Assembly (NCBI GenBank): GCA_031272035.1
Contig: JAISUO010000048.1
Span: 1-46,522, forward strand
DNA length: 46,522 nt
Direction: 5' to 3'
DNA from: Synergistaceae bacterium
GTDB taxonomy: Bacteria; Synergistota; Synergistia; Synergistales; Aminobacteriaceae
The notes below the pieces were generated by a model. That model had not been told where the DNA came from and made no database searches. It saw only the letters and a list, made by a program, of their open reading frames with translations. Both the position numbers and the translations under genes were made by a program. Positions 1-46,522 of the stretch are shown here, in pieces. How positions within the stretch are numbered: the stretch's first letter is position 1; each line of letters starts with the position of its first letter.

Positions 1-104
1 GCCTTGGAGTGAAGTACCTGCCGGCGAAGGAATGGGGAGAGTTTATGGTGGAGGCCGACACGCAGCTGGGCGCGGTCATGAAGGAAGCCGGAATCGCCAA
101 GTAG
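1..104 (+). CDS. C-terminal end of a TctC-like (Bug family) solute-binding protein, cut by the window edge
   Basis: Codons in phase from base 3 to the TAG at 102-104 give 33 residues ending in EAGIAK. A Trp-x-x-Phe segment is followed by an amphipathic helix and a short Ala-Gly-Ile-Ala-Lys end. This is how tripartite tricarboxylate transporter binding proteins (TctC/Bug) usually finish, so that is the suggested family. Such proteins sit in the periplasm and deliver carboxylates to TctAB permeases. Too little is present to be certain, and the start lies outside the window. A good terminator follows about 20 bases after the stop, so this is the last gene of its unit. Confidence 0.55.
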   Translation, partial: LGVKYLPAKEWGEFMVEADTQLGAVMKEAGIAK

Positions 105-125
105 AAAATAATTCAGCGAGTATTG

Positions 126-158
126 AGCCGCCCCCGGGTTTACGCCGGAGGCGGCTTT
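126..158 (+). terminator. Rho-independent terminator after the TctC-like gene
   Basis: AGCCGCC at 126-132 pairs with GGCGGCT at 150-156, extended inward by CCGG pairing, and a short T-rich tract follows. It lies 22 bases after the TAG stop of the plus-strand gene. Confidence 0.8.
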
Positions 159-218
159 AATTTATCGGTTTATTTACTTTCAAACAGAGCAATAATCTCA
201 TTCGCCATTATGTTGTTA

Positions 219-319
219 ATACCAATTTGCTTTCAACCGAGCGTTAATGAAGAAGCTAATGTTTGAATATCACTGCTTTTAGCTATTCTAACTTTAGGCC
301 TTTTATTTCAAATTGGTAT
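219..319. repeat. Short element bounded by 11-bp inverted repeats (MITE-like)
   Basis: ATACCAATTTG at 220-230 (preceded by A) is mirrored by CAAATTGGTAT at 309-319, enclosing about 100 AT-rich bases without a convincing gene. The left arm is part of an 18-base string (216-233) that recurs in inverted orientation at 23477-23494. No target-site duplication is obvious. The whole stretch 105-522 holds only the terminator, this element and the antitoxin remnant listed next. Confidence 0.4.
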
Positions 320-490
320 AAAATCATACGGAACCTGAAATCCCTTGAGTTCATCTTTAAGAAAGCCTGTTCGAGCCGCCGGTTTCTTCGAATATTCGGA
401 GGCAATCGCCTGGACAATCACCTGGGGTTTGCCATGGCTGGTTATAATAAAAGGAAATCCCGCTTTTTGATTTCTTTCAGGAACGATTGT
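308..490 (-). pseudogene. Remnant of a Phd/YefM-type antitoxin gene lacking its N-terminus
   Basis: On the minus strand, 60 sense codons run from just after a TAA (491-493) to a TGA at 308-310. The product contains PFIITSHGKPQVIVQ followed later by GFLKDELKGFQVPYDF. The first string matches the family pattern of a beta strand, His/Asn-Gly-Lys-Pro and a hydrophobic strand; the second matches the C-terminal Gly-Phe-Leu-Lys ... Val-Pro-Asp-Asp-Phe toxin-binding tail. An in-frame stop sits where the first 15-20 residues of the DNA-binding N-terminus should be, and I found no start codon or restoring frame upstream. No toxin gene is recognisable next to it. The 3' end touches the right arm of the inverted-repeat element, suggesting decay linked to that insertion. 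Confidence 0.65.
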
Positions 491-522
491 TTAAGTGAGT
501 ATCAGTGAGACTCGGCGTTTTG

Positions 523-1335
523 TCATCTTATGTCCCGGTCCATCTCCAGGGTGGAGGAGGACCAGGCGAACAGCACCCAGAAAATCCCCGCGTCCAGAAG
601 AAAGTTCAGGAGACCGCTGCCGTAGTCGTTGCCTCCATTGAGCCACTTCAGCAGAAAGACGCAGATCATCGCGCTGAACAGGGCATACATCCAAAAAAAG
701 GCTTTCCCCGGTTTTCTGCGGGCGTTCATCATCATAAAACGCAATATAAAAAAGACAATCCACAGGCCAAGCGTCAGTAGTCCCGAGGTAAACCCGAACT
801 GACTGATGACCCTGAACGGCGAAGGCACCCGGGCGGCCGAGGCCAGAAACATTTCACTTATGGTAGAAAACACGGCGATGGCAAGACAACACAGAAAGAC
901 CGTCCCGATCAGTTTTTCCCGCAGGAGATAGTCTTTCATCGTATAGCTCTCGGCCTTTTGCTTCTGCGCCTCGCGGATTCTACGGAAAAGCTCCTGAGGA
1001 TCCATGGGCTCCGCTGCCTTCTTCGGCGGCTGAGGGGGCGGCGGCGTCTGCTTCTCATGGGAAACGCTCTGGGGCTCCGAGTGAACGGAAGCGTCATAAA
1101 TGGGTGAATTCGCCGCGAAACCATGAGTGTGGTCGTAATCAAACCGCTTCGCCGGCGTGCTCAGTACGTCATAAGCCTCCAGCACAGATCTGTATTGCTC
1201 TTCAAAACCCTCTCCCGGGTGAAGGTCAGGGTGATACTGTTTAATGATTTTTCTGAAATGATTTTTCAGATCTCTGGGCGAAATCCTGGGGTCTACACCC
1301 AAAATTTCGTAATAACTTTTTTTCTCACCTGCCAT
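523..1335 (-). CDS. Membrane-anchored J-domain (DnaJ-like) protein
   Basis: A 270-residue protein. Residues 7-70 form a J-domain, with the HPD motif at 35-37 that stimulates the ATPase of DnaK-type Hsp70 partners, ending in a typical ...RFDYD segment. A charged linker rich in Pro and Gln follows (about 85-130). Then come four predicted membrane helices from about residue 140 to 260. No Gly/Phe-rich region, zinc fingers or DnaJ C-terminal domains are present, so it is a type III J-protein that would recruit Hsp70 to the inner face of the membrane. The ATG at 1335 is preceded by GGAGGG at good spacing. No partner gene lies beside it and the client is unknown. Confidence 0.85.
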   Translation of the reverse strand: MAGEKKSYYEILGVDPRISPRDLKNHFRKIIKQYHPDLHPGEGFEEQYRSVLEAYDVLSTPAKRFDYDHTHGFAANSPIYDASVHSEPQSVSHEKQTPPPPQPPKKAAEPMDPQELFRRIREAQKQKAESYTMKDYLLREKLIGTVFLCCLAIAVFSTISEMFLASAARVPSPFRVISQFGFTSGLLTLGLWIVFFILRFMMMNARRKPGKAFFWMYALFSAMICVFLLKWLNGGNDYGSGLLNFLLDAGIFWVLFAWSSSTLEMDRDIR

Positions 1336-1753
1336 ATCTCTTTCCCTCCACCCGACACCAACCTGCCTGACTGTGGGGTCATTTTATCAGATGATCCCAC
1401 CCCCGCAAGCCACCATGTCGCAAATTCACCTCTCAAAATCGCTCTCATGCCCAAATAATCTTCCGCGACATACAGGCTGTTTCTCCAACTCTCCGTAAAC
1501 GTGAACCTGCCAGCTTCCAATTTCCGAATATATTGACAGAGATATAAATAATGTTAATTTCCAAACATGGCTATTGAGTTTTTTCAGCAAGCTTTGGCCC
1601 CACGAGTTGGGGATAAGTTACTGTTACAGCAGAGGTCAGCCCTCCAATAATTTAGTGAAAGCTGTTTTCCAAAGTTCAGAACATATCCATCATACATAAT
1701 AGTCATGATCTGTATTAGTATACTATACGTACGTATTTTTTCGGAAACATCAC
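1336..1753. other. Intergenic stretch with no supported gene
   Basis: These 418 bases hold the J-protein leader at the left. A CCCCA/TGGGG hairpin lies near 1598-1612. The right end (1690-1740) is AT-rich and contains TATACTATACGTACGTA. A 75-codon frame at 1293-1520 overlaps the J-protein start and has no ribosome site or family resemblance. Confidence 0.5.
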
Positions 1754-2857
1754 TCACCTTCTCAGGAAAGGCCGAACGCAGACGGGTGTGGGAATATGCG
1801 TTTCGAAGACCTCATCCAGGCTGCCCCATTGGGAATCTATTCTGAAAACCACGAGATTATTCGTGTCCTGGTTGGCCACCAGAAGATAGCTGCCCTCCGC
1901 AGTGATGGCAAAGCTCCTTGGGGTTTTCCCCCGACTGGAGACGTTTTCTCTGAGAGACAGGAACCCTTCGGAGGTGATTTCCAGGATGGACAGGGTATCG
2001 AGTCCCCGCACGGACGCATAGAGATATTTCCCGTTCGGTAAAATACCGATGTCCGCTCCAATGCTTCCGCTCCGGTCCACGCCGTCGGGCACCAGAGAGA
2101 CCGTCTGACGATGGATGAGAAAACCCTTTCCGTCGTACTCGAAAGCGCTCACCGAGAGTTCCAGCTCGTTGATCACGTAACAATACCGTCCGGATGGGTG
2201 AAATACGCAATGCCGCGGCCCGGCTCCGGCCGTTACGGACACGGGAGGCGGCCCCTTTTTCAGGCCTGCGCCCGAAAAATCCGTTTCATAGACCACGATT
2301 TTATCGATGCCCAGATCCGGAACAAAAGCGTATTTTTCCTCCCGGTCGAAAACCGCGGAATGGGCATGGGGACCCTGCTGCCGCAATGGATGAAGGCTTT
2401 TTCCCTCGTGCTGGGCGAAAAAAACGCGCTCCCCCAGGCTTCCGTCTTTTTCGACGGGGAAAACGCAGACGCTGCCGCTCATGAAATTCGAAACGGCCAC
2501 ATGAGTATTTTTCGTGTTGACGCTGATGTAACAGGGATCGGTTCCCCCTGTGGCGCGGCTGTTCAAAAAACGGAGCTGCCCGCCCTCTTCCACGGCAAAA
2601 GCGCTGGCCGCTCCCGAGGCAAGGCCTTCATATTCTTTCAGTTCGTTTACGCAATACAAAAAACTTCCGCAGGACGAAAGAGTGAGATAAGATGGATTGG
2701 GCACGTTCTCCGTCACAAACAGATACGTCAGCTCCCCTGTTTCAGAATCCATTTTATAGCAATAGATACCCTCGCCTTTTCCCACCAGAACGTTTCCCGT
2801 TCCGAAAAGAACCGGCTGAGTGTATGTGCCGACGTAAACAAACACCTCTTCCCTCAT
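1754..2857 (-). CDS. Lactonase-type seven-bladed beta-propeller (6-phosphogluconolactonase-like, YbhE family)
   Basis: A 367-residue cytoplasmic protein beginning with YVGTYT, the usual opening of this family. Repeated blade motifs include NPSYLTLS, DPCYISV, GPRHCVFHPSGRY and TPRSFAIT, with the family signature QQGPHAHSAVFD near residue 165. Lactonase-family propellers hydrolyse sugar lactones such as 6-phosphogluconolactone in the oxidative pentose phosphate route. No glucose-6-phosphate dehydrogenase is nearby, so the true substrate is open. The length is normal for the family. ATG at 2857 has a GGGGG-rich ribosome site. A terminator at 3001-3048 separates it from the TRAP genes upstream, so it probably has its own promoter. 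Confidence 0.85.
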   Translation of the reverse strand: MREEVFVYVGTYTQPVLFGTGNVLVGKGEGIYCYKMDSETGELTYLFVTENVPNPSYLTLSSCGSFLYCVNELKEYEGLASGAASAFAVEEGGQLRFLNSRATGGTDPCYISVNTKNTHVAVSNFMSGSVCVFPVEKDGSLGERVFFAQHEGKSLHPLRQQGPHAHSAVFDREEKYAFVPDLGIDKIVVYETDFSGAGLKKGPPPVSVTAGAGPRHCVFHPSGRYCYVINELELSVSAFEYDGKGFLIHRQTVSLVPDGVDRSGSIGADIGILPNGKYLYASVRGLDTLSILEITSEGFLSLRENVSSRGKTPRSFAITAEGSYLLVANQDTNNLVVFRIDSQWGSLDEVFETHIPTPVCVRPFLRR

Positions 2858-3000
2858 GAAACAACCCCCGCTCTGCCGCTTTCGAACTGCGCTCTTTTTC
2901 AGCTATATTTTTTTATTATAACGTATGAATTAAATATTCTTTGACCATGCGACAAAAATGCGACAAAAAACAATGCAAACCATGAAATGAAAAAACAATG

Positions 3001-3048
3001 AAAAAAGCGATCTCCCCGTCGAAATTTCTTTCGAAACGAGGAGATCGC
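3001..3048 (-). terminator. Rho-independent terminator of the TRAP operon
   Basis: GCGATCTCC (3007-3015) pairs with GGAGATCGC (3040-3048). Read on the minus strand, the hairpin is followed at once by TTTTTT. It lies about 48 bases after the stop of the fused TRAP permease gene. Confidence 0.85.
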
Positions 3049-3095
3049 GTTCGATGCCGCCAAAACAAAAATTTACGAAAAAAACGTCAATAACT

Positions 3096-5153
3096 CTATT
3101 TTGCGGCAGCAGATCGGCTCTTTTCTCTTTTTGCCAGATACCGCTGGATGAGGAAGAGCGCGACGAAAATCGCGAGGCCGATGAGGTCTGTGCTCATTCC
3201 GCTGTCGATGAGGCACAGGGCTCCTCCAAAGACGACAATTCGCAGAAGCGGGTTTATCGTCGTAAAGAGATACCCCTCCACCGCCGCGGCGATCATGAAC
3301 ACGCCGATGCAGGCTCCCGCCGCCACCCTCAAACCACCCAAAAGCGACGTATTGATCAGCAGCAGCTCCGGACAGTAAATAAACATATAGGGGACGATAA
3401 AACCGCCTATCGCCAGTTTCACCGAGGCGACACCCGTTTTCATGGGATCTCCCCCCGACAGGCCCGCCGCCGCAAAAGCCGCCAGCGCCACAGGCGGCGT
3501 CAGATTCGCGAACATGGCGAAGTAGAAGGAGAACATGTGCGCCGAAATGGGCGGAATCCCCAGTTTCGCCAGCGCCGGAGCCGCGATGGTCGCCGTGATG
3601 ATGTAGGCCGGGATGGAGGGAACCCCCATACCCAGAATCATGCAGGTGATCATCGTGAAAATCAGCGTGAGAATCAGGCTCTGACTGCCCAAAGTGATGA
3701 TCGTGTTGGCCATGGTGAGGCCAAATCCCGTTTTGGAGGTGACGCCGATGATGATTCCCACGCAGGCGCAGGCCATCGCCACCGGAACCGTGGCCCTGGC
3801 GCCCTCCGCGAAGGAGTCGCATATGTCCCTGAAGCTCATTCGCGTGGCTTTTCTGATGCAGGCGATAACCACTGTGGCCGCAATGGTTATGACGGCTGAA
3901 AACACCACCGTCGTCCCGGAAAAGAGAAGCAGATAGAGAAGAAGCACGATGGGAACCAGCAGATGGCCCTTGTCCCTGAGAACGGCGCCGATGCGGGGCA
4001 GTTGCTCCCGGGGCAGACCGTGAAGGTCGTTTTTACAGGCTCGCAGATGGACCTGGATGATGATGCCCAGATAGTAGATCAGCGCAGGGATGGCCGCGTG
4101 CACGATGATCACCGAGTAGGGAACGCTGAGAATTTCGGCCATGATGAAAGCCGCCGCTCCCATGACGGGGGGCAGCAGCTGACCGCCCACCGAGGCCGAG
4201 GCCTCCACCGCGCCGGCAAACTCTTTGCTGTACCCCATTTTTTTCATCAAAGGAATGGTGAAAGCTCCCGTCGTAACCACGTTGGCCACGGCCGAGCCGT
4301 TGATGGACCCCAAAAAGCCGGAAGCCACCACGGACACCTTGGCCGGTCCGCCCTTGGTGTGACCCGCCAGAGCCATGGCAACGTCGTTGAAAAACGCCCC
4401 CATCCCCGACTTTCCCATCACCGCTCCGAACAGGATGAACAGATAGATATAGCTGGCCGCCACGCTCACCGATGAACCGTAAATCCCCTCCGTGTTGGCG
4501 AAGAACTGATTGGAGAGCTGAAGCCAGGAGTATCCCCGATGCCCGAACAGGCCGGGAAGGCTGATGTGCCACAGTCCGCGGGGACCGCAAAGCCCGTAGG
4601 CTATGAAGACGATGCTCAGGATGGGCAGGGCCCAGCCGGTCATGCGCCGGGAGCCTTCCAGCACCAGCAGAACCAGCAGCGTGGCCACGATGAGATCGGG
4701 AGTGTTCGGGTTTCCCGCCCGGCTGATGATGCCGAGGTAATCCACCCATACATACAGGGGCACCGCCGCCGACAGAAGAATCAGAATCCAGTCGAACCAT
4801 GTCACTTTTTTCCCGCTTTTGCCGCTGAAGGGATACATGATGAACCCCAAAATCAGCATCATGCCCACGTGCAGCGAACGATGCTTGAGCACCACCGGCG
4901 TTCCCAGGAAGGAGGTGATGAAATGGTACAGGGTGACCGCGATGCAGGCCACGTAGAAAAGCTTCGCGACGAAAGCGCTGTCCAAAGAACGCGTCGCGGA
5001 TTCCTTGTCGAGTTTTTCGATGAGCTCCCGCTGCTGCTTCGTCAGTTTGCCTTCCATGGCTCTGGCAATGGCTTCCTTCGAAACCTCGTCCTCCAGGGGT
5101 TGGGACGCTGCCTCCTTTCCCTGAGAATTTTCATGCTTGTCGTCAAAATCCAT
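3096..5153 (-). CDS. TRAP transporter permease, fused small and large subunits (4TM/12TM type)
   Basis: About 685 residues. A charged cytoplasmic N-terminus of about 55 residues is followed by four helices (roughly 60-185) corresponding to the DctQ part. The rest is a DctM-type domain with many helices and motifs such as GSINGSAVANVVTTGAFTIP, SVGGQLLPPVMGAAAF and GMGVPSIPAYI. TRAP permeases import organic acids using a sodium gradient and normally need a periplasmic receptor (TAXI family for this fused type); none is encoded here. A GTG at 5165 could start the frame, but AGAGG lies directly against it and is better placed for the ATG at 5153. It is the last gene of the dctQ-dctM-dctQM unit. 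Confidence 0.9.
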   Translation of the reverse strand: MDFDDKHENSQGKEAASQPLEDEVSKEAIARAMEGKLTKQQRELIEKLDKESATRSLDSAFVAKLFYVACIAVTLYHFITSFLGTPVVLKHRSLHVGMMLILGFIMYPFSGKSGKKVTWFDWILILLSAAVPLYVWVDYLGIISRAGNPNTPDLIVATLLVLLVLEGSRRMTGWALPILSIVFIAYGLCGPRGLWHISLPGLFGHRGYSWLQLSNQFFANTEGIYGSSVSVAASYIYLFILFGAVMGKSGMGAFFNDVAMALAGHTKGGPAKVSVVASGFLGSINGSAVANVVTTGAFTIPLMKKMGYSKEFAGAVEASASVGGQLLPPVMGAAAFIMAEILSVPYSVIIVHAAIPALIYYLGIIIQVHLRACKNDLHGLPREQLPRIGAVLRDKGHLLVPIVLLLYLLLFSGTTVVFSAVITIAATVVIACIRKATRMSFRDICDSFAEGARATVPVAMACACVGIIIGVTSKTGFGLTMANTIITLGSQSLILTLIFTMITCMILGMGVPSIPAYIITATIAAPALAKLGIPPISAHMFSFYFAMFANLTPPVALAAFAAAGLSGGDPMKTGVASVKLAIGGFIVPYMFIYCPELLLINTSLLGGLRVAAGACIGVFMIAAAVEGYLFTTINPLLRIVVFGGALCLIDSGMSTDLIGLAIFVALFLIQRYLAKREKSRSAAAK

Positions 5154-5215
5154 GCAAAACCACACCTCTCAAAATTATTAAATCATTTGGCAAAAGCCGC
5201 AATTGCCCATTGGTA

Positions 5216-6490
5216 TCAGTGCATCAGCAGCGTCGGAAGCCAGGTGGAAAGCGCGGGAATGTAGGACACCATCAACAGAACAATGAGGCAGACGATCAGA
5301 TAGGGCATGTTGGCCCCCACGATTTTGCTGATGGAAATTTTTCCGATGCTGGAGGCCACGAAAAGACACACCCCCACCGGCGGAGTGATCAGGCCGATGA
5401 CCAGGTTCAGCACGCAGATCATCGCCGACTGGATGGGGTCCACCCCCACCTGGGTCAGCACGGCCAGAAGCGTCGGAAACAGCGTCATCAGCGCCGCGAT
5501 CGTCTCCATGAACATCCCCACGAAAAGCAGGAAGATGTTGATAATCAGGATAATCAGAACTTTGTTGCGGGTAAGCGAGAGCATCGTTTTGGCGATGAGC
5601 TGAGGGATCTGCTCGCTGGCCAGAATCCACCCGAACACGTTGGCAAAGGCCACCAGCGTGATGATCGACGCCGACATAATCGCGGACTCCTTCAAAACCC
5701 GCGGAACGTCCTTAATGTGAAGGTCTCTGTAAATGACCAGTCCCACGAAGAGCGCGTAGACGCAGGCAACGACCGAGGCCTCCGTGGGGCTGAACCATCC
5801 GCTGAGAATTCCGGCAAAGATGATGACGATCATGAAGATAGCCCAAATGCCCCCGAAAAATTCCCGCAGGAAAACCCTCCAGGTCGGTTTGGGATACTTG
5901 GGATAACCCCGTTTCACCGCAATCCAGTAGGTTATCACCATCATGAACCCGCCGATCAGCAGGCCCGGAATGGCTCCCGCCAGAAAGAGCTTGCCCACGG
6001 AAAGCCCCGTCAGCGTCCCCGCGATGATCATGGGCATCGAGGGCGGGATGATGGGACCCAGACAGGAGGAAGAAGCCGTGACGGCACAGGAAAAATCCAT
6101 GTCGTAACCGTCTCTGTGCATGGCCGGTATCAAAATGGCCCCCAGACTGGACACGTCCGCCACGGCCGTCCCGGACACCCCCGCGAACACCATGGAGTCC
6201 ACCACGTTGGCCAGGGCCAGCCCTCCGCGAATGTGCCCCACCAGCGCGTTGGAAAAACGCACGATGCGGTCGGAGATGCCCCCCTGGTTCATCAGGTTCC
6301 CCGCCAGAATGAAACCCGGTACGCACAGCAGCGTAAAGGAGTTGATTCCCGCGAACATGCGCTGGGGAATCACAGAGAGGGGAATCCCCGCTCCCATCAG
6401 ATAGAGAAGGGAGGACAGACCCAGAGAAAAGGCCACGGGAATGCCCATGAACAGAAATACCACGAAGCTAAGAAACAGCAGCGTTACCAT
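5216..6490 (-). CDS. dctM: TRAP transporter large permease subunit (DctM)
   Basis: 424 residues, full length for DctM, almost entirely hydrophobic with about 12 membrane helices. Family motifs include GIPVAFSLGLSSLLYL near the N-terminus, PGFILAGNLMNQGGI, AVTASSSCLGPIIPPSMPM and LITPPVGVCLFVASSI near the end. It forms the sodium-coupled transport channel of a TRAP carrier together with DctQ. Its first 23 bases overlap the end of the dctQ gene, a sign of translational coupling. The gap to the following fused permease is about 60 bases. The substrate cannot be told because no DctP receptor is in the cluster. Confidence 0.92.
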   Translation of the reverse strand: MVTLLFLSFVVFLFMGIPVAFSLGLSSLLYLMGAGIPLSVIPQRMFAGINSFTLLCVPGFILAGNLMNQGGISDRIVRFSNALVGHIRGGLALANVVDSMVFAGVSGTAVADVSSLGAILIPAMHRDGYDMDFSCAVTASSSCLGPIIPPSMPMIIAGTLTGLSVGKLFLAGAIPGLLIGGFMMVITYWIAVKRGYPKYPKPTWRVFLREFFGGIWAIFMIVIIFAGILSGWFSPTEASVVACVYALFVGLVIYRDLHIKDVPRVLKESAIMSASIITLVAFANVFGWILASEQIPQLIAKTMLSLTRNKVLIILIINIFLLFVGMFMETIAALMTLFPTLLAVLTQVGVDPIQSAMICVLNLVIGLITPPVGVCLFVASSIGKISISKIVGANMPYLIVCLIVLLMVSYIPALSTWLPTLLMH

Positions 6491-6965
6491 GATTCACTTC
6501 TCCCTTTGCCAGAGATTTGAGGTCTTCGACCACGAGCATAACCGTATAGAGCAGAATACTTCCGGAGTGGAGAACCATGCTGGCGAAGATCCAGTGCATG
6601 GGGATCTCCAAGGATGCCGAGGTTTGAATTCTCCCCACGAGGGCGTTTTTCCAGCCATACCAGACCGTGGCCACCATCAGGGCGATGGTCAGAAGGTCGA
6701 TGACGAGCTGGATCAGGGTTCTCAGACGACCTCTGGTGAAATTGATGAACACGTCCACGTTGACGTAGGCCCGTTCTTTCGCGGCCAGCCCCGCGGCGAA
6801 GGCCACCATGTAAAGCATCAGGAAACGGGAGGCCTCCTCCGTCCAGTGGGGAGATTTGGGCAGAAACATCCTTGCGTAAACCTGCAAAAGCACAACGGCA
6901 ATGAGCCCGGCAAAGAAAATGGAAGACATCCATTCCAGAAAACGATCCAGCGTATTCCTGAACAC
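6468..6965 (-). CDS. dctQ: TRAP transporter small permease subunit (DctQ)
   Basis: 165 residues with four membrane helices. The segment WTEEASRFLMLYMVAFAAGLA around residue 40 is the DctQ signature (Trp-x-Glu-Glu-x-x-Arg). The frame can be extended upstream to a GTG at 6998, but GGAGGTGG lies seven bases before the GTG at 6965, which is therefore the better start. DctQ pairs with DctM and is the first gene of the operon. A possible promoter lies at 7098-7124. No receptor gene precedes it, which is unusual for a TRAP locus. Confidence 0.88.
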   Translation of the reverse strand: MFRNTLDRFLEWMSSIFFAGLIAVVLLQVYARMFLPKSPHWTEEASRFLMLYMVAFAAGLAAKERAYVNVDVFINFTRGRLRTLIQLVIDLLTIALMVATVWYGWKNALVGRIQTSASLEIPMHWIFASMVLHSGSILLYTVMLVVEDLKSLAKGEVNHGNAAVS

Positions 6966-7298
6966 AATTTCCACCTCCACACACGTGTAATGCGGCACTG
7001 ATTTCGGTTACAAGTCTGCCTGCGCGTCAAACCTTACAAAGGGCGGGTAATTTTTCTGAAACTTCGCAATATCGTTCCTGACATTACCAACAAAGATATT
7101 ATATTCCATTCTCATACCTTCCAATCGGTTGAATTTCAATGACCAGACTGGTAAAAATCATGAAACAGAAACTCGGAGGAAAAAAGCAGAGCGTTACAGG
7201 ATATGACGTACAAAAGTATATCATGGGAACAACAGCGCCCCGCCGAAACGCGGGCAGCCAAAGTTCTTCGGGGGTGCATTCGGGCCGGCCGAAACCCG
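6966..7298. other. Intergenic leader of the TRAP operon
   Basis: A 333-base stretch without a believable gene. On the minus strand it contains a TATAAT at 7098-7103 with TTGGAA 15 bases upstream (7119-7124), then a leader of about 130 bases to dctQ. The 61-codon plus-strand frame at 7139-7324 has no ribosome site and runs into the end of the next gene. Confidence 0.5.
7098..7124 (-). promoter_or_regulatory. Possible promoter of the TRAP operon
   Basis: Minus strand TTGGAA, 15-base spacer, TATAAT. The -10 is perfect; the -35 matches four of six positions and the spacer is short, so this is tentative. Confidence 0.35.
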
Positions 7299-7817
7299 CT
7301 AATTCGTCTCGTCGGCCTCTATGACCAGGGAGGGGCAGACCCTCTTCATCTCGCTCAGAATTTTTTCTCTGTCGTGGCTCTGGATGACGCAGGACTTTCC
7401 GTTTTTCAGCTCGATTCGAAATCCCGGCCCGCTGTCCGTGGCGTAAAGGGATTCCCGACCAAAGAAAAAGGCCCTGTTCGTCGGCGCGATGCCGCTGAAA
7501 ATCCTTTCGGAGCCAATACGCGTCCTGCTGATGCTCTTTATCGCGTCATAACGGATGGTTCGCCGTCTGAAGAGAAAGCCCGCCCACACCTTCAGCTCCG
7601 ATTCCGTGAGGATGATGCGGGTGCCTCCAAAAGTCACGAGGGCGACCAGAATGATACAAACGGCGAAGACCAGGCGCAAACGGATTTCCGCCGCCAGCGA
7701 CTCGCCCAGGACCTCCAGAAGGAAAAATCCCAGCGTCACATACAGCGCGAATCCGGCGACCAGAGCGACCACACAGTACTTCGACCATTCGCGGCGCCTG
7801 TAAATGTATCCGGTCAC
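7299..7817 (-). CDS. Small membrane protein with a bacterial PH-like domain
   Basis: 172 residues from a GTG at 7817. GGAGGAG lies five bases before this GTG, making it better than the ATG at 7835, which overlaps the ribosome site. Two membrane helices (about 15-35 and 48-70) are followed by a soluble beta-rich part beginning RIILTESELKVWAGF ... RRRTIRYDAIKSISRTR. That pattern is typical of bacterial pleckstrin-like (bPH) domains attached to two helices. The function of this family is unknown. It lies 50 bases after the HdrB-like gene and may be co-transcribed with it. Confidence 0.65.
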   Translation of the reverse strand: MTGYIYRRREWSKYCVVALVAGFALYVTLGFFLLEVLGESLAAEIRLRLVFAVCIILVALVTFGGTRIILTESELKVWAGFLFRRRTIRYDAIKSISRTRIGSERIFSGIAPTNRAFFFGRESLYATDSGPGFRIELKNGKSCVIQSHDREKILSEMKRVCPSLVIEADETN

Positions 7818-7867
7818 GGCGTCTCCTCCTTCCATTTACCCCCGACGAGTTCCCCTGACGAGCCAGC

Positions 7868-8527
7868 TCAGTGCCGTTCTCGATATTCTTTGATCCGGGC
7901 GTGCCATTCGGGCACGTCGCCCTCCGGAGGAACCGTCTCCTCTCCCAGCAGCAGGTCGACGAGATACCGCGGTTTCTTCCCTCCAAAATGCATCGAGCGG
8001 ACGCAGGTCACGCAGTAGACCGCCACCTCGTCGCAGGGCATGGAAGCGGCGCGCTCCTTCATTCTCGCATGAATCTCCTCCAGAGGCAGATCCGGGTAAT
8101 AGCTGTCCCCGCAGCATCGGGACGAGGCGGCGTGAAGGGCCGCTTCCACAACTTCGATGTTCATCTTCTTCAGGAGACTCCGGGCCGCCCTGTGAACCTG
8201 GGGCTTCGATCGAATCGGACAGGGGTCGTGGAGGCTCATTTTCCGGCCTTTGTAGTCCGGGTACTGAATCCCCTCCACACCGTCCAGAACCTCCCAGAGG
8301 GTCAGAGTGGAAATTCCCTCGTACAGCTTGTTAAAACGTCTGTCGCACCCCGCGCACACCACCACGATGCAGGACCCCTTTTCCACCTGGGGATCGTGGT
8401 GACAGCAGAGACTGTGCAGCTCCACATTCCCGTCGTATTTGTCGCGCAGCAGCTTCAGAAGCGCGACCTCCGCCTCCGGTTTGTGGATGGTCAGAGCGCA
8501 GCCTGGATTGAAATACGTTTTCCCCAT
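7868..8527 (-). CDS. HdrB-like Cys-rich (CCG-domain) protein
   Basis: 219 residues containing two CCG-type cysteine motifs. The first is C10, C41-C42 (followed by His rather than Gly), C58-x2-C61. The second is C103, C138-C139-G140, C172-x2-C175. Such paired motifs bind non-cubane iron-sulfur clusters in heterodisulfide reductase subunit B and occur in GlpC, LutA and related redox proteins. No HdrA, HdrC or flavoprotein partner is nearby, so the electron route is unknown. The start is the ATG at 8527, which GAGAGG precedes by six bases; the ATG six bases earlier is a poorer choice. It follows oppF by 44 bases and is probably in the same transcript. Confidence 0.82.
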   Translation of the reverse strand: MGKTYFNPGCALTIHKPEAEVALLKLLRDKYDGNVELHSLCCHHDPQVEKGSCIVVVCAGCDRRFNKLYEGISTLTLWEVLDGVEGIQYPDYKGRKMSLHDPCPIRSKPQVHRAARSLLKKMNIEVVEAALHAASSRCCGDSYYPDLPLEEIHARMKERAASMPCDEVAVYCVTCVRSMHFGGKKPRYLVDLLLGEETVPPEGDVPEWHARIKEYRERH

Positions 8528-8571
8528 CTTCATCCTCTCTTTTCTCTCTGTGTTTTCTCTCTTTTCTTTGT

Positions 8572-9366
8572 TTAAAGTCGGGGCAGGGCCGCCAGCAGCG
8601 CCTGAGTGTAGGGATGAGTCGGTTTTTCCAGCAGGTCGGCGGCAGAACCGGACTCCGCGATTTCCCCCTTCCAGAGAACCAGAGCGTACTCCGCGGCGTA
8701 ACGGGCAAGCAGCAGATCGTGAGTCACGAGAATCATGGACATTCCCCTCCGAATCCGGCGGCTCAGAACGTCCAGCACCTCTCCCCGGGTAGAAACGTCC
8801 TGCATGGCGGTGGGCTCGTCCGCCAGAAGCAGCTCCGGCTCCAGAATCAGAGCCCGGGCTATGGCCACCCTCTGACGCTGGCCCCCGGAAAGGGCATGGC
8901 GCACACGAACGTTCCACAGGGATTCGGGCAGCTTCAGCTCCGTCAGAAGTTTCTTCGCCCGATTCAGCCCCTCTTCCCTCTCCCGCCGGGAAGGGTGCAC
9001 AAGGGTCCAGGGCTCCAGAACGGCCCCCAGAACCGTCAGCGTCGGCGGCAGAGAGCTGTAGGGGTCCTGGGACACGTACCCGCAGCGACGGCGCATGGTC
9101 TGGCGTTCTTCCGCCGTCATTTCGGCCAGATCCCGCCCCTGAAAGGTCACGCTTCCCTCCGTGGGAGGCACGAGGCCCAGGAGCGCCCGCAGCAGGGTGG
9201 TCTTTCCGCTGCCGGATTCTCCCACGATGGACAGGGTTTTACTCTCTTTTTCCAGGTTCAGGGAAAAGTGCCGCAGAGCCCAGACGCCTCCCCTTTCAAT
9301 CCCCGGGAGTTTTCGCCGTCCCTCAAAATGTACCCCCAGGTCCGTCGCCGTCAGCAGCGCCGTCAT
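8572..9366 (-). CDS. Oligopeptide ABC transporter, ATP-binding protein (OppF/DppF-like)
   Basis: 264 residues with a complete ABC ATPase core: Walker A GESGSGKTT, Q-loop in YVSQDPYSSLPPTL, signature LSGGQRQRVAIARAL, Walker B LLLADEPTA and H-loop VTHD. The C-terminus (KPTHPYTQALLAALP) is the standard end of peptide-importer ATPases. It would pair with the next ATPase to drive the OppB/OppC channel. The ATG overlaps the stop of the upstream ATPase gene by four bases, so translation is coupled. Confidence 0.93.
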   Translation of the reverse strand: MTALLTATDLGVHFEGRRKLPGIERGGVWALRHFSLNLEKESKTLSIVGESGSGKTTLLRALLGLVPPTEGSVTFQGRDLAEMTAEERQTMRRRCGYVSQDPYSSLPPTLTVLGAVLEPWTLVHPSRREREEGLNRAKKLLTELKLPESLWNVRVRHALSGGQRQRVAIARALILEPELLLADEPTAMQDVSTRGEVLDVLSRRIRRGMSMILVTHDLLLARYAAEYALVLWKGEIAESGSAADLLEKPTHPYTQALLAALPRL

Positions 9367-10175
9367 GACTCGGCCTCCGCGACCAAAGCCCCCGGCCGCT
9401 CCATACGCCGCAGAGCTTCGATCAGCTCCCGGGTCGAAGGGCTTCGGGGATGTTCCACCACCTGACGGCAGGGTCCGTTTTCAACGATGCGGCCCTCCTT
9501 CATCACAACCAGGCGGTCGCAGATCCCCGCCGCCAGAGGCAGATCGTGGGTCACCAGCAGAAGCCCCATACCGCGGCTTCGCACCAGAGACACGATCATG
9601 CTCAGCACTTCCTTTTGGGTGACCACGTCCAGCGCCGTTGTGGGTTCGTCCGCCAGCAGAAAATCCGGATCGCAGGCCAGAGCCGTCGCCAGCGCCGCCC
9701 GCTGTTTCTGCCCGCCCGAAAGCTCGTGGGGATAACGGGCGAAAAAGGACGTCTCCAGTCCGGTGGTTTTCAGCAAATCCATGGCGCGGTTCCTGGCCTC
9801 CTCCTTCTTCATATGGAAATGGAAACGCAGAACTTCCATGATATGACCGCCAATGGAGATCTGAGGGGTGAAGGAAGCCCCCGTCCCCTGGGGAACCAGA
9901 GCGAAACGACGCCAGCGCCAGGTGTTCAGCGCCTCTTCTCCCAGAGAAAGGAGGTTCTCCCCGTCGCACAAAATCCGGCCCGTAACGGCGGTTCCTCTCG
10001 GCAGAAGACGGGGGATGGCCATCAGCACGCTGGTCTTTCCGCTGCCGGACTCTCCCACGAGGCCCGCCACATCTCCCCGGGATACGGAGAAACTGCATTC
10101 CCGAACGGCCGGAATTTCACCCCTGGGGGAGGAATAGGTGACGGAGAGATTTTGTATATCCAGCGTCACGCTCAT
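9363..10175 (-). CDS. Oligopeptide ABC transporter, ATP-binding protein (OppD/DppD-like)
   Basis: 270 residues with Walker A GESGSGKTS, signature LSGGQKQRAALATAL, Walker B FLLADEPTTALD and H-loop VTHD. It is somewhat short at the C-terminus compared with OppD proteins (often 320 or more) and lacks the usual cysteine-rich end. The ATG overlaps the oppC stop by four bases. Together with the ATPase downstream it forms the heterodimeric motor of the peptide importer. Confidence 0.92.
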   Translation of the reverse strand: MSVTLDIQNLSVTYSSPRGEIPAVRECSFSVSRGDVAGLVGESGSGKTSVLMAIPRLLPRGTAVTGRILCDGENLLSLGEEALNTWRWRRFALVPQGTGASFTPQISIGGHIMEVLRFHFHMKKEEARNRAMDLLKTTGLETSFFARYPHELSGGQKQRAALATALACDPDFLLADEPTTALDVVTQKEVLSMIVSLVRSRGMGLLLVTHDLPLAAGICDRLVVMKEGRIVENGPCRQVVEHPRSPSTRELIEALRRMERPGALVAEAES

Positions 10176-11404
10176 GCCGCGGGCCCCCCTTCTCCGTCGC
10201 CCCGGCCGTTACGGAGGGAATCCGCTCCCGCCGCGCCGGGCGGCAGTTCCTGAGAAAGACGGGGGTCGGCTCGCTCCTCCAGCCGGCGTCCTATGTCCAT
10301 AAAAATCAGGCATATCAAAGAAATACCCAGCCCCGGAGGCAAAATCATCCACCACGCCCCGTTGGTGAAGGCCCCAAAGGTGTGAGCCTCGTGAAGCATA
10401 CGCCCCCAGGAGGGCAGTCGGGGATCGGAGAGGCCGAGAAACGCCAGCCCCGCCTCGGCGAGAATCGCTCCCGGCACGCCCAGGGCGATGTTCGCCAGCA
10501 GCAGGGGAAGGGCCTCCGGCAGCAGATGACGGAAAAGAATGTAATTTCGCTTCGCCCCCAAAGCTCTCAATCCCTCCACCCAGGGCGCGTCGCGCAGGGT
10601 GAGGGTCAGGGAGCGCACCGTGCGGGCCGTTCCCATCCATGAAAAAATCGACAGGATCAAAACGAGGTTCCACAGGCTTTTACCCCACAGGCCGGCGATG
10701 ACCATCAGAATCGGCAGCGTGGGAATGGAGAGCAGCACGTCCACAGCCCGCATGATCAGAGCGTCGGTGAGGCCCCCCGCGTAACCGGACAAAAGCCCCA
10801 GAGACAGCCCCGCCAGAGTCGCGATCAGCGTGGCGGCAATGCCCACGATCAGGGATATGCGAATACCCCGCACGAACAGGGCGGCAACGTCTCGCCCCCG
10901 CTGGTCCGTCCCCAGAAGTCCCCATCGACCGCCTTCAATCTTCATGAAAACATCGCCGCTGCCCACCAGGGAAAGACGATATTCTCCCTTTTCGGGGAAA
11001 AGCACCGCGGCCATGTTCACAAAGGGCCCCAGCCCCATGGCTTTTTTGAAGGGAATATCCCGGGCGTCCAGGTCAAGCTCTCCGGCGCCGGAGGCCGGAA
11101 CGAACCGCCCCGATGGCGTGATCCATCGCAGCTCTCCCTTCTCCCCCAGGCTTCCGGTCAGGGAAACCCTCAAAGGAGCGGCATAATTCCAGTTCAGGAC
11201 GACTTCCGGTGGAACCGGCGTGTCCTCCGCTCCATCCACATGCAGAACCTCCACCGGAGCGATGGAGTCGTCCATCCACTCCGGCTTCGAATACGGCGGC
11301 GCCTGAGGACCGTCTTTCAACCCCAGAGTCTCGGGCCCCAAAAAAGCCATCAGCACCAGCAGCAAAAAACAAAAAGGGGCGACCTGATGAAAAATACCTT
11401 TCAC
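10172..11404 (-). CDS. Oligopeptide ABC transporter permease (OppC/DppC-like) with a large extracytoplasmic insertion
   Basis: 410 residues, against about 300 for typical OppC. Helix 1 (about 7-24) is followed by roughly 130 residues of hydrophilic, beta-rich sequence. The canonical GTDQRGRDVAALFVRGIRISLIVG entry and the five-helix permease core come next. The EAA loop, EGLRALGAKRNYILFRHLLPEA, is intact, so the channel should still dock with the ATPases. The insertion lies outside the membrane, where it could contact the binding protein. A GTG at 11404 is used, with GGAG ten bases upstream. It is separated from oppB by two unrelated genes. The last 35 residues are charged and Gly-rich. Confidence 0.9.
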   Translation of the reverse strand: MKGIFHQVAPFCFLLLVLMAFLGPETLGLKDGPQAPPYSKPEWMDDSIAPVEVLHVDGAEDTPVPPEVVLNWNYAAPLRVSLTGSLGEKGELRWITPSGRFVPASGAGELDLDARDIPFKKAMGLGPFVNMAAVLFPEKGEYRLSLVGSGDVFMKIEGGRWGLLGTDQRGRDVAALFVRGIRISLIVGIAATLIATLAGLSLGLLSGYAGGLTDALIMRAVDVLLSIPTLPILMVIAGLWGKSLWNLVLILSIFSWMGTARTVRSLTLTLRDAPWVEGLRALGAKRNYILFRHLLPEALPLLLANIALGVPGAILAEAGLAFLGLSDPRLPSWGRMLHEAHTFGAFTNGAWWMILPPGLGISLICLIFMDIGRRLEERADPRLSQELPPGAAGADSLRNGRGDGEGGPAA

Positions 11405-11474
11405 TTCATTTGGACTCCAATAATATCGACTCCCATTTTCACCGGCCCCGAAAGGTCCCGGGAGAATGGGGCTT

Positions 11475-11527
11475 CAAAACAGATTATTAACACAGGTTCT
11501 TAAAACAGGTTTTTAAAACAGGTTAAT
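11475..11527. repeat. Four tandem 13-bp degenerate repeats overlapping a stop codon
   Basis: Units of the form TAAAACAGGTTNT lie at 11475-11487, 11488-11500, 11501-11513 and 11514-11527. The last unit encodes the final residues of the neighbouring 290-residue protein, and the stop codon falls at the unit boundary. Confidence 0.7.
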
Positions 11528-12385
11528 GGAGGAATCTTTGCGGGATTCCTGCGATTCCTGCTCTTCTTTTTCCTTTTCGTACTGTTCGACCAGAGCGTCC
11601 ACCTGTTCGAGGTTGATCTGCACGCAGTTTTGAAGGTCGAACAGGGTGAAACAGTCCTCGGCGTAGGCCCGGCAGTCGCTCATCTCAATATCTCCGATCT
11701 CCCGGCGCTTCACTTCCCCGCGCCATTCCGGGAACCGGTTTCGAATCTCCAGGGCCAGCTTTTCCGCCTGTTCCTGGGCGTCGTGGTGACGCACCGAGTA
11801 GACCACGAAAAGCGAGAAAACGCAGGGGACCTCCGCGGGAGGCTCTTCTCCTCTGGGGTCGTAGTCGATCCAGTAACCCATGACGTTGGCGGTGTACTTC
11901 TTACCCTCGTTTTTCATGTAGCTCCAGAGAGGCGCCGTGCGGGCCAAAAGGGACTCCGGCAGAATTTCGCGGCGATAGCGGCAGCAGAGCCAGTTTTGCA
12001 GGGTTATCTTCGCCTTTTCCTCGAAGAAGAAATTTTTGTCCGGCTGCATGGCGGGGATGATGTTGTGCTTGGAGATGGCGAGGCGCAGGGACCCTCGCAG
12101 CTCCACCACGGCCGGCTCTCCGTCGAAGAGACAATCCAGGTGCAGGAGGCTCGGGTGCTTCGCGTGGGTCAGCTCCGGAGATGCCGTCGGAATCCGCTTG
12201 GCTCCCACAAATTCCACCATGGGCTCCAGCACCATGTTGTCGTTCATGATGTCTCCGTCATGAGAAACAACACAAAGATACGTGATGTCTTCGTTCAGTG
12301 TCTTTACCAGGCCGGGATTGTAATTTCTCAGAATATCCACGTTGATCATACTGCATTGACGCCATTTCGTGTCTTTGTTCCACAT
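11513..12385 (-). CDS. Protein of unknown family, within the interrupted opp operon
   Basis: 290 residues, soluble, no signal peptide or membrane helix. I do not recognise the family. Visible features are a mixed alpha/beta middle with several aromatic-rich strands (such as YTANVMGYWIDYDP and VFSLFVVYSVRHHD). The C-terminal tail is strongly charged (Glu/Lys/Gln-rich, about 255-285) and likely helical. The start ATG at 12385 has GAGG eight bases upstream. It begins three bases after the upstream helix-turn-helix gene ends, so the two form a pair, and both lie between oppB and oppC. Its 3' end runs into a tandem repeat array. Confidence 0.7.
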   Translation of the reverse strand: MWNKDTKWRQCSMINVDILRNYNPGLVKTLNEDITYLCVVSHDGDIMNDNMVLEPMVEFVGAKRIPTASPELTHAKHPSLLHLDCLFDGEPAVVELRGSLRLAISKHNIIPAMQPDKNFFFEEKAKITLQNWLCCRYRREILPESLLARTAPLWSYMKNEGKKYTANVMGYWIDYDPRGEEPPAEVPCVFSLFVVYSVRHHDAQEQAEKLALEIRNRFPEWRGEVKRREIGDIEMSDCRAYAEDCFTLFDLQNCVQINLEQVDALVEQYEKEKEEQESQESRKDSSINLF

Positions 12386-12388
12386 GAT

Positions 12389-14002
12389 CTATACCTCGCA
12401 ATACAAGGGAGTCGAGTACAGCGTTACCGTATGCTGGAACGGGTGAAAAGGTTTCGTCGCCCCTTTGGGCTTGCGACGCAACTCTTCGACCCTCTGCGCC
12501 ATTTCTTTCAGAATCTTCAGATCCTGTCCTGTTATTTTCTGTCTCTTCAGCTTATGCAGGAAAAGCTCTCCATCCGGGAAAGGACGTCGGGCCGTGGCGC
12601 CGATGCGGGGAACGGCGACCTGCTCCACCCGATCCGCCACCTCCAGGCAGTACAGCAACAGCTCCTGCTGAGCGGCATTGGGGGCCCTGTCGCTGAACCA
12701 GGAATATAACACTCCGGGAGAAACCTCGAAAAGAAACGCCAGGTCCTCGCAGGAAAGCCCCAGGATTTTTCGAAGCCGCACCAGCTGCTTGCCCGTGGCG
12801 GTTGGCTCCGAAACCTTTTTTCCGCCCTCCGGTCCGGATTTCTGTTCGGTGGAACCCGTCGGGAAGAAGGGCGCTTTTTTGGGCTCCTGCGGTGGCGTGA
12901 ACTTCTCGAAATCCGTGGAGACCATGGGTTCTTCGATTTTTTCCGATGGTTCCGGCTTCTCGATTTTGGGAAGCTCCTCTGCCTTCTCAGCATTTTTCAA
13001 ATTTTTGTCGGACTTCGTGAACTTCGACATGGCCGCGCTTCCAAAGGAAAACAGGGAGGAAACCTTCGGACGCTCCCCTGCCGTCCCCTCTGCGGAGGAC
13101 TTCTCCGTCCCGCCCTCCGTTCGACCGGACAGACCGGCCAAAAAGTCCCTGACGTCCCTGGCCGCGCCCCTGGGGGGCTGTTCGGGCTCCGAAGACCTGC
13201 GAAGCTCGTCGAAACGCTCGGAGCGGACGGGCATGAAGAAGTCGTCGGAGGGAGCGGGGGAAGCGTGAGGCTTTCCGCCCGTTTTCGACGCGTCTTCCAC
13301 GCCTGAAACTTCACCTCTGGGCGTCCGTTCGGCCGATTTGCGCTCCGTTCCTCCGTCGAAATAGCCTTTTTCCTCTGAAACCGGAAAAGGTTCCGAATCC
13401 ATATAATACTTGTCCTTTATATCCTGAGCGGACCCCCTGTCGGGGGAGTCGTCAAGACGCGAGGAGCGCACCGGAGCGTAAAAATCGTTGAGGCTGTCCG
13501 CATCCGTGAAAAATCCCGCCCCCTGGTCCGTCGCCGGAGCCGGATGAGGCTCTTCCTTCACCTTCCCCCCGAAGAACTCCACCGACTCGTCCATCCAGGA
13601 TTTGGTGTAGGTTATTTCTTCTTTCACGGTTTTGGGCGCGTCCGCTTTTTGGGGCGGCTCCACCTTTGGAATCTCCGGTTTTGGAGTTTCCACTTTTGGG
13701 ATTTCCACTTTCGGGACTTCCGGTTTTGGAATTTCTGTTTTTAAAACTTCTGTTTTTAAAACTTCTTCCGCCATCGGTTTCGGTGCGGGTTCCGGCTTTG
13801 CCGCATCCGGCGTCGTTTTCTTCGGCTGCAGGGCGTCCATTTTCCCGGCCTCATCCAGCAGGTCCGCAAGCAACTTTCCGTCGGAAATACCGGCAAAGCG
13901 CAAAAAGGACACGTAACTGACGACCTTTTGAAGGTCCGCTTCACTCAGCGCGCAGATCATTCGATAAAGTTTCTCCCGGTCCACGGATGGCCCTTTCGTC
14001 AC
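12389..14002 (-). CDS. Large Pro-rich protein with a C-terminal helix-turn-helix
   Basis: About 537 residues. The frame can be opened upstream to 14089, but that would overlap oppB. AAAGGGG sits eight bases before the GTG at 14002, which is the better start. The N-terminal 40 residues form a small helical segment. Next is a run of imperfect Lys-Pro-Glu-Val repeats (PKVEIPKVETPKPEIPK style), then a long acidic disordered middle with two related FY/FF-x-PVRS-x-R-x-D motifs. At about residues 425-490 there is an XRE-like helix-turn-helix (LRKILGLSCEDLAFLFEVSP followed by a Trp-Phe recognition-helix end). The role is unknown; a regulator tethered through a flexible arm is a guess. Confidence 0.72.
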   Translation of the reverse strand: MTKGPSVDREKLYRMICALSEADLQKVVSYVSFLRFAGISDGKLLADLLDEAGKMDALQPKKTTPDAAKPEPAPKPMAEEVLKTEVLKTEIPKPEVPKVEIPKVETPKPEIPKVEPPQKADAPKTVKEEITYTKSWMDESVEFFGGKVKEEPHPAPATDQGAGFFTDADSLNDFYAPVRSSRLDDSPDRGSAQDIKDKYYMDSEPFPVSEEKGYFDGGTERKSAERTPRGEVSGVEDASKTGGKPHASPAPSDDFFMPVRSERFDELRRSSEPEQPPRGAARDVRDFLAGLSGRTEGGTEKSSAEGTAGERPKVSSLFSFGSAAMSKFTKSDKNLKNAEKAEELPKIEKPEPSEKIEEPMVSTDFEKFTPPQEPKKAPFFPTGSTEQKSGPEGGKKVSEPTATGKQLVRLRKILGLSCEDLAFLFEVSPGVLYSWFSDRAPNAAQQELLLYCLEVADRVEQVAVPRIGATARRPFPDGELFLHKLKRQKITGQDLKILKEMAQRVEELRRKPKGATKPFHPFQHTVTLYSTPLYCEV

Positions 14003-14030
14003 GAAAAAAACCCCTTTCCGAATGTAAAAA

Positions 14031-14996
14031 TCATTGTACACCGCCCCGACGGACGCGAGGATCGACCAGTACGCAAAGCAGGTCCGCAAGAAGATTGCAG
14101 CCCACCGTCAGGAGCGCCAGAAGAAAAAACGCGGCCCCCGCCGAGGGATAATCGTGGGAATTGGTGGCCTCCAGCAGAAAACGGCCCGCTCCGTTCAGGG
14201 AAAACACCGTCTCCGTAATCACGGCTCCGCTCACCACTCCCGGCAGGGAGAGCAAAAGGATCGTCACCACGGGGGGCAGCACGGATCGAAAGGCGTGGTT
14301 CCAGATCACACGCCTTCTCGGCAGTCCCCGGGCAATCGCCATGAGAACATAATCTTCTCCCAAAGCCTTCACCATCATATTGCGAACGTAAAGCGCCCAG
14401 CCCCCGAAACTCAGGACGACCAGGGAAAACAGGGGAAGCGCCAGATGCCACAGGTAATCCACCGCTCCCGCGAGACCCGTCCGGGGCGGAATGGAGGAGC
14501 TGCCGCTCAGGGGAAAGATCGGCCACAGCCACGCGAACCCCATCAGCAGAAGAATCTGCACGAAAAACGAGGGAAAGGAAAAGGACGCCGCGCCGCTCCA
14601 GAGCACAAGCCGCTCCACAATCGAGCCACGTCTCAGCGCCGCCTTCACCCCCAAAAAGATGCCCAGAGCCGCGGAAAACAGCAGCGCCGGAAGCAGAAGC
14701 GCCACCGTATTGGGAACGCGGTTTTTCAGCTCATCCCACACCGGCTGCCCCGTCATCATGGACAGCCCAAACCGGAAGGACAGCATCTCCCGTATATAGA
14801 CGAAAAACTGCTCCCTCAGAGGCCGGTCCAGCCCCCACTGAGCGGCGAGCTGCTGTTTCGCCTCAGGGGAAAAACGCGGATCCACGATGCCGGTCAGAGG
14901 ATCCCCGGGCATGATGCGGAAAAGAAAGAAGTTCAGCACCAGCACGATCGCCAGCACCGCCAGAGCTCCGCCGAGACGCTTCGCAAAAGCCTTCAT
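14031..14996 (-). CDS. Oligopeptide ABC transporter permease (OppB/DppB-like)
   Basis: 321 residues with six membrane helices. Family marks include the opening LAVLAIVLVLNFFLFRIMPGDP, the loop RFGLSMMTGQPVWDELKNRVPNT, and the ATPase-docking loop ARGLPRRRVIWNHAFRSVLPPVV. The length is normal. The ATG at 14996 follows GGAGGGAGAAGA. It comes 48 bases after the binding-protein gene and pairs with the OppC-like permease encoded further downstream, beyond two unrelated genes. Confidence 0.93.
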   Translation of the reverse strand: MKAFAKRLGGALAVLAIVLVLNFFLFRIMPGDPLTGIVDPRFSPEAKQQLAAQWGLDRPLREQFFVYIREMLSFRFGLSMMTGQPVWDELKNRVPNTVALLLPALLFSAALGIFLGVKAALRRGSIVERLVLWSGAASFSFPSFFVQILLLMGFAWLWPIFPLSGSSSIPPRTGLAGAVDYLWHLALPLFSLVVLSFGGWALYVRNMMVKALGEDYVLMAIARGLPRRRVIWNHAFRSVLPPVVTILLLSLPGVVSGAVITETVFSLNGAGRFLLEATNSHDYPSAGAAFFLLALLTVGCNLLADLLCVLVDPRVRRGGVQ

Positions 14997-15044
14997 TCTT
15001 CTCCCTCCAGTCTTTCCTTCGTCGTCGTCATCAATTCATCATCA

Positions 15045-16847
15045 TCAATTCATCATTATCGATACGGCGTCGCTCACCGCCCGGGCGGAAGGGGTGGAAA
15101 CCGCGGCGGGAGCGTACAGCAAATAATGTTCGTTTCGCGTCATGTGCACGTACTCCCCCGTTCGGGACTCCCGAAAGGTGAAGGGCCCCGTCCCGATCAG
15201 TTCGGTCATCTCCGTGCCGTCCAGCGCCGAATGAATGCGCAGCGTGGGCTGCCAGGCCCGCCAGTCCGGCACATTTTCCAGAATGTGTTTCGGCAGAACC
15301 GGCATTCCTCCAATGTTGTGCAGGTGCCAGTAACTCGTATTCGCCAGGGCCACGCGCAGAATCCGCGAGTCTTTGTCGACCTCAATGGATTCAATATCCT
15401 TTACGCTGTCATAAAAACGGGGAATATTACGATCTTTGATGTACCCAAGGGAAAAAGCCACGTCCTCCACGGTCAAAGGCCGGCCGTCCTGCCATTTCAG
15501 CCCGTCTCGCAGCGTAAAAGTGAGGACCGAGCCCTTTTCTCCCGTCGTGATGTCCCAGCTCTCGGCCAGCCAGGGAACGTCCTCGAAGGTCCAGGGGTCC
15601 ACGGAAAGCATTGAGTCGTAAATCGTTCCCAGCACCGTCCAGTCATAGGCCGTCGTGGAAACAAAGGGATTCAGCGTCCGGATTTCCTCGGGAATATTCC
15701 AATAGATGGGCCGGTCCGGGCCTTCCTTCGGGGTCATGGAAATGAGCGTCAGCATGTTGTCCGAGGTGGAGCGCTCGGTGGTGAAAACGCCGTTCCAGTC
15801 GCTGCGTATCGCCGCCACCGAATAACGGCTGTAGATGGGCGCCACCGGAACCAGCCGGCAGAGAAGTTTCTGGGCCTCCAAAGCCCGAACCCGCGCCGCG
15901 GCCTCGTCGGGAGCGTAACGCAAGCCGGCCAGAACGCCGTCCAGCTCGGGGTCCGCGATGCCGCTCAAATTATACCCTCCCTCCACGTCCATGGAAGAGT
16001 GATAAAAAGCGTAAAGAACGTCCGGATCCCGCGACATCGTCCAGGCGTTGGTGCAGGCGTCGAAGTCATGACGGTCCACCCGGGCCAGCATGGTCTGAAA
16101 GTCGATGGGCTCCGCCTCCACGGGAAGCCCCAGCTCGTTCAGCGCGTCCGCCATGAGCTGGGCGATTTCGGTGGTCGTCGCGGCCACGGAGGAGGGCGGG
16201 CAGAGAATCTTCGTCGGAGGAACCGGTTGTCCGTCCGGCGCGATCAGCCGCCCGAACCGGTCCCAGGTCCACCCGGCGGAGGCCAGACGGCTGCGGGCCG
16301 CCTCCATCCCCTGCGGAAGTTCCTCGGGCGACGGGTCGCACCAGGGAGAAACAGGCGGCAAATACGTGGTCAGAGGCTCGCAGTATCCGGAGAACAGATC
16401 CCGCGTCCACTGCCGGCGCTGAACCACCTGCGCCGCGGCCTGCCGAAGCTCCACCCGGTTCCAGGGAAATTTTCGAGTGTTGAAAGTAATCATAAAAGAG
16501 TGAAAGGTAGGGGCAAGAGACAGCTCCACCCCTCCGGACTCAGACAGCCGCCGGATGTCCGCCGGACGGTAAATGTCCGACAGAACGTCGAGTTTGCCCG
16601 TGGACATGGCCAGAAGCTGGGCGTCCATATCCCGGATGACGGGATAATAAAGGTCCTTCATCCTGGGGCCCTCAAACTGGAAAATATCGAAGGACGAAGC
16701 CAGAGCGGGCGGAGGAGAAAGAAGCGATACGAAAACGGCGCAAAAAAACACCGTAAAAAACGTAAGAGAGAAGAAGGCAAACAAAGGCTCCTTCGTCAAA
16801 CGTCCCCAAAAACGCGCTCCGGTGCGTTTCATCGCCTTTTCTCTCAT
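15045..16847 (-). CDS. Peptide-type solute-binding protein (SBP family 5) with circularly permuted domain order
   Basis: 600 residues. Residues 1-50 are a signal or anchor segment ending near ALASS. Residues about 53-355 match the normally C-terminal part of family-5 binding proteins: hinge region STGKLDVL...PADIRRL (82-101), FNTRKFPWNRVELRQAAA (122-139), and the final VPVAPIYSRYSVAAIRSDWNGV (333-354). Residues about 377-580 match the normally N-terminal part: TLNPF (391-395), YDSMLSVDPWTFEDVPWLAE (410-429), the family signature LRDGLKWQDGRPLTVEDVAFSL (446-467) and GTGPFTF (552-558). Both halves together make one complete protein in swapped order. The start at 16847 has AAAGGAG six bases upstream. 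It precedes oppB, as a receptor gene should. Confidence 0.88.
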   Translation of the reverse strand: MREKAMKRTGARFWGRLTKEPLFAFFSLTFFTVFFCAVFVSLLSPPPALASSFDIFQFEGPRMKDLYYPVIRDMDAQLLAMSTGKLDVLSDIYRPADIRRLSESGGVELSLAPTFHSFMITFNTRKFPWNRVELRQAAAQVVQRRQWTRDLFSGYCEPLTTYLPPVSPWCDPSPEELPQGMEAARSRLASAGWTWDRFGRLIAPDGQPVPPTKILCPPSSVAATTTEIAQLMADALNELGLPVEAEPIDFQTMLARVDRHDFDACTNAWTMSRDPDVLYAFYHSSMDVEGGYNLSGIADPELDGVLAGLRYAPDEAAARVRALEAQKLLCRLVPVAPIYSRYSVAAIRSDWNGVFTTERSTSDNMLTLISMTPKEGPDRPIYWNIPEEIRTLNPFVSTTAYDWTVLGTIYDSMLSVDPWTFEDVPWLAESWDITTGEKGSVLTFTLRDGLKWQDGRPLTVEDVAFSLGYIKDRNIPRFYDSVKDIESIEVDKDSRILRVALANTSYWHLHNIGGMPVLPKHILENVPDWRAWQPTLRIHSALDGTEMTELIGTGPFTFRESRTGEYVHMTRNEHYLLYAPAAVSTPSARAVSDAVSIMMN

Positions 16848-16911
16848 CGCCTTCTCTCCTTTCCGTTCAAATTTTCCGGCCTCAAATTCCGGAGGGTTTC
16901 TTTCATCGGCC

Positions 16912-17403
16912 TCATTCCTCCAGAGGCACCCAACTTATCAGAATTGCACGACAAATTTCCTGGTAGTCCTCTTTTTTCTCCTGAGGGCATCGAAATTCGG
17001 CGCTGTAAAGGACGTTGTTCTCCAGACGGCGCACCACCACACAGGCAAAGCCATCCACTTTGTAGCGCAGCAGGTATCCCTGGTCCAGTTCGTTCGATTC
17101 GATTTTTTCGGCCCCCGGCGGAATGTCGGTTTCTTTGAAATTCGGCACTTCCGTCACACCGGATACGGCAGAAAAACGTATCTTCATTTCCGGATCCTTG
17201 CGGGAGACAAAGGTACGCCCGCTTTCATTTTCGGCCTCTTCAGGCGAATCAAAAAGGTCCTCCGGGACGTCGACTCTGTAACCAAACCGCCGATTGACGT
17301 ATTCCTTAGCGTCCGCCGCGTCTCTCATTCCGGCCTCAAAACACAGCAGCACCAGCAACGCTCCACAAAGGCCACGGCCATAGCTGCGCATCCACCGTTT
17401 CAT
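16912..17403 (-). CDS. Small secreted protein of unknown function
   Basis: 163 residues with a signal peptide (about 1-32, basic start then a Leu-rich core ending near DAADA). The mature part begins EYVNRRFGYRVDVPEDLF and alternates short beta strands, resembling the PsbP/DUF1795-like fold found in many small secreted proteins, though the match is by eye only. GGAGG precedes the ATG at 17403. It lies 64 bases before the permuted binding protein and could be the first gene of the peptide operon. There is a single cysteine in the mature part near residue 117 and another near 138. Confidence 0.65.
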   Translation of the reverse strand: MKRWMRSYGRGLCGALLVLLCFEAGMRDAADAKEYVNRRFGYRVDVPEDLFDSPEEAENESGRTFVSRKDPEMKIRFSAVSGVTEVPNFKETDIPPGAEKIESNELDQGYLLRYKVDGFACVVVRRLENNVLYSAEFRCPQEKKEDYQEICRAILISWVPLEE

Positions 17404-17478
17404 CGAAAGCCTCCTGTTTTTTCAGAGACGAAACATCGCCCGGAAAAGTAACTAATTCGTTTATTATAACCTCTTTCT

Positions 17479-17508
17479 TAAAAAAGAGGCCACCCCTCGG
17501 CGGCCTCC
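17479..17508 (-). terminator. Rho-independent terminator after the Synergist-CTERM gene
   Basis: GAGGCC at 17486-17491 pairs with GGCCTC at 17502-17507; on the minus strand the stem is followed by TTTTTT. It lies about 70 bases after the stop of the gene at 17577-18710. Confidence 0.8.
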
Positions 17509-17576
17509 TGCAACATTACACGATTAATTAAACCTGAGAAAATTATACTTCTCAAAAAGGTGAGTCGAAGGGACGA

Positions 17577-18710
17577 TCACACGGACTTTTTGCGGGCGAA
17601 GAACAGCGGGGCCGCCAGCAAAAGGGCTCCCAGCCCGAAGGCGCTGCAGGTACCGCCCCTGTCGTCCTCGTGCTCGGCGTTGGCGTCGTCCAAGGGGTTG
17701 ACCCGCAGAGTGACGGACTGAGTGGAGATGGTGCCCTCTTCCTCTTCGTTCTGGTAACTCACCACGTCCTCAATCGTCGTTCCGTCCGCCGTGGTCCCGG
17801 CCAGCGCGATCGTGTAGGAGAAAAACGTGTAGGCCGGGTTGTAAAGATCGCCTTCCGTCCCTCCGGTGTTGATCGCGGAAAGGGTCAACGTGGCGATTGT
17901 CGTCGGGTATCTGGTCTGAGTGGGCGTCAGGCCCAGCAGATTGGAGTGGGACGCGCTTGCCCTGGCGATTGACGGGTCGTCCACAACCACGGTGGGAGTC
18001 ATCGTATAGCCCGTAGCACTGACAGGGAAGATAAAGTAGTCCAGGTCGTCGATCTGGTGATCTCCGTTGAAGTCATCCGTATCCACGTAGAGAGTCGTCG
18101 TCGAACCTCCCGTGATCGAAATCTGCGAGGTGATCTTATTGTGGTTCCCGTCCCGGATGCTCATGCTTTTGGGAATATACAGGTAATACAGATCGACAGT
18201 GGCAGTCGTCACAAAGCGAATGGGGAAAACGCTGGAATAAGCGAACGTGGTCGGGCTTGTCACATCACCCTGACCATACTCCAGCTGAAAAGTCATCGTA
18301 GTGTTGATCACATCAGTCGCCGTGACCGCAATCGTCCCTATTCTTTCCGAAAGGGTGGAAGTGAGGCCCATACTGGAGCCCTGAGCAATAAAACTGGAAG
18401 ACAGTCCTGCCACAGAGCCGGTATCTGCAAGACTTACGTAGATACGTGCATCATCGCTTACAGTCCATTGATGAAGGTCACTGATATCAAGAATGCCATC
18501 GTCATTGCTGTCTCCCGCGTACACATTCAGCAGCAGCGTCTGATGCGGGGCGATGTAAACGGTGCCTCCCGGCTGAATTTCCGCGCCCGTATCCTGCCGA
18601 AATATCCTCATCTGACGCAGTGTATAACAGACCGACGCATGAGCTTCCTGAACACCAGCCAATACAAATACCGCTGCCAGCAACAACAAAACCGCTGTCG
18701 ATTTCCTCAC
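17577..18710 (-). CDS. Surface or secreted protein with Synergist-CTERM sorting tail and dockerin-like calcium loops
   Basis: About 377 residues from the GTG at 18710, which GGAGGG precedes by seven bases; longer upstream openings are weaker. A signal peptide (1-27, ending AHAS) leads to a beta-rich, Thr/Ser-rich body. Two EF-hand-like loops of dockerin type are visible: GDSNDDGILDISDLHQW (near 65-81) and DDFNGDHQIDDLDYF (about 210). The C-terminus has a Gly-Gly-Thr-Cys-Ser start, a hydrophobic stretch and Ala-Arg-Lys-Lys, matching the Synergist-CTERM pattern thought to be processed and anchored at the cell surface. No cohesin partner is in the window. It is a single-gene unit with its own terminator. 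Confidence 0.82.
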   Translation of the reverse strand: MRKSTAVLLLLAAVFVLAGVQEAHASVCYTLRQMRIFRQDTGAEIQPGGTVYIAPHQTLLLNVYAGDSNDDGILDISDLHQWTVSDDARIYVSLADTGSVAGLSSSFIAQGSSMGLTSTLSERIGTIAVTATDVINTTMTFQLEYGQGDVTSPTTFAYSSVFPIRFVTTATVDLYYLYIPKSMSIRDGNHNKITSQISITGGSTTTLYVDTDDFNGDHQIDDLDYFIFPVSATGYTMTPTVVVDDPSIARASASHSNLLGLTPTQTRYPTTIATLTLSAINTGGTEGDLYNPAYTFFSYTIALAGTTADGTTIEDVVSYQNEEEEGTISTQSVTLRVNPLDDANAEHEDDRGGTCSAFGLGALLLAAPLFFARKKSV

Positions 18711-18902
18711 AGTAAATCCCTCCAGCTTCAAGTTTCGCTTTAAATTTTTCAACAATAAATAATAAATTTCCCGGATCTTTTTTCTTATAAAGAACATCCT
18801 CAAAAAATACTTTCGCCATTATATCATTCAAAATATATGTAAAAAAGGCTTATTTGAGAAAAACAGAATTTTTTTATTACTGATGAAGCACATGAAACAG
18901 GC

Positions 18903-18920
18903 GGGTCGAAAGCTCGACCC
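18903..18920 (-). terminator. Hairpin directly after livF
   Basis: GGGTCGA and TCGACCC form a seven-base stem with a short loop immediately after the livF stop. Only a weak T tract (GCCTGTTTC) follows on the minus strand, so it may act as a weak terminator or protect the 3' end. Confidence 0.5.
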
Positions 18921-19640
18921 TTATTCTTCTTCTCCCAAATAGGCCTTTCGAATCAGGGGATCTTCGATAAGCTCCCCGCAGGGACCGTTTTTCACCATTT
19001 CCCCCGTCTGGAGCACGTAGCCCCGATCACCGATTTCAAGGGCCCTCAGAGCGTTTTGCTCCACCAGCAATATCGTGACGCCTTCGTCGCGAATACGCAG
19101 AATGGTCTCAAAAAGAGCGTCCGTCACGATGGGGGCCAGTCCCAGCGTCGGCTCGTCCAGAAGCAGCACGGAGGGGCGGCTCATCAGCGCCCGAGAAACG
19201 GCCAGCATCTGCTGTTCTCCGCCGGAAAGGGTTCCGGCCCTTTGAGACAGGCGCTCTCTCAGCACGGGATAAAGCTCGAAACACCGCTCCATGTCCCTTG
19301 CGATTTGGTCGGGGTCTTTGCGCCGCACCGCCCCCATGACGAGGTTTTCCCGGACGGTCAAAGGGGCGAAGAGCCGCCGCCGCTCGGGAACCAGAGAAAC
19401 CCCCAGCCCCACGATTTCGTGAGGTCGGGAAGGCAGAGGCCGGCCATCCAGCAGGATCTCGCCCTTCGTCGCCGGCTGCACTCCGGCGATTGTCCACATG
19501 AGAGTGGATTTTCCCGCTCCGTTGGCCCCAACCACGCACACGATCTCCCCTCTGTCCAGCCGGAGATCCACACCGTGGAGCGCGTGAATGCCGCCGTAGT
19601 GAACATGCAGGTTTCGCACCTCCAGACAGGCGTCGTTCAC
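18921..19640 (-). CDS. livF: Branched-chain amino-acid ABC transporter, ATP-binding protein LivF
   Basis: 239 residues, normal for LivF. It shows Walker A GANGAGKST, Q-loop, signature LSGGEQQMLAVSRALM, Walker B VLLLDEPTLGLAP and the LivF-type VEQNA H-loop region. The C-terminus EDPLIRKAYLGE is the usual LivF end. It is the last gene of the liv operon, overlapping livG by four bases, and forms the motor with LivG. Confidence 0.95.
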   Translation of the reverse strand: MNDACLEVRNLHVHYGGIHALHGVDLRLDRGEIVCVVGANGAGKSTLMWTIAGVQPATKGEILLDGRPLPSRPHEIVGLGVSLVPERRRLFAPLTVRENLVMGAVRRKDPDQIARDMERCFELYPVLRERLSQRAGTLSGGEQQMLAVSRALMSRPSVLLLDEPTLGLAPIVTDALFETILRIRDEGVTILLVEQNALRALEIGDRGYVLQTGEMVKNGPCGELIEDPLIRKAYLGEEE

Positions 19641-20506
19641 GATAATTTCTCCTTTTCCGTTCGTGTTTCCTCTCGTATTTCCGCCCGCCGGGATCGGGGC
19701 CGGGCCTCGCGAGTCCGCCCCAGATAGGCGGCCACGACCCGCTCGTCGGACCGGACGGTTCGAGGGGTTCCCTCGGCCAGAAGCATCCCCCGATCCAGAA
19801 CGACGATGTGAGAGCAGAGCTCCATCACCATGTCGATATGATGCTCGATCAGGAGCACCGTCAGGCCGAAACGACCCTTCAGGTCCCCGATCGCCCGGGC
19901 CAGTTCCCGGGTCTCCGCTTCGTTCATGCCGGCCGCGGGTTCGTCCAGAAGAAGCAGACGATCCGGGGAGCCGGCGGAAAATAACTCCTCAGCCCCAAAA
20001 CAGGCCAGAGCCCGGGCAATTTCCAGCCGTCTCTGACGACCGTAGGGCAGGGTCGCCGCGATTCTGTCCGCCACGTCCAGCGTTCCCGTCTCGGCCATGA
20101 TTTCGAGGGCGGCTTTTTTCGCCTCTCTTTCCCCGGCGGAGACGGCTGGCGTGCGGAAGAGAGACTGGATCGGCCCGCAGGTTCCCCGGGCCAGAAGAGG
20201 AACCATGACGTTCTGCAGGCAGGTCATGCGCCCAAAGAGCCGAATATTCTGAAATGTCCGCGCCACTCCGATCCGAACGATCTCGTCGGGACGCCGGCCC
20301 GTCAGCTCCGCTCCGTTCAGGCGAACCGACCCGCCCGAGGGATTGCAGACCCCCGTAATCAGGTTGAATACCGTGGTTTTCCCCGCTCCGTTGGGACCGA
20401 TCAGGCCGGTGATTCCATCCCGGGCCGCGTCGAAGGAGAGATCGTCCACCGCCCGGATGCCCCCGAAGGTCCGGGAAAGATTTCGCACCTCCAGAAGGGC
20501 CGGCAT
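19637..20506 (-). CDS. livG: Branched-chain amino-acid ABC transporter, ATP-binding protein LivG
   Basis: About 289 residues from the ATG at 20506, which overlaps the livM stop by one base (TGATG) and follows AAAGGAGG. The frame runs open upstream to 20632, but that part lies inside livM. Walker A GPNGAGKTT, a LivG-type YGRQRRLEIARAL signature, Walker B LLLLDEPAAGMN and LLIEHHIDMVM are present. The signature has YGRQRR where LSGGQ is usual, as in many LivG proteins. A tail of about 30 charged residues extends past the usual end. Confidence 0.94.
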   Translation of the reverse strand: MPALLEVRNLSRTFGGIRAVDDLSFDAARDGITGLIGPNGAGKTTVFNLITGVCNPSGGSVRLNGAELTGRRPDEIVRIGVARTFQNIRLFGRMTCLQNVMVPLLARGTCGPIQSLFRTPAVSAGEREAKKAALEIMAETGTLDVADRIAATLPYGRQRRLEIARALACFGAEELFSAGSPDRLLLLDEPAAGMNEAETRELARAIGDLKGRFGLTVLLIEHHIDMVMELCSHIVVLDRGMLLAEGTPRTVRSDERVVAAYLGRTREARPRSRRAEIREETRTEKEKLS

Positions 20507-21360
20507 CACCCGTTCCTCCTTCGAAAGAACCGGAAGATCGTCAGGTCGGAGAGCTCCCGGTAGCCCAAAAGCCCCTGGGGCCGGTAAACCATGACCACAA
20601 CCAGAAGCAGCCCGTAGGCCGGAAGACGCCACATATTCAGGGTCCGCAGCATCTCCGGCAGCGACGAGAAGACGAAGGCCACGATGAGGGGCCCCGAAAC
20701 GCTTCCGATACCTCCGGCGATCACCGAGGCCAGAAGCTGGGTGGACTGAGTCAGAGTGAACATGACGGGCTGAATGAACGCCAGACGATGGGCCAGAAGA
20801 GCCCCCGAAAGGCCGCAGAGCAGGGCGCTCACAAAGAGGGAGAGCAGGCGGTTTTTGAAGAGGTCGATTCCGGCCATCTCCGCCGCGACGGGATCCTCCC
20901 GAATGGCGATGAAGGCCATGCCGAAACGCGATTTCAGAAAATTGCGGGTCACGAAAACGCTACCCGCCAGAGCGCACAGAATCCACACGGGACTGCTGAG
21001 GGCGTCCAGAGAAAGTCCCCGGGCGCCGTTGGTGATGGAGAGATTTTCCAGACACACCCGCAGGGCCTCTCCAAACCCCAGAATCGCGATGGCGAAGTAG
21101 TCGCTCCGCAGCTTCGCCCGCAGCGTCGGAATACCGATAATGAGGCTCGACCCACCGGCGGCGGCCATCCCCGCCAGAAGAGCGGGAAAAAAGGGAACGT
21201 TCCAGTGATACGTCAGCACCCCCGATGTGTAGGCTCCAATGCCCACAAAAGCCGCGTGACCCAGGGAAAACAGGCCGGTAAACCCCGTAAAAATCGTCAC
21301 TCCCAGAACCGCGATCATATTGATGCAGGCCAGGAGCACCACGTTCAATTCATAATTCAT
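20506..21360 (-). CDS. livM: Branched-chain amino-acid ABC transporter permease LivM
   Basis: 284 residues with about eight membrane helices. FTGLFSLGHAAFVGIGAY near residue 28, IAIREDPVAAEMAGID (the ATPase-docking loop) and GGIGSVSGPLIVAFVF are standard LivM marks. ATG at 21360 follows GAGGG. It starts nine bases after livH and overlaps livG. Confidence 0.94.
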   Translation of the reverse strand: MNYELNVVLLACINMIAVLGVTIFTGFTGLFSLGHAAFVGIGAYTSGVLTYHWNVPFFPALLAGMAAAGGSSLIIGIPTLRAKLRSDYFAIAILGFGEALRVCLENLSITNGARGLSLDALSSPVWILCALAGSVFVTRNFLKSRFGMAFIAIREDPVAAEMAGIDLFKNRLLSLFVSALLCGLSGALLAHRLAFIQPVMFTLTQSTQLLASVIAGGIGSVSGPLIVAFVFSSLPEMLRTLNMWRLPAYGLLLVVVMVYRPQGLLGYRELSDLTIFRFFRRRNG

Positions 21361-21369
21361 GGGGGTCCC

Positions 21370-22242
21370 TCACACCTTTTCCTCGGAGTCCTGCCCCATC
21401 AGGCCGTTGGGAAGCCAGATCAGGAGGGTGATCAGCATGGTGAAGCTGAACACGTCCCTCAGAACGCTGGAAACGTAGGTGGAGACCAAAGTCTCCAGCA
21501 CGCCCAGGATCAAACCTCCCAAAAGAGCCCCGGGCAAACTGCCCAGCCCTCCGATGACCGCGGCGATGTAGGCCTTGTTCGTGACCCAGCCCATCGTGGG
21601 ATAGACCAGGTATTTGACCCCGAGAAACACCCCCGCCACCCCCGCGAACCCTCCGGCCAGGAAAAACACGATGGCGATCAGGCGGTCCGTGTTGACCCCC
21701 ATCAGAGAGCACATCGTCATGTCGCTGACCCCCGCGCGAATGGAGATCCCCGTTTTCGTACGGGTGATAAAAAGGTGCAGGGCCAAAATCGAGCCGATGG
21801 ACACCGCGAAGGCAAAAAGATCCAGCAGCGAGAGCACGCTTCCCCCCACGCTGACCACCTGCCGCCGGAAAAACTCCGGAAAGGCGTAAAAACGCGAACC
21901 GATTGTGGCGTAAACCATGTTCTCCAGAAACACGGAACACCCCATGGCGCTGATCATCAGGTAGAGCGACGGGGCCCTGCGGCGGCGCAGAGCGGCATAG
22001 GCGACCCGTTCGTTGAAAATCGACAGAATTCCGGCCCCCACCACACTGCCCGCCACCACCAGTCCCAGCCCCAGATGGAGCTTCGTCGCCAGAGCGAGCC
22101 CGATATACGCCCCCAGCATGATCACCGCGCCATGAGCGAAATTGCTGAAGGACAGCACGCTGAAAATCAGGGAGTATCCAACAGCCATCAGGGCGTAGAT
22201 ACCCCCTATGGAAAGACCGGTTACGAGGGTTTGCAGAAACAC
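21370..22242 (-). CDS. livH: Branched-chain amino-acid ABC transporter permease LivH
   Basis: 290 residues. The opening LVTGLSIGGIYALMAVGYSLIF and the downstream NFAHGAVIMLGAYIG, GGLGSLPGALLGGLILG motifs are classic LivH. It starts with GTG at 22242 after a weak ribosome site (GGAT), 37 bases after the binding-protein gene. It forms the membrane channel with LivM. Confidence 0.94.
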   Translation of the reverse strand: MFLQTLVTGLSIGGIYALMAVGYSLIFSVLSFSNFAHGAVIMLGAYIGLALATKLHLGLGLVVAGSVVGAGILSIFNERVAYAALRRRRAPSLYLMISAMGCSVFLENMVYATIGSRFYAFPEFFRRQVVSVGGSVLSLLDLFAFAVSIGSILALHLFITRTKTGISIRAGVSDMTMCSLMGVNTDRLIAIVFFLAGGFAGVAGVFLGVKYLVYPTMGWVTNKAYIAAVIGGLGSLPGALLGGLILGVLETLVSTYVSSVLRDVFSFTMLITLLIWLPNGLMGQDSEEKV

Positions 22243-22279
22243 GACAGATCCAGATAGTTCATTATTTTTTCTATTCTCC

Positions 22280-23443
22280 CTATTCGCCCTGATATTTCTC
22301 GACGAAAACGAAGGCTTTCTTCGTCACATCGACCTTCTGGATGACGGCGGGCTTGTTCAGGGGATTGTGGTCGGCGGGGTCCACCGTAAGCGTGCCGCTG
22401 GTCACTTTGATGTTCTTCAGATTCGCCAGAGCCTCGGCCAGCTTGGGTCCCTCCACGGAACCGGCTGCTTTCGCGGCCTCGACGATCATGATCAGAGCGT
22501 CCTGAGCCATAATGGGGTTCGGCAGAACGGGATCCGCTCCGAACGCCGCGCGGTACTCCGCCACAAAATCGCGAATGTCCGGGTCGTCCAGGTCGGCCAG
22601 GTTCACGAAGTAGGCTCCGTCCACCGCCTCGCCCCCCAGGTCGATCAGGTCCGGGCTTCCCCAGTTGTCGGTCCCCAGGAAGGTCGCAGCTATCCCCAGA
22701 TCCCGCGCCTGACGGGCGGCCATGGCCGCTTCCTTCTGGCTGGTGGGAATGAAAAGCACATCCGGCTTCAGATCTTTCATTTTGCCCAGCTGCGCTCGAT
22801 AGTCCAGTTCCTCCGAGCGGAAGGCCTCCTTCGCCACAACCTTGCCGCCCCGGGCCGCGAAAGCCTCCTCAAAATATTTGGCAAGCCACTGCCCGTAATC
22901 CGAACCCACATCGTAGAGGATCGCCGCCGTCTTCGCGCTGAGTCTGTCCACGGCGAAACGGGCCGCCACCGTTCCCTGGAAGGGATCGATGAAGCAGGGA
23001 CGGAACGCGTAGGGACGCACCTTTTCCGTTCTCTGGTCGACGGTCACGTAGGGATTGGTGGCCGTGGTGACGATCATCGGGATCTTCGCCCGCTCCAGAA
23101 CCGGGGCGGTGGCGATGGAATTGCCGCTCTGAGCGGGGCCGATCACGGCGATGACCGAATCTCCGGCCAGCCGGTTGGCCACGTTCACCGACTCCACGGC
23201 GTCGGCTCGGTTGTCGTAGCGGATGATCACGATCTGACGACCCAAAATTCCGCCCTCGGCGTTGATTTTCTTCACCAGCATGTCCACCGCGTTGGCCTCG
23301 GACTGTCCCCACATCGAAGCCCCACCCGTCAGAGAAACGGTATGCCCGATCGAAATCGCCTGGGCTGCCGGGGCGGCGCCCGCAAACAACAACAGTCCTC
23401 CAATAACAAAAGCGCAACTCAGCAGAAAACTTATTCTCTTCAC
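22280..23443 (-). CDS. Branched-chain amino-acid binding protein (LivJ/LivK type)
   Basis: About 387 residues. A signal peptide ends at APAAQA, followed by ISIGHTVSLTGGASMWGQ, the opening of type I periplasmic binding proteins, and later GPAQSGNSIATAPVLERAKIPMI and YDVGSDYGQWLAKYFEE. Receptor for the LivHMGF importer; the amino acid bound cannot be read from sequence. Two starts are possible: GTG at 23443 (with GAAGGGG about 11 bases upstream) giving a compact signal peptide, or ATG at 23464, which overlaps the ribosome site. I prefer the GTG. An AT-rich tandem repeat array lies just upstream. Confidence 0.92.
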   Translation of the reverse strand: MKRISFLLSCAFVIGGLLLFAGAAPAAQAISIGHTVSLTGGASMWGQSEANAVDMLVKKINAEGGILGRQIVIIRYDNRADAVESVNVANRLAGDSVIAVIGPAQSGNSIATAPVLERAKIPMIVTTATNPYVTVDQRTEKVRPYAFRPCFIDPFQGTVAARFAVDRLSAKTAAILYDVGSDYGQWLAKYFEEAFAARGGKVVAKEAFRSEELDYRAQLGKMKDLKPDVLFIPTSQKEAAMAARQARDLGIAATFLGTDNWGSPDLIDLGGEAVDGAYFVNLADLDDPDIRDFVAEYRAAFGADPVLPNPIMAQDALIMIVEAAKAAGSVEGPKLAEALANLKNIKVTSGTLTVDPADHNPLNKPAVIQKVDVTKKAFVFVEKYQGE

Positions 23444-23464
23444 GATCAAATACACCCCTTCCAT

Positions 23465-23529
23465 AAAGCAAATTTAAAAGCAAATTGGTATTAATCTTGT
23501 TATTTTAAAACCTTGCTGTTTTAAAACCA
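23465..23529. repeat. AT-rich degenerate tandem repeats in the livK leader
   Basis: Two 17-base units, CTTGTTATTTTAAAACC (23496-23512) and CTTGCTGTTTTAAAACC (23512-23528), lie next to two AAGCAAATT units (near 23467 and 23478). The second of these belongs to the 18-base string shared in inverted orientation with 216-233. Confidence 0.55.
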
Positions 23530-23552
23530 CATGATTTTTAAATTCCACTATT

Positions 23553-24866
23553 TTAATACAAAAGCCTCTGAGGGATGCAGTCGCCGGCCAGCAGGTCCTC
23601 CCAGGTCTGCCGGGCCACGATGAGATCCGACATTCCGTCCCGCACGAGGACCACCGCCGGACGCAGCAGGCGGTTGTAGCCGCTGGCCATGGAGAAATTA
23701 TAGGCTCCCGTGCTGAAAACCGCCAGAACGTCCCCCCGCTCCACTCTGGGCAGTTCCGCCGATTCGACCAGAATATCCCCCGTTTCGCAGCATCGACCCG
23801 CAACGACGACTTTTTCCTCGGGAGGCAGCCCGATTTTGTTCGCGAGTTTGCAGACATATTGCGCCCCGTACAGAGAGGGCCGCGGATTGTCGGCCATCCC
23901 TCCGTCCACTCCCACATAGGTCACGTCCTTCAGGCGTTTTATCGTCTCCACGGAGTAGAGGGTGATCCCCGCGTCGGAAATGATCCAGCGCCCCGGCTCA
24001 ATGGTCACGGACGGGCAGGGCAGTTTTCGCGCGGCGCACTCCGCCTTCAGGGTCTCCATCATGGCATCGGTAAAATGGCGCAGGGGAAGGTGAGGCTCGT
24101 CCGGTGCCGCGGGGACGCCAAATCCGCCCCCAAAGTTCAGTTCCCGGGTCTCGAAGCCGAATTTTTCGCGCATTCTCCCCATGCAGGCGACGATACGCTT
24201 CACCGCCTCGATGTAAGTGGCGTTTTCGAAGATCTGCGAGCCGATGTGAAAATGAAATCCGGTAAGGTCGAAGGTCCGCGAGGCCATGGCGAACCGCACG
24301 GCTTCCGACAGCAGCCCGTCCTCGTCCGAATCGGTTTCCAGAGGCAGACCGAATTTGCTCCCCACCTGACCTGTGACCAGATAGGTGTGGGTGTGAGGCT
24401 CCACCCCCGGCGCCACGCGAAGGAGAACCCGCGGGCGTTCACTCACCTCCGGAGCGCGGTGGATTTCCTCCGCCAGACCATCCAGAAGCTGCAGCTCCAT
24501 AATGCCGTCTGCGATGATATGCCCCACCCCCGAGGCGAAGGCGAGACGAAGCTCCTCCTCCGACTTCGCGTTGCCGTGAAGCTCGATGCGGGACGGGGAA
24601 AAACCGGCCCGAAGCGCGGTGTAAAGCTCTCCGCCGGAGACCACGTCGAGGCCCAGCCCTTCCTGGTTGATAATCCACGCCATGCAGGTCGTCAGGAAGG
24701 CCTTGCTGGCATAACAGGCGGCGCTTCCCGGCCAGCGCTCCAGAAAATCGGTCCGAACCTCCGCGCACCGGGCCCGCACAATTCCTTCATCCACAACATA
24801 CAGCGGCGTCCCGTAAGTACGCGCGAGCTCAACGCAGTTCGCTCCACCCCACACAAGATGCCCCAT
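23553..24866 (-). CDS. lysA: Diaminopimelate decarboxylase
   Basis: 437 residues. It catalyses the last step of lysine synthesis, meso-diaminopimelate to lysine and CO2, using pyridoxal phosphate. The cofactor lysine is K55 in YASKAF. HGNAKSEEEL, the glycine-rich phosphate loop GGGFG, EPGRWI, and the second-subunit motif CCETGDIL with SMASGYNRLLRP near the end are all present, so both halves of the active site are intact. Fold type III barrel plus C-terminal beta domain; length normal. ATG at 24866 follows GGGGGAT. It lies upstream of the liv operon on the same strand. Confidence 0.93.
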   Translation of the reverse strand: MGHLVWGGANCVELARTYGTPLYVVDEGIVRARCAEVRTDFLERWPGSAACYASKAFLTTCMAWIINQEGLGLDVVSGGELYTALRAGFSPSRIELHGNAKSEEELRLAFASGVGHIIADGIMELQLLDGLAEEIHRAPEVSERPRVLLRVAPGVEPHTHTYLVTGQVGSKFGLPLETDSDEDGLLSEAVRFAMASRTFDLTGFHFHIGSQIFENATYIEAVKRIVACMGRMREKFGFETRELNFGGGFGVPAAPDEPHLPLRHFTDAMMETLKAECAARKLPCPSVTIEPGRWIISDAGITLYSVETIKRLKDVTYVGVDGGMADNPRPSLYGAQYVCKLANKIGLPPEEKVVVAGRCCETGDILVESAELPRVERGDVLAVFSTGAYNFSMASGYNRLLRPAVVLVRDGMSDLIVARQTWEDLLAGDCIPQRLLY

Positions 24867-24953
24867 CTGAAATCATCCCCCTGAAAATACAAATCTGATC
24901 AAATTATGATTCGGGGACCCCTTTAAACTTAACGGTTTCCCCTGAGACTTCTC

Positions 24954-26192
24954 TCATTCGATACTTTCGTTCATCATAAGCATATTGGACAGCTCCTCCG
25001 GAATGCGAAATTCTCCGAAGCTGTCCGACACGTTCACCCGCATGGCAAGAAGTCCCTGCATCGTCGCCAGCTCCTGCAACATGTGAGACCCCCGCCGGTC
25101 CATGGAGAGCATGGAATTTTCCACCCGGAAGGGCTGTTCCCCAAGGACGTCCATCCACACCAGAAGCCGCCGCAGGAGCTTGTCGAACAGAAGGAGCCAT
25201 CGCAGAAGCTGGGGAGCGGGCAGCATCGACAGCGAAAAAAGCATGTAGACGAAAACCGCTTTCGACAGCACCTCCCTCGGATTGAGCTCACGGGGCACGG
25301 GTTTCGCGATGTAGCGTTCGAGAAACATGAAATCATCGGGGGTACGGCACTCCTCCATTTTGACCATGCAGGCCATCAGCCCAACCACCAGCGCCGGAAT
25401 CACGGAGGGGGAGGCCTCCAGCCTCTGACGGATATACCGCCACACCGTCAAACCGCCCTTCAGCGGATAATTCAGCGCCCGGGAGGTGAAGGGCAGGTAC
25501 TGTTCCCGCAGCATACTGTCGATGAGCTCTCTGTCGATGATGTTCGTATAGGGCACGCCCTCCGGAACCACCGGGACGAGGCAGAGGGGATACATGGGCT
25601 CGTAGGGGACGCTGGAGCGGCTCAGAACGCAGTCCCTGAAGTTCGCCAGCAGGGACTGAAAGGGAATTTTTTCCGTATTGTAAAGGTAAAAACGAGCCCC
25701 CGGAGTGCTGCCCTTCAGCAGTTTACAGGTAAAATCGGTCTGCCCCGAGGCGTTGACCGCCAGAGGGTTCGCCCCGTAATACAGAAGTTTTTTCATGATT
25801 TCCGGATCTCTGGTGCACATCATGGGCGTCGAAGCGCCATAGCCCTGACTGTTGTGGTCCGCTTCCGCCCCCATTTCCAAAAGGCGGGTCACGGACTTCG
25901 AATAGCCGCACCGGGCCATTTCCATCAAAAAGGTATCCCGATGCCCCTCGCCGAAAGAGGCTGAATTGCAGTTCCAGCCGTTTCGAATCAACTCCGTGAT
26001 AACATCCAAAAAAATTTGATCTTTCAGGTTATGGACCTCGTGAGGGGCCCACTGGGTCACACCGAACAGCGGCAGCAGACGATTTTCCGGGATGTTCAGA
26101 AGCTCCGTCAGAAGATCCCGGGTTTCCATCAGCTCCCGCGCTCTCACTATTCTGACCCTAAACCTGTCAAGATTCGGAACCGCGTTTGCCAC
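24954..26192 (-). CDS. Ankyrin-like repeat protein, cytoplasmic
   Basis: 412 residues, no signal peptide. Residues about 60-180 contain three or four degenerate ankyrin units (FLMEMARCGYSKSVTRLLEMGAEAD, PEIMKKLLYYGANPLAVNASGQTDFTCKLL). The remaining C-terminal half is helical with several hydrophobic stretches (for example LSKAVFVYMLFSLSMLPAPQLLRWLLLFDKLL) and matches nothing I know. Ankyrin units bind other proteins; the partner is unknown. GTG at 26192 has GGAGGG upstream. It follows the deaminase gene by about 40 bases and is likely co-transcribed with it. Confidence 0.65.
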   Translation of the reverse strand: MANAVPNLDRFRVRIVRARELMETRDLLTELLNIPENRLLPLFGVTQWAPHEVHNLKDQIFLDVITELIRNGWNCNSASFGEGHRDTFLMEMARCGYSKSVTRLLEMGAEADHNSQGYGASTPMMCTRDPEIMKKLLYYGANPLAVNASGQTDFTCKLLKGSTPGARFYLYNTEKIPFQSLLANFRDCVLSRSSVPYEPMYPLCLVPVVPEGVPYTNIIDRELIDSMLREQYLPFTSRALNYPLKGGLTVWRYIRQRLEASPSVIPALVVGLMACMVKMEECRTPDDFMFLERYIAKPVPRELNPREVLSKAVFVYMLFSLSMLPAPQLLRWLLLFDKLLRRLLVWMDVLGEQPFRVENSMLSMDRRGSHMLQELATMQGLLAMRVNVSDSFGEFRIPEELSNMLMMNESIE

Positions 26193-26233
26193 GGAACTCC
26201 CTCCAACTTCTACGCTGTGGCGTCAAATTTTGA

Positions 26234-26803
26234 TTAAATTTTGATCGATTTATTCGCCTTTTCCTCAGCCGTTTTCGCGAAATGCGCGTAAATGGCCGCG
26301 AGTTTGTCGACTCTGGCCCGGGCCATGGCCGGATCAGGCAATTTATCTATCATAGCGCAAAGCGACTTCCACTCAAAATAACGGTTTTTCGCTCTCGGTT
26401 CATTGCAGCCGAAAATCTCGCGATTCATCATGAGGTCGTGAGGCATGTTGAAATCCTCGCGCGTACGTCCGTAATCGAAAAGATAGTAGATCTCCCTGAA
26501 CCCGGACCAGGCCAAAGCCGACGCGCACATGCAGCAGGGCTGGTGGGTCGACAGAAAAACGCAGTCGTCGGGGTCGGGATGTCCCTGAAGCTCGAAGAAC
26601 AGCTTCATCGTATAGATTTCGCCGTGCCAGAGAGGAGAGAAAGCCGCATGACTGGTTTCGGCCAACACGAGGGACAGGTCGGCCCTGCGGAGCACCGCGG
26701 CCCCGAACACGCGGGACCCCGTCTCCACAACCGCGGCCGTCAGTGGCGCAATGTCGTTCTCTACAACATCCAGCAATCTGTGAAATAATTTTTCGTCGGA
26801 CAT
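26234..26803 (-). CDS. Cytidine/nucleoside deaminase-superfamily enzyme
   Basis: 189 residues with the zinc deaminase motifs H60-G-E62 and P89-C90-C91-M92-C93. H60, C90 and C93 should bind zinc and E62 should shuttle the proton. The residue order resembles the guanine deaminase / tRNA adenosine deaminase / CMP deaminase superfamily, which remove an amino group from a base. The N-terminal helix and the FFELQGHPDPDD segment differ from TadA, and the C-terminal 80 residues are helical and unusual, so the substrate is unknown. Start ATG 26803 follows GGGAG. A strong -10 and a palindrome lie just upstream. Confidence 0.78.
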   Translation of the reverse strand: MSDEKLFHRLLDVVENDIAPLTAAVVETGSRVFGAAVLRRADLSLVLAETSHAAFSPLWHGEIYTMKLFFELQGHPDPDDCVFLSTHQPCCMCASALAWSGFREIYYLFDYGRTREDFNMPHDLMMNREIFGCNEPRAKNRYFEWKSLCAMIDKLPDPAMARARVDKLAAIYAHFAKTAEEKANKSIKI

Positions 26804-26838
26804 GTCGGCACACTCCCAAAATAAACTCCACCTGAGGC

Positions 26839-26875
26839 ATTATACCTAAAAAGAGATAATTATCACTCTCTTTTT
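26839..26875 (-). promoter_or_regulatory. Promoter -10 and overlapping palindrome upstream of the deaminase gene
   Basis: A perfect TATAAT on the minus strand (26839-26844) would start transcription about 30 bases before the deaminase ATG. Immediately upstream, AAAAAGAGA (26848-26856) and TCTCTTTTT (26867-26875) form nine-base inverted arms around GATAATTATC (26855-26864). The palindrome covers the -10/-35 spacer and could bind a repressor. No good -35 is seen. Confidence 0.45.
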
Positions 26876-26900
26876 GTCAGGAAAAATTATAGTGGAGTTG

Positions 26901-26945
26901 CAAAAATCGACGGCTCCAGCATGAAAAAACGCCGGAGCCGTCGAT
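26901..26945 (-). terminator. Strong Rho-independent terminator
   Basis: ATCGACGGCTCC (26906-26917) pairs perfectly with GGAGCCGTCGAT (26934-26945); on the minus strand the stem is followed by TTTTTG. It ends transcription coming from the ankyrin operon, or from a small RNA encoded just upstream. Confidence 0.85.
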
Positions 26946-26974
26946 CTGTGAGGTGGAAGTGTTTCACAAAGCGT

Positions 26975-27032
26975 CACAGGAAGATCTCTGCTCTCAAAGC
27001 TCTTGAACGAAAAACTTCTTCGTTCCCCTGTG
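26975..27032 (-). ncRNA. Candidate structured RNA (three-way junction shape) before the terminator
   Basis: An outer stem CACAGG/CCTGTG (26975-26980 with 27027-27032) encloses two inner stems: GAACGAA/TTCGTTC (27005-27011 with 27019-27025) and an imperfect AAGATCT/AGCTCTT helix (about 26981-27002). About 30 bases further in the minus direction comes the strong terminator. Together these could be the body of a small RNA of roughly 130-140 bases, or the 3' untranslated end of the ankyrin transcript. The rest of the intergenic stretch 26804-27182 shows no gene. Confidence 0.3.
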
Positions 27033-27182
27033 ATACTGATATATTAACAGTCGTTCACATTCGGGAACAGATAAAACTACTTTCATTAAGCTATTGAATT
27101 ATACCGATTTACCTGCGGCAGAACTTTCCCACGCTTTTTTGGTTTATTTATACAGATTATTGCGGGAGATTATTGAAGCATG

Positions 27183-28256
27183 TTATCGCAAATTTGAGGA
27201 CTTTGCTCCTTTTTGAACGAGAAGCTCCGCCGCAGCCTCATTTTTGAACTCCACCGCGTATCGCCAGGCCGTCCATCCGTCGCCGTCCCAGGCCTCCAGT
27301 TCCGCTCCCGCGTCCAAAAGGTCGGAAAGGACCTCCAGGCTTCCCCGCCGCGCCGCGGCCATGAGGGGAGTCAGATTATAAGCATCCCGCGCGTTGGGGT
27401 CGGCTCCCCCGGAGAGGAGAATTTTGACGATCTGCCGGGAGCCGGATTCGATACCCATGAACAGAGCCGTGACTCCGTCCACATTTGCCGCGTTCACGCT
27501 GGCTCCGGAACGGATCAGCAGCGACGTCAGCTCCGTATGGCCCCGATAGGCGGCGGAGATCAGGGGCGTATTTCCCTCTCCGTCGGGAATGTTGACGTCG
27601 GCGGAGGCCTCCAGCAGCGTCTCAGCGATACCGGCGTCTCCGCTCACGGCGGTCCACATGAGCGCGGTCCAGCCCTCCCCGTCCTCGGCGTTCACCTCGG
27701 CTCCCGCGCCGATCAGGGCGTTCACGATGTCCCGGGACTGCCTTCCCGAGGCCGCCATCAAAGGCGTTACGCCATTTCCGCTGCTGAGGTTCACGTCGGC
27801 ACCGGCTTCGATCAGGAGCCGGGCGATGTCCTCCCGACCGTCGAATACGGCGGACAGAAGAGGCGTCAGAAAGGCGGAAGTTTGAGCGTCCACATCGGCG
27901 GAGGCGGCAAGCAGCATCTTCACGATGCCCGTATCCGCTTCCACCACGGACCACATCAGCGCGGTCCAGCCGTCATTGTCCACCGCGTCCACGTCCGCGG
28001 AGCTCCGGAGCAGAACTTCGACAATTTCCGGCCGGTTCAGGTTCACGGCAAGCATCAGGGGAGTAAAGCCGTTTTCGCCGGGCTCATTGACATCCGCCCA
28101 TCCCGCCAGAGCCGCTTCCACCTCGGCAGGGGTTCCGTCGGCGCAAAGTTCAAAAAAGTTAGGCGCCTCCTCCGCCGCCCGAACCTGAAGGACCCCGCCC
28201 CGCCCGGTACAAAAAACGGACCACAAAAGGCACAGTAAAATACAGGCTTTTTTCAC
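27183..28256 (-). CDS. Secreted ankyrin-repeat protein
   Basis: 357 residues. A signal peptide (about 1-27) is followed by roughly ten consecutive ankyrin repeats of 33 residues, most with the consensus DGWTALMWAV ... IVKMLLAAGADVN. The repeats fill the whole mature protein, so it is a pure ankyrin solenoid exported from the cytoplasm. GTG at 28256 follows GGGGGG. It starts 61 bases after the upstream ankyrin gene and is probably in one operon with it. Ankyrin solenoids mediate protein binding; no enzyme domain is present. Confidence 0.88.
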   Translation of the reverse strand: MKKACILLCLLWSVFCTGRGGVLQVRAAEEAPNFFELCADGTPAEVEAALAGWADVNEPGENGFTPLMLAVNLNRPEIVEVLLRSSADVDAVDNDGWTALMWSVVEADTGIVKMLLAASADVDAQTSAFLTPLLSAVFDGREDIARLLIEAGADVNLSSGNGVTPLMAASGRQSRDIVNALIGAGAEVNAEDGEGWTALMWTAVSGDAGIAETLLEASADVNIPDGEGNTPLISAAYRGHTELTSLLIRSGASVNAANVDGVTALFMGIESGSRQIVKILLSGGADPNARDAYNLTPLMAAARRGSLEVLSDLLDAGAELEAWDGDGWTAWRYAVEFKNEAAAELLVQKGAKSSNLR

Positions 28257-28317
28257 ATCGATCCCCCCGCCTCGGCGACTGCATCGGCTTCAACAGAACA
28301 GAGACCGGAACAGAGAC

Positions 28318-29778
28318 TCAAAAAAACGTCCGACCGGCAACCACCCGCCGCAGTTCCTCATTTCTGAAAAAACGGATGACCTGAGCGTACCGTCCCGAAC
28401 GCCGCCATCTTCCGTTGAATTTCATGTACTCAAGGGCGGACTTTCCCGAAGCGTCCCTGGCGTCGATATCCGCCCCCGCCGCCAGAAGCCGTAAAATTCC
28501 AACGGGGTCAATGCCCTTCCGCACGGCCTGCATCAGCGGTGTGATCCCGCTGGCATCGGCGCAGTTGACCTCCGCTCCGGCCGTGAGAAGCTCCTCCAGA
28601 AGCCCCAGGCAGTCACTGGCGGAAACGGTCAGAGACAGGGGCGTCCACCCCTCCGGCGAGGCCGCGTTGACGTCCGCTCCGCCGTGAATCAGAAGGCTCG
28701 CCACCGCCGGATTGGGGTTGTCGCGAATGGCGTAAAGCAGCGGCGTCCATCCCGCCTGATCGCGGATATTCACATCGGCGCCTCTGTCCAGCAGCGTTTT
28801 CAGGATCTCGGAAGAAACGTTGTATTTCGCGGCCAGCAGAAGCGGCGTCACACCCGTAAAATTTCGCATATCGATGGACGCCCCTCTGTCGAGCAGGGCC
28901 CGAACGATATTCGCGTTGGCGTTGGAGGCCGCGGCGTACATCAGAGCCGTTTCGCCTCCCGTTCCGTTGCGGTCGTCAATCCCCGCCGCCCCTCCCATCG
29001 CCAGCAGGTCCACCACATCGTCGGTGCTCCTGGCGATGCGCGACAGAACCGCCAGAGGACGCAGACCCTTTTTGTTGGGCCGTCTGACGTCCGCCCCGTA
29101 CTGGACAAGAGTTTCCACCACTTCCATGGGAAGCTCAAGGTTCAGGGCCAGCAGCAGCGGGGTGGTGCCTTCTCTGTTTTCGAAGTTGAAATCCGCCCCG
29201 GCGTCTCCCATCATTTTCACGATTTCGCACATTTCGGCGGTGGAGTAAGTGCCCGTCAGCGCGCTGAATACAGGAGTCGCGTCGAGGGCGCCCCGGGCGG
29301 CGTTCAGATTGGCTCCCGACCGGATCAGCATACGCGCGATGTCCAGATTTTTATTGCACACCAGAGCCCCCGTCAGTACGCAGTTTCCCCTGTTGTCCAC
29401 GGCGTTGATGTCGGCGCCGGCTTCGATCAGAGCCTGGCTCACCTCCAAAACGGGATTGAGAGCGGCCGCCGTCATAATCGGCGTCGTTCCGTCCAAAGCC
29501 CTGGCGTTGACATCCTCTCCCGCCTCAATCAATATCCGGATCACCTCGGGGTCCGGATTGCTCATGGCGGCAAGAAACAGCGGAGTCCGTCCTTCCGTGT
29601 TCCTGCTGCCGAAATAATAGATCGTCCCAACCACCTGTCGTACTTCTTCCGCCGTCCCGGACTGAAATATCTCGCCCGGAATTCTGTGGGAAAGCAGGTG
29701 TATCACCCCAAAAACACCGCCGGCTATCGCCATCAGGATGAGACTTCCCGAAATAAAATTCCTTCTTACCCCCATCAT
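28318..29778 (-). CDS. Membrane-anchored ankyrin-repeat protein
   Basis: About 486 residues from one of two adjacent ATGs near 29778; GGAGG lies 12 bases upstream. The frame is open further to 29895 without a ribosome site. An N-terminal helix (about 8-30, SLILMAIAGGVFGVIHLL) acts as signal anchor, followed by about twelve ankyrin units from residue 50 to 460. Several units are longer or less regular than 33 residues (for example NRGNCVLTGALVCNKNLDIARMLI). It heads the ankyrin pair; the solenoid would face the outside of the inner membrane. Confidence 0.85.
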   Translation of the reverse strand: MMGVRRNFISGSLILMAIAGGVFGVIHLLSHRIPGEIFQSGTAEEVRQVVGTIYYFGSRNTEGRTPLFLAAMSNPDPEVIRILIEAGEDVNARALDGTTPIMTAAALNPVLEVSQALIEAGADINAVDNRGNCVLTGALVCNKNLDIARMLIRSGANLNAARGALDATPVFSALTGTYSTAEMCEIVKMMGDAGADFNFENREGTTPLLLALNLELPMEVVETLVQYGADVRRPNKKGLRPLAVLSRIARSTDDVVDLLAMGGAAGIDDRNGTGGETALMYAAASNANANIVRALLDRGASIDMRNFTGVTPLLLAAKYNVSSEILKTLLDRGADVNIRDQAGWTPLLYAIRDNPNPAVASLLIHGGADVNAASPEGWTPLSLTVSASDCLGLLEELLTAGAEVNCADASGITPLMQAVRKGIDPVGILRLLAAGADIDARDASGKSALEYMKFNGRWRRSGRYAQVIRFFRNEELRRVVAGRTFF

Positions 29779-30136
29779 TGGACCTGCAAGCCTCCGATAT
29801 CGATACAAACATACTGCCCTGGACTTCCAGAAAACACCTGCGAAACGACCTTCTTCTAAATTAAAGTGCTGATTAAAAATACTGAAAAAGGTCAAAAAAC
29901 AAAACAGTGAAACTCGTTAATTATTATTAAAAATTTTTATATTAAAATTCTGGTACACTTAATTTTCTAATATAAAAACTTCTTTAAGTAAACAACACTC
30001 CTTACGCTCTCCCGCGCCCCTCCCCTTATACATTCTGGTTACTATAAATTCTCCGCCGCGAACTTCAACAGTATTCCTGTCGAATTATCAATGATCGTTC
30101 ATGGATCGTTCAGGATCGCTTATGAACGCCGTTTCG
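29779..30136. other. AT-rich intergenic region between the ankyrin pair and the kinase gene
   Basis: 358 bases with no believable gene. 29880-30000 is strongly AT-rich and on the minus strand contains TTGACC near 29892-29897, a possible -35 for the ankyrin operon. The right end carries the short repeat array listed next. Confidence 0.45.
30091..30121. repeat. Three short tandem repeats near the 3' end of the kinase gene
   Basis: ATGATCGTTC (30091-30100), ATGGATCGTTC (30101-30111) and AGGATCGCTT (30112-30121) lie just downstream of the kinase stop. The GTTCA/TGAAC pairs they create allow small alternative hairpins. Confidence 0.55.
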
Positions 30137-30784
30137 TCAGTTTTCCGGTCTTTCGGCGAAACGCTCCGGGAAAAACTCCCGGACTTCCTCCAGAAACCGC
30201 TCCACACGCTCGGGAGTATGAATAAAGTTGGGGTCGGAGAGATCCAGCACGAGGAAATTCGGGATATCCACCTCCGACTTCACGAAATCGATGAAGGGAG
30301 AGTAAGCGCCATACAGGGCCTTCCAGTACTCTTCCCCGGCGATGATTTCGTCCTCCCGCCCCCGGGCGTAAATGCGTCTCATGATTTCCTCGAAGGGACA
30401 GTGCACGAGAATCAGAAGACGCGGAGCTTTCGTGTGGCGAAGAAGAGAATCGTAGAGAGTGAGGTAGCAGCCATACTGGCTGTCTTTGAAATAACCCTGT
30501 TTATAGTAGAGCGTGGCGTACACCTTGTCGCCGAAAATACTCCGGTCCATGATATAGCGGTCTTCCTCGGAGGCGCAGAGGTACTGCGCGAACCGCGTCA
30601 CCAGAAAGTTGAGCTGCATTGGAAACGCCCACCGCCGGTCATGGTGAAACCGGCTCAGCAGGTCGAGCTGGTCGCGAAATTCCTCCGGCATGACCTCGAA
30701 CCCCAGCCGCTGCGACAAAAGATTGACGATTGTCGATTTTCCGCTGGCCGTCATGCCCTCGACAATAATTTGTATCTGCCCCAT
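30137..30784 (-). CDS. Deoxynucleoside kinase (dNK / dGK-dAK family)
   Basis: 215 residues. Walker A is GMTASGKST (10-18, K16), the nucleoside-site motif D80-R81-S82 follows YIM, and the lid carries RRIYARGRED (136-145). These are the marks of the deoxyribonucleoside kinase family, which phosphorylates salvaged deoxynucleosides with ATP. The EEF motif after the second strand (PEEFRD) matches the catalytic Glu of this group. Which base is preferred cannot be told. GGGAGG precedes the ATG at 30784 by ten bases. It lies 25 bases after the diguanylate cyclase gene and is likely co-transcribed. Confidence 0.88.
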   Translation of the reverse strand: MGQIQIIVEGMTASGKSTIVNLLSQRLGFEVMPEEFRDQLDLLSRFHHDRRWAFPMQLNFLVTRFAQYLCASEEDRYIMDRSIFGDKVYATLYYKQGYFKDSQYGCYLTLYDSLLRHTKAPRLLILVHCPFEEIMRRIYARGREDEIIAGEEYWKALYGAYSPFIDFVKSEVDIPNFLVLDLSDPNFIHTPERVERFLEEVREFFPERFAERPEN

Positions 30785-30809
30785 TCAGGAAAAACCTCCC
30801 TGTAAAATT

Positions 30810-32657
30810 TCACGCGGAAGAATCCGCGGTTTCCGCAAGAACCGGCTCCTGTGCCTGCTTCGAACGGTTTCCTCCACTTTTCTTGGCCTCGATCATGGCA
30901 TCGTAGGCCAGGGCCACCAGGGTCGGGACGTCCATGCCCTTCCGAAGCTCCGCCACGCCCGCGCTCACCGTCAGGTGGGTTTCATCGCCCAGGGTCTGAT
31001 GATCGATCATGTCGCGAACCTGCTCCGCAAACTGGATGCCCGCGCTCACCGGCAGGGGGATCAGAACCATGAACTCGTCCCCTCCCCAGCGCCCCAGAAA
31101 ATCGGTGGAACGGACGCGGCTCCGGAATACGTTCACCAGCTCTTTGAGCACCCGATCGCAGGCGGCGTACCCGATGCGTTCGTTGAGCTCCCGAAAACCG
31201 TCTATATCGAACACGATCATCGACAGCGAGCCCCGGTAGCGCAGGGCGCGCTCGACCTCCGTTTCGAGGACCCGCTCCATGCCCGCCCTGTTCAGAGCTC
31301 CCGTGCAGCTGTCCGTGGTGGACATGCGCTTCAGTTGTTCCTCGGTGCGGTGCAATCGCGTGTTGTCGAGACAGTGAACCAGAGTGGCGCTTTTTTCTCC
31401 CCACTGGACGGAAACTCCCTCCAGGGTCAGCCAGAGGCTCTCGCCCTCCTGGGTGCAAAACTGACAGTCCATAGCCTCATTCCATCCATGACGGATCCTG
31501 TGGAGGATTTTTTCCCGCAACGCCTCGTCGGAAGCGCTGTTTCCCCCGCCAAGCTCCCAGAAGGCACGGCCGGCCGCCTTTTCTCCTCTCAGGCCCAAAA
31601 CCCGAAAGAAGGGCTCGCTGGCTTCGAGGCAAATCCCGTTTTCGTCCAGAACAACGCACATCCCCGGCAGGGCGTTCAGCAGCTCGGTCTGCAGGGCAAG
31701 TTTCGAAAACCGGGGCTCTTCCACCTCGTCCTTCGCCTCCTCCGGCTCGGGTTCGGGGGGCGTTTCAGGGGAAGCCGCGAGGCTTTTCGGATGAGTGGTC
31801 AGATAAACCACAGCTCCGGCGATACTGCCCGTGGATGCCACAAGAGGAGCCACCGTCACATCCCACTGGTTGCTGCCGCTTTCCTCGCCCTTTTCCATGA
31901 GAGAGGTCATTCCCGTCTTTCCCTCGCAGGCTTCGAAAATCAGCTCGTGCAGCTCCATATCGAAGGCCGTATCCAGCGAGGCCGGATAAACGAGGCCGCA
32001 GACACATTCATGTCCCAGAAAACGACCCGCCACCTCCCGATAGCCTCGCGTAGCGTACAACAGAACTCCTTCCCGATCCACGGCAAAACACAGGAGTCCC
32101 GGGCAGCTGCTCAGGAGCGGAAGGGCCCAGGCGGGGCCATAATCGGAGGGAGGCGGAGTTTCCGCCTGACCTCGAACCAGTTCCGTCACATCGAAGGCAA
32201 TGCACTGAACCGCCGGGCTTCCCTGCCACATCACTCCGGCAAACTCCATGTCCAGCCACCCCAGAGCTCCATCCGCGCGCACCACCGGCAGGGTGACGCG
32301 GGTGGACTTTCGAAGCGCGTCCTTCAGGACAAACTCCACTTCTCCCGTATAGCCGGGGCCGGAGAGGGACTGCAGGGTAACCTCCACGCCGAATTTGAGA
32401 TGAAATCCCAGAAATTCTTCCGCCCGGTGGTTCATCATGCGCAGCACTCCCGAGGGAGAAAGAAGCATGTACAGAAAAACGGCGCTGTCCATAAGGGTGA
32501 GATAGCGCTGCTCCGTCTCATACAAAACCTTCTCCGTACGCCGCACCTTCATCAGTTCCCGTTCCAGCGCAACGACACGCATCACCAACGGGTCTTTTCC
32601 CGCTTCGGAATCAGCAAACTCTTCCTCTTCCAGCAGATCCCGTGCAGACATGGACAT
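30810..32657 (-). CDS. Multi-PAS diguanylate cyclase (GGDEF)
   Basis: 615 residues, no membrane helix. A short helical N-terminus leads to a first PAS domain (about 45-160), a second PAS-like domain (about 180-290) and a third (about 325-440, beginning LLNALPGMCVVLDENG). An intact GGDEF domain follows at about 455-600, with GGDEF at 525-529. The active-site motif is perfect, so synthesis of cyclic di-GMP is expected. An RxxD inhibitory site (RSTD) sits five residues before the RW-GGDEF strand, implying product inhibition. A negatively charged linker rich in Pro/Glu separates PAS 2 and 3. ATG at 32657 follows GGAAGG. Confidence 0.92.
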   Translation of the reverse strand: MSMSARDLLEEEEFADSEAGKDPLVMRVVALERELMKVRRTEKVLYETEQRYLTLMDSAVFLYMLLSPSGVLRMMNHRAEEFLGFHLKFGVEVTLQSLSGPGYTGEVEFVLKDALRKSTRVTLPVVRADGALGWLDMEFAGVMWQGSPAVQCIAFDVTELVRGQAETPPPSDYGPAWALPLLSSCPGLLCFAVDREGVLLYATRGYREVAGRFLGHECVCGLVYPASLDTAFDMELHELIFEACEGKTGMTSLMEKGEESGSNQWDVTVAPLVASTGSIAGAVVYLTTHPKSLAASPETPPEPEPEEAKDEVEEPRFSKLALQTELLNALPGMCVVLDENGICLEASEPFFRVLGLRGEKAAGRAFWELGGGNSASDEALREKILHRIRHGWNEAMDCQFCTQEGESLWLTLEGVSVQWGEKSATLVHCLDNTRLHRTEEQLKRMSTTDSCTGALNRAGMERVLETEVERALRYRGSLSMIVFDIDGFRELNERIGYAACDRVLKELVNVFRSRVRSTDFLGRWGGDEFMVLIPLPVSAGIQFAEQVRDMIDHQTLGDETHLTVSAGVAELRKGMDVPTLVALAYDAMIEAKKSGGNRSKQAQEPVLAETADSSA

Positions 32658-32758
32658 CCATTCCTTCCGTAAATGCCATATATTTTCATTATTTTACATT
32701 AAATTAGGGTCCACAGCCACGCCGTCGCCAGACTCAAAACCGCTTTCACGAAGAAACT

Positions 32759-33274
32759 TCAGGGTCTTTTGGGGAACCAGCCTCCGGTGCAGCGTTTGAC
32801 GTCAGAGACCGTAACGAACCCCTGATCGCCGAAAATTTCCTGCACCGCGCGAACGTCATGACGGCGGCAAAAAATCCGGATCACCAGCTTCGGCCCGCTG
32901 AGCCCGTTTCCGTGAATCACCGTCGCCCCCAGTCCCATGGCCCGTACTGCGTCTATATCCACAAGAGCGTCCTCGTTGTCGTCCAGAATGGCTTCCACCA
33001 GAATAAATGTGTTGAGCAGACGCTCCTCCAGCCAGGAGCCCACCAGGTTTCCCGTGGCGAATCCTCCGCAATAAAATATCAGCTGCACGGCGGACAGCGT
33101 TTTGCCCCCTCCCAGAATGAACCCCAGAGCCAGCATGTAGATCATGACCTCAAAGAAACCGATGCACGCCGCAATGACGCGCTGCCCCTTGACAAGAAAC
33201 AACAAACGAACCGTATTGCAGCTCACATCGACAATCCGGGCAAAAAAGATCGCGAAAAGCCCCAAAATACTCAT
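32759..33274 (-). CDS. UPF0316 family membrane protein (DUF5698 + DUF2179)
   Basis: About 171 residues from the ATG at 33274, preceded by AAGAGGAG at seven bases; the upstream ATG at 33301 lacks a site. Three membrane helices (about 1-90), starting FAIFFARIVDVSCNTVRLLFLVKG, match the UPF0316/YebE-type N-domain. The C-terminal soluble part contains MGLGATVIHGNGLSGPKLVIRIFCRRHDVRAVQEIF, typical of DUF2179. The biochemical role of the family is unknown; the DUF2179 part may bind a ligand. Length is normal. Confidence 0.85.
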   Translation of the reverse strand: MSILGLFAIFFARIVDVSCNTVRLLFLVKGQRVIAACIGFFEVMIYMLALGFILGGGKTLSAVQLIFYCGGFATGNLVGSWLEERLLNTFILVEAILDDNEDALVDIDAVRAMGLGATVIHGNGLSGPKLVIRIFCRRHDVRAVQEIFGDQGFVTVSDVKRCTGGWFPKRP

Positions 33275-33384
33275 TCTTTTTCTTCTCCTCTTATCATTCA
33301 CCAGCTTCTGACAACTGAGCCTATTTTTTCTTATATTATCATACGGAATCGATATTGAAGTATGAAAAACACCAGTATTACAAA

Positions 33385-33425
33385 GAAAAAGAGCGGGCTC
33401 CGGAGGCCGCTCCGGAAAACCCGCT
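33385..33425 (-). terminator. Rho-independent terminator after the canonical peptide-binding protein gene
   Basis: AGCGGG (33392-33397) pairs with CCCGCT (33420-33425) around an inner CCGGA/TCCGG stem; on the minus strand CTTTTTCTTT follows. Confidence 0.8.
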
Positions 33426-33498
33426 GAATTTTAAAATATGAGTATTAAAATTTAAAATATAAGAATCAATATTCAGTTCCGTCCGGCCAAAATCAGCG

Positions 33499-35004
33499 TC
33501 ATTCCGTCTCCAGACGGACCTTCCGGAAGGAGTGGTTGTCGCCCGCCCCCGCGATGAAGCCTTTCACGTATTTTTGAGTTCCCACAAGGGCGTCGTCACT
33601 GTGCAGGTAGACCATCGGCGTCTGCTCGTTGATGTAGAGCTGCATGTCCCTGTAGATCGCCGCACGTTCTTCGCTGTCGGGCAGACTGCGTCCTTTGGCC
33701 AGAAATTCGTCCATTTTCGGATCGCTGCAGGAGAAATAGTTGGACCCGGCCCCCGTTTCCAGAAGCCCCACCACCGAAAAGTTGGGATCGGGAATGGAGG
33801 ACACCCATCCCATGATAAACAGATCGTGGGCCTTTTCCCGAAGTCCCTTCAACAGCGCGCCCCACTCCAGAATTTTGATTTCGACGTCGATTCCCACCTC
33901 CTGAAGCTGGGCCTGAATGATCGTCGCCATGTCGATGCGTTCCTTGCGCTCGTTGGTCCAGACCTGAAGTTTGAGGCCCTTTACCCCCGCCTCGGCCAGC
34001 AGTTTTTTCGCCGTTTCCACGTCCTGCGCGTGAGGGGAAATTTCAGAGTCGATGGAATAACGGACCGGAAGGGGAATCAGAGACCTCGGAACCCGCCCGA
34101 CCCCGCGCCAGACGACCTTATCGATGCCCTCCGTGTCCAGAGCCAGAGAAATGGCCCGACGCACCCGAACGTCATCCAGAGGCTTCTTCGCGAAGTTGAA
34201 CCCCAGATAGTGGACGGAGGTCTGAGGCTGACGGATGAGGTCCAGCCGCTCATGCTCCTCCACCCGCCGCAGGTCGTTGGCAGCGAGGGGATAGGCGATG
34301 TCCACGCCGCCGGTCTCCAGTTCGATCATGCGGTTGGTGGGCTCAGGAATGGAGCGAACCTCCAGGGTTTTGAAATTTATCTTCGGCCCCCAGTAGTCGT
34401 CGAAGCGTTCCAGAACGTACCGGTCGCCCTTTTGCCAGCTCACAAATTTGAAAGGCCCCGTTCCCACGGGATTCATGCCGTAGTTTTCCCCCGCGGCCTC
34501 CACGGCCTTTCGATTGAGGATGGAAGTCCAGTTGTGGGTAAGCGAGGGAAAGAAGGAGTAATCGGCGGCTTTCAGACGGATAATCACGGTGTAATCGTCC
34601 AGAACTTCCACATCCGCGATATTTTTGGAGTAGGCCGCAACTCTGGCCCCCGCCGGCGTCGTCGCTCTCATGAGAGAAAAACGGACGTCGTCGGCCTTCA
34701 TCTCCTCCCCATTATGAAAGCGAACGCCCTTCCGGAGGTGCATTTTGAACTCGGCCCCCGAGAGAAACTCCCAGGATTCAGCCAGCCCGGGCTTGAACTC
34801 CCCCGTTTCGGGATCGAGAAAAATCAGCGTATCGTAGACGGACAGACAGGCTCTGCCGCTGGGAACATCGTTATGCGCCACAGGATCCATGGTGGTGGCG
34901 TCGTACTGGTCGGCCACGATCAGCCGATCCTTCGCCTCCGCTTCACCGTACAGAGCGCAAGCCAGAATACAACATATCGCCAGGACAAAAACGTTCTTCT
35001 TCAC
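33499..35004 (-). CDS. Peptide/nickel-type ABC solute-binding protein, canonical domain order
   Basis: 501 residues with a signal peptide ending EAEA. The order is the usual one for family 5: an N-terminal part with YDATTMDP, YDTLIFLDPETGEFKPGLAE and the signature LRKGVRFHNGEEMKADDVRFSL; then VGTGPFKFV and ERFDDYWG; then the second lobe with ETGGVDIAYPL, GFNFAKKPLDDVRVRRAISLAL and a C-terminal FSVVGLLETGAGSNYFSCSDPKMDE. It is an orphan receptor with no permease beside it, so it may serve a transporter elsewhere. GTG at 35004 with GGGAGAGG seven bases upstream. It has its own terminator. It is a useful reference for the permuted protein at 15045-16847. Confidence 0.93.
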   Translation of the reverse strand: MKKNVFVLAICCILACALYGEAEAKDRLIVADQYDATTMDPVAHNDVPSGRACLSVYDTLIFLDPETGEFKPGLAESWEFLSGAEFKMHLRKGVRFHNGEEMKADDVRFSLMRATTPAGARVAAYSKNIADVEVLDDYTVIIRLKAADYSFFPSLTHNWTSILNRKAVEAAGENYGMNPVGTGPFKFVSWQKGDRYVLERFDDYWGPKINFKTLEVRSIPEPTNRMIELETGGVDIAYPLAANDLRRVEEHERLDLIRQPQTSVHYLGFNFAKKPLDDVRVRRAISLALDTEGIDKVVWRGVGRVPRSLIPLPVRYSIDSEISPHAQDVETAKKLLAEAGVKGLKLQVWTNERKERIDMATIIQAQLQEVGIDVEIKILEWGALLKGLREKAHDLFIMGWVSSIPDPNFSVVGLLETGAGSNYFSCSDPKMDEFLAKGRSLPDSEERAAIYRDMQLYINEQTPMVYLHSDDALVGTQKYVKGFIAGAGDNHSFRKVRLETE

Positions 35005-35242
35005 TGTTGCACCTCTCCCTTCTCAGTCTCTCCTGAAAAACTCAATCTCTCCTGCATGCAAAAATTCAGGTTCTTCACTTCGAGTTCTTCAAACTCTCCC
35101 ACCATCGCGCCAATATCCATATAATTATTTTTTATAACACGTCATTCTTCATTTTACAACAGCAGTTTCGGAAAGCAGCCGGTCCGAAAAAAGGCCTGGA
35201 CAAGTCGAAAAAGGACAAACGCGGCGACGCGAGCGCACAGTT

Positions 35243-37240
35243 TCAGGATTTTCTGTACCGGAAGATCTTCGCGATCTGAGAGCGCATGGCCTTTCGGATC
35301 TCCGGGTCCAGGGGTTCCCCGCCGAAGTAGACATCCTCGAAGCGACGGACGAAGGGCAGAGCCAGGAATCGGAGCTTTCCGTCGTCCACCCGGGCCAGAA
35401 ACGTTTCGAGCCCCTCGCTCTCCTGCCGGACGTAGCCCTGACGTTTCATTCCGCTCAGGAAACGGCGCAGCAGCACGATTTCGGGACGCCGGCTCCGTAA
35501 AACACGCAAAAAGTAAAAGAGCATCCCCACCGCGACGCCCCCCGCCAAAAGCGCCGCGGGAACGGACAAAGCAGCCCCCAGTCTGCGCATACCGTCTCTG
35601 GTGGGGGTCAGGGAGGCCTTCGGGTTGCGCAGAATTTCTCTCAGGCCCCGCAGAAGGTCCACCTGCATCTCCCAGTTGTAGTTCACGACCAGCTTCGACC
35701 ACTGGTAATCCATCATATCCAGGTAAAAAGCCAGGGCGCCGAACATGTCCTCCGTCATTGAGTCTCTCACGGGAGTGGGGTCGCAGCGCACCCACGCGGA
35801 CACTTCGCCGTCCCAGGCCTCCACCCAGACGTGGGCCCTGTCCTCCTGCACGATGTAGTAGCCTCCCACGTCGTTGTAAACGCCGCCTCTGTATCCGCTC
35901 ACCAGGCGGGAGGGGACTCCGGCCATCCGCAGCATGACGCCCATGGCGGAGGCAAAATACTCGCAGTTTCCCCGCTTCGTCTCGAAGATGAACTGTTCGA
36001 GGGCGTTCTGAGGGTTGGAGGGCAAACCCTCCAGGGCGTAGGTGAAAGCCGGAGGCGACAGGTAGCTCAGGATGGCAGTCCGTTTTTCCTCGTCGGTCAT
36101 CCCCCGGGTCAGGTCCGACACAACCAGCCACAGGCGCGGAATAAACCGGGGAGGCAGCATGAGGGTGCGCTGCCTGTTGAAATTCGAGTGAAGGGGCTTC
36201 ATCCGGTAGGACAGGGCCGAACTGACCTCGTACTGAAGTCTGCGCCCGGCGTTCCGGCCCGTGTAGGCGTAGACTCCGTCCCCCAGGTCGGCGACGTCAG
36301 CGCCCGAAACGTAAACGGGCTGGTCCAGCGTGAAAAGGAAACCCCGATTGCCCGGCTCCAGAAAGATTTCCTGCGCGATGCGGGGCTCGGCGGATTCCGG
36401 AATGAAGGGCGCCCGCTCCCGACGGCCCCGGCCCGCGACCCACATGCGCTCGCTGAACACGTCCAGCACCCTGCCCCGCCAGTAGGGCGTCCGGTTCTCC
36501 GGAAGGGGCTCCATCACGGCGCGGAAGGCGAGCCGGTTGTTGTTCTGAATCGCGGCGGCGTCACCGAGCTGCAGCTCATCGGCGAACCCCGTGGCGGCCG
36601 TGCCGTATTGTCCCCGTATTCCGAAAATGGGGCTGGCTGTTCGGGGCATCGCGTAAAAAAGCAGCAAACTCAGCGGCAGCATCATCCCGAAAAGAGCGCA
36701 GGCCCGCAGACACACCTGCTTCAGATCCCCTCCTGTCAGGCGGGCGGCGGGCTCCCTGGAAAACCAGGCGGACAGAATCAGGACCAGCGTGCAGAAGAAG
36801 GTCGCTCCAAAACAGTACAGAATGAAAGTTTTTTCCACGGAAAGCATGGCGTAGGCGATCACCGCCGCCAGAGTCAGACCCGCCACCTGAACGTAGTCCC
36901 GGGACTCCTTTTTTTCCAGCATTTTGATGGCGGTCATCAAAAGAACCGACTCCATGAAGCTCTCCACGACGGTGGTGCGGCGCACATGGGTAAAAATGGT
37001 CAGAAGCACGGCGACGGTGGACAGGTTCACCAGAAGGCGCGGCGGGTGGGGCAGATTTTTCCACTCCAGAAAGACGGCGAATCCAAGAACCGTCAGAAAA
37101 GAAAACGCGTAAACCGGTTCGATCACTTCCTGACCCATAAAAAAGGACAAGAGAGCGCAGGCCAGGGCCGTCAGGTTCAGCAGGCTCTTCAGGGAACGGC
37201 CGGAACCGGAGGGCGCGAAACCCGAAACTCTAGACGGCAT
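35243..37240 (-). CDS. Membrane transglutaminase-like protein (TgpA / DUF3488 type)
   Basis: 665 residues. About six or seven membrane helices occupy residues 18-200. An extracytoplasmic part follows, with a transglutaminase core at about 400-490: Cys426 in GNCEYFA, His470 in RAHVWVE and Asp487 in RCDPTP make an intact catalytic triad. Another helix lies near 555-580, and a cytoplasmic tail of about 80 residues ends the protein. Family members are found with MoxR and DUF58 genes and probably cut or crosslink proteins outside the membrane. ATG at 37240 overlaps the end of the DUF58 gene by 11 bases. Confidence 0.9.
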   Translation of the reverse strand: MPSRVSGFAPSGSGRSLKSLLNLTALACALLSFFMGQEVIEPVYAFSFLTVLGFAVFLEWKNLPHPPRLLVNLSTVAVLLTIFTHVRRTTVVESFMESVLLMTAIKMLEKKESRDYVQVAGLTLAAVIAYAMLSVEKTFILYCFGATFFCTLVLILSAWFSREPAARLTGGDLKQVCLRACALFGMMLPLSLLLFYAMPRTASPIFGIRGQYGTAATGFADELQLGDAAAIQNNNRLAFRAVMEPLPENRTPYWRGRVLDVFSERMWVAGRGRRERAPFIPESAEPRIAQEIFLEPGNRGFLFTLDQPVYVSGADVADLGDGVYAYTGRNAGRRLQYEVSSALSYRMKPLHSNFNRQRTLMLPPRFIPRLWLVVSDLTRGMTDEEKRTAILSYLSPPAFTYALEGLPSNPQNALEQFIFETKRGNCEYFASAMGVMLRMAGVPSRLVSGYRGGVYNDVGGYYIVQEDRAHVWVEAWDGEVSAWVRCDPTPVRDSMTEDMFGALAFYLDMMDYQWSKLVVNYNWEMQVDLLRGLREILRNPKASLTPTRDGMRRLGAALSVPAALLAGGVAVGMLFYFLRVLRSRRPEIVLLRRFLSGMKRQGYVRQESEGLETFLARVDDGKLRFLALPFVRRFEDVYFGGEPLDPEIRKAMRSQIAKIFRYRKS

Positions 37241-38132
37241 GGAGAGCCAGCCTCCTCAAAAGGTCGAGCTTGTGAGGGCGGTCCGACACCGGAAGAATGG
37301 TCCGGCCCCGCCAGCACAGGCCCACGGCGAGCCCCGACTTCATGGATTCCATGATGGTCCAGGCCGCCATGGAAAGACCGCGTTCCGCCTCGCCGGCCAG
37401 CAGCCGGTCCAGATCGATGATCCGTCCGCTCCGGGCGGAGGAGCCGTCGTAAAGGCGGGTTTTCAGCTTTCCCGTCCGGGCGGAGGACTTCCAGTGAATG
37501 CGCTTCATGGAGTCTCCTTCCACGTAGGGACGCACCCCCACCACGTCCGTCTCTCCCACGGGCACGCTTTCATCGCGTCCGTCGGACTCCGGCTCCCGGA
37601 CAAAAACGGACTCGGCCTCGCAGCGCAGGGGGCAGGGAAAAACCGTCACCTCGTCCCTGCAGTCGGTCGTCCACCAGCGCACGAAAAAGTTGAACGGGTA
37701 GACAGAGGAGAGCCGCACGCACTCGTCGTCGATCTCGAAGCGCCCCCGGGCGGGAAAGGTGACGAAAAGCGTCCGGCTTTCGACCGTTCCCGCCGGCACC
37801 GACCCGAAGAAAACGTTTTTTCCATAAAGGGAAACTTCAATGAGAAAAAGAGAGACGAATCGATTGTCGTTGCGCACGTGAACGGATACGGGACAGGGAA
37901 CCTGCGCGTAAATTTCGTCCGGAAACGTGAAGGAGACCTTCGCGCTGCGAATGTTGCGCCTTCCCGCAATTCCCGACCCCAACATGTACCCCAGCAGGAC
38001 GGTGGTGGCGAGATAGAGGAGGTTGTTCGTGCTGTTCACCGCGATTACGCCGAGAACGATCGAGATCGCGATGTAGATCGACCCCGAGCGGCGCACCCGT
38101 ATGACGTCCTTCCAGGTTCGGTTCTCGCTCAT
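37230..38132 (-). CDS. DUF58 membrane protein (MoxR-associated)
   Basis: 300 residues. Two N-terminal helices (about 15-55) are followed by a soluble beta-rich part. The DUF58 signature VRPYVEGDSMKRIHWKSSARTGKLKTRLYD lies near 205-235. After the signature the von Willebrand-like part is short. These proteins form a functional set with MoxR ATPases and transglutaminases, and are thought to help fold or assemble membrane or envelope complexes. The ATG overlaps the moxR stop by four bases. Confidence 0.9.
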   Translation of the reverse strand: MSENRTWKDVIRVRRSGSIYIAISIVLGVIAVNSTNNLLYLATTVLLGYMLGSGIAGRRNIRSAKVSFTFPDEIYAQVPCPVSVHVRNDNRFVSLFLIEVSLYGKNVFFGSVPAGTVESRTLFVTFPARGRFEIDDECVRLSSVYPFNFFVRWWTTDCRDEVTVFPCPLRCEAESVFVREPESDGRDESVPVGETDVVGVRPYVEGDSMKRIHWKSSARTGKLKTRLYDGSSARSGRIIDLDRLLAGEAERGLSMAAWTIMESMKSGLAVGLCWRGRTILPVSDRPHKLDLLRRLALHAV

Positions 38133-39100
38133 GCGATGGTCGGCACCTCCTGAAAAATTCCCCGCAGAATCTCTTTTTTGACGGCCTCCGACCCCTGACG
38201 CAGCTGAATGCGATGGAGCAGAACATCCTCCGCCATGACCTGAATGTCCTCCGGAAGCACGTATTTACGGGTCTGCATCCAGGCCGCCGTTTTCGCCAGA
38301 GAAAGCAGGGACATGGCCCCACGGGTCGAAATGCCCGCGACGATATTGGGATGATCCCGGGTCTTCGCGGTCACCTCCAGCAGGTAGTCCAGAATTTTGT
38401 CGGAAACCGTGATTTCCAGCTCGATCATTTTCTGTATTTGCAGAATTTCCTCCGGGCTGAACAGGGCGGGAAGCGTCTCCAGCTCGTTTTTCCGGCTGCC
38501 GACCCGCAGAATTTCACGCTCGGCGTCCCTGGACGGGTAGCCGATGGAAACCTTCATCATGAAGCGGTCCATCTGAGACTCCGGCAGGGGAAAGGTCCCG
38601 GAATGCTCCACGGGATTCTGGGTGGCGACGACGAAAAAAGGCCGGGGCAGCCGGTAAGTGACGCCGTCCACGGTGGACTGTTCCTCACCCATCGCCTCCA
38701 GCAGGGCGCTCTGGGTTTTGGGCGTGGCACGGTTGATCTCGTCCACCAGCACCAGGTTGTTGAATATCGGCCCCGGGTGAAACTCGAAAACGCCCTTTTC
38801 CGCCTTGAAGATATTCAGGCCCGTGACGTCCGTGGGCAGAAGGTCGTTCGTGCACTGGATGCGCCCGAAATTCAGGCCCAGCAAACGCGCCACGGCGATG
38901 GCCAGCGTGGTTTTGCCAAGGCCGGGCAGGTCCTCCAGCAGGAGGTGCCCGTTCGAAAAAAGACACGCCAAAACCTTGATCAGAGCTTCGTCCTTGCCAT
39001 TCAAAACCAGCGCCAGGCGGTCGATGGCCGACTGAACCCGAGGATTGGAGACTCTGAACGTGAACCCGGAAGAACCGGACACGGAGTTGAAGACATTCAT
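38129..39100 (-). CDS. MoxR-family AAA+ ATPase
   Basis: 323 residues with Walker A LEDLPGLGKTTLA, Walker B LVLVDEINRATPKTQSALLEAM, sensor 1 VVATQNPVEHSGTFPLPESQMDRF and the arginine-containing sensor 2 region near SLLSLAKTAAWMQ. This is a complete MoxR ATPase, a chaperone-like motor that acts on partner proteins of the DUF58 type. It heads the moxR-DUF58-transglutaminase operon. GGAGG lies 15 bases before the ATG at 39100, rather far; no better start is visible. Confidence 0.93.
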   Translation of the reverse strand: MNVFNSVSGSSGFTFRVSNPRVQSAIDRLALVLNGKDEALIKVLACLFSNGHLLLEDLPGLGKTTLAIAVARLLGLNFGRIQCTNDLLPTDVTGLNIFKAEKGVFEFHPGPIFNNLVLVDEINRATPKTQSALLEAMGEEQSTVDGVTYRLPRPFFVVATQNPVEHSGTFPLPESQMDRFMMKVSIGYPSRDAEREILRVGSRKNELETLPALFSPEEILQIQKMIELEITVSDKILDYLLEVTAKTRDHPNIVAGISTRGAMSLLSLAKTAAWMQTRKYVLPEDIQVMAEDVLLHRIQLRQGSEAVKKEILRGIFQEVPTIA

Positions 39101-39431
39101 CGGCTGTTCTCGAAACCTCCAGAAATTCAGAATTGAAATCTTTTCCTTCGTCCAGGGCTCAAACCCGCTCAGTGTTCAAACCTGTCCCGAAAGAACTCCG
39201 CAAATATACTATAAATTAAGGAAATTTACGATAGAAACGGCTACAACGATATTACGCAGTCCAACTCCGGTCTTTTTGCGAATGCGTCTGAAGCCGGGAC
39301 GCATGTTATACTTTAAAACGATAAAAAAACGATAAAAAAGGTGGAAAAATTGTTCATCTGCGCACGCGGACACGTAAAGAAGCACGTAAAAAAGCAATAT
39401 GCGGAGACAGACTCCTGAAAGTGGGATTCCC
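39101..39431. other. Divergent promoter region between moxR and the response-regulator gene
   Basis: 331 bases with no gene. It holds the leaders of the two divergent units. On the plus strand an extended -10 lies at 39306-39314, preceded by an inverted repeat GCGTC/GACGC (39283-39301). Confidence 0.5.
39283..39314 (+). promoter_or_regulatory. Extended -10 promoter with adjoining inverted repeat, for the receiver-domain gene
   Basis: TG-T-TATACT at 39306-39314 fits the extended -10 pattern. GCGTC and GACGC arms (nine bases apart) end five bases upstream and could be an operator. No clear -35. Confidence 0.4.
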
Positions 39432-40745
39432 ATGTTTGATCTGTTTTTTGGAAAATATCTGCTGGAAAAAAAATTTATCACGCTCCCCCGTCTCAGAAGT
39501 ATGCTGGAGCGTCTGAAAAAAGTGCGCGTCCGTCTGGGAGTCCTCGCCATCCACGCGGGGCTGCTGACCGGAGAGCAGGTCGACAATCTGGCCCAAATGC
39601 AGCGCAGGGAGGACATTTCTTTCGGAAGGCTGGCCGTTCGGGAGGGGCTGCTGACCAGCGATCAGGTGTTCCTCCTTCTGGAAGAACAAAGCAGAGCCCG
39701 TTTTTCCCTGGGACAGCTTCTGGTGGACGACGGAATTTTCACCTACGAAGAGCTGGAAAAAATTTTCAACGACTACAAACAGACCTCGGAGCTGACCTCT
39801 TTCGAGCTCGACGCTCTGCACCGCAACGATATGGCCGGCGTGCTGGGCTCCTTTTTTCACTCGTCGGAGGACGACACAAACCGGTATGGCGCCTGCGCGA
39901 GTTTTTTTCTGAAGAACGTCATCCGCTTCATCTCGGACGACGTGCAGTTCGAACGCATGCAGTCCGCGACCTCTTTCACCTGCCGAAACTTTATCTGGCA
40001 GCAGCTCACGGAAAACGACTTTTCCTCCGGCATTTCCCAAAATACGGAAAACGGCTTCATCTGCGGGCTGGAAGGCGAAGCGTCGAGTCTGTTGGCGTTC
40101 TCCCGTCTTTTCATGCCCGTGATGTCCGTGGGGCTGGACGAAGTGGCCCGGGACGCCCTGAGCGAATTTCTGAACCTCCAGAACGGGCTCTATCTCTCCT
40201 GGCTTTCCGAAAAAGGCATGGAAATGCGGCCTTCGCCGGTGGAATTCCGAAAAGACGTCGAAGTGACAGGCTCTTCCGTTCTATGGGTTCCCTTTTCCAT
40301 CGCCTTCGGAAAGTACAATATCGTGATGGCCGTCAGACCCGAATTCAAAAACACCGTCGTGCCAAAGGGAAACCGGAGAGAGCGTATTCTCGTCACAGAC
40401 GATTCCGCCATCTCCCGAATCATGCTGGAGGACATTCTGACCCGAGGCGGGTATGAAATCGCGGGAGAAGCCGCAGACGGGGAGACGGCGATCCAAAAAT
40501 ATCAGGAGATTCAGCCGGACCTGGTGACGCTGGATATTACCATGCCCAAAAAGAGCGGTCTCGACGCCCTGCAGTCCATTCTTCAGATGGATCCGGACGC
40601 AAGAATCGTCATGATTACGGCTCTGGCCCAAAATTCATCCATTTTGCAGGCCCTCAGACAGGGGGCCATGAACTACATCCTTAAACCTTTCGACGAGGAA
40701 ACCGTCCTCTCCGTTATCGACGACGCCCTGACCCACAGAATATGA
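39432..40745 (+). CDS. Response regulator with MshEN-like, CheX-like and receiver domains
   Basis: About 437 residues from the ATG at 39432; an earlier ATG at 39399 lacks a good site. Residues 1-117 hold three units of LG-x-L-x2-x-GLLT-x2-QV-x-L, the MshEN/GspE N-domain pattern that in other proteins can bind c-di-GMP. Residues about 130-305 look CheX/CheC-like, with the phosphatase motif D241-x3-E245-x2-N248. Residues 317-437 are a receiver domain with D323-D324, phosphorylation site D368, T396 and K418. A receiver joined to its own CheX-type phosphatase centre suggests self-limiting signalling. It is the only complete plus-strand gene and stands alone. The MshEN call is from pattern only. 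Confidence 0.78.
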   Translation: MFDLFFGKYLLEKKFITLPRLRSMLERLKKVRVRLGVLAIHAGLLTGEQVDNLAQMQRREDISFGRLAVREGLLTSDQVFLLLEEQSRARFSLGQLLVDDGIFTYEELEKIFNDYKQTSELTSFELDALHRNDMAGVLGSFFHSSEDDTNRYGACASFFLKNVIRFISDDVQFERMQSATSFTCRNFIWQQLTENDFSSGISQNTENGFICGLEGEASSLLAFSRLFMPVMSVGLDEVARDALSEFLNLQNGLYLSWLSEKGMEMRPSPVEFRKDVEVTGSSVLWVPFSIAFGKYNIVMAVRPEFKNTVVPKGNRRERILVTDDSAISRIMLEDILTRGGYEIAGEAADGETAIQKYQEIQPDLVTLDITMPKKSGLDALQSILQMDPDARIVMITALAQNSSILQALRQGAMNYILKPFDEETVLSVIDDALTHRI

Positions 40746-40750
40746 CGCCA

Positions 40751-40795
40751 ATTCCCCCTCCGGACGCGAGTTCGAATGCGCCACGAAGGGGGAAT
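40751..40795. terminator. Hairpin between convergent genes
   Basis: ATTCCCCC (40751-40758) pairs with GGGGGAAT (40788-40795), six bases after the response-regulator stop. No T tract follows on either strand, so it may act with Rho or serve both convergent genes weakly. Confidence 0.45.
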
Positions 40796-40828
40796 CCGGT
40801 GCAGCTGGCCTGTTTTATTTTGGCCGGT

Positions 40829-42250
40829 TTATGGTCTGCGCTGAGTGCTGACGTTCTCGAAGGGCCTTTGTCCGGGAGCGTCGTTGCGGGGAGCGCGGTT
40901 CGGAGCAGGTCCCCGGTCTCCCGAACCGCCCCGACGAAGGGCCCCGCCATTCGGCCTTTGTGAGGTCGAAGGCCTTTCCGGGGTCGAAGGCCGACGGGAC
41001 TCGGAAGGACGTCTCACTTCCGGACGGTTTTGCTGAGGCTGAGGCGAACGCTGAACGCTGGGGGGACGCCGGTCTTCATTGCCGGGGCGACGATTTTCCC
41101 GCTGAATCCGCGGGGGTTGGCGCTGTTCTCCCCGACGCTCCTCCGGCGGGCGCTGCGCGCTGGAAGGACGCCGGTCTTCATTGCCGGGGCGACCTTCTCT
41201 CCCTTCTCTCCGCCGGAACTGCGGAGAGCGATGGTCGCCGTTTCCGGGCCTGTCTCCAAAGCGCGGGCGGGCATCCCGAAAACGGGGCTCCTTCGGCCTC
41301 AGCCTCATCCGGGGAACCGGCAGAGGATCACGCTCCGTCCACCGGCGCTGGCCTGGAAACGGTCGCCCCAGGCTGCGGCTGTCATGCCTGGGATCGTAAT
41401 GCTGACGGGTGTAGCGCATGGAGTTCTGCCACATCAGGGGGTGCAGGCGACCCGCGCCGGACGTTTCGTAACGATAGCCCGGGACGGGAAAGGCGCGGCG
41501 GGAGCGAGACCCCAGAGGCCGCCAGTAAGACCCGAAGAAACGATAATAGTAAGCGGGGCGGTAGACGAGAGCGCTGTGCCAGTACCAGTCCTGCCCGGGG
41601 ACATAGTAGTAGTACCGATGGTGGACGACGTCGTCGATGACCCCGATGAGGCTGGCCGTAGCGTAGATCAGATCGGCCACGTCGGCAATGTCGTCGGCGG
41701 GGCTTCGTTTCACCACAACGGTAGTTGAGGTTTCGGCCCTTCCGCCCCTGCCTGCGGGGTTTGAGCTCAGAGCCAGAGCTTCGGACCAGAAGTAGAGACT
41801 CCCCTGCCGCCAGGGCGTTCGAAGGTCGTCGCACAGAAGCCCCAGGGTCTGTGCGTTGTCCTGCAGCAGACTGTAGGTTTCGTTTTTCAGCCCTGTGGTT
41901 CTGTAGCCCACGTACCAGCCGCGTTCATTGCCCTTCAGCGCGTAGAGGGACGAGGCGTCCGGCGGAAGCGATTCCGGATCGAAATAATCCAGAATCGAGG
42001 CAAGAGGGGGAACCGAACTGTCGTTCGCGTCGCTGTAATACGTCTGAGCGGCGGTCTTGAGCGCGGAGAGATCTCCCATGACCCACTGAATTTCCTCTTT
42101 TTCATCGAGCCTTGTCGCGGCCGCGAAGGCCCTCTCCTCCATCACCGCCGTCAGCAGCAAAGATGAAAGAGCCGCCAAAAAACATGCCCGGCATTTCCCC
42201 GATTTCCACATTTTCCATGTTGCCCATGATTTCCATGTTTTCCTCTGCAT
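40829..42250 (-). CDS. Secreted protein with an Arg/Pro-rich repetitive C-terminus
   Basis: About 473 residues from the ATG at 42250, which AAAGGAGG precedes by nine bases. A signal peptide ends near AFAA (about residue 45). Residues 50-200 form an ordered domain of unknown family. A Tyr-rich stretch follows (HHRYYYYVPGQDWYW, RPAYYYRFFGSYWRP). The last 180 residues are low-complexity Arg/Pro/Glu/Gln with repeats of RRPGNEDRRP. The tail would be highly charged and disordered outside the cytoplasm, perhaps binding cell wall or nucleic acid; that is a guess. It converges with the response-regulator gene. Confidence 0.7.
   Translation of the reverse strand: MQRKTWKSWATWKMWKSGKCRACFLAALSSLLLTAVMEERAFAAATRLDEKEEIQWVMGDLSALKTAAQTYYSDANDSSVPPLASILDYFDPESLPPDASSLYALKGNERGWYVGYRTTGLKNETYSLLQDNAQTLGLLCDDLRTPWRQGSLYFWSEALALSSNPAGRGGRAETSTTVVVKRSPADDIADVADLIYATASLIGVIDDVVHHRYYYYVPGQDWYWHSALVYRPAYYYRFFGSYWRPLGSRSRRAFPVPGYRYETSGAGRLHPLMWQNSMRYTRQHYDPRHDSRSLGRPFPGQRRWTERDPLPVPRMRLRPKEPRFRDARPRFGDRPGNGDHRSPQFRRREGREGRPGNEDRRPSSAQRPPEERRGEQRQPPRIQRENRRPGNEDRRPPSVQRSPQPQQNRPEVRRPSESRRPSTPERPSTSQRPNGGALRRGGSGDRGPAPNRAPRNDAPGQRPFENVSTQRRP
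41064..41091. repeat. First copy of a perfect 28-bp direct repeat
   Basis: Identical to 41166-41193. The copies lie 102 bases apart, 34 codons, so both are read in the same frame and encode the same Arg-Pro-Gly-Asn-Glu-Asp-Arg-Arg peptide. Confidence 0.9.
41166..41193. repeat. Second copy of the 28-bp direct repeat
   Basis: Identical to 41064-41091 and in the same reading frame. Imperfect similarity extends beyond both ends of the perfect block, so a longer unit has been duplicated and has since diverged. Confidence 0.9.
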
Positions 42251-42614
42251 TGCATTCTGCCTCCTTTGGAGAGAGATTCTTCGGACTCCCGATTGTCTCG
42301 TCTCTATTTTACCCAGACCTTCCATACAAACCAAATCAAATCAAACAATACAATCCAAACAATACAAAGTCTCAATTTCTTATTTCTATTCTTTATTTCT
42401 ATTCTTGTTTCAAGAGGCATGATACGAAAACCTTATGGGAAAGATATGGACGCAATATGAAAATAATATGAAAAACAAAAACTGCCGGATATATTCAATC
42501 CGACAGCTCTGCACAGCGCGTTTTTTGAACACGAAGAAGATAAAAAGAAGATAAAAATATGTCCTGAACACATGATTCCAGTTTGAAATCAAAGGTCCGG
42601 CACGGTCGGCCGCA
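42251..42614. other. AT-rich intergenic region
   Basis: 364 bases with markedly lower GC than the surroundings, especially 42310-42480. It contains the leader of the Arg/Pro-rich gene, tandem ATCAAA/ACAATAC-like short repeats near 42325-42365, and the terminator of the exporter gene. No gene is supported; the 60-64 codon frames here lack ribosome sites. Confidence 0.5.
42470..42506 (-). terminator. Rho-independent terminator after the DMT exporter gene
   Basis: CTGCCGGAT (42482-42490) pairs with ATCCGACAG (42498-42506) with one mismatch; on the minus strand TTTTTGTTTTT follows. Confidence 0.8.
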
Positions 42615-43517
42615 TCATTCTTCGGGAGAAAAGGCTCTCTCCTTTCCGGCCCTGCGAAGGACGGGGACGGCCTCCGCCGTCAGAACGCCCGCAAGGATGA
42701 GGGAAGAGGCGATGAAGATCTTCCAGGTCATGGGCTCGTTCAGAAAAAGAATCCCAAGGCCGCTGCCGAAGACGCTCATCATGGAAAGCAGGATGGCCGT
42801 GTGGTTTGCTGTGGTGTATTTCTGAGCGAAGCCCTGAAGCACAAGGGTCAAACCGAACCCCACCGTCGCCGAGTACAGAACCGCCCCCCAGGCCGCCGCC
42901 GGAATATTTCCGGGAAAGGGCTCCAGGAGAAGCGCCGCCGCCAGAGCGGGAGGCATCGCTCCGAGAGCCTGCCAGCAGGCAAGACCACAGGGATCGACGT
43001 CCTGAACGTACTTCTGCACCAGCAGGATATAGCCCGTCAGGAAACCCAGGGCGACGATACAAAGCGCATCCCCGACGTTGACCCGAAAGTTTTCGTCCAC
43101 CATCAGGCCAATCATGCCCAGCGTGCACAGAATCACCGCGGCGGCGATATGCCATCCCGGAAATTTTCTCGTGAGGAACCAGGTCGCCAGGGGCACGAAA
43201 ACAACCGGCATCGACAGAAAAAACGACTGATTTCCCGCCGTCGTGTACAGAAGCGCCACGGTCGCCGACAGATAGGAGCAGATCAGAACCACCCCCAGGA
43301 GGACACCGGAGCGCCGGGCTTTTACCGGCATGGCGACGGCGCGTTTTCGGAAACAGATTGCCAGCACGGGAATCGCGATAAGAAACCGCAGCGCGCAAAA
43401 CCAAAACGGCGTCAGGCCCGTCAGCGCATCGCGAATTACGACATTGGTCGACCCCCAAATGAACGCCACCAAAAGAATGATCGCGTCCCCGAACAAAACC
43501 CGAAGTTTTGTTTTCAT
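42615..43517 (-). CDS. DMT-superfamily (EamA) transporter
   Basis: 300 residues with ten membrane helices in two EamA repeats. The opening GDAIILLVAFIWGSTNVVIRDALTGLTPFWFCALRFLIA is the typical first-repeat start. The second repeat includes YSATVGFGLTLVLQGFAQKYTTANHTAILLSMMSVFGSGLGILFLNEPMTW. Members export amino acids, nucleosides or other metabolites; the substrate is unknown. GGAAGAGG precedes the ATG at 43517 by eight bases. It has its own terminator and a possible operator-promoter upstream. Confidence 0.92.
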   Translation of the reverse strand: MKTKLRVLFGDAIILLVAFIWGSTNVVIRDALTGLTPFWFCALRFLIAIPVLAICFRKRAVAMPVKARRSGVLLGVVLICSYLSATVALLYTTAGNQSFFLSMPVVFVPLATWFLTRKFPGWHIAAAVILCTLGMIGLMVDENFRVNVGDALCIVALGFLTGYILLVQKYVQDVDPCGLACWQALGAMPPALAAALLLEPFPGNIPAAAWGAVLYSATVGFGLTLVLQGFAQKYTTANHTAILLSMMSVFGSGLGILFLNEPMTWKIFIASSLILAGVLTAEAVPVLRRAGKERAFSPEE

Positions 43518-43578
43518 AAAGACAACCTCTTCCCCCGCAATCGACGTAAAAAATCAGGAACCGTCCGGTCAAAATCCG

Positions 43579-43594
43579 GTTGTCATTATACAAC
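43579..43594 (-). promoter_or_regulatory. Palindrome overlapping the -10 of the DMT exporter gene
   Basis: GTTGTCATTATACAAC has GTTGT/ACAAC arms around the complement of TATAAT, which reads as a perfect -10 on the minus strand about 60 bases before the ATG. Three TCCGGT copies flank it. No strong -35 is present, which fits an activator or a repressor site. Confidence 0.4.
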
Positions 43595-43654
43595 GGCCCA
43601 TCCGGTTCCTTTTTGTCTTGTTGGGGTTTGCCGCGCTCGGAGCGGGGAGATTTC

Positions 43655-43697
43655 GGGGGCAGAGGGCCGCGGCTTTACGCCGTCAGTTTCTGCCCCC
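43655..43697 (-). terminator. GC-rich hairpin after the chemotaxis receptor gene
   Basis: GGGGGCAGA (43655-43663) pairs with TCTGCCCCC (43689-43697), starting seven bases beyond the stop of the receptor gene. No T tract follows, so function as a terminator is uncertain. Confidence 0.45.
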
Positions 43698-43703
43698 CAA
43701 TCC

Positions 43704-45878
43704 TCAATCGGCGCTGCTCAATGCCGTCTGGGTGCTCAATCCCCTGACGGATGATGGATTTCTTCGGGGCACTCTCACTTCGTCGTCGGCGTCACGGAGT
43801 CTGAAGCGGGACAGGGCCTTCGCCAGAGTCTGAGTATGTCCGCTCATGATCTCGGATTGATCCGCGATGGCCTGGGCGGTTTTTGCCGTTCCATCCGCCG
43901 CTTTCTGGATTTCCGACAGGGTTTCCGCCATTTCCACCGTGGACCTGGTGGCCTTGTCGATGGCCGTCGCCACTTCCTTGCTGGACGCGGCCTGCTCCTG
44001 GGCCACCGCGGCGATGCTCTGGATGGAGTCGTTGGCCTTGTTGATTTCTTTCAGAGCTCCGTCAAGTTCCTTCTGGGCCTCCGCCGCCTGGTTGAGGGTT
44101 TCACCCAGGGTGCGCCCGGCCTCGGCAGTGGAGGCGATGCTCTCCTGAGCCTGCTTTTGAAGCTCGACGATGATGCCGTTCACGCTCTGGGCTGCTTTCG
44201 CAGATTCTTCAGCTAATTTACGCACTTCTTCCGCCACCACGGCGAAGCCGCGCCCCACCTCTCCGGCCCGGGCCGCCTCGATGGCCGCGTTCAGGGCAAG
44301 GAGGTTCGTCTGGTCCGCGATGCCCGTGATGACCGACACGAAGCTGCTGACGTTCTCCACGGAGTTGACCAGCTGTCGGGTCTTTTCCTCGGCGGTTCTG
44401 GCGTTCTCGTTCACGCCCTTCATTCCCTCAATTACGGCGTTCACGGTATGAATGGCTCTGCTGGAGGCCTCCGTGGTCTGAGCGATGAAGGCCGCGCTGT
44501 CCGTGGAGGACTGGGCCACGGTGTCCGCTCCGGCGCTCATTTCCTCAACGCCGGCGTTGCTTTCCTCCAGCGCCGCTCCGTTGTTCTCGCTCAGGTCGGA
44601 AACGTGGTCGAACTGTTTTTTGACTTCCTTCATGGCCTCGTTGGTTTCCTCGGCTATTCCGGACAGCGTGACCGCCACGCCCTCCAGATCCGTGGAGGCG
44701 CTTACCACGTTCCGCATGGCGTATTCCTGGGCGATCACCATCTCGGACAGGGCGTCCGCCAGTTTTCCCAGTTCGTCTCTGCCCTCGTAGTTGAAGTCCT
44801 TCCGCTGGATGGTCAGATCGCCCTCCTGACAGCGACGGGCCAGTCCCACGATGGTGTTGAGGGGTTTGGAGATGGAGCCGGCGATGAACAGGGCGGTCAA
44901 AATTCCAAGAATGATGGAAACCGCCGCGGACGACAGCAACACCATTGTCACCACGCGCACCAGGTCCATGTTATCCTGATTGACCGATTTGACGATGTCC
45001 TGGGCGGTCTGGGAGAGTTTCACGGTCGCGTCCTTGTAGGAGGCTATCGTAAGTTCCCGGGCCCTCTCCAGTTCGCTCACTTCGCCCACCGCGCGTCCTA
45101 TTATCGCGATGTTGGTCTTGTACAGCTCAAGGCCCTCGATCACTTTATCCATCAAAGCCCTGCGGGTCGCGTCTCTCGTGGAGTCTTTCAACGTCCGGGC
45201 CGGTTGTTTGAGGGTGTCGCAGACGGCCCCGAGCTTCAGCACCGCCGCCGCGTCGCGAGCGGAGTCCGAGGCTAAGACGAGCTTCGTCCGGATGTCGGAA
45301 AATCCGCCCATCAGCTTGCCCAGCAGGTAAAACTGTTCCACGCGCTCATTTTTGTTTCTGTCGTCGTCCGCGGCGTGAGATACTTCATAAAAACTGTCCT
45401 GAGCCGTCTGGATGCTGGCGGCCACCTCGGCCCCCGTCCTGAGCAGCTCGGCTCGGGCCTCCGCTTTTCTCATGAGGGCCTCGTGGGTTTTGATCATTTG
45501 GTCCAGGTAGGTTTTATGAATGGGAAGCAGGGTCTCCCGCACCAGTTTCGGGGTCTTCAGATTGGGGAAAGAGGCTCCCATGGCATCCATGGCGGCCAGT
45601 GTCTTTTCAAGCTCGGCGACCTTCGCCTTGTCTTCTTCGATGCCCTGGAGGGCTTCTTTATAAGCCGTTCCTCTGACGCTCAGAAAAAGCTCATACACAC
45701 TGCGCTCGATGTCGATGTCCACTTTCAGCGTCGGCAGGATCTGCTCCATCACAAAAGCGGACTCCCTGTCGAGTTTCGCCAGGTTCCGCCACGTGATGCC
45801 GATGCCCGCGGCGAACACCAGAAGAACCACACCAAATCCCACCAACAACTTCGAAGTCATCTTCAGATGCTTCAACAT
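43704..45878 (-). CDS. Methyl-accepting chemotaxis protein
   Basis: 724 residues. Helix 1 (about 10-32) and helix 2 (about 313-340) enclose a mostly helical extracytoplasmic sensor of about 280 residues, of the four-helix-bundle type. A HAMP segment (about 340-395) follows, then a long cytoplasmic coiled coil. The conserved signalling tip is present: [36 protein letters not shown], which binds CheW and CheA. There is no C-terminal pentapeptide for CheR/CheB docking. The ligand is unknown. The ATG at 45878 follows GGGAGAG. Confidence 0.94.
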
Positions 45879-46078
45879 TCTCTCTCACTCTCCCTTTCTC
45901 CTGTCTCTCGTTGCTGCTTCTCTGCCCTGCGGAGAAAAACACGACGCACAACGACGTTTCCCCCGCGCTCTCGACTCTTCAACTGCCGTAACAACCCATA
46001 ACAGACATATTAAAACTTAAAACAAAAAACCTGAAACGGTAACGCGCAAAGCGGAAACTTTGCAGCCTCCGTCTCCGT

Positions 46079-46345
46079 TCAGTCTTTCCAGTTCCACCAT
46101 TTGAGTTTTTCCGGATCAAGGGATTTTTCTTCGTTTTCGGCAAACCAGACAGCGAGCCGATAAACGTAGAGTGCACACCTGTCCACCTGGCGGCCCTGAA
46201 ATGAACAATCTTTGATGTAGATTTCTTCCGGGTCCTGTCCTTTCAGGGATTCGATAGTAGAGTAACCAATATTCCTCAAATGCCGCGCCATGTTTTTTCC
46301 GACGCCGGGGATTCTTTCAAGTTCAGATTTTGTCAATGTCCTCAT
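46079..46345 (-). CDS. Small helix-hairpin-helix protein (Cdd1 / pathogenicity-locus type)
   Basis: About 88 residues. The N-terminal LTKSELERIPGVGKNMARHLRNIGYSTIESLKGQDPEEIY is a helix-hairpin-helix of the kind that binds DNA without sequence preference. The C-terminal half, with CALYVYRLAVWFAENE ... KWWNWKD, matches the small Cdd1 family found widely in bacteria, whose function is unknown. The frame is open upstream to 46486 but the extra sequence looks non-coding; ATG 46345 or TTG 46351 with GGGAG upstream are the likely starts. Confidence 0.78.
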   Translation of the reverse strand: MRTLTKSELERIPGVGKNMARHLRNIGYSTIESLKGQDPEEIYIKDCSFQGRQVDRCALYVYRLAVWFAENEEKSLDPEKLKWWNWKD

Positions 46346-46522
46346 CCACAACCGCTCTCCCTGACGTACAGGATCGCGTTCACCACTGCGGAGATTATCC
46401 CGCCTCACAGAACACCGCAGTCCTGAATAACATGGGACAATTCTCCCGCAGGTGTTCTTTCGTAACTTTCGCAAAAAGTGTAGCAAAAAAATCCATTCTT
46501 TACAATAGTGGAAACAGAACCA
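46346..46522. other. Right edge of the window, probable leader of the helix-hairpin-helix gene
   Basis: No gene recognised in these 177 bases. The far right is AT-rich (TTCTTTACAATAGTG) and could hold the promoter. Confidence 0.35.

Follow-up and report, generated by a model that had tools for sequence, protein, structure and literature searches.

The window, that is, the whole stretch of 46,522 nucleotides analysed (contig JAISUO010000048.1 of a Synergistaceae bacterium), contained at 15045-16847 a gene for a 600-aa solute-binding protein (SBP) of family 5 in which the two parts of the chain stood in exchanged order; this protein and its relatives of the same order are called cp1 here. The gene lay on the minus strand, with its ATG at 16847, and not on the plus strand, a correction to a previous sequence-only reading. 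That reading was right in describing a single open frame with a ribosome-binding site inside an opp operon: 600 codons were preceded by AGGAGAG (16854-16860, minus strand, 6 nt before the ATG) and flanked by genes of the OppB, OppC, OppD and OppF types. Residues 1-51 (16695-16847, minus strand) formed a signal peptide region, a hydrophobic stretch ending in PPPALASS, and the homologues likewise started with a hydrophobic signal-like segment; by inspection only, this hydrophobic N-terminus with its Ala-rich end, in the window protein and homologues, corresponds to that of an exported family-5 SBP. The canonically C-terminal part came next (residues 56-355; 15783-16682, minus strand), delimited by Pfam, PDB and HMM matches and comprising, as mapped to EppA (PMC7312458), the rest of lobe 1, hinge strand 1, lobe 2 and hinge strand 2. 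At the fused junction (residues 356-378; 15714-15782, minus strand) the canonical C-terminal strand was joined to the canonical N-terminal strand (..DNMLTLISMTPKEGPD..), and the canonically N-terminal part, domain I of lobe 1, closed the order (residues 379-577; 15117-15713, minus strand), ending after NEHYLL at the new C-terminus.

The other operon genes were also on the minus strand and encoded an OppB-type permease (14031-14996), adjoining the SBP in the loci examined, an OppC-type permease of 410 aa (10172-11404), an OppD-type ATPase (9363-10175) and an OppF-type ATPase (8572-9366). cp1 therefore stood in the operon context of family-5 SBPs, with OppB/OppC permeases and OppD/OppF ATPases. 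Two minus-strand frames of unknown family, neither with a Pfam match, separated oppB from oppC, at 12389-14089 (the true start being probably later than the listed TTG) and at 11513-12385; they were found in the window only, the operons of the relatives examined being uninterrupted. Among large contigs and closed genomes examined, the order SBP-OppB-OppC-OppD-OppF was constant where all genes were detected, and no other conserved neighbours of the cp1 operon were found. Elsewhere in the window, a minus-strand gene at 17577-18803 encoded a secreted-looking protein of 408 aa with EF-hand/dockerin-like repeats (DSNDDGILDISDL, DDFNGDHQIDDLDYF), a weak FG-GAP match and a C-terminal hydrophobic anchor, and a cysteine-rich CCG-type protein resembling an HdrB-type heterodisulfide reductase domain was found downstream of oppF (7868-8917, minus strand), in a long frame with no Pfam match and a start that is probably internal.

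The only family recognised by hmmscan in the 600-aa protein was SBP_bac_5 (PF00496; E 2.7e-56), in two stretches, the best of which aligned residues 61-284 with model positions 146-363, so that the C-terminal part of the model fell on the N-terminal side of the protein. Both halves together scored 191.7 bits, above the gathering cut-off of 32.4, and covered the model, although not in collinear order. The two swapped matches foreseen from the sequence were thus obtained, and a single collinear match, which would have contradicted the permutation, was not seen. The protein encoded at 33499-35004, which had been named as the canonical counterpart, gave one collinear PF00496 stretch (model 1-365), and canonical order was likewise found in all seven paralogues of this genome for which each half had a match. 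When the window protein was un-permuted in silico (residues 371-577 followed by 58-366), one collinear Pfam match was produced (model 3-363), with a higher score than the natural order (206.3 vs. 191.7 bits), together with collinear PDB matches to 3t66, 5isu, NikA, AppA and others. As found, the protein was split by its PDB matches in the same way throughout; for 3t66, phmmer aligned query residues 61-316 with chain 186-432 and residues 379-491 with chain 13-118, and the joint (~residues 356-378) was crossed by no best stretch among the 60 matches listed.

The same picture was obtained with an HMM of 502 positions built from 31 canonical relatives. All 31 canonical proteins matched it once and collinearly, whereas the window protein matched in exchanged order (residues 56-355 to positions 203-486, and residues 368-591 to positions 15-218), as did all of the 26 diverse cp1 proteins tested. 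In these 26 the first part began at model position 199-208 and the last part finished at 204-218, which places the cut at ~205; the ends being complementary (cut at ~204-208 in 26 of 26), the two parts add up to one full-length protein, as the sequence-only reading had held. Self-concatenated cp1 sequences mostly gave one match spanning the copy boundary, as in L031 (model 16-487 of 502 in one match, 288 bits). A linker of 9-22 residues joined the original termini in cp1. Complementary ends together with joined original termini make this a circular permutation in the strict sense, and we conclude with high confidence that the protein at 15045-16847 is a natural circular permutation of a family-5 SBP.

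To place the cut on the fold, the window protein was compared with EppA, whose domains are I (27-256), IIa (257-302), III (303-530) and IIb (531-563), with hinge strands at 295-302 and 531-538 (PMC7312458); in AliD, lobe 1 is formed by 29-296 plus 583-617 and lobe 2 by 297-582 (PMC11192437). Residues 58-340 of the window protein aligned with 244-529 of EppA (6wm6), on the assumption that chain numbering equals residue numbering, which puts the new N-terminus near EppA residue 244, about 50 residues ahead of hinge strand 1. From this alignment, the new termini map within lobe 1, near the border of domains I and IIa, and not at the lobe boundary where they had been placed before. Because the cut precedes hinge strand 1, both hinge strands survive, at residues ~109-116 and ~342-349 by the mapping to EppA. 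The expectation that the fold could survive, formerly argued from a lobe-boundary position, stands and is if anything strengthened.

The predicted structure agreed with the permutation, without proving the fold. When AlphaFold2 was first given the whole protein and 22 close relatives, pLDDT was 53 and pTM 0.45, and that model was set aside; for the mature protein with a shallow alignment, mean pLDDT was 66 and pTM 0.66, a moderate confidence, with the N-terminal 40 residues and the junction poorly predicted. Foldseek matched this model in the PDB to the family-5 proteins NikA, AppA, DppA and MppA (E ~1e-12), and the top 50 matches were family-5-type SBPs, along which the chain was aligned only in part sequentially. 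The sequence-ordered alignments covered only ~270-330 columns, with TM ~0.4; such partial alignment is expected for a permutation, since an aligner of this kind fits one moiety at a time.

A second permutation, with its cut at another site, was also found; the swapped case is not isolated. The protein L100 of one Synergistota genome (5614-7293, minus strand; 559 aa) had the second part of lobe 2 on its N-terminal side, then a C-to-N junction, then lobe 1, and the first part of lobe 2 at its C-terminal end. Together with L137-L148 it made up 13 proteins, termed cp2, all of which matched the canonical HMM in swapped order with the cut at 340-350, inside lobe 2, vs. ~205 in lobe 1 for cp1. Apart from the Synergistota genome, cp2 occurred in haloarchaea and Alphaproteobacteria; single-piece collinear relatives were detected by tblastn on plasmids of Halalkalicoccus, Haladaptatus, Natrononativus, Halobaculum and Halorussus, and also of Roseomonas, Microvirga, Neorhizobium, Ketogulonicigenium, Nitratireductor and Maritalea. 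In the annotated loci examined, cp2 headed an importer operon, usually in the order SBP-permease-permease-ATPase-ATPase, often near peptidases, amidohydrolases or hydantoinases. Its annotation was merely ABC transporter substrate-binding protein; as Pfam-based annotation hides the order, other family-5 permutants have probably been overlooked in databases. Among canonical family-5 SBPs, one of Cytobacillus plasmids (L151:2953-4755) had a C-terminal transmembrane anchor (ILLVAVIGFILLRRKKK).

In the most likely origin of the cp1 order, a binding-protein gene would have been duplicated in tandem, the two copies fused in frame and the outer pieces then lost. A short linker would have connected the ancestral N- and C-termini, which both lie in lobe 1, new termini would have opened in a loop of lobe 1 (canonical ~205), after the 'YW' preceding 'GPK', and the signal peptide would have been placed ahead of the former middle of the protein. 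This most likely happened in the ancestor of the order Synergistales or earlier, with vertical inheritance since. A close un-permuted relative of cp1 was not found, and the evolutionary step itself was not seen; frames of 850-1100 aa in relatives, considered as tandem-fused ancestors, were rejected, all being canonical and owing their length to the open frame. A presumed precursor state is the plasmid of Rhizobium sp. RCAM05350 (L136:3500-6500), where two canonical SBP frames stood in tandem and mimicked a permuted match in tblastn, which calls for caution in automated permutation searches.

Two independent permutations need not have occurred, as cp1 and cp2 might descend from one ancestral C-to-N fusion trimmed at two places; we take this to be a serious, if somewhat doubtful, possibility. 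BLASTP of cp1 against cp2 was unbroken through the fused junction (119 bits), and the two junctions had in common a W-x2-L..EP-like motif that was not seen at the canonical C-termini compared. That motif, however, was picked after the sequences had been seen, and it may be older than the fusion, given that a similar strand (YIDIQPVK) closes L114, a canonical neighbour of cp2. In the tree of un-permuted sequences, cp1 formed one clade (100/100) and cp2 another (98/95); the best tree separated them, each beside a long-branch canonical protein, whereas a joint clade of cp1 and cp2 was not rejected by the AU test (p 0.155).

As to function, cp1 most likely serves an Opp/Dpp/Nik-type importer in the ordinary way, as a high-affinity receptor that would dock on OppBC; with the hinge strands kept it should preserve its fold, close on the ligand like a Venus flytrap and support import, handing the ligand to its dedicated OppBCDF. 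The best solved relatives were nickel- and peptide-binding proteins, at low identity. In DppA, the peptide amino group is bound by Asp408, within WTGD. The position that we take to be its counterpart in cp1 was not acidic (WTMS or WQMT, ahead of a conserved DPD), which argues weakly against cp1 being a classical dipeptide binder.

The permease, in turn, had a peculiarity. The OppC of cp1 operons was ~100 residues longer than ordinary OppC, with an insert of ~110 aa in the first periplasmic loop; in the window this enlarged loop covered approximately residues 23-164 (10913-11338, minus strand), with 143 aa from TM1 to the GTDxxGRD motif. Nearly every cp1 operon with clean gene calls had 126-149 residues over this distance, vs. 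22-32 in the canonical OppC proteins measured, a few OppC frames with mis-called starts yielding larger values. A search with the OppC N-terminal region found 105 genomes, 104 of them with cp1 as well; one of the two features occurred singly in five genomes, mostly incomplete (77-91% complete). In a model of pneumococcal Ami, it is the corresponding loop of AmiD, between TM1 and TM2, that touches lobe 2 of the SBP (PMC11192437), so that a docking role for the OppC insert may reasonably be proposed by analogy. cp1 could then take a family-5-like shape and yet act with the enlarged loop as a specialised docking pair, or as a sensor or accessory, instead of an ordinary importer receptor. The position of the insert in this loop, its joint occurrence with cp1 and the far shorter length of most canonical and cp2 OppC proteins examined point that way; genes of one operon co-occur in any case, however, and cp2 is permuted without an insert of the cp1 kind, which means that permutation does not require it. 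We consider this proposal unlikely, and the ordinary receptor remains our reading of cp1. A broader view, which we offer tentatively and with limited credence, would be that family-5 SBPs were permuted at least twice, at different loops and keeping the same hinge strands, and that the Synergistales permutation co-evolved with a new periplasmic docking domain of OppC, with a docking geometry unlike that of all known Opp-type importers.

Relatives of cp1 were searched in 61 related genomes and then in 188 genomes of the phylum Synergistota, where it was found as a single full-length collinear relative in 108 genomes and 46 of the 63 genera. It occurred nearly always in one copy per genome, at 42-79% identity, in 10 of 10 sampled families of the window's order (Synergistales) and in none from the family outside that order; carriers included several closed or one-contig genomes. 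Beyond the phylum, coverage consisted of plasmids, the PDB and genome contigs scanned for close relatives, and those that the scan named were Synergistaceae and Synergistales. The single-piece match on the Rhizobium plasmid was rejected as cp1, consisting of the two tandem canonical SBPs, and viral contigs scanned with the family alignment gave two weak partial matches, none permuted. Values of dN/dS were ~0.1-0.2 in both moieties (window gene vs. four relatives), indicating that both are under purifying selection. A pseudogene, namely a fused and non-working remnant of two decaying tandem SBP genes, might be suspected because duplication and deletion are the likely route of origin, but it is very improbable in view of the open frame, signal peptide and ribosome site, these dN/dS values, ~80 invariant residues across 36 diverse members and the constant operon; a few relatives had stops within the match or cut copies, but most were intact. 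That two ordinary neighbouring SBP genes were joined in assembly or made into a chimera is hardly credible, even though the window is one of the 122 contigs of a draft and tandem SBP genes can mimic the order, as in the Rhizobium plasmid, because the homologues of like order that the sequence-only reading had proposed to look for beside oppB turned up in over 100 further genomes, each assembled separately and several of them closed, with the same collinear product and the same cut.

Family-5 SBPs are among the most abundant bacterial nutrient receptors and a common scaffold for engineered sensors. An order-wide permutant and a second one in archaea and bacteria show that rearranged topologies are tolerated in this fold and retained; cp1 and cp2 are natural test cases for the constraints that termini, hinge crossings and permease docking place on ABC importers. 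In the open-access literature searched, no circular permutation of a family-5, OppA, DppA or cluster C protein was described, in keeping with the earlier statement that no case was known in this family, and no solved chain with the cp1 or cp2 order was among the PDB matches listed. OpuAC/ProX had been considered as a precedent and was dropped, permutation not being mentioned in the open paper on it.

Compared with the canonical proteins of family 5 / cluster C (OppA, DppA, NikA, AppA, CtaP, and EppA), cp1 has the whole of PF00496, both hinge strands and a signal peptide and likewise leads an Opp-type operon, and differs in that its chain starts and ends at canonical ~205 with the original termini joined. 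It shares with cp2 (WP_238532955.1 of Halalkalicoccus jeotgali, WP_237182973.1 of Roseomonas marmotae, and L100) the family-5 sequence, the fused C-to-N junction and the leading position in an importer operon, whereas cp2 is cut in lobe 2 (~340-350), occurs in archaea and Alphaproteobacteria and lacks an OppC insert like that of cp1 operons. That a binding protein can be permuted in nature was already known: TpMglB-2 (Tp0684) of Treponema pallidum is a natural, phylogenetically conserved permuted ABC binding protein ('Type Ic / Cluster Bc') whose crystal structure has been solved and which binds glucose and closes on its ligand (PMC4990184), a precedent for a permuted binding protein that works. 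Natural and conserved like cp1, it is nonetheless a type I, cluster B sugar-binding protein of an unrelated sequence family; cp1 does not share that fold, its sequence falling in PF00496 and its PDB relatives being family-5 proteins. Moreover, the permutation of TpMglB-2 adds a fourth hinge crossing, whereas cp1 and cp2 keep the usual two. What makes cp1 unusual is its order-wide conservation, the occurrence of two permuted topologies within family 5 and its link to a modified permease.

Follow-up and report, generated by a model that had tools for sequence, protein, structure and literature searches.

A receiver protein with an N-terminal repeat block and a CheX-like domain

The window, the whole stretch of DNA analysed here, is 46,522 nucleotides long and comes from a Synergistaceae bacterium. 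The frame at 39432-40745(+) encodes a protein of 437 amino acids, which comprises four MshEN_N-like repeats, a CheX-like domain and a receiver; all features described below are on the + strand unless otherwise stated. An alternative start at 39399 would add 11 residues, and the N-terminus common to the 17 members of the family described below begins at 39432. Both flanking genes are on the opposite strand, so that the gene stands alone. The neighbor on one side encodes a MoxR-type ATPase (38129-39100, other strand). The neighbor on the other side, 40829-42334(-), is a frame of 501 residues with an Arg/Pro-rich C-terminus; it gave no match in a Pfam search at E 0.001 and may be either a gene with poor conservation or a wrong gene call.

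When the window protein alone was searched against Pfam, only the receiver scored above the cut-off (PF00072, E 2.6e-25, residues 319-429, 40386..40718). Besides this match, the characteristic D/D, D, T/S and K residues were all found. The phospho-acceptor D368 (40533..40535), K418 and a threonine or serine at position 396 were present in all 18 receivers compared, which included the fused ones and those of the two-gene modules described below. The DD pair was seen in 17 of the 18 rows of this comparison, and the remaining row also has DD on its sequence. The first-pass annotation had described a complete receiver with D368 in the same chain as the other domains, and this was borne out. The positions it gave for D241, E245, N248 and D368 were exact, and its GLLT-x-x-QV units are GLLTGEQV at 43 and GLLTSDQV at 72.

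Distribution of the family

Residues 1-314, the core, were searched against 185 genomes of the window's phylum. A full-length profile match (E 8.6e-101 or better) was found in 17 genomes, including the window's, with a clear gap below: the next matches were partial (4.1e-12 and weaker), and those inspected were PilB-type, CheA-type or CheX-type proteins. The fused receiver was present in two of the 17 genomes, those of the window's species and a congener (G002). The chains of the other 15 stop after the CheX part. A third genome of the genus (G001), which is 88 percent complete, had no core match.

Searches beyond the phylum consisted of plasmid records, a contig scan with the single protein and a viral scan with the core profile. 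The plasmid search detected a fused member on a plasmid of [Eubacterium] eligens ATCC 27750 (NC_012780.1), and again in another record of this species, matching 86 percent of the query with 26.9 percent identity (E 1e-23). This protein (WP_012740644.1, 435 residues) carries only the annotation 'response regulator'. In Pfam it has a C-terminal receiver (E 3.5e-31), preceded by weak CheC (E 0.0011) and CheX (E 0.0013) matches, both below the curated cut-offs. Equivalents of E245, N248, D241, G36, Q57, G65 and Q86 are all retained in it. The contig scan with the whole protein gave three loci matching in the receiver only, and the viral-contig scan with the core profile gave no match. A literature search with E. 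eligens tags found no paper that contained them.

N-terminal repeats

The N-terminal part contains four helical repeats in an exact 29-residue register: A (residues 5-28, 39444..39515), B (34-57, 39531..39602), C (63-86, 39618..39689) and D (92-115, 39705..39776). Repeat A is the most divergent helix-turn-helix, with model helices at 4-12 and 18-30. In repeat D, the last unit, Y115 replaces the glutamine of the motif.

The profile made from the 17 members matched Thermus PilF (6f8l, E 4.8e-13) and the c-di-GMP complex of Vibrio cholerae MshE (5htl, E 8.8e-7). With the half-profile, residues 29-88 aligned without gaps with MshE 4-63, spanning repeat B (aligned with MshE 9-32) and repeat C (aligned with MshE 38-61). 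A model of residues 1-118 from one sequence (pLDDT 79.4) had eight helices, and its best superposition was on 5htl (Z 10.9, 59 residues, 1.9 A). A Z score under about 13 can reflect a mere common arrangement in helical repeats, and the case for MshEN_N is therefore carried by the sequence profile. The C-termini of fumarase and aspartase, which are unrelated helical proteins, gave Z scores of around 8 (up to 8.1), and the best Foldseek E-value of the model was 0.32.

The relaxed MshEN motif with which PMC5013675 searched was matched at 11/11, 10/11 and 10/11 positions in the units at 34, 63 and 92, respectively, so that it is complete only in the first. When the first 314 residues were shuffled 5000 times, three such windows (10/11 or better) at a spacing of 29 never occurred, while any single one occurred in 124 of the shuffles. 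The strict tandem motif, RLGxx(L/V/I)2xxG(L/V/I)2xxxxLxxxLxxQ given twice with a 5-residue spacer, is absent from the window protein: the arginine at 63 is lost, and the leucines at 50, 54, 64 and 79 are replaced by V, A, F and V.

The c-di-GMP contact positions of MshE were taken from PMC5013675. Glycine and glutamine make polar contacts to the ligand there, and the equivalents of G11, Q32, G40 and Q61 (G36, Q57, G65 and Q86) were invariant in all 17 members, as was F64, which stands for L39. At other hydrophobic contacts the family has L, I or V for L10; L, V or M for L54; L or I for L58; and V for L25 in 16 of 17 members. For R38, arginine was kept in 15 of 17, with S63 in the window protein. 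The remaining two were poorly kept. The R9 equivalent (position 34) is R or K in just four of the 17, and the L29 equivalent is A54 in the window protein and A, V, H, N, S or G in the family, mostly H or N elsewhere. In MshE, changes of the hydrophobic contacts, L29 among them, reduced affinity more than tenfold, while changes of R9 or Q32 had effects of fivefold or less (PMC5013675). This weighs on both sides of the question of binding: L29 is itself hydrophobic, and the invariant glutamines count for less. The residue evidence is thus mixed, and binding of c-di-GMP by repeats B and C is plausible as a reasonable guess.

Profile searches with PF05157 had been suggested as a check of these repeats. 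None of the 17 members matched PF05157, with E values up to 10 considered, but this result is misleading. In two PilB controls the PF05157 match begins only after the binding motif (94-170 and 65-150), so the model covers MshEN_C, which the family lacks. We therefore rejected PF05157 as a test for MshEN_N. The window's own genome encodes, on contig C61 (L147:1459-4344(+)), a PilB-type ATPase of 962 residues in which PF05157 matches two MshEN stretches. The assignment of the N-terminal units to the MshEN type itself was upheld by the family profile and, with the caution given above, by the model.

CheX-like domain

The CheX-like phosphatase domain occupies residues 184-301 approximately (39981..40334). 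In PDB searches, the family profile matched 3iic (E 1.2e-4), 3hzh (Borrelia CheX in complex with CheY3; E 2e-4) and 1squ (E 0.0041). The alignment of 14 family members, with three near-copies left out, was compared by hhalign with that of 13 CheX proteins of the phylum and gave a probability of 95.4 (E 1.8e-8) over 107 columns. Pfam CheX (PF13690) matched 15 of the 17 members at E up to 10, with a best value of 2.9e-7, but the window protein alone matched neither CheX nor MshEN in Pfam at E up to 10. Profile support for both N-terminal domains, whose lack was to have counted against the first-pass annotation, was therefore found with the family profile and not with the single protein.

The motif D241-x3-E245-x2-N248 had been taken as that of CheC/CheX phosphatases. 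By itself, a D-x3-E-x2-N match proves little, as shuffling the first 314 residues 5000 times produced one in 295 cases, and it was rejected as proof. Two of its three residues were supported by the family. E245 (40164..40166) and N248 (40173..40175) are conserved in 17 of 17 members, the former aligned with the glutamate of CheX in 3hzh and 1squ and the latter with the asparagine of CheX. They are the predicted catalytic acid and amide of the ExxN pair, and E and N are the two residues that CheX requires (PMC3510030). D241 (40152..40154) fared otherwise: this position is D in just three members, A in 11, E in two and S in one. Catalysis is supported by the invariance of the E245/N248 pair, which holds although the CheX half has only 16-28 percent identity to the window protein outside the genus (12 rows).

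Two-gene form and origin of the fusion

In all 15 unfused members of the phylum, a receiver gene lies immediately upstream of the repeat-CheX gene on the same strand. The receiver gene ends just inside the repeat-CheX gene, with an overlap of one base in 12 of the 15 and of eight bases in the other three; these lengths depend on the start chosen at the conserved N-terminus of the repeat-CheX gene. We compared the window with the loci of 16 relatives (4 to 15 kb each, four of them shorter than 8 kb). Only the receiver and repeat-CheX genes had homologues in all the other loci at the threshold used. This tight upstream pairing, together with the fused form in the window's genus, is our strongest evidence, and gives good support, for the view that receiver and phosphatase probably act together.

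In all 14 genomes for which both were among the matches listed, another stand-alone CheY-type receiver scored closer to the fused receiver than the module receiver did. In a tree of 44 receivers, the module receivers form one clade (100/99), but neither a grouping of the fused receivers with CheY nor one with the module receivers was rejected (p-AU 0.30 and 0.59). The same held when the fused receivers were restricted to the two from the window's genus (p-AU 0.32 and 0.22). We therefore claim neither fusion of the upstream partner nor its replacement. In the core tree, which has long branches, a single branch with a support of 84/89 separates the fused from the split forms.

Genomic context

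The first-pass annotation had proposed that the protein ties a nearby diguanylate cyclase to a nearby chemotaxis receptor. The context does not bear out this proposal. The cyclase gene (PAS-PAS-GGDEF, 30810-32657(-)) lies around 7 kb from the 437-aa gene and the MCP gene (43704-45878(-)) around 3 kb from it; both are on the opposite strand, and further genes intervene. An operon with either was rejected on position. Among the 16 loci from relatives, each of 4 to 15 kb, none had a homologue of the window's GGDEF domain and one had homologues of its MCP, at E 1e-5. This locus, L047 of genome G010, has two MCP homologues (96-4119(-)) within around 7 kb, just before the receiver/repeat-CheX pair; histidine kinase and response regulator genes were also seen there by eye.

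GGDEF genes were present in all 17 genomes with the core and in 155 of the 168 without it. FliM was found in 16 of the 17 and in 108 of the 168 (Fisher p 0.013, confounded by kinship). Their presence in the core genomes speaks for the reading proposed below, and the frequency of GGDEF elsewhere and the confounding of FliM speak against it. Pfam CheX had matches in 133 of the 185 genomes of the phylum. In the window's genome the sole such match was a stand-alone CheX on another contig (L148), not the 437-aa protein.

Other CheX and MshEN combinations in the phylum

CheX was also found behind an N-terminal hemerythrin in three frames, L143:960-1958(+), L144:875-1855(+) and L145:1252-2127(-) of genomes G005, G019 and G153, with E values of 1.6e-12 to 3.7e-13 for Pfam Hemerythrin and 1e-9 to 3e-11 for CheX. 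These were all three that were checked of at least seven CheX frames of around 290-365 amino acids among the matches listed. They possibly encode oxygen-sensing phosphatases. Together with the repeat-CheX family, they suggest that CheX is joined to different sensor domains in this phylum.

Three loci, L037:1015-2955(+), L034 and L146 (genomes G119 and G121), encode CheA with a pair of MshEN_N-like repeats between the HPt and dimerisation domains. In G119 this CheA clusters with two CheX matches, and CheW-like and MCP-like genes were seen there by eye.

Proposed function and alternatives

Our preferred reading, held with slightly less than even confidence, is a receiver with a built-in phosphatase and a ligand-gated repeat block. 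A kinase, probably CheA, would phosphorylate D368. The CheX-like domain would then bring E245 and N248 up to the phospho-aspartate of the receiver to which it is joined and hydrolyse the phosphate, acting either within one chain or across the two chains of a dimer, and the protein would serve as a self-resetting timer or a phosphate sink. Dephosphorylation of its own receiver is plausible. Around 17 residues lie between the aligned CheX part and the receiver, so that reaching the attached receiver may require a dimer. A full-length single-sequence model was too poor for judging the geometry (pLDDT 37.8) and was discarded. Less certainly, c-di-GMP bound by repeats B and C might raise or lower the phosphatase activity. 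That c-di-GMP directly sets the lifetime of the phosphorylated receiver, which would make the protein a c-di-GMP-gated aspartyl-phosphate phosphatase, is a possibility that we regard as doubtful. With similar reserve, such a putative gated phosphatase could occur as two overlapping genes across several families within one phylum and, where fused, as one chain that resets itself, with a Lachnospiraceae plasmid as a further site of the fused form.

The roles of the two domains could also be the reverse. The receiver might be the input and the CheX part the output, as in CheB, so that the phosphatase is turned on or off when D368 is phosphorylated and the substrate is free flagellar CheY, giving feedback on chemotaxis. 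In favor of this, the window's genome has a separate CheY just behind the fliM and fliN/Y genes and three CheW-domain proteins, one of them a CheA-like frame by eye; CheY is the known substrate of CheX (PMC10782961). But a dedicated adjoining receiver, found in all 15 unfused members, would be needless if the target were free CheY, and the same genome also has an ordinary stand-alone CheX. We consider this arrangement rather unlikely. It is improbable that the CheX-like domain is inactive and only binds or sequesters the receiver: the low similarity to CheX and the replacement of D241 in 14 of 17 members would fit, yet E245 and N248 did not vary among sequences that have diverged so far.

A serious possibility concerns the repeats, which might be a docking or localisation module that does not bind c-di-GMP. 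Only the phosphatase-receiver pair would then be active, which is compatible with the main phosphatase reading. The departures at positions 54, 34 and 63 point this way, as does the resemblance of the helix-pair arrangement to the fumarase and aspartase C-termini, and one published homologue of MshEN, XpsE, has lost the ability to bind (PMC5013675). On the other hand, the four Gly/Gln contact equivalents are invariant in the 17 members and kept in the E. eligens protein, and perfect conservation of the motif may be unnecessary for binding (PMC5013675).

If a self-dephosphorylating receiver gated by c-di-GMP is indeed encoded here, the second messenger would target the step at which a receiver loses its phosphate rather than the kinase or the motor, and a single small protein would suffice for the study of such control. 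With both fused and split forms at hand, the pairing of the phosphatase with the receiver can be tested in vitro. The form in E. eligens, labelled merely 'response regulator', indicates that such proteins can hide in annotation.

Comparison with known systems

CheB and other receiver-enzyme proteins have a receiver and an enzyme in one chain, as here, but the enzyme of CheB is not known to act on the phosphate of its receiver, unlike what we propose. The repeats resemble the MshEN_N receptor of Vibrio cholerae MshE (5htl) and Thermus PilF in the 24-residue motif, the 5-residue spacer, the helix pairs and the invariant Gly/Gln contacts. They differ in having four units instead of two, no MshEN_C (PF05157) and no ATPase, and in the poor conservation of the R9 and L29 contacts. 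The CheX-like domain shares the ExxN pair with Borrelia CheX (CheX-CheY3, 3hzh) and Thermotoga CheX (1squ) and aligns over around 107 columns with the CheX proteins of the phylum, but it is joined to repeats and a receiver, has very low identity and has mostly lost the D four residues before E. In the CheA-CheC/CheX fusions of Leptospirae (PMC10782961), a CheX-type phosphatase is likewise fused into a signalling protein; there, the partner is a kinase, whereas here it is a receiver.

In our literature search for CheX with a receiver, fusion or c-di-GMP, no repeat-CheX-receiver protein was found, supplements aside, and the only paper found with both CheX and MshEN was Wang et al. 2016 (PMC5013675). 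This paper names, in one sentence, MshEN with REC and with CheX, and it also reports MshEN with CheA; the MshEN-CheX and MshEN-REC pairings are the same as ours. The text consulted describes neither a repeat-CheX-receiver chain nor an overlapping two-gene form, and its Table 4 supplement may list the chain. The MshEN-CheX and MshEN-REC pairings are thus already known, and what is new is the overlapping receiver gene, present in 15 of 15 unfused members, and the fused chains.
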